Notes under the pieces: generated by a model
What the model was told of the DNA's origin: nothing
Database searches by the model: none
What the model saw: the letters and a program-made list of their open reading frames with translations, nothing else
From: a candidate division KSB1 bacterium
GTDB taxonomy: Bacteria > Zhuqueibacterota > JdFR-76 > DREG01
DNA length: 13,170 bases
NCBI GenBank assembly: GCA_022566355.1
Contig: JADFJB010000123.1
Location: 1 to 13,170 of the forward strand
Reading direction: 5' to 3'
Part shown: positions 1 through 13,170 of the stretch, piece by piece
Position numbering within the stretch: position 1 is the stretch's first letter
Layout: each line of letters starts with the position of its first letter
Program-made: the position numbers and the translations under genes

Positions 1-81
1 ATCCTTAATCCGAATGACGAGAATCAAGAATTCATTCGTTTACTTGGTATTGATGCGTTTTGTAGAGGGCTTCAAAATTAA
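1..81 (+). CDS. 3' end of an unidentified protein (partial, truncated by window edge)
   Basis: Frame 1 is open from the first base for 26 codons and ends in TAA at 79-81. The visible tail reads ...QEFIRLLGIDAFCRGLQN. The residue mix looks like an ordinary soluble C-terminus, with a mixed hydrophobic helix (FIRLLGIDAF) rather than random low-complexity text. Too little remains to name a family. It lies 71 bases upstream of, and in the same direction as, the next gene, so the two could share a transcript. The open frame could also be chance, because 26 codons is short. Confidence 0.4.
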   Translation: MLNPNDENQEFIRLLGIDAFCRGLQN

Positions 82-152
82 ACTTGAATTTCAAAATGGC
101 AACGCGAAGCGAACGCTGTTGTAGATCGTCATAACTAAAAAGATTTTATACG

Positions 153-863
153 ATGGAGCAAAATAATTCCGAATTAGTAATTGGCTGGTACTTAGACTTT
201 GAATCAAGATTTTCTAAATTTCTCGAATTTATCCCTTTTAATAATGATAATAAGGATAATAAGGATAGTGTTTTACCATTATTGGCGAGTATTCTAGTCG
301 AAGCTGGAAGTCTTATCGATTCAATATTTAGAGAAGAATCAACGATTTCAACTAAACCAAAAGATAAACAAAAAATAAATGACTTTGTGCCTCATTATGA
401 AAATCGATTAAATTTGAGTAATCAAAAAACAATTTTGTTTACCTATCCATTACAATATTTAACGCCTTTTCGAGGTTGGATTGAAGCTAGAAACAACACA
501 TATCAAAAAATAGATTGGTGGTATTCATATAATAAAATGAAACATAATCGAATTGAAAAACCTAGTCTTACGACTATGAATATAACTATAAGGTCATTGT
601 GTGGGCTGCATCAAATTATTTCCCTACTTCCAACTTTCTTTGAAGCTTTAATTAGACATGATTTGGTTAGACACGTACCGGACTTAGAATTTGTAAAAAA
701 TCATATTCATACGGCTGATGTGGATTTTACGGTTTTAATTGAGACTAAATTATTTGGAACAGCTATCGGTAGAGATGCTTTTCCTGATAATCCATTACAA
801 ATTAGCCCTTTTTATTTTGGATGCAGTCCTAAGCTAAGAAGATTTTTAGGTAGAAACATGTGA
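153..863 (+). CDS. Hypothetical protein, 236 aa, with a WW..YN..KH.R motif
   Basis: I do not recognise this protein at family level. It has no signal peptide and no clear membrane span, so it is probably cytoplasmic. The N-terminal half has a helix with LPLLASILVEAGSLIDSIF (about 41-59). The middle carries a cluster of aromatic and basic residues, WWYSYNKMKHNR at 122-133, followed by a hydrophobic helix (about 145-165). A tryptophan-rich helix ending in K-x-K-H-x-R, followed by an Asn-containing helix, recalls helical proteins of the HEPN kind. The usual R-x(4-6)-H appears only as RHDLVRH (168-174), so the HEPN idea is weak. The codons are strikingly A/T-rich (many AAT, AAA, TTA), more so than in the housekeeping genes downstream, which suggests acquired DNA. 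The ATG at 153 is the first start of the frame, and no convincing Shine-Dalgarno precedes it. Existence of the gene is fairly secure; its function is unknown. Confidence 0.7.
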   Translation: MEQNNSELVIGWYLDFESRFSKFLEFIPFNNDNKDNKDSVLPLLASILVEAGSLIDSIFREESTISTKPKDKQKINDFVPHYENRLNLSNQKTILFTYPLQYLTPFRGWIEARNNTYQKIDWWYSYNKMKHNRIEKPSLTTMNITIRSLCGLHQIISLLPTFFEALIRHDLVRHVPDLEFVKNHIHTADVDFTVLIETKLFGTAIGRDAFPDNPLQISPFYFGCSPKLRRFLGRNM

Positions 864-1195
864 ACCCCAAAAAAACTGTAAGTTCTAACCATCCAGTTAA
901 ACAGGTTGTTATTGTCGGTGAACGGCTCAGAATTAGCAAAGTGAGCCGTTGGGAAACGATTCTCAAACTATTGGCTTCGAAACAAAAATTCAGTCACATA
1001 TCTTTTGAGGCCGATTAACCTTTGCTTATAAAAGTGTTGTTAATATTGCAAATGAATAGCTCGAAAATCGTGCAACACACGCCTTAAACATCTTTTGATA
1101 TTGAGTCAAGTTTACGTGTTTTTCACAGTTATTTACTTTGCAGCTCGTAGTAAAATTGGTAAGGGACAACAAAAATTTTATTTTGGAAAGATGGT
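864..1195. other. Intergenic stretch without a recognisable gene
   Basis: All frames are broken by stops within a few dozen codons. It contains the 9-bp hairpin at 921-950 and a weaker long-loop pairing GTGTTG (1034-1039) with CAACAC (1073-1078). DUF2442 genes often follow a small DUF4160 gene; I looked for one here and found none. A GGAAAG at 1185-1190 is the likely ribosome binding site for the DUF2442 gene. Confidence 0.6.
921..950. repeat. Perfect 9-bp inverted repeat (hairpin) downstream of the 236-aa gene
   Basis: AACGGCTCA (921-929) is the exact reverse complement of TGAGCCGTT (942-950), with a 12-base loop. It starts 57 bases after the stop of the 236-aa gene. No run of T follows on either strand, so it is not a standard intrinsic terminator. 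It could stabilise the 3' end of the transcript or be a recombination-site remnant. Confidence 0.5.
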
Positions 1196-1498
1196 ATGAA
1201 TTCTTTAGAGACTGAGATAGAAGAACCTAAAGCTAAGTCAATCAAAATTAGTGACGACTCTCTTTCTGTTGATCTATTCGACGGTCGAACCATAATTGTA
1301 CCCCTTCTCTGGTATCCCCGTTTGTGGCATGGTTCGAACGAAGAACGGAATAATTTTGAGTTAATTGATGAAGGTTCGATTATTCATTGGCCGGATCTGG
1401 ATGAGGATTTAAGTCTCTCGGGTATTGTGGCGGGCCGTAAATCGGGAGAAAGTCAAAAATCGTTAAAACGTTGGTTAAAGAATCGTGAGAACAATTAA
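1196..1498 (+). CDS. DUF2442 domain-containing protein
   Basis: This 100-aa protein matches the compact DUF2442 family along nearly its whole length. The diagnostic run is an early strand, LSVDLFDGRTIIVPLLWYPR (23-42), then HWPDLDEDLSLSGIVAGR at about 64-81 and the C-terminal GESQKSLKRWL. The family is usually found in two-gene cassettes with DUF4160, which are suspected to act as toxin-antitoxin modules. That role is inferred, not proven. No DUF4160 partner is present on either side, so this copy is an orphan. The start at 1196 is supported by GGAAAG five bases upstream. An ATG at 1191 is out of frame and terminates at once. The gene sits among unrelated small genes and gene fragments, which fits a mobile or decaying neighbourhood. 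Confidence 0.85.
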   Translation: MNSLETEIEEPKAKSIKISDDSLSVDLFDGRTIIVPLLWYPRLWHGSNEERNNFELIDEGSIIHWPDLDEDLSLSGIVAGRKSGESQKSLKRWLKNRENN

Positions 1499-1580
1499 AT
1501 TAAACTTCTTGAATTTTGAGTGTGGAGTTTGACCAAAACATTAATATTTGTCCACTAAGGCAAAATTAAAGAAGAAAAGT

Positions 1581-1630
1581 CAGCGTCTTAGTAAACTTCT
1601 CACCATCTCCGCTTCCTCTGCGGTCAAAAT
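1581..1630. repeat. Degenerate dispersed repeat of the 'cctctgcggtcaaa' type
   Basis: The text around CTCCGCTTCCTCTGCGGTC (1607-1625), preceded by a cagcgtctta-like phrase, resembles short non-coding phrases that recur in intergenic DNA of several bacterial phyla. This is recognition from memory of the style, and only one copy is visible in the window. It lies just before the antisense HEAT remnant. Confidence 0.25.
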
Positions 1631-1659
1631 AATTGCTATGAATCTTCCAATACTTTACC

Positions 1660-1832
1660 TTACCTGTTAATCTCCCCCAAAGCCTCGGCAGCCTCTTTTC
1701 TCACATATTTGTTTTCATCTTTAAGCATTTTGATCAATGGACTCACGGCACGCCGGTCCTCGATATTTCCCAATGCATCAGCCGCTTCAACCCGAATCTG
1801 CCAGACATTATCCTGCAGGGCAGACCGGCAGT
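1660..1832 (-). pseudogene. HEAT-repeat protein remnant (C-terminal end, antisense)
   Basis: Read on the minus strand, the frame ending at 1660 carries two classic HEAT/PBS-lyase-like helices, [12 protein letters not shown] and [12 protein letters not shown]. They are separated by the 31-residue period typical of this repeat, with [15 protein letters not shown] between them. Such repeats form alpha-solenoid scaffolds for protein binding. The frame then stops with TAA at 1662-1660. Upstream on the minus strand the open frame continues to an ATG at 1872. Its first residues, however, are the antisense of an M24 peptidase fragment, so the HEAT gene has lost its 5' part at about 1830. A stray VRKN just before the junction lies only 15 residues from the next repeat instead of 31, which fits a deletion or microhomology. 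It could be expressed as a 70-aa protein, but I consider it a relic. Confidence 0.65.
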
Positions 1833-2030
1833 TTTTTCGGACATCAAATCGGTCTGGATGTTGGAGACCCATGCCTTTTAGATGCTCCTCTTTCTCCTGG
1901 GATGGTTTTCACTGTCGAGCCCTGGTATTACAATCATGATCTTGAAATTTCAGTGTTTATTGAGGATGTTGTGCTGGTAACTGAAATGTGGTGCAGAGAA
2001 TTTAACCGCAGGTTTACAACGCTCGAGTAA
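1833..2030 (+). pseudogene. M24 metallopeptidase (Xaa-Pro aminopeptidase type) C-terminal remnant
   Basis: The frame from about 1833 reads [13 protein letters not shown], then [18 protein letters not shown], then FIEDVVLVTE. This is the C-terminal third of the pita-bread fold of aminopeptidase P-like M24 enzymes. Three metal-ligand positions are recognisable: the His of GHxIG (codon at 1842), the Glu of TVEP and the Glu of IED. The two Asp ligands of the missing N-terminal part are absent, and the His commonly seen in D-V-H-D is Gly here. Upstream codons of the same open frame (1737-1832) are antisense of the HEAT remnant, not peptidase. The residual reading frame cannot be a working enzyme. 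It ends at 2030 with TAA, 254 bases before the ornithine cyclodeaminase-family gene. Confidence 0.7.
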
Positions 2031-2062
2031 TAAACTAGAGAAGCTAATAGAAAATTAAATCA

Positions 2063-2200
2063 GAAATACTAAGCACGAATTTCTAAACAAACCCTAAATT
2101 ATAATGCCCTAAATATTAAAAACCTACAATTTGGTTAATTCATTTGATTTATTGGAATTTAGTAATTAGAATTTGTCTAGTTATTCGAAATTAGGATTTC
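2063..2200. repeat. Long imperfect inverted repeat (MITE-like palindrome)
   Basis: The arms 2063-2110 and 2153-2200 align as reverse complements without gaps at roughly two thirds of positions. They match best in the outer 30 bases. The phrases GAAATACTAA and CGAAT with CTAAACAAA on the left answer TTTGTCTAG, ATTCG and TTAGGATTTC on the right. The centre lies near 2131. The DNA is very A+T-rich and has no long ORF. The right arm also holds a small perfect hairpin, CGAAAT-TAGG-ATTTCG (2186-2201). This looks like a non-autonomous or structural repeat family, but no second full copy is visible in the window. Confidence 0.5.
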
Positions 2201-2284
2201 GTGGGTTCAATTAAGACCACTGCGTTCAACTCAGTTACCATCTATTTAAAACCAATCTAAAAAAATACATACATAGGAAAAAAC

Positions 2285-3268
2285 ATGACTCAAATCTTTA
2301 CCTTAAATGAAATCAAAAAAGTACTACTTGAAATTGATGTAACAACAGCAATCGAGGATGGATTTGTAGCTTATTCAAATGGAAATGTTGTCGTTCCGCC
2401 GGTGGGTGAATTGATCTTCGAAAATCCGCCTGGAGATGTTCACATTAAATACGGTTATATTAAGGGCGATGAATATTATGTAATCAAGATCGCATCGGGA
2501 TTTCCTGAGAATATAAAACTGGACCTGTCTTCCAGCAATGGTTTGATGCTGGTGTTTAAACAAGCAACCGGAGAACTCGCTTGTATTCTTCAAGATGAAG
2601 GTTTTCTCACTAATGTTCGGACTGCAGTTGCCGGCAAAATTGTGGCCAAATATTTAGCGCCAAAATCAGTTCATCGTATCGGTATCCTTGGCACTGGAAT
2701 TCAAGGTCGGATGCAGCTCGAGTATTTAAAACCGGTAATCGATTGCAGAGATGTGATTGTTTGGGGCAGGAAACAGGACAGGTTAGATCGATATAAAACT
2801 GACATGGAGCCTTTTGGGTTTTCAATTCAATCGACTCAAGCCATAGAAGAAGTAACTTCAACCTGTAATTTCATCGTCACAACGACTTCGGCAAAATCTC
2901 CATTAGTGCAATTCGATCAAATCAAACCAGGAACGCATGTCACCGCAATGGGTTCGGATACCCCAGATAAAATTGAGTTAGACCCAAAAATTCTCCAAAA
3001 AGCAGATCTAATTGTTGCTGACAGCATCCCGCAATGTCGTGAAAGAGGTGAAATATCTCATGCCCTGAAAGCGGGCTTGTTGGATAGTGGAAATATCATT
3101 GAACTAGGCAAGATTATTTCCAATCCACAGCTTGGGAGAATAGATGACAACCAGCTTACCATCGCAGACCTTACCGGTGTAGCTGTTCAGGATATTCAAA
3201 TATCCAAACAAGTTTTTGAATCTTTGATGAAAAGTAACTATTCAGCCTCTAAGACTCAAAAGCTCTAA
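2285..3268 (+). CDS. Ornithine cyclodeaminase/mu-crystallin family NAD(P)-dependent enzyme
   Basis: This 327-aa protein has the full length of the family. Members include ornithine cyclodeaminase, alanine and lysine-type imino-acid dehydrogenases, delta1-pyrroline-2-carboxylate reductase and SbnB-like enzymes; sequence alone does not tell which substrate is used. Family marks are the substrate lysine in YYVIKIASGFPEN (K68), the arginine in DEGFLTNVRTAVAG (R112) that binds the carboxylate, and the Rossmann dinucleotide loop GILGTGIQGRMQ (133-144). Further marks are the acidic position in VTAMGSDTPDKIEL (D225) and the C-terminal signature ADLTGVAVQDI (294-304). No signal peptide, so cytoplasmic. 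The ATG at 2285 is preceded by AGGAAA at good spacing. The gene stands alone, with 254 bases before it and 606 after. The upstream M24 peptidase fragment may once have been a neighbour, because peptidases and imino-acid enzymes can be linked, but that is speculation. Confidence 0.88.
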   Translation: MTQIFTLNEIKKVLLEIDVTTAIEDGFVAYSNGNVVVPPVGELIFENPPGDVHIKYGYIKGDEYYVIKIASGFPENIKLDLSSSNGLMLVFKQATGELACILQDEGFLTNVRTAVAGKIVAKYLAPKSVHRIGILGTGIQGRMQLEYLKPVIDCRDVIVWGRKQDRLDRYKTDMEPFGFSIQSTQAIEEVTSTCNFIVTTTSAKSPLVQFDQIKPGTHVTAMGSDTPDKIELDPKILQKADLIVADSIPQCRERGEISHALKAGLLDSGNIIELGKIISNPQLGRIDDNQLTIADLTGVAVQDIQISKQVFESLMKSNYSASKTQKL

Positions 3269-3438
3269 GTTCATACGGTTTGCAGAAAACTTTCTTTTTG
3301 CTGAAGCGGAGAAAAAATCAAATAACAAATAAATTCCAAATCTCAATTAACAAGAATCAACCCACTGCTAAATTAATTCATAATTTTTGTAATATAGTTT
3401 AAGTAATAAGCAGTAAGAAATTCCTGTTTTTTAACAAG

Positions 3439-3458
3439 ATCCCGTCACGCGACGGGAT
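3439..3458. repeat. GC-rich hairpin ATCCCGTC-ACGC-GACGGGAT
   Basis: A perfect 8-bp stem (3439-3446 with 3451-3458) closes a four-base loop, and GAC follows as GATGACATC. This stands out in A+T-rich surroundings. The form 'agatcccg...cgggatgaca' is like the short dispersed hairpins seen many times in some bacterial genomes; that comparison is from memory. It has no following T-run in either direction, so a terminator role is doubtful. Confidence 0.55.
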
Positions 3459-3563
3459 GACATCAGTTAGCTTTTTGGGCTATCCATAAAGAACCCATAA
3501 TAATACAAGTCTAATATTTTTTTCAACAGCCTTTACAAAGGAAAGGTTAAAAGGAGTAACAAT

Positions 3564-3587
3564 ATGTCGAAGATATTCAAAAAGTAA
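3564..3587 (+). other. Seven-codon ORF (MSKIFKK) behind a perfect Shine-Dalgarno
   Basis: AAGGAG at 3551-3556 stands seven bases before ATG 3564, the best ribosome binding site outside the secDF operon. The frame reads M-S-K-I-F-K-K and then TAA at 3585-3587. Nothing longer continues in another frame. It may be the surviving 5' end of a lost gene, a regulatory leader peptide, or chance. It is listed so the signal is not lost, not as a firm gene. Confidence 0.25.
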
Positions 3588-3874
3588 AAACATCAAATAA
3601 AAATACATTCTCATTATTCTCCTTAAACATCCTTAAGCTCAAAAATCGATTCGGATAGCTTCCCTAATTTCAAGTTGAATATACTTGTAAAATTTCTTAT
3701 CCTTTAGCAATTTTAATCTAATAATTTTGAAACAATTTTGTGAATTAAACTTAAAAGTAGGCACGAGTAGAGTGAAAATAGTACCTCAGTAATATTAATT
3801 AATTGTATACGAAAAGTAACCCAAAGATTTCATCAAATTCTGCCGATTTAAGATAAGTAATTTTATAGGTTTTA

Positions 3875-4714
3875 ATGAGATACCCTTACGAATCATATCA
3901 ATTAGGTTTAAGCGCGCGGATGACGCCGGCGGTTAAATGGCTTTTAATTTCCAATGGTGGTGTGTTTTTACTGCAACAGCTTCCTTTCATAGGGTTGAAT
4001 GCCATTTTCGGACTAAGACCGACACAGGTTATCGACAATTTTATGATCTGGCAATTCGGCACCTATCTGTTTCTACATGGTGGACCACTTCACATAATTT
4101 TTAACATGTTTATCTTGTGGATGTTTGGCAGTGAAGTGGAAAGAACCCTTGGAACGCGGGAATTTTTAAAATATTACTTTATAACCGGGATAGGAGCCGG
4201 GGTTATAGCTTTTCTTTTCAATATTGGAAGTGAAATTACTATAATCGGGGCGTCCGGTGCAATCTATGGCGTTTTGCTAGCCTTCGCCTTGCTGTTTCCC
4301 GAACGTGTTATCACGTTCTTACTCTTTTTTATTCTACCTGTTTCCATGAAAGCCAAACATTTAGTAATAATCATTACGTTATTTTCGGTTTATTCCGCAC
4401 TTACCAATCTTTTCGGCCCCAGTGATGGGGTTGCCCATTTTGCTCATTTAGGAGGTTTGGTAATCGGCTATTTCTACTTTAAAGCGGATTGGCGAATTGA
4501 ATCGACCGTGAGACGGTTCTTTAAAAAGAGCAAACCAACCCCTGGTTCGAATATGAAGGTGCATCGAAGTGAACAGAGCCCATCCTTCGAAAAGCAAGTG
4601 GATGAAATATTAGATAAAATCAATGAAATCGGTTATGATAAACTTTCGCAGGCCGAAAAGAATATATTGAAACGAGCAAGCGACAACCTCTCCAAAAAAT
4701 CAGACTCTGAATAA
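3875..4714 (+). CDS. Rhomboid family intramembrane serine protease with C-terminal DUF6576-like tail
   Basis: This 279-aa polytopic membrane protease cleaves other membrane proteins within or next to the bilayer. The Ser-His dyad is visible: GASG with S127 and AHLGG with H191. The transmembrane helix containing HGGPLHIIFNMF supplies the oxyanion-hole pattern H73-x3-N77. Hydrophobic helices lie at about 20-38, 57-85, 98-117, 123-142, 144-157, 162-180 and 186-203, in keeping with a six- to seven-helix rhomboid core. After a basic linker comes a soluble tail, FEKQVDEILDKINEIGYDKL at about 239-258. Its acidic helix followed by LSQAEKNILKRAS is typical of DUF6576 tails on rhomboids of the Bacteroidetes and related groups. 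The start at 3875 has a weak AGG; an internal Met16 is possible but would cut into the usual N-terminus. The next gene follows in the same frame after the TAA, probably as an operon partner. Confidence 0.9.
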   Translation: MRYPYESYQLGLSARMTPAVKWLLISNGGVFLLQQLPFIGLNAIFGLRPTQVIDNFMIWQFGTYLFLHGGPLHIIFNMFILWMFGSEVERTLGTREFLKYYFITGIGAGVIAFLFNIGSEITIIGASGAIYGVLLAFALLFPERVITFLLFFILPVSMKAKHLVIIITLFSVYSALTNLFGPSDGVAHFAHLGGLVIGYFYFKADWRIESTVRRFFKKSKPTPGSNMKVHRSEQSPSFEKQVDEILDKINEIGYDKLSQAEKNILKRASDNLSKKSDSE

Positions 4715-4729
4715 AATAGGTTCGATATC

Positions 4730-6283
4730 CTGGATACAAAGAATTTACATTATCCCACAACGATAATTTTCCTGTGGATCATACTCTTCGTTTCAATACT
4801 GTTCAGAACAGGTGAATTATCAGGCCAAGAAAAAATTCAGTTGACCGTTTATGGTTCTGAACAAAGGGATATTGTTGTTCCCGCAATAAAGATATATGGC
4901 CTGGATTTTATTGAGGTTGGCGCATTTTCCAGATTAGTGAAAGCGAGGACTTACTACAATGATTTAGCAAAGAAGATCGTAATATACCTTGGAAATCATA
5001 AGATCAAAGTAACTGCTCTCAATCCATATGTAATGATCGATGATAAGATTTACCAAATGCCAATCAGTACCGAGTTTGACGAGGATGGCATCTGGGTGCC
5101 TGTTAAGTATTTCTTTGATCTGATTAAAGATATCTCACCAGTGCCTATTTCCTACCAAAAGGATAAATCAATTATTTTAATGGTCAAGGAAGGCACCAAT
5201 GTCCATTCGATTATTACTGAGGAAAAAATCAATGGATACTTGATCCGGATCGCAACATTTAAGCATTTCCAATCTTCCGAGCTTGCGGTTCGATTGATCG
5301 GAGGTTGGCTTTACCTTGATATTGTCGGGGGTATTGTAGATACTACCAGGCTGTCTTTATTAGGATCGAATAAGCTGCTACGAAAGATGATCCCTGTACA
5401 ATTTTCTGAATCTGCCCAATTATCGTTTAAATTACGAAAAAAGATTGAAAGGAATGATGTTTCCATTTCGAGCTCCGAGAATGAAATACTTCTGTCAATT
5501 CGGACATCCGAAGAATTGCCGGAAGATATCTTAGTCGATTTGGTGTCGGAAAGAAAAAAATGGCTAATCGATAAAATTATCATCGACCCGGGCCATGGCG
5601 GAAAGGACCCGGGAACGATTGGCCCCGGGAAATTATACGAGAAAAATATTGTTCTGGATATTGCAAAAAGATTAAAAAAACTTCTGGTGGATAAACTCGG
5701 TGTTGAGGTGTTACTAACACGAGACAAAGACAAGTTTGTTGATCTCCGGCTAAGGTCTTCCTTTGCAAATAATAATAAAGGTAAGCTGTTTATTAGTATA
5801 CATGTCAATTCTTTTCCACACCGAAGAGCATATGGAATGGAGACTTATGTTCTCGGGACTGCCAGAACAAAAGAAGATAAATTATTGGCCGAAAAAGAGA
5901 ACTCTGTGATTAAGTATGGAGATTCCTGGGCACCATATTCGGACCTTAGCAATGAAAATTCGATTTTACTGGCTATAGCAAGAAATTCGTTTGAAGTTGA
6001 AAGTCAAAATATAGCAGCAAGGGTTCAAAGTTTTGTAAAAAAAGATTTGGGAACGAAAAATCGAGGAGTAAAACAGGGACCTTTTCAAGTATTGGTTGGT
6101 ACATTAATGCCAAAAATTTATGTAGAGGTTGGGTATATTACTAATAATCGCGACAGAAGTAATTTGAGAAAAAAGAGCTATCGACAAAAAATTGCTGAGA
6201 CCATTTTTAAAGGGATCAAGGAGTTTAAGCAGAATTCAGAAAGCCAAATATATGGATCAATGGGTTCATCGTTAAATCGTTGA
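4730..6283 (+). CDS. Exported N-acetylmuramoyl-L-alanine amidase (Amidase_3), likely CTG start
   Basis: The enzyme cleaves the bond between muramic acid and the stem peptide of peptidoglycan in the periplasm, for daughter-cell separation and wall remodelling. Numbered from CTG 4730 (517 aa), a signal peptide with basic n-region and core TIIFLWIILFVSILF comes first. Next is a copper-amine-oxidase-N-like beta domain (about 45-155), then an AMIN-like beta domain (about 165-260), and Amidase_3 at about 279-499. Zinc ligands are H289 in IIDPGHGGKDPG, E304 in YEKNIVLD and H358 in ISIHVNS. The catalytic Glu is E466 in IYVEVGYITN. The first conventional start is TTG 4841, which would remove the whole signal peptide. 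No ATG, GTG or TTG lies in frame between the rhomboid stop (4712-4714) and 4841. CTG 4730 has AGG at 4718-4720 nine bases upstream. It is probably translated by coupling to the rhomboid gene, 15 bases before. The C-terminal limit is firm; the start is inferred. Confidence 0.85.
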   Translation: MDTKNLHYPTTIIFLWIILFVSILFRTGELSGQEKIQLTVYGSEQRDIVVPAIKIYGLDFIEVGAFSRLVKARTYYNDLAKKIVIYLGNHKIKVTALNPYVMIDDKIYQMPISTEFDEDGIWVPVKYFFDLIKDISPVPISYQKDKSIILMVKEGTNVHSIITEEKINGYLIRIATFKHFQSSELAVRLIGGWLYLDIVGGIVDTTRLSLLGSNKLLRKMIPVQFSESAQLSFKLRKKIERNDVSISSSENEILLSIRTSEELPEDILVDLVSERKKWLIDKIIIDPGHGGKDPGTIGPGKLYEKNIVLDIAKRLKKLLVDKLGVEVLLTRDKDKFVDLRLRSSFANNNKGKLFISIHVNSFPHRRAYGMETYVLGTARTKEDKLLAEKENSVIKYGDSWAPYSDLSNENSILLAIARNSFEVESQNIAARVQSFVKKDLGTKNRGVKQGPFQVLVGTLMPKIYVEVGYITNNRDRSNLRKKSYRQKIAETIFKGIKEFKQNSESQIYGSMGSSLNR

Positions 6284-6358
6284 TAGCCTTTACCTAAGCC
6301 AGGATAAGCTACAATTAAACCTTCATAGTTCCATGTAAACTCACCCTAAATAGTAAAA

Positions 6359-6395
6359 AATCAAGCCTTCACGAATAACTAAATATTGCTTGATT
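6359..6395. repeat. Perfect 8-bp inverted repeat in the amidase-secD gap
   Basis: AATCAAGC (6359-6366) pairs with GCTTGATT (6388-6395) around a 21-base loop, preceded by a run of six A. It is 75 bases past the amidase stop. No T-run follows on the plus strand. On the minus strand the A-run would give a U-tract after the stem, but no minus-strand gene ends here. It may be transcript-end structure or a protein-binding dyad. Confidence 0.35.
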
Positions 6396-6433
6396 AGTCA
6401 TCACAAAATCTCTATATTTACGCTTTGTAATTT

Positions 6434-6452
6434 TTAACAATTTGTTAACAAT
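6434..6452. promoter_or_regulatory. Operator-like dyad TTAACAA-T-TTGTTAA in the secD leader
   Basis: TTAACAA (6434-6440) and TTGTTAA (6442-6448) form a perfect seven-base dyad around one T. The right half overlaps a second TTAACAAT at 6445-6452, spaced 11 bases from the first (6434-6441), about one helical turn. This density of GTTAAC-type half sites about 100 bases before secD fits a repressor/activator site or a promoter-proximal element. No regulator can be named, and A+T-rich chance is possible. Confidence 0.35.
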
Positions 6453-6495
6453 CAACCAGTTAATAAAAACGTATAAAGAAGTTGAAACAATCTGG

Positions 6496-6561
6496 ATGAG
6501 TAAAAAAGTTTGTCCTGTAGAAGTCGTGAAGGCCAATATGGAGGATTTGAATGCAGCGTAA
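6496..6561 (+). CDS. Possible 21-aa leader peptide overlapping the secD start
   Basis: ATG 6496 opens a 21-codon frame, MSKKVCPVEVVKANMEDLNAA, that stops with TAA at 6559-6561, eleven bases inside secD. The secD Shine-Dalgarno (GGAGG at 6540-6544) and its ATG (6551) lie within this frame, so translating ribosomes would pass over the secD initiation region. That arrangement suits translational coupling or leader control. Secretion genes elsewhere are controlled by arrest peptides (SecM before secA, VemP before secDF2, MifM before yidC2), although those are much longer. A purine-rich AAAGAAG lies 14 bases upstream, which is far for a ribosome binding site. The frame stays open back to 6394 with a TTG at 6442, so a longer version is conceivable. 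No homolog is recognised. Confidence 0.3.
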   Translation: MSKKVCPVEVVKANMEDLNAA

Positions 6562-8479
6562 AAATCTTGTCAAGACTATTATAATTTTTGCATTATTGAT
6601 TTGGTCAGTATGGAATTTGTACCCAACCTATAAGATGCAAACGCTGACTGCGGAAGAAATTGAGCAGCTAAAGCTGGAGGGGAAGTATAACGATCTGGAA
6701 GCAAGAGCCATCAAAAGAGGGCTGGACTTACAGGGAGGCATTTACCTGCTTCTTGAAGTTGATTTTGCAAAACTTATTGAAAATTTAGCCGTCAGGAAAG
6801 ACGAGCAATTCGAACAAATCCTCCAGGTTTGCAAGGAAGAGATACGTAAAGATCTGACCCTTGATTTTTTTCAAGTTCTTAAAGATGAATTTGCCGATCG
6901 AAACATACCACTTAACCGATATTTTTTTACTCGCCTGGATGATGACGCTAAAATAATTACGGATCTAAATATAGAAGCCGACGATGCAATTGATAGAACT
7001 CTACAGATTTTGCGCAACCGTATTGACCAGTTTGGAGTTTCTGAGCCCAATTTTCAGAAGCGGGGAGACCGGAGAATTATAGTTGAGCTTCCGGGAATTC
7101 AGGAAATTGAACGAGCAAAACAATTGATCGGTAAAACCGCCCAGCTTGAATTTACGATGTTGCTTGACAGCGATATAGCAACTAATGTATTACGAGAAAT
7201 TGATAATACGGTTAAGAAGAATAGATCCGATTCTACTTCTAATACTTCTATTACTTCTACACCGGACTCAACCGATCTGGCATCTACTGACCAGGATTCG
7301 GCAAGCAGCAGAGTGATTCGGGCGGAAGATTTATTCGGAACAGTCAATATTCAAAGCGATTTGGCAACTGCTGCCAACGATACCAGCACTCTAAATGTCA
7401 ATGAAGAATTCTTTGGTAAAAATCCCTTTTTAGCATTGCTCCGGGATTTGCGTGGCCAGGGTGGTGAGGTTGCAGTACCGGAAGCAAATCGCTTTGCGGT
7501 AGAAAAAATTCTATCCCTACCGGAAGTTCAAAAAGTAATCCCAGCCGATGCGAAATTTCTCTGGTCCGATAAGCCGATTAAATACCAGGAAGATAGTTTT
7601 TGGCAATTATATTTAGTGAAGAAAGAACCGGGTCTTACCGGAAAATACCTCACGGATGCCAACGTACAAATTGGCGGAGGTCAAAGTTTCCAGAATGCCG
7701 GGCAGGCTGTAGTTCAATTCGAAATGAATTCCGAAGGTGCACGTATTTTTGCCAGGCTGACTGGTGCAAATATCAATAAAAGAATGGCTATTGTTTTAGA
7801 TGATAATGTTTATTCAGCGCCGGTCATACGATCGAAAATACGGGGAAGCGGTGTTATTGAAGGCATTGATGAGATGAAAGAAGCACAAGAAATTGCCATC
7901 GTATTACGTGCCGGTGCTCTTCCTGCTCCCGTACAAATTATAGAAGAACGAACAGTAACCGCTTCCTTGGGTGAAGATTCAATTCGAAAAGGCACGACAT
8001 CGGCAATCGTAGGATTCGTTTTAGTTGTCATATTCATGTTGATTTATTACAAATTAAGCGGTATTGTAGCAAATATAGCATTGTTAATGAATCTGGTTGT
8101 GATTTTTGCTATTCTTGCCTATTTCCATGCCACATTAACCCTGCCCGGTGTAGCGGGGATCATCCTGACGATTGGTATGGCTGTTGATTCAAATGTACTC
8201 ATCTTCGAAAGAGTGCGTGAAGAATTAAGATCCGGGAAAACTGTGCGTGCAGCGATTGATACCGGTTACGCCAAAGCCCTATCGGCAATTCTGGATGCGA
8301 ATGTTACTACCCTGATTTCAGCTGCAGTCCTTTACCAGTTTGGAACAGGACCCATCCGGGGGTTTGCCCTTACACTTTCAATCGGAATATTAGTCAGTTT
8401 ATTTACTTCTCTAATCGTAACACGGGTTATATTCGATTTTCTTACTTCAAAGTTTAGTTTTAAAACGTTAAGCATTTAA
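6551..8479 (+). CDS. secD: Protein translocase subunit SecD
   Basis: SecD works with SecF in the inner membrane and uses the proton gradient to pull exported proteins out of SecYEG on the periplasmic side. This 642-aa copy has an N-terminal membrane helix (about 7-23), the conserved GLDLQGG (57-63) that opens the first periplasmic domain, and RIDQFGVSEPNFQK. Then come the P1 head with LTDANVQIGG...QAVVQFEMNSEGARIF (about 367-401) and VIRSKIRGSGVIEG. Five membrane helices follow from about 482. IGMAVDSNVLIFERVREE (541-558) holds the aspartate (D546) equivalent to the proton-path Asp of the E. coli protein. A Ser/Thr/Asp-rich segment (about 222-256) is inserted in the periplasmic region. GGAGG at 6540-6544 stands six bases before the ATG. 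It heads the secD-secF-STAS-purA operon. YajC, often just upstream, is missing here. Confidence 0.97.
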   Translation: MQRKNLVKTIIIFALLIWSVWNLYPTYKMQTLTAEEIEQLKLEGKYNDLEARAIKRGLDLQGGIYLLLEVDFAKLIENLAVRKDEQFEQILQVCKEEIRKDLTLDFFQVLKDEFADRNIPLNRYFFTRLDDDAKIITDLNIEADDAIDRTLQILRNRIDQFGVSEPNFQKRGDRRIIVELPGIQEIERAKQLIGKTAQLEFTMLLDSDIATNVLREIDNTVKKNRSDSTSNTSITSTPDSTDLASTDQDSASSRVIRAEDLFGTVNIQSDLATAANDTSTLNVNEEFFGKNPFLALLRDLRGQGGEVAVPEANRFAVEKILSLPEVQKVIPADAKFLWSDKPIKYQEDSFWQLYLVKKEPGLTGKYLTDANVQIGGGQSFQNAGQAVVQFEMNSEGARIFARLTGANINKRMAIVLDDNVYSAPVIRSKIRGSGVIEGIDEMKEAQEIAIVLRAGALPAPVQIIEERTVTASLGEDSIRKGTTSAIVGFVLVVIFMLIYYKLSGIVANIALLMNLVVIFAILAYFHATLTLPGVAGIILTIGMAVDSNVLIFERVREELRSGKTVRAAIDTGYAKALSAILDANVTTLISAAVLYQFGTGPIRGFALTLSIGILVSLFTSLIVTRVIFDFLTSKFSFKTLSI

Positions 8480-8500
8480 CCAAAGGAGTACGAGACCTCG

Positions 8501-9442
8501 ATGCAGCTTTTTACTAATACGAACCTGAATTTCATCGGAAACCGAAAAATCGGTTATATCATTTCTTCTGCTTTAATCATACTCGGACTGGGTAGTTTAC
8601 TTTTTCGCGGCGGTCCAAATTATGGTGTTGATTTTATTGGTGGTATTTCAATTCGTGTCCAATTTGAAGAAATAGTAGATGTAGATGCTGTTAGGAGTTC
8701 AATTGCTGAGATTGGATATGGAAATGCGGAAATAAAAAAATCGTCCATGCAAAATTCAAAAGGCGAAAATGTTGAAGAATTCATTATCCGGGTTCTAAGC
8801 TCTGCCGAAGGGAATTCAGGCGAAGAGATACTAACCCACCTAAAGCAGCAATTTGGTGAAGAAAATGTAAATAGAAGAAGCATTGATACAGTAGGACCAA
8901 AAATTGGAGGCGAATTACGTAGAGGAGCAATTTATTCAATTTTGTTGTCGATGCTTTTCATCTTGATTTATGTAAGTTGGCGGTTCGAATTAAGATTTGC
9001 TGTTGGTGCTATTATCCCATTGTTTCATGATGTATTCATTACACTTGGCGTTTTTGTATTACTGGATTATGAAATAACACTTCCGGTTGTCGCTGCATTT
9101 CTCACAATCGTAGGGTACTCCTTGAATGATACGATCGTGGTTTTTGATCGCATTCGCGAGAACTTGAAAGTGTTAAGGCGAGAGCTTTATGTGAATATTG
9201 TCAATCGCAGTATTAACGAGACTTTAAGCAGAACCATTGTGACTTCTCTTACAACATTTATCGTTGTATTTGTCCTTTTCATCTATGGTGGTGATGTAAT
9301 TCATAATTTTGCATTCGCGTTGCTGATAGGGATTATTATTGGAACCTATTCATCCATATTTGTTGCAAGCCCAATTCTAGTGGAATGGGAAGAACGAAAA
9401 ACAAAACGCGCCGGCACACCCATTACAAGAATAAAGCGCTAA
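8501..9442 (+). CDS. secF: Protein translocase subunit SecF
   Basis: This is the partner of SecD in the proton-driven secretion motor, and at 313 aa it has normal family length. An N-terminal helix (about 17-35) leads to the conserved GVDFIGG (42-48). A small periplasmic domain with NRRSIDTVGPKIGGELRRGA (124-143) is followed by five membrane helices. The family hallmark GYSLNDTIVVFDRIREN (205-221), the H-D pair in PLFHDV (173-178) and the late RTIVTSLTTF (244-253) are all in place. The protein ends in a short basic tail. The gene begins 21 bases after the secD stop. AAGGAG at 8483-8488 is strong but 12 bases from the ATG, a rather wide spacing. There is no better in-frame start nearby. Confidence 0.97.
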   Translation: MQLFTNTNLNFIGNRKIGYIISSALIILGLGSLLFRGGPNYGVDFIGGISIRVQFEEIVDVDAVRSSIAEIGYGNAEIKKSSMQNSKGENVEEFIIRVLSSAEGNSGEEILTHLKQQFGEENVNRRSIDTVGPKIGGELRRGAIYSILLSMLFILIYVSWRFELRFAVGAIIPLFHDVFITLGVFVLLDYEITLPVVAAFLTIVGYSLNDTIVVFDRIRENLKVLRRELYVNIVNRSINETLSRTIVTSLTTFIVVFVLFIYGGDVIHNFAFALLIGIIIGTYSSIFVASPILVEWEERKTKRAGTPITRIKR

Positions 9443-9458
9443 TTATTCGGAGAGTGGT

Positions 9459-9797
9459 ATGAATATCACTAAAGATTTTGATGGTCAAGCGGTAATCATT
9501 AAAATTGGTGGAAATATTCTTTCCGGGGTAGATGCAAACCAGGTTCATCAAATGATTCATGAAGAACTCGAATTAGGTCATGAAAAATTTATATTGGATA
9601 TGTCTGGTGTATCATTGATTAACAGTTCAGGAGTAGGGATTTTAATCGGATCTCTTACTGCGGCTCGCAGCCAAGGTGGGGATTTACACCTTGCAGCTCC
9701 GTCTGAAAAAGTGTCCGACGTACTTCGTATGATGAAATTAGATCAAGTCTTCCAAATGTTTGATTCCATCGAATCGGCCAAACAAAGCTTCTTCTAA
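9459..9797 (+). CDS. STAS-domain protein (anti-sigma factor antagonist family)
   Basis: This 112-aa single-domain protein has the SpoIIAA/RsbV-like STAS fold. Visible marks are the early strand AVIIKIGGNI, the core strand KFILDMSGVSLINSSGVGIL (43-62), and the C-terminal DVLRMMKLDQVFQMFDS. In family members the serine after Asp/Asn in (D/N)-S-S-G is phosphorylated by an RsbW-type kinase; the equivalent here is S56 (N55-S56-S57-G58). The unphosphorylated protein would bind the kinase and free its sigma factor or another target. No kinase, phosphatase or sigma gene is in the window, so the target is unknown. The gene begins 16 bases after secF with GGAG about eight bases upstream of ATG, and ends 21 bases before purA, so it is co-transcribed with them. 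Confidence 0.9.
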   Translation: MNITKDFDGQAVIIKIGGNILSGVDANQVHQMIHEELELGHEKFILDMSGVSLINSSGVGILIGSLTAARSQGGDLHLAAPSEKVSDVLRMMKLDQVFQMFDSIESAKQSFF

Positions 9798-9818
9798 TCA
9801 TATTTTAAATAGAACTTC

Positions 9819-11084
9819 ATGTCGATTAATATTGTTGTTGGCGGCCAGTGGGGGGACGAAGGTAAAGGAAAAATTGTGGACTTACTCAGCGCCGATTGTG
9901 ACGTCGTTGCAAGATATCAAGGTGGCGCGAACGCCGGACACACTGTAATAGTGAATGGCGAACAATTTATTTTACACCTGCTTCCATCAGGTATCCTGCA
10001 TCCAAATGTTACTTGTTATATTGGCAACGGTGTTGTTGTCGATCCGGCAAACCTTCTTCAAGAGATTGAGTTTGTTGAATCTAAAAATATTTCAGTTAAG
10101 GATCGCCTTTTTGTCAGCGGGTATGCACATGTGATTTTCCCATATCACATGGTTTTAGATCAAAATAAAGAAAGTGATCCAAGCCGTTTTATTGGGACTA
10201 CAGGCAGAGGTATAGGACCTGCATACACAGATAAGGTAGATCGAATCGGGATTCGTATGCTGGATCTTTTGCATCCCGATTGTCTGCGTCATAAAATCTC
10301 GTTGAATTTGCAAGCCAAGACCGAGCATTTGGATGAAGATTCTCAAAAATTGGAATCCATTTTGGAGGAATTCATTCAATACGGCAGACAATTAAAAGAA
10401 TATATTGCAGATACATCTGTCTTAATTCATCAAGATATTTTAAATAATCGTGTAATCCTTTTGGAAGGCGCCCAAGGAACATTGTTAGATGTTGATTTTG
10501 GCACGTACCCTTATGTTACTTCTTCCAATCCAATTGCTGGCAGTGCTTGTGTAGGTATTGGAATCGGCCCAACTCAAATCGACAAAGTGACCGGCGTTAT
10601 GAAAGCCTATTCCACCAGGGTAGGTGAGGGGCCTTTCCCGACTGAATTTGATGATCAGTTTAGTGAACGGATTAGGGAAATGGGGCAGGAATTTGGCGCG
10701 ACAACCGGGCGACCTCGGCGATGTGGCTGGTTCGATGGAGTTCTTGCCAGGTTTTCTGCCAGAATAAATGGGTTGAGTGAATTGGCGATTACCAAACTGG
10801 ATGTACTCGATTCGCTGGACTCTTTAAAAATCTGTACATCATATCATTTGAATGGCAAAGAAATCGACGGACATTTTACTGATATGACTGTCATGCAAGA
10901 ATGCGAGCCGATATACGAAACTGTTCCCGGCTGGCAAAAAGATACCTCAACAATCCGAAATTATGATGAACTCCCCCAAAATGCGAAAAAATATATTGGC
11001 AGGATTTCCGAACTTTCAGGCGTGCCTGTAAAGTTGATATCTGTGGGGAGTGAACGAAGCCAAACAATATTAATGAATGGCTAA
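9819..11084 (+). CDS. purA: Adenylosuccinate synthetase
   Basis: The enzyme joins IMP and aspartate with GTP to make adenylosuccinate, the first committed step from IMP to AMP. This 421-aa protein is complete. It begins with VVGGQWGDEGKGKIVDLLS (6-24): the GTP-binding P-loop with catalytic D13. ARYQGGANAGHT (31-42) follows, with the catalytic His at 41. Further marks are TTGRGIGPAYTDK, EGAQGTLLDVDFGTYPYVTS, STRVGEGPFPTE, TTGRPRRCGWFD and, near the C-terminus, SVGSERSQTI. It is cytoplasmic. It is the last gene of the secD-secF-STAS unit, 21 bases after the STAS gene, with almost no Shine-Dalgarno (only AGAAC before the ATG), so its translation may depend on coupling. The stop is followed by about 130 non-coding bases to a tRNA gene. 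Confidence 0.97.
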   Translation: MSINIVVGGQWGDEGKGKIVDLLSADCDVVARYQGGANAGHTVIVNGEQFILHLLPSGILHPNVTCYIGNGVVVDPANLLQEIEFVESKNISVKDRLFVSGYAHVIFPYHMVLDQNKESDPSRFIGTTGRGIGPAYTDKVDRIGIRMLDLLHPDCLRHKISLNLQAKTEHLDEDSQKLESILEEFIQYGRQLKEYIADTSVLIHQDILNNRVILLEGAQGTLLDVDFGTYPYVTSSNPIAGSACVGIGIGPTQIDKVTGVMKAYSTRVGEGPFPTEFDDQFSERIREMGQEFGATTGRPRRCGWFDGVLARFSARINGLSELAITKLDVLDSLDSLKICTSYHLNGKEIDGHFTDMTVMQECEPIYETVPGWQKDTSTIRNYDELPQNAKKYIGRISELSGVPVKLISVGSERSQTILMNG

Positions 11085-11146
11085 TGGTGATTCGTTGACG
11101 GTTGAGTAATTATTGTACTATTTATTTGTCCAGGGTACTAAAAGTT

Positions 11147-11164
11147 TTTTTCAAGCTTGAAAAG
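11147..11164. repeat. Perfect 18-bp palindrome between purA and tRNA-Lys
   Basis: TTTTTCAAG (11147-11155) is followed directly by CTTGAAAAA (11156-11164), a perfect dyad. As RNA it can fold as a seven-pair A/U-rich stem with an AGCU loop. It has no T-run after it, so it is not a good terminator for purA. It could be a protein-binding dyad ahead of the tRNA promoter. Confidence 0.45.
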
Positions 11165-11214
11165 CAGGATTTTTGAATATATATTCATACTTCATTTTTG
11201 GAATACATTTGGTT

Positions 11215-11287
11215 GGGCCTGTAGCTCAGTTGGTAGAGCAGCGGCCTTTTAAGCCGTTTGTCGCAGGTTCGATTCCTGCCAGGCTCA
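11215..11287 (+). tRNA. tRNA-Lys (anticodon TTT)
   Basis: This 73-base cloverleaf is complete. Acceptor GGGCCTG pairs with CAGGCTC (one G-U pair), followed by discriminator A. The D stem is GCTC/GAGC with the usual AGTTGGTAGA loop. The anticodon stem GCGGC/GCCGT closes the loop CTTTTAA, giving anticodon TTT (11248-11250), which reads AAA and AAG lysine codons. The variable loop is TTGTC, and the T arm GCAGG-TTCGATT-CCTGC carries the standard TTCGA. CCA is not encoded (CAA follows the discriminator), so a CCA-adding enzyme is required. It lies downstream of purA and before a strong terminator. Confidence 0.97.
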
Positions 11288-11404
11288 CAAGTTAAATCTC
11301 AACTAAATTAATAACTTACACTCCCTTTTTTGTAATCGTCGATTTATACCAATTTTGCTGTATTCTTACCAATTGTGTCCAATTATAATCACTATATAGA
11401 CACC
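11288..11404 (+). other. tRNA-Lys 3' trailer with phased CCAATT motifs
   Basis: No gene is seen. CCAATT occurs three times in one orientation at 11349-11354, 11369-11374 and 11379-11384, spaced 20 and 10 bases, that is, on one face of the helix. The first two share the longer TACCAATT. TATAAT at 11384-11389 looks like a -10 box, but I find no good -35 at 16-18 bases. The segment is long for a tRNA trailer, leaving room for a small RNA that ends at the terminator beyond. Confidence 0.35.
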
Positions 11405-11437
11405 AAGAGGTGAGAATTTCGATGTTCTCACCTTTTT
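11405..11437 (+). terminator. Strong rho-independent terminator
   Basis: AGGTGAGAA (11408-11416) pairs perfectly with TTCTCACCT (11425-11433) around an eight-base loop, and CCTTTTTTT supplies the U-tract. The upstream A residues extend the stem into the T-run. On the minus strand no T-run follows, so it acts on plus-strand transcripts: tRNA-Lys and any readthrough from the secDF-purA operon. Confidence 0.9.
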
Positions 11438-11814
11438 TTATTTTCCATTAGTATAATTATATCTGTTCGCACTCGATCCAGTGAAAAATTATCTATCCAC
11501 CCAAATATCCAAACAAAAGTCAAGAAAATCATTGATTTTGGACTTTTCAATATGTAATATCAATTTATCATTATACCGGAAATGTCTCCTGACTAAAATC
11601 AATAACTATCTTGTGATAACCATATTCCTTGTGAGCCAAGGTAAAACATTATAATTTAGTATGATATATGGAAAACTATAGAATAACTTGTTGTAGCTAC
11701 AAAAATAGGAGAAATCCAATCCATTTAATGACTAATGAAGCTCCAACTAGACTAAAATCAATAGAGCAATAAAAAAGCAAATAGAATTCACCTATACTTA
11801 ATAACAAACTTGAT
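11438..11814. other. Upstream region of the hybrid histidine kinase gene
   Basis: This is A+T-rich and without a credible gene. It contains the repeated 14-mer described separately and a perfect 12-bp palindrome TTGTAGCTACAA (11691-11702). A 14-codon ORF at 11728-11772 has its AGGAG too far upstream (about 16 bases) to be convincing. No clear sigma-70 promoter could be fixed. The ATG at 11815 lacks a Shine-Dalgarno. Confidence 0.5.
11591..11763. repeat. Repeated 14-mer GACTAAAATCAATA (two direct copies)
   Basis: Exact copies lie at 11591-11604 and 11750-11763. A degenerate inverted copy, CATTGATTTTGGAC (11530-11543), matches the reverse complement at 11 of 14 positions. All three are in the space before the hybrid kinase gene, the last about 50 bases from its ATG. 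They could be binding sites for a response regulator or other factor. Confidence 0.45.
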
Positions 11815-13170
11815 ATGGCAAAAAATATAGAAGAAAACAAATATCAAATCCTTCTCAATAATTCACCTGATTTTGTTTTTGAAAGCCGTTTAGACAATTT
11901 CAAATTCACGAAGGTTAATCAGCGCGCTTGTGATTTCTATGGATATACAAATGAAGAATTCCTTAATATGAGCATCTTTGATATTGAAGTAGAACCCCCA
12001 TTGAAAGAACGGGTCAGAAAGTTATACGACTCCACTTCTGTCGGTGAAGTTATTGAAGTCTATGGTACCAATAAGAAAAAGGACGGGAGCAAGTTCCCTG
12101 TACATGTCCGTTTTACAAAATTGAATAATGATTTTGCACTCGCAAATGTAAGGGATATCACTGAACGTAAACTTGCTGAAGAAAAATTGAAAGAGGTAAA
12201 TGAGAAGCTTGAAAAAATGAATGAGGAGCTTCATCAAACCAATGAATACCTGATTACTACAACTACCTGGGCAAAAAAAATGGCTGTCAAGGCTGAGGTG
12301 GCTAATGCGGCGAAAAGTGAATTCCTTTCCAATATGAGCCATGAAATCCGAACGCCGATGAACGGTATCATTGGCATGACTGAGCTGGTTCTGGACACTG
12401 AGCTTAATTCAGAACAACGCGAATATTTAGATATTGTAAAATTATCAGCGAATTCACTCTTATCAATCATTAATGACATACTCGATATTTCCAAGATCGA
12501 ATCGGATAAACTGAACCTTGAATTCATAAACTTTAGTTTACGGGATTGTGTTGGTGAGACTGTCAAAACCCTTGCTATACGCGCTCAAAAGAAGGGACTA
12601 GAGTTTGCGTTTAGCATCTCTGCTGAAGTCCCTGATACATTGATTGGAGATCCGGGCCGGCTGCGACAAATCATTGTCAACTTGTGTGGCAATGCCATTA
12701 AATTTACAGATCACGGTGAAGTTTTACTACAATTTGAACTGGTCGAATCAAACCAAGTTTCCCTGGAATCACTGGCAGAAAACATTTGTCTGCAATTTTC
12801 TGTTAAGGACACCGGCATAGGAATTCCCAAAGATAAACAAGGCATTATTTTTGATTCATTCAGACAAGCTGATAGCAGTACTACCCGTAATTATGGCGGC
12901 ACCGGTTTAGGATTGGCGATTTCAAAACAATTAACCGAGATGATGTCTGGCAAAGTCTGGTTAGAAAGTACAGAGGGAAAAGGCAGCACATTTTATTTCA
13001 CCGCATGTTTTGATGTGCAGAAGAAAACAAAGCAGGAATTATTGCTCCTTGCGCCTGAAGAGTTGAAAGACGTCCCTGTGCTCATTGTAGAAAAGAACGC
13101 CACAAACAGGCGCATTATGGAAGAGATGGTGGGCAATTTACAGATGCAGGTTTCAGTAGTGGACAGCGGC
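11815..13170 (+). CDS. PAS-domain hybrid sensor histidine kinase (5' part, truncated by window edge)
   Basis: The frame runs 452 codons from ATG 11815 to the window end without a stop. No membrane segment or signal peptide is present, so this is a cytoplasmic sensor. A PAS domain spans about 6-117 (NNSPDFVFESRLDN, CDFYGYTNEEFL, and the closing NVRDITERK). A coiled coil (about 118-145) with EKLKEVNEKLEKMNEELHQ links it to HisKA, where H176 in FLSNMSHEIRTPMNGIIGM is the phosphorylation site. HATPase_c follows, with RLRQIIVNLCGNAIKFT (N293), DTGIGIP (332-338), FRQADSSTTRNYGGTGLGLAI and the final GKGSTFYF. A receiver domain begins at DVPVLIVEKNATNRRI (419-434), where the usual acidic pair is replaced by E-K. 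More receiver or HPt domains probably follow outside the window. An in-frame TAG at 11782-11784 rules out an earlier start. Stimulus and output are unknown. Confidence 0.93.
   Translation, partial: MAKNIEENKYQILLNNSPDFVFESRLDNFKFTKVNQRACDFYGYTNEEFLNMSIFDIEVEPPLKERVRKLYDSTSVGEVIEVYGTNKKKDGSKFPVHVRFTKLNNDFALANVRDITERKLAEEKLKEVNEKLEKMNEELHQTNEYLITTTTWAKKMAVKAEVANAAKSEFLSNMSHEIRTPMNGIIGMTELVLDTELNSEQREYLDIVKLSANSLLSIINDILDISKIESDKLNLEFINFSLRDCVGETVKTLAIRAQKKGLEFAFSISAEVPDTLIGDPGRLRQIIVNLCGNAIKFTDHGEVLLQFELVESNQVSLESLAENICLQFSVKDTGIGIPKDKQGIIFDSFRQADSSTTRNYGGTGLGLAISKQLTEMMSGKVWLESTEGKGSTFYFTACFDVQKKTKQELLLLAPEELKDVPVLIVEKNATNRRIMEEMVGNLQMQVSVVDSG

Follow-up and report, generated by a model that had tools for sequence, protein, structure and literature searches.

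Probable near-cognate initiation of a rhomboid-linked cell-wall amidase gene in a KSB1 bacterium

We analyzed a stretch of DNA of 13,170 nucleotides (the window) in which a rhomboid protease gene is followed by a gene for an N-acetylmuramoyl-L-alanine amidase. Comparison of this junction with its relatives indicates that the amidase is quite probably translated from a non-canonical, near-cognate codon lying just past the rhomboid stop. CTG at 4730 is the somewhat favored start codon, and the adjoining ATC at 4727 is a tentative second choice.

The rhomboid–amidase junction

The features of the junction are as follows.

3875–4714, + strand: rhomboid protease gene (Rhomboid and DUF6576; Pfam PF01694, E 3.5e-30, and PF20216, E 9.2e-8), ending in TAA at 4712–4714
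4718–4720, + strand: AGG, a weak Shine-Dalgarno-like match in the sequence; the anti-Shine-Dalgarno complement is matched by AGGT only
4727–4729, + strand: ATC, second candidate start codon, +12 from the rhomboid stop and 12 codons before the hydrophobic core
4730–4732, + strand: CTG, favored candidate start codon, +15 from the rhomboid stop and 11 codons before the core
4730–4825, + strand: predicted signal peptide (from the translation and a gapless alignment with genome G002), probable cleavage LSG/QEK
4763–4798, + strand: hydrophobic core IIFLWIILFVSI, mean hydropathy 3.2
4841–4843, + strand: TTG, the first conventional start codon, past the signal peptide and without a Shine-Dalgarno sequence at working distance
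4730–6283, + strand: amidase gene; Amidase_3 domain at about 5576–6220 (Pfam PF01520, E 1.2e-52)

From 4715 the amidase frame reads NRFDILDTKNLHYPTTIIFLWIILFVSILFRTGELSGQEKIQL; it is open and is the same frame as that of the rhomboid. The earlier note had claimed that this frame holds no ATG, GTG or TTG before TTG 4841, and re-reading the sequence from the rhomboid stop (4712–4714) onward proved this correct. That the two genes share one frame is likewise true in the window, with no stop between them after the TAA. The leader reads NRFDILDTKNLHYPTT-IIFLWIILFVSI-LFRTGELSG/QEK, with a strong hydrophobic core inside. Its placement ahead of all conventional starts, also claimed earlier, held up: the core is present in the translation and its position is conserved in relatives. 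ATC 4727 abuts CTG 4730 on the 5' side, and both are near-cognate codons. The AGG at 4718–4720 leaves a spacer of 6 bases to the ATC and of 9 bases to the CTG, the latter as the earlier note had described. Both spacings fall in the observed Shine-Dalgarno range, and the shorter is commoner, which gives a slight lean to ATC.

The identity of the enzyme was assessed from its domains. The Amidase_3 domain scored 178.9 bits against a curated cut-off of 27 (Pfam PF01520), and the PDB relatives of the protein include AmiC (4bin) and AmiA (8c2o). It scored under every NCBIfam equivalog cut-off, and its N-terminal region gave a weak Cu_amine_oxidN1-like match. H294, E309, H363 and E471 (frame numbering) are invariant; from family knowledge, we take these residues to be catalytic. 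Given the hydrophobic core and the cleavage-like site, the best explanation is that the amidase is an exported cell-wall hydrolase. A gene caller using TTG 4841 would drop the export signal and misplace the amidase in the cell.

Elsewhere in the window, a short Peptidase_M24 C-terminal fragment lies at 1737–2030 on the + strand and is overlapped by a HEAT-type-repeat-like frame on the other strand (1660–1872). The region 1660–2030 looks like a decayed or rearranged one.

Comparison with relatives and control genes

The window's own genome is called G000 and its family f1. G002 was the only family member found with the amidase gene, and the two amidases are 56% identical. No ATG, GTG or TTG occurs in the G002 amidase frame before codon 43, where a GTG aligns with the window's TTG 4841. 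The G002 leader, which ends in SRA/QD, aligns with that of the window with no gaps over 40 codons, from the rhomboid stop to the cleavage region. The two candidate codons are present in swapped order: G002 has CTG as codon 5 (+12) and ATC as codon 6, and the window has ATC as codon 5 and CTG as codon 6. The Shine-Dalgarno match is weak in G002, too. The amidases of G004, G005 and G006, from the same order, have conventional starts. As a side observation, a PHP-domain-like gene follows the rhomboid in G004 and G006 (L034 and L035), a position that the amidase itself occupies in the window's family.

The strongest comparative support for a non-canonical amidase start comes from genus g31. Two species of this genus, represented by G038 and G041, have amidases that are 73% identical and share GGAGGCG, four bases and then CTGAAAGTTCG. 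Six bases therefore separate the GGAGG from the CTG, which opens LKVRL and then the core. No conventional start precedes the core in G038. In G041, a TTG lies four codons after the CTG, without a Shine-Dalgarno sequence at working distance, and the aligned codon of G038 is CTA. Since the CTGs of g31 lie well downstream of the rhomboid stop (149 bases in G038 and 79 bases in G041), their use would draw on the Shine-Dalgarno sequence in front of each, rather than on rhomboid coupling.

We surveyed 64 loci with both rhomboid and amidase, looking for a start 3–25 codons before the core. Across the phylum, a rhomboid ortholog lies directly upstream of the amidase, and in the surveyed relatives the signal peptide is at the same place. 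An ATG was present in this interval at 49 of the 64 loci, and no conventional start was present at five (G000, G002, G013, G038 and G042). The ATG starts of the relatives lie at a median of +11 bases from the rhomboid stop and 8–9 codons before the core. The distance in the window is similarly short (+12 or +15), and ATC 4727 and CTG 4730 both fit the place of the relatives' ATG. The earlier note had proposed aligning orthologous junctions for a conserved CTG or an ATG. The answer was mixed: most loci carry the ATG, G002 carries none and has the CTG and ATC exchanged, and the CTG is kept within g31.

The remaining two loci were less clear. In G042 (L020), an in-frame ATC stands 11 codons ahead of the core, and GGGAG lies seven bases upstream of this ATC. 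The sole conventional start of G042, a GTG, is 26 codons upstream and falls within the rhomboid gene; because of this GTG we do not count G042 as a firm case. In G013 (L057), which contains GGAGGGAG, no conventional or near-cognate start except AGG was found before the signal peptide; an assembly indel or an unusual start is possible. A long open frame in G010 and G027 (L222 and L223) had been considered as an amidase fusion and was rejected, as an in-frame gene lies downstream in an ordinary operon. We named this gene murI (glutamate racemase) by eye from its sequence.

Two families served as controls. For BamA, a conventional start preceded the core at all 28 usable loci; a 29th locus was cut by a contig edge and left out. 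For TolB, one of 19 loci lacked such a start. The amidase rate of 5 of 64 (6 counting G041) is higher than both, although we claim no enrichment at such numbers. Separately, TTG or GTG is often the only conventional start close to the signal peptide in the TolB genes of the phylum (L162–L180), and the TolB gene of G036 has no conventional start 2–25 codons before its core. Packed envelope operons may commonly contain weak starts.

The base rate in the window's own genome was determined in a 413-kb sample, consisting of 20 stretches of 20 kb and the window, with 251 long non-overlapping genes. A hydrophobic core was defined as a 12-residue mean hydropathy of at least 2.3. The amidase was the sole gene of the 251 with a core wholly upstream of its first ATG, GTG or TTG, and its arrangement is therefore beyond chance. 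When 400 kb of G038 were scanned in this way, one doubtful match came up among 266 genes. CTGs preceded by a Shine-Dalgarno sequence upstream of first starts numbered 6 of 64 in G038 versus 124 of 3294 overall, and 1 of 20 in G000, sites too few to establish an excess. A pattern search for the 16S 3' tail in this genome gave only scattered one-mismatch matches, and the rRNA was not located.

These comparisons suggest a general use: non-canonical starts can be sought comparatively, through signal peptides that are conserved and yet precede all conventional starts.

Alternative readings and the proposed mechanism

Three other explanations of the junction were weighed. One is that TTG 4841 is the real start of an unexported amidase, or yields a second, cytoplasmic form. 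This TTG is the first conventional start, and the GTG of G002 at the aligned codon could be an internal start. However, starting there would delete a signal peptide that is preserved between the two family amidases and in the surveyed relatives, and the TTG has no Shine-Dalgarno sequence nearby. We consider this very unlikely. Another is a base error or a recent mutation, such that the true or ancestral window sequence has an ATG. The genome is a draft in 213 contigs, and the missing start of G013 could itself be an indel. A local sequencing error is nevertheless unlikely because G002, a separate assembly, also lacks ATG, GTG and TTG in the same gapless layout. In addition, a CTG with a Shine-Dalgarno sequence is common to two species of g31, and the genome scan met no other such gene. 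Taken together, this evidence makes an error or recent mutation highly improbable.

The earlier note had also raised low-level readthrough of the rhomboid TAA, which would yield a rhomboid–amidase fusion with the signal-peptide core as a further membrane segment. In both G000 and G002 the two genes are in the same frame with no stop between them, and the topology of such a fusion would presumably be sensible. Against this, the frame of the amidase relative to the rhomboid is random in 63 relatives (25/19/19), and their rhomboid stops are mixed (TAA, TGA and TAG in 27, 24 and 12). The junction residues are wholly different between G000 and G002, the junction RNA fold is unremarkable (z -0.38), and the relatives' ATG sits after the rhomboid stop or overlaps it. 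The readthrough claim is thus not supported, and of the three explanations we give it the least credence.

Initiation at a near-cognate codon after the rhomboid stop is the reading we prefer. What the earlier note had proposed, initiation at CTG (or ATC), stood insofar as a non-canonical start is needed, the place fits and CTG is plausible; the choice between CTG and ATC was left undecided. CUG initiation is strongly discriminated against in E. coli (PMC11497404), and evolutionary switches to CUG are very rare (2 of 61,358 AUG starts; PMC5622118). We therefore kept ATC open and held our confidence below a firm level. The initiator tRNA would read the CTG or ATC as formyl-Met, and ribosomes that had just terminated on the rhomboid TAA would reinitiate at the amidase start (termination-reinitiation). 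Because the Shine-Dalgarno match of the amidase is weak, such a supply of ribosomes by rhomboid termination is likely, and coupling of the amidase start to the rhomboid stop is plausible. As an outcome, a normal amidase with its signal peptide would be made at a low, rhomboid-linked level, and the output may be sensitive to IF3. In E. coli, reinitiation at non-AUG codons has been demonstrated with anticodon-mutant initiator tRNAs, and excess IF3 inhibits reinitiation, more so without a Shine-Dalgarno sequence (PMC2268962). The initiation itself, the precise codon used, its coupling to the rhomboid and the low output are inferred from sequence comparison.

The standard start of the rhomboid-linked amidase was apparently lost on more than one occasion, and we hypothesize that this recurrence was under selection. 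If so, the choice of start codon would serve to set the dose of a cell-wall hydrolase. A more specific and unlikely version is that the amidase of the phylum repeatedly replaced its ATG with a near-cognate codon, and that this was selected because it restrains, in an IF3-sensitive way, a hydrolase that could kill its own cell; in f1, the dose would also be tied to rhomboid translation. The replacement codons would be CTG in g31, CTG or ATC in f1 and perhaps ATC in G042.

Comparison with known systems

AmiA/AmiB/AmiC-type amidases consist of an Amidase_3 catalytic domain and an export signal, as does the window amidase. The window amidase differs from them in its N-terminal region and in that its gene adjoins a rhomboid gene.

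The gene infC, for translation initiation factor IF3, starts at ATT or ATC for a known autoregulatory reason, and it served as the positive control. In all six genomes examined (G000, G002, G013, G038, G041 and G042), infC lacked a conventional start at the right place, so the approach recovers the textbook case. The start appears to be ATT in five genomes and ATC in G000 (L153, contig C67), where the sequence is AAAAGGAGTGCTCAT ATC AAA; the organism of the window thus apparently uses ATC as the start of one gene or more. The infC and amidase genes are alike in having a near-cognate start other than ATG, GTG or TTG that was deduced by comparison. They differ in that most of the genomes show a good Shine-Dalgarno sequence at infC, whose start has its autoregulatory reason, whereas the match at the window amidase is weak.

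A further parallel is sigR of Streptomyces, an operon gene whose rare start, GTC, sets how much protein is made (PMC5472188). Non-canonical starts are repressed by IF3, and for the sigR GTC this repression was shown experimentally (PMC5472188). Like sigR, the amidase would be an operon gene with a rare start that gene callers misannotate. The GTC of sigR, the upstream gene of its pair, is backed by experiment, whereas the amidase is the downstream gene and its start is predicted from the sequence. This kind of non-canonical start is already known from the ATT/ATC of infC and the GTC of sigR, and the amidase would be a further instance of it.
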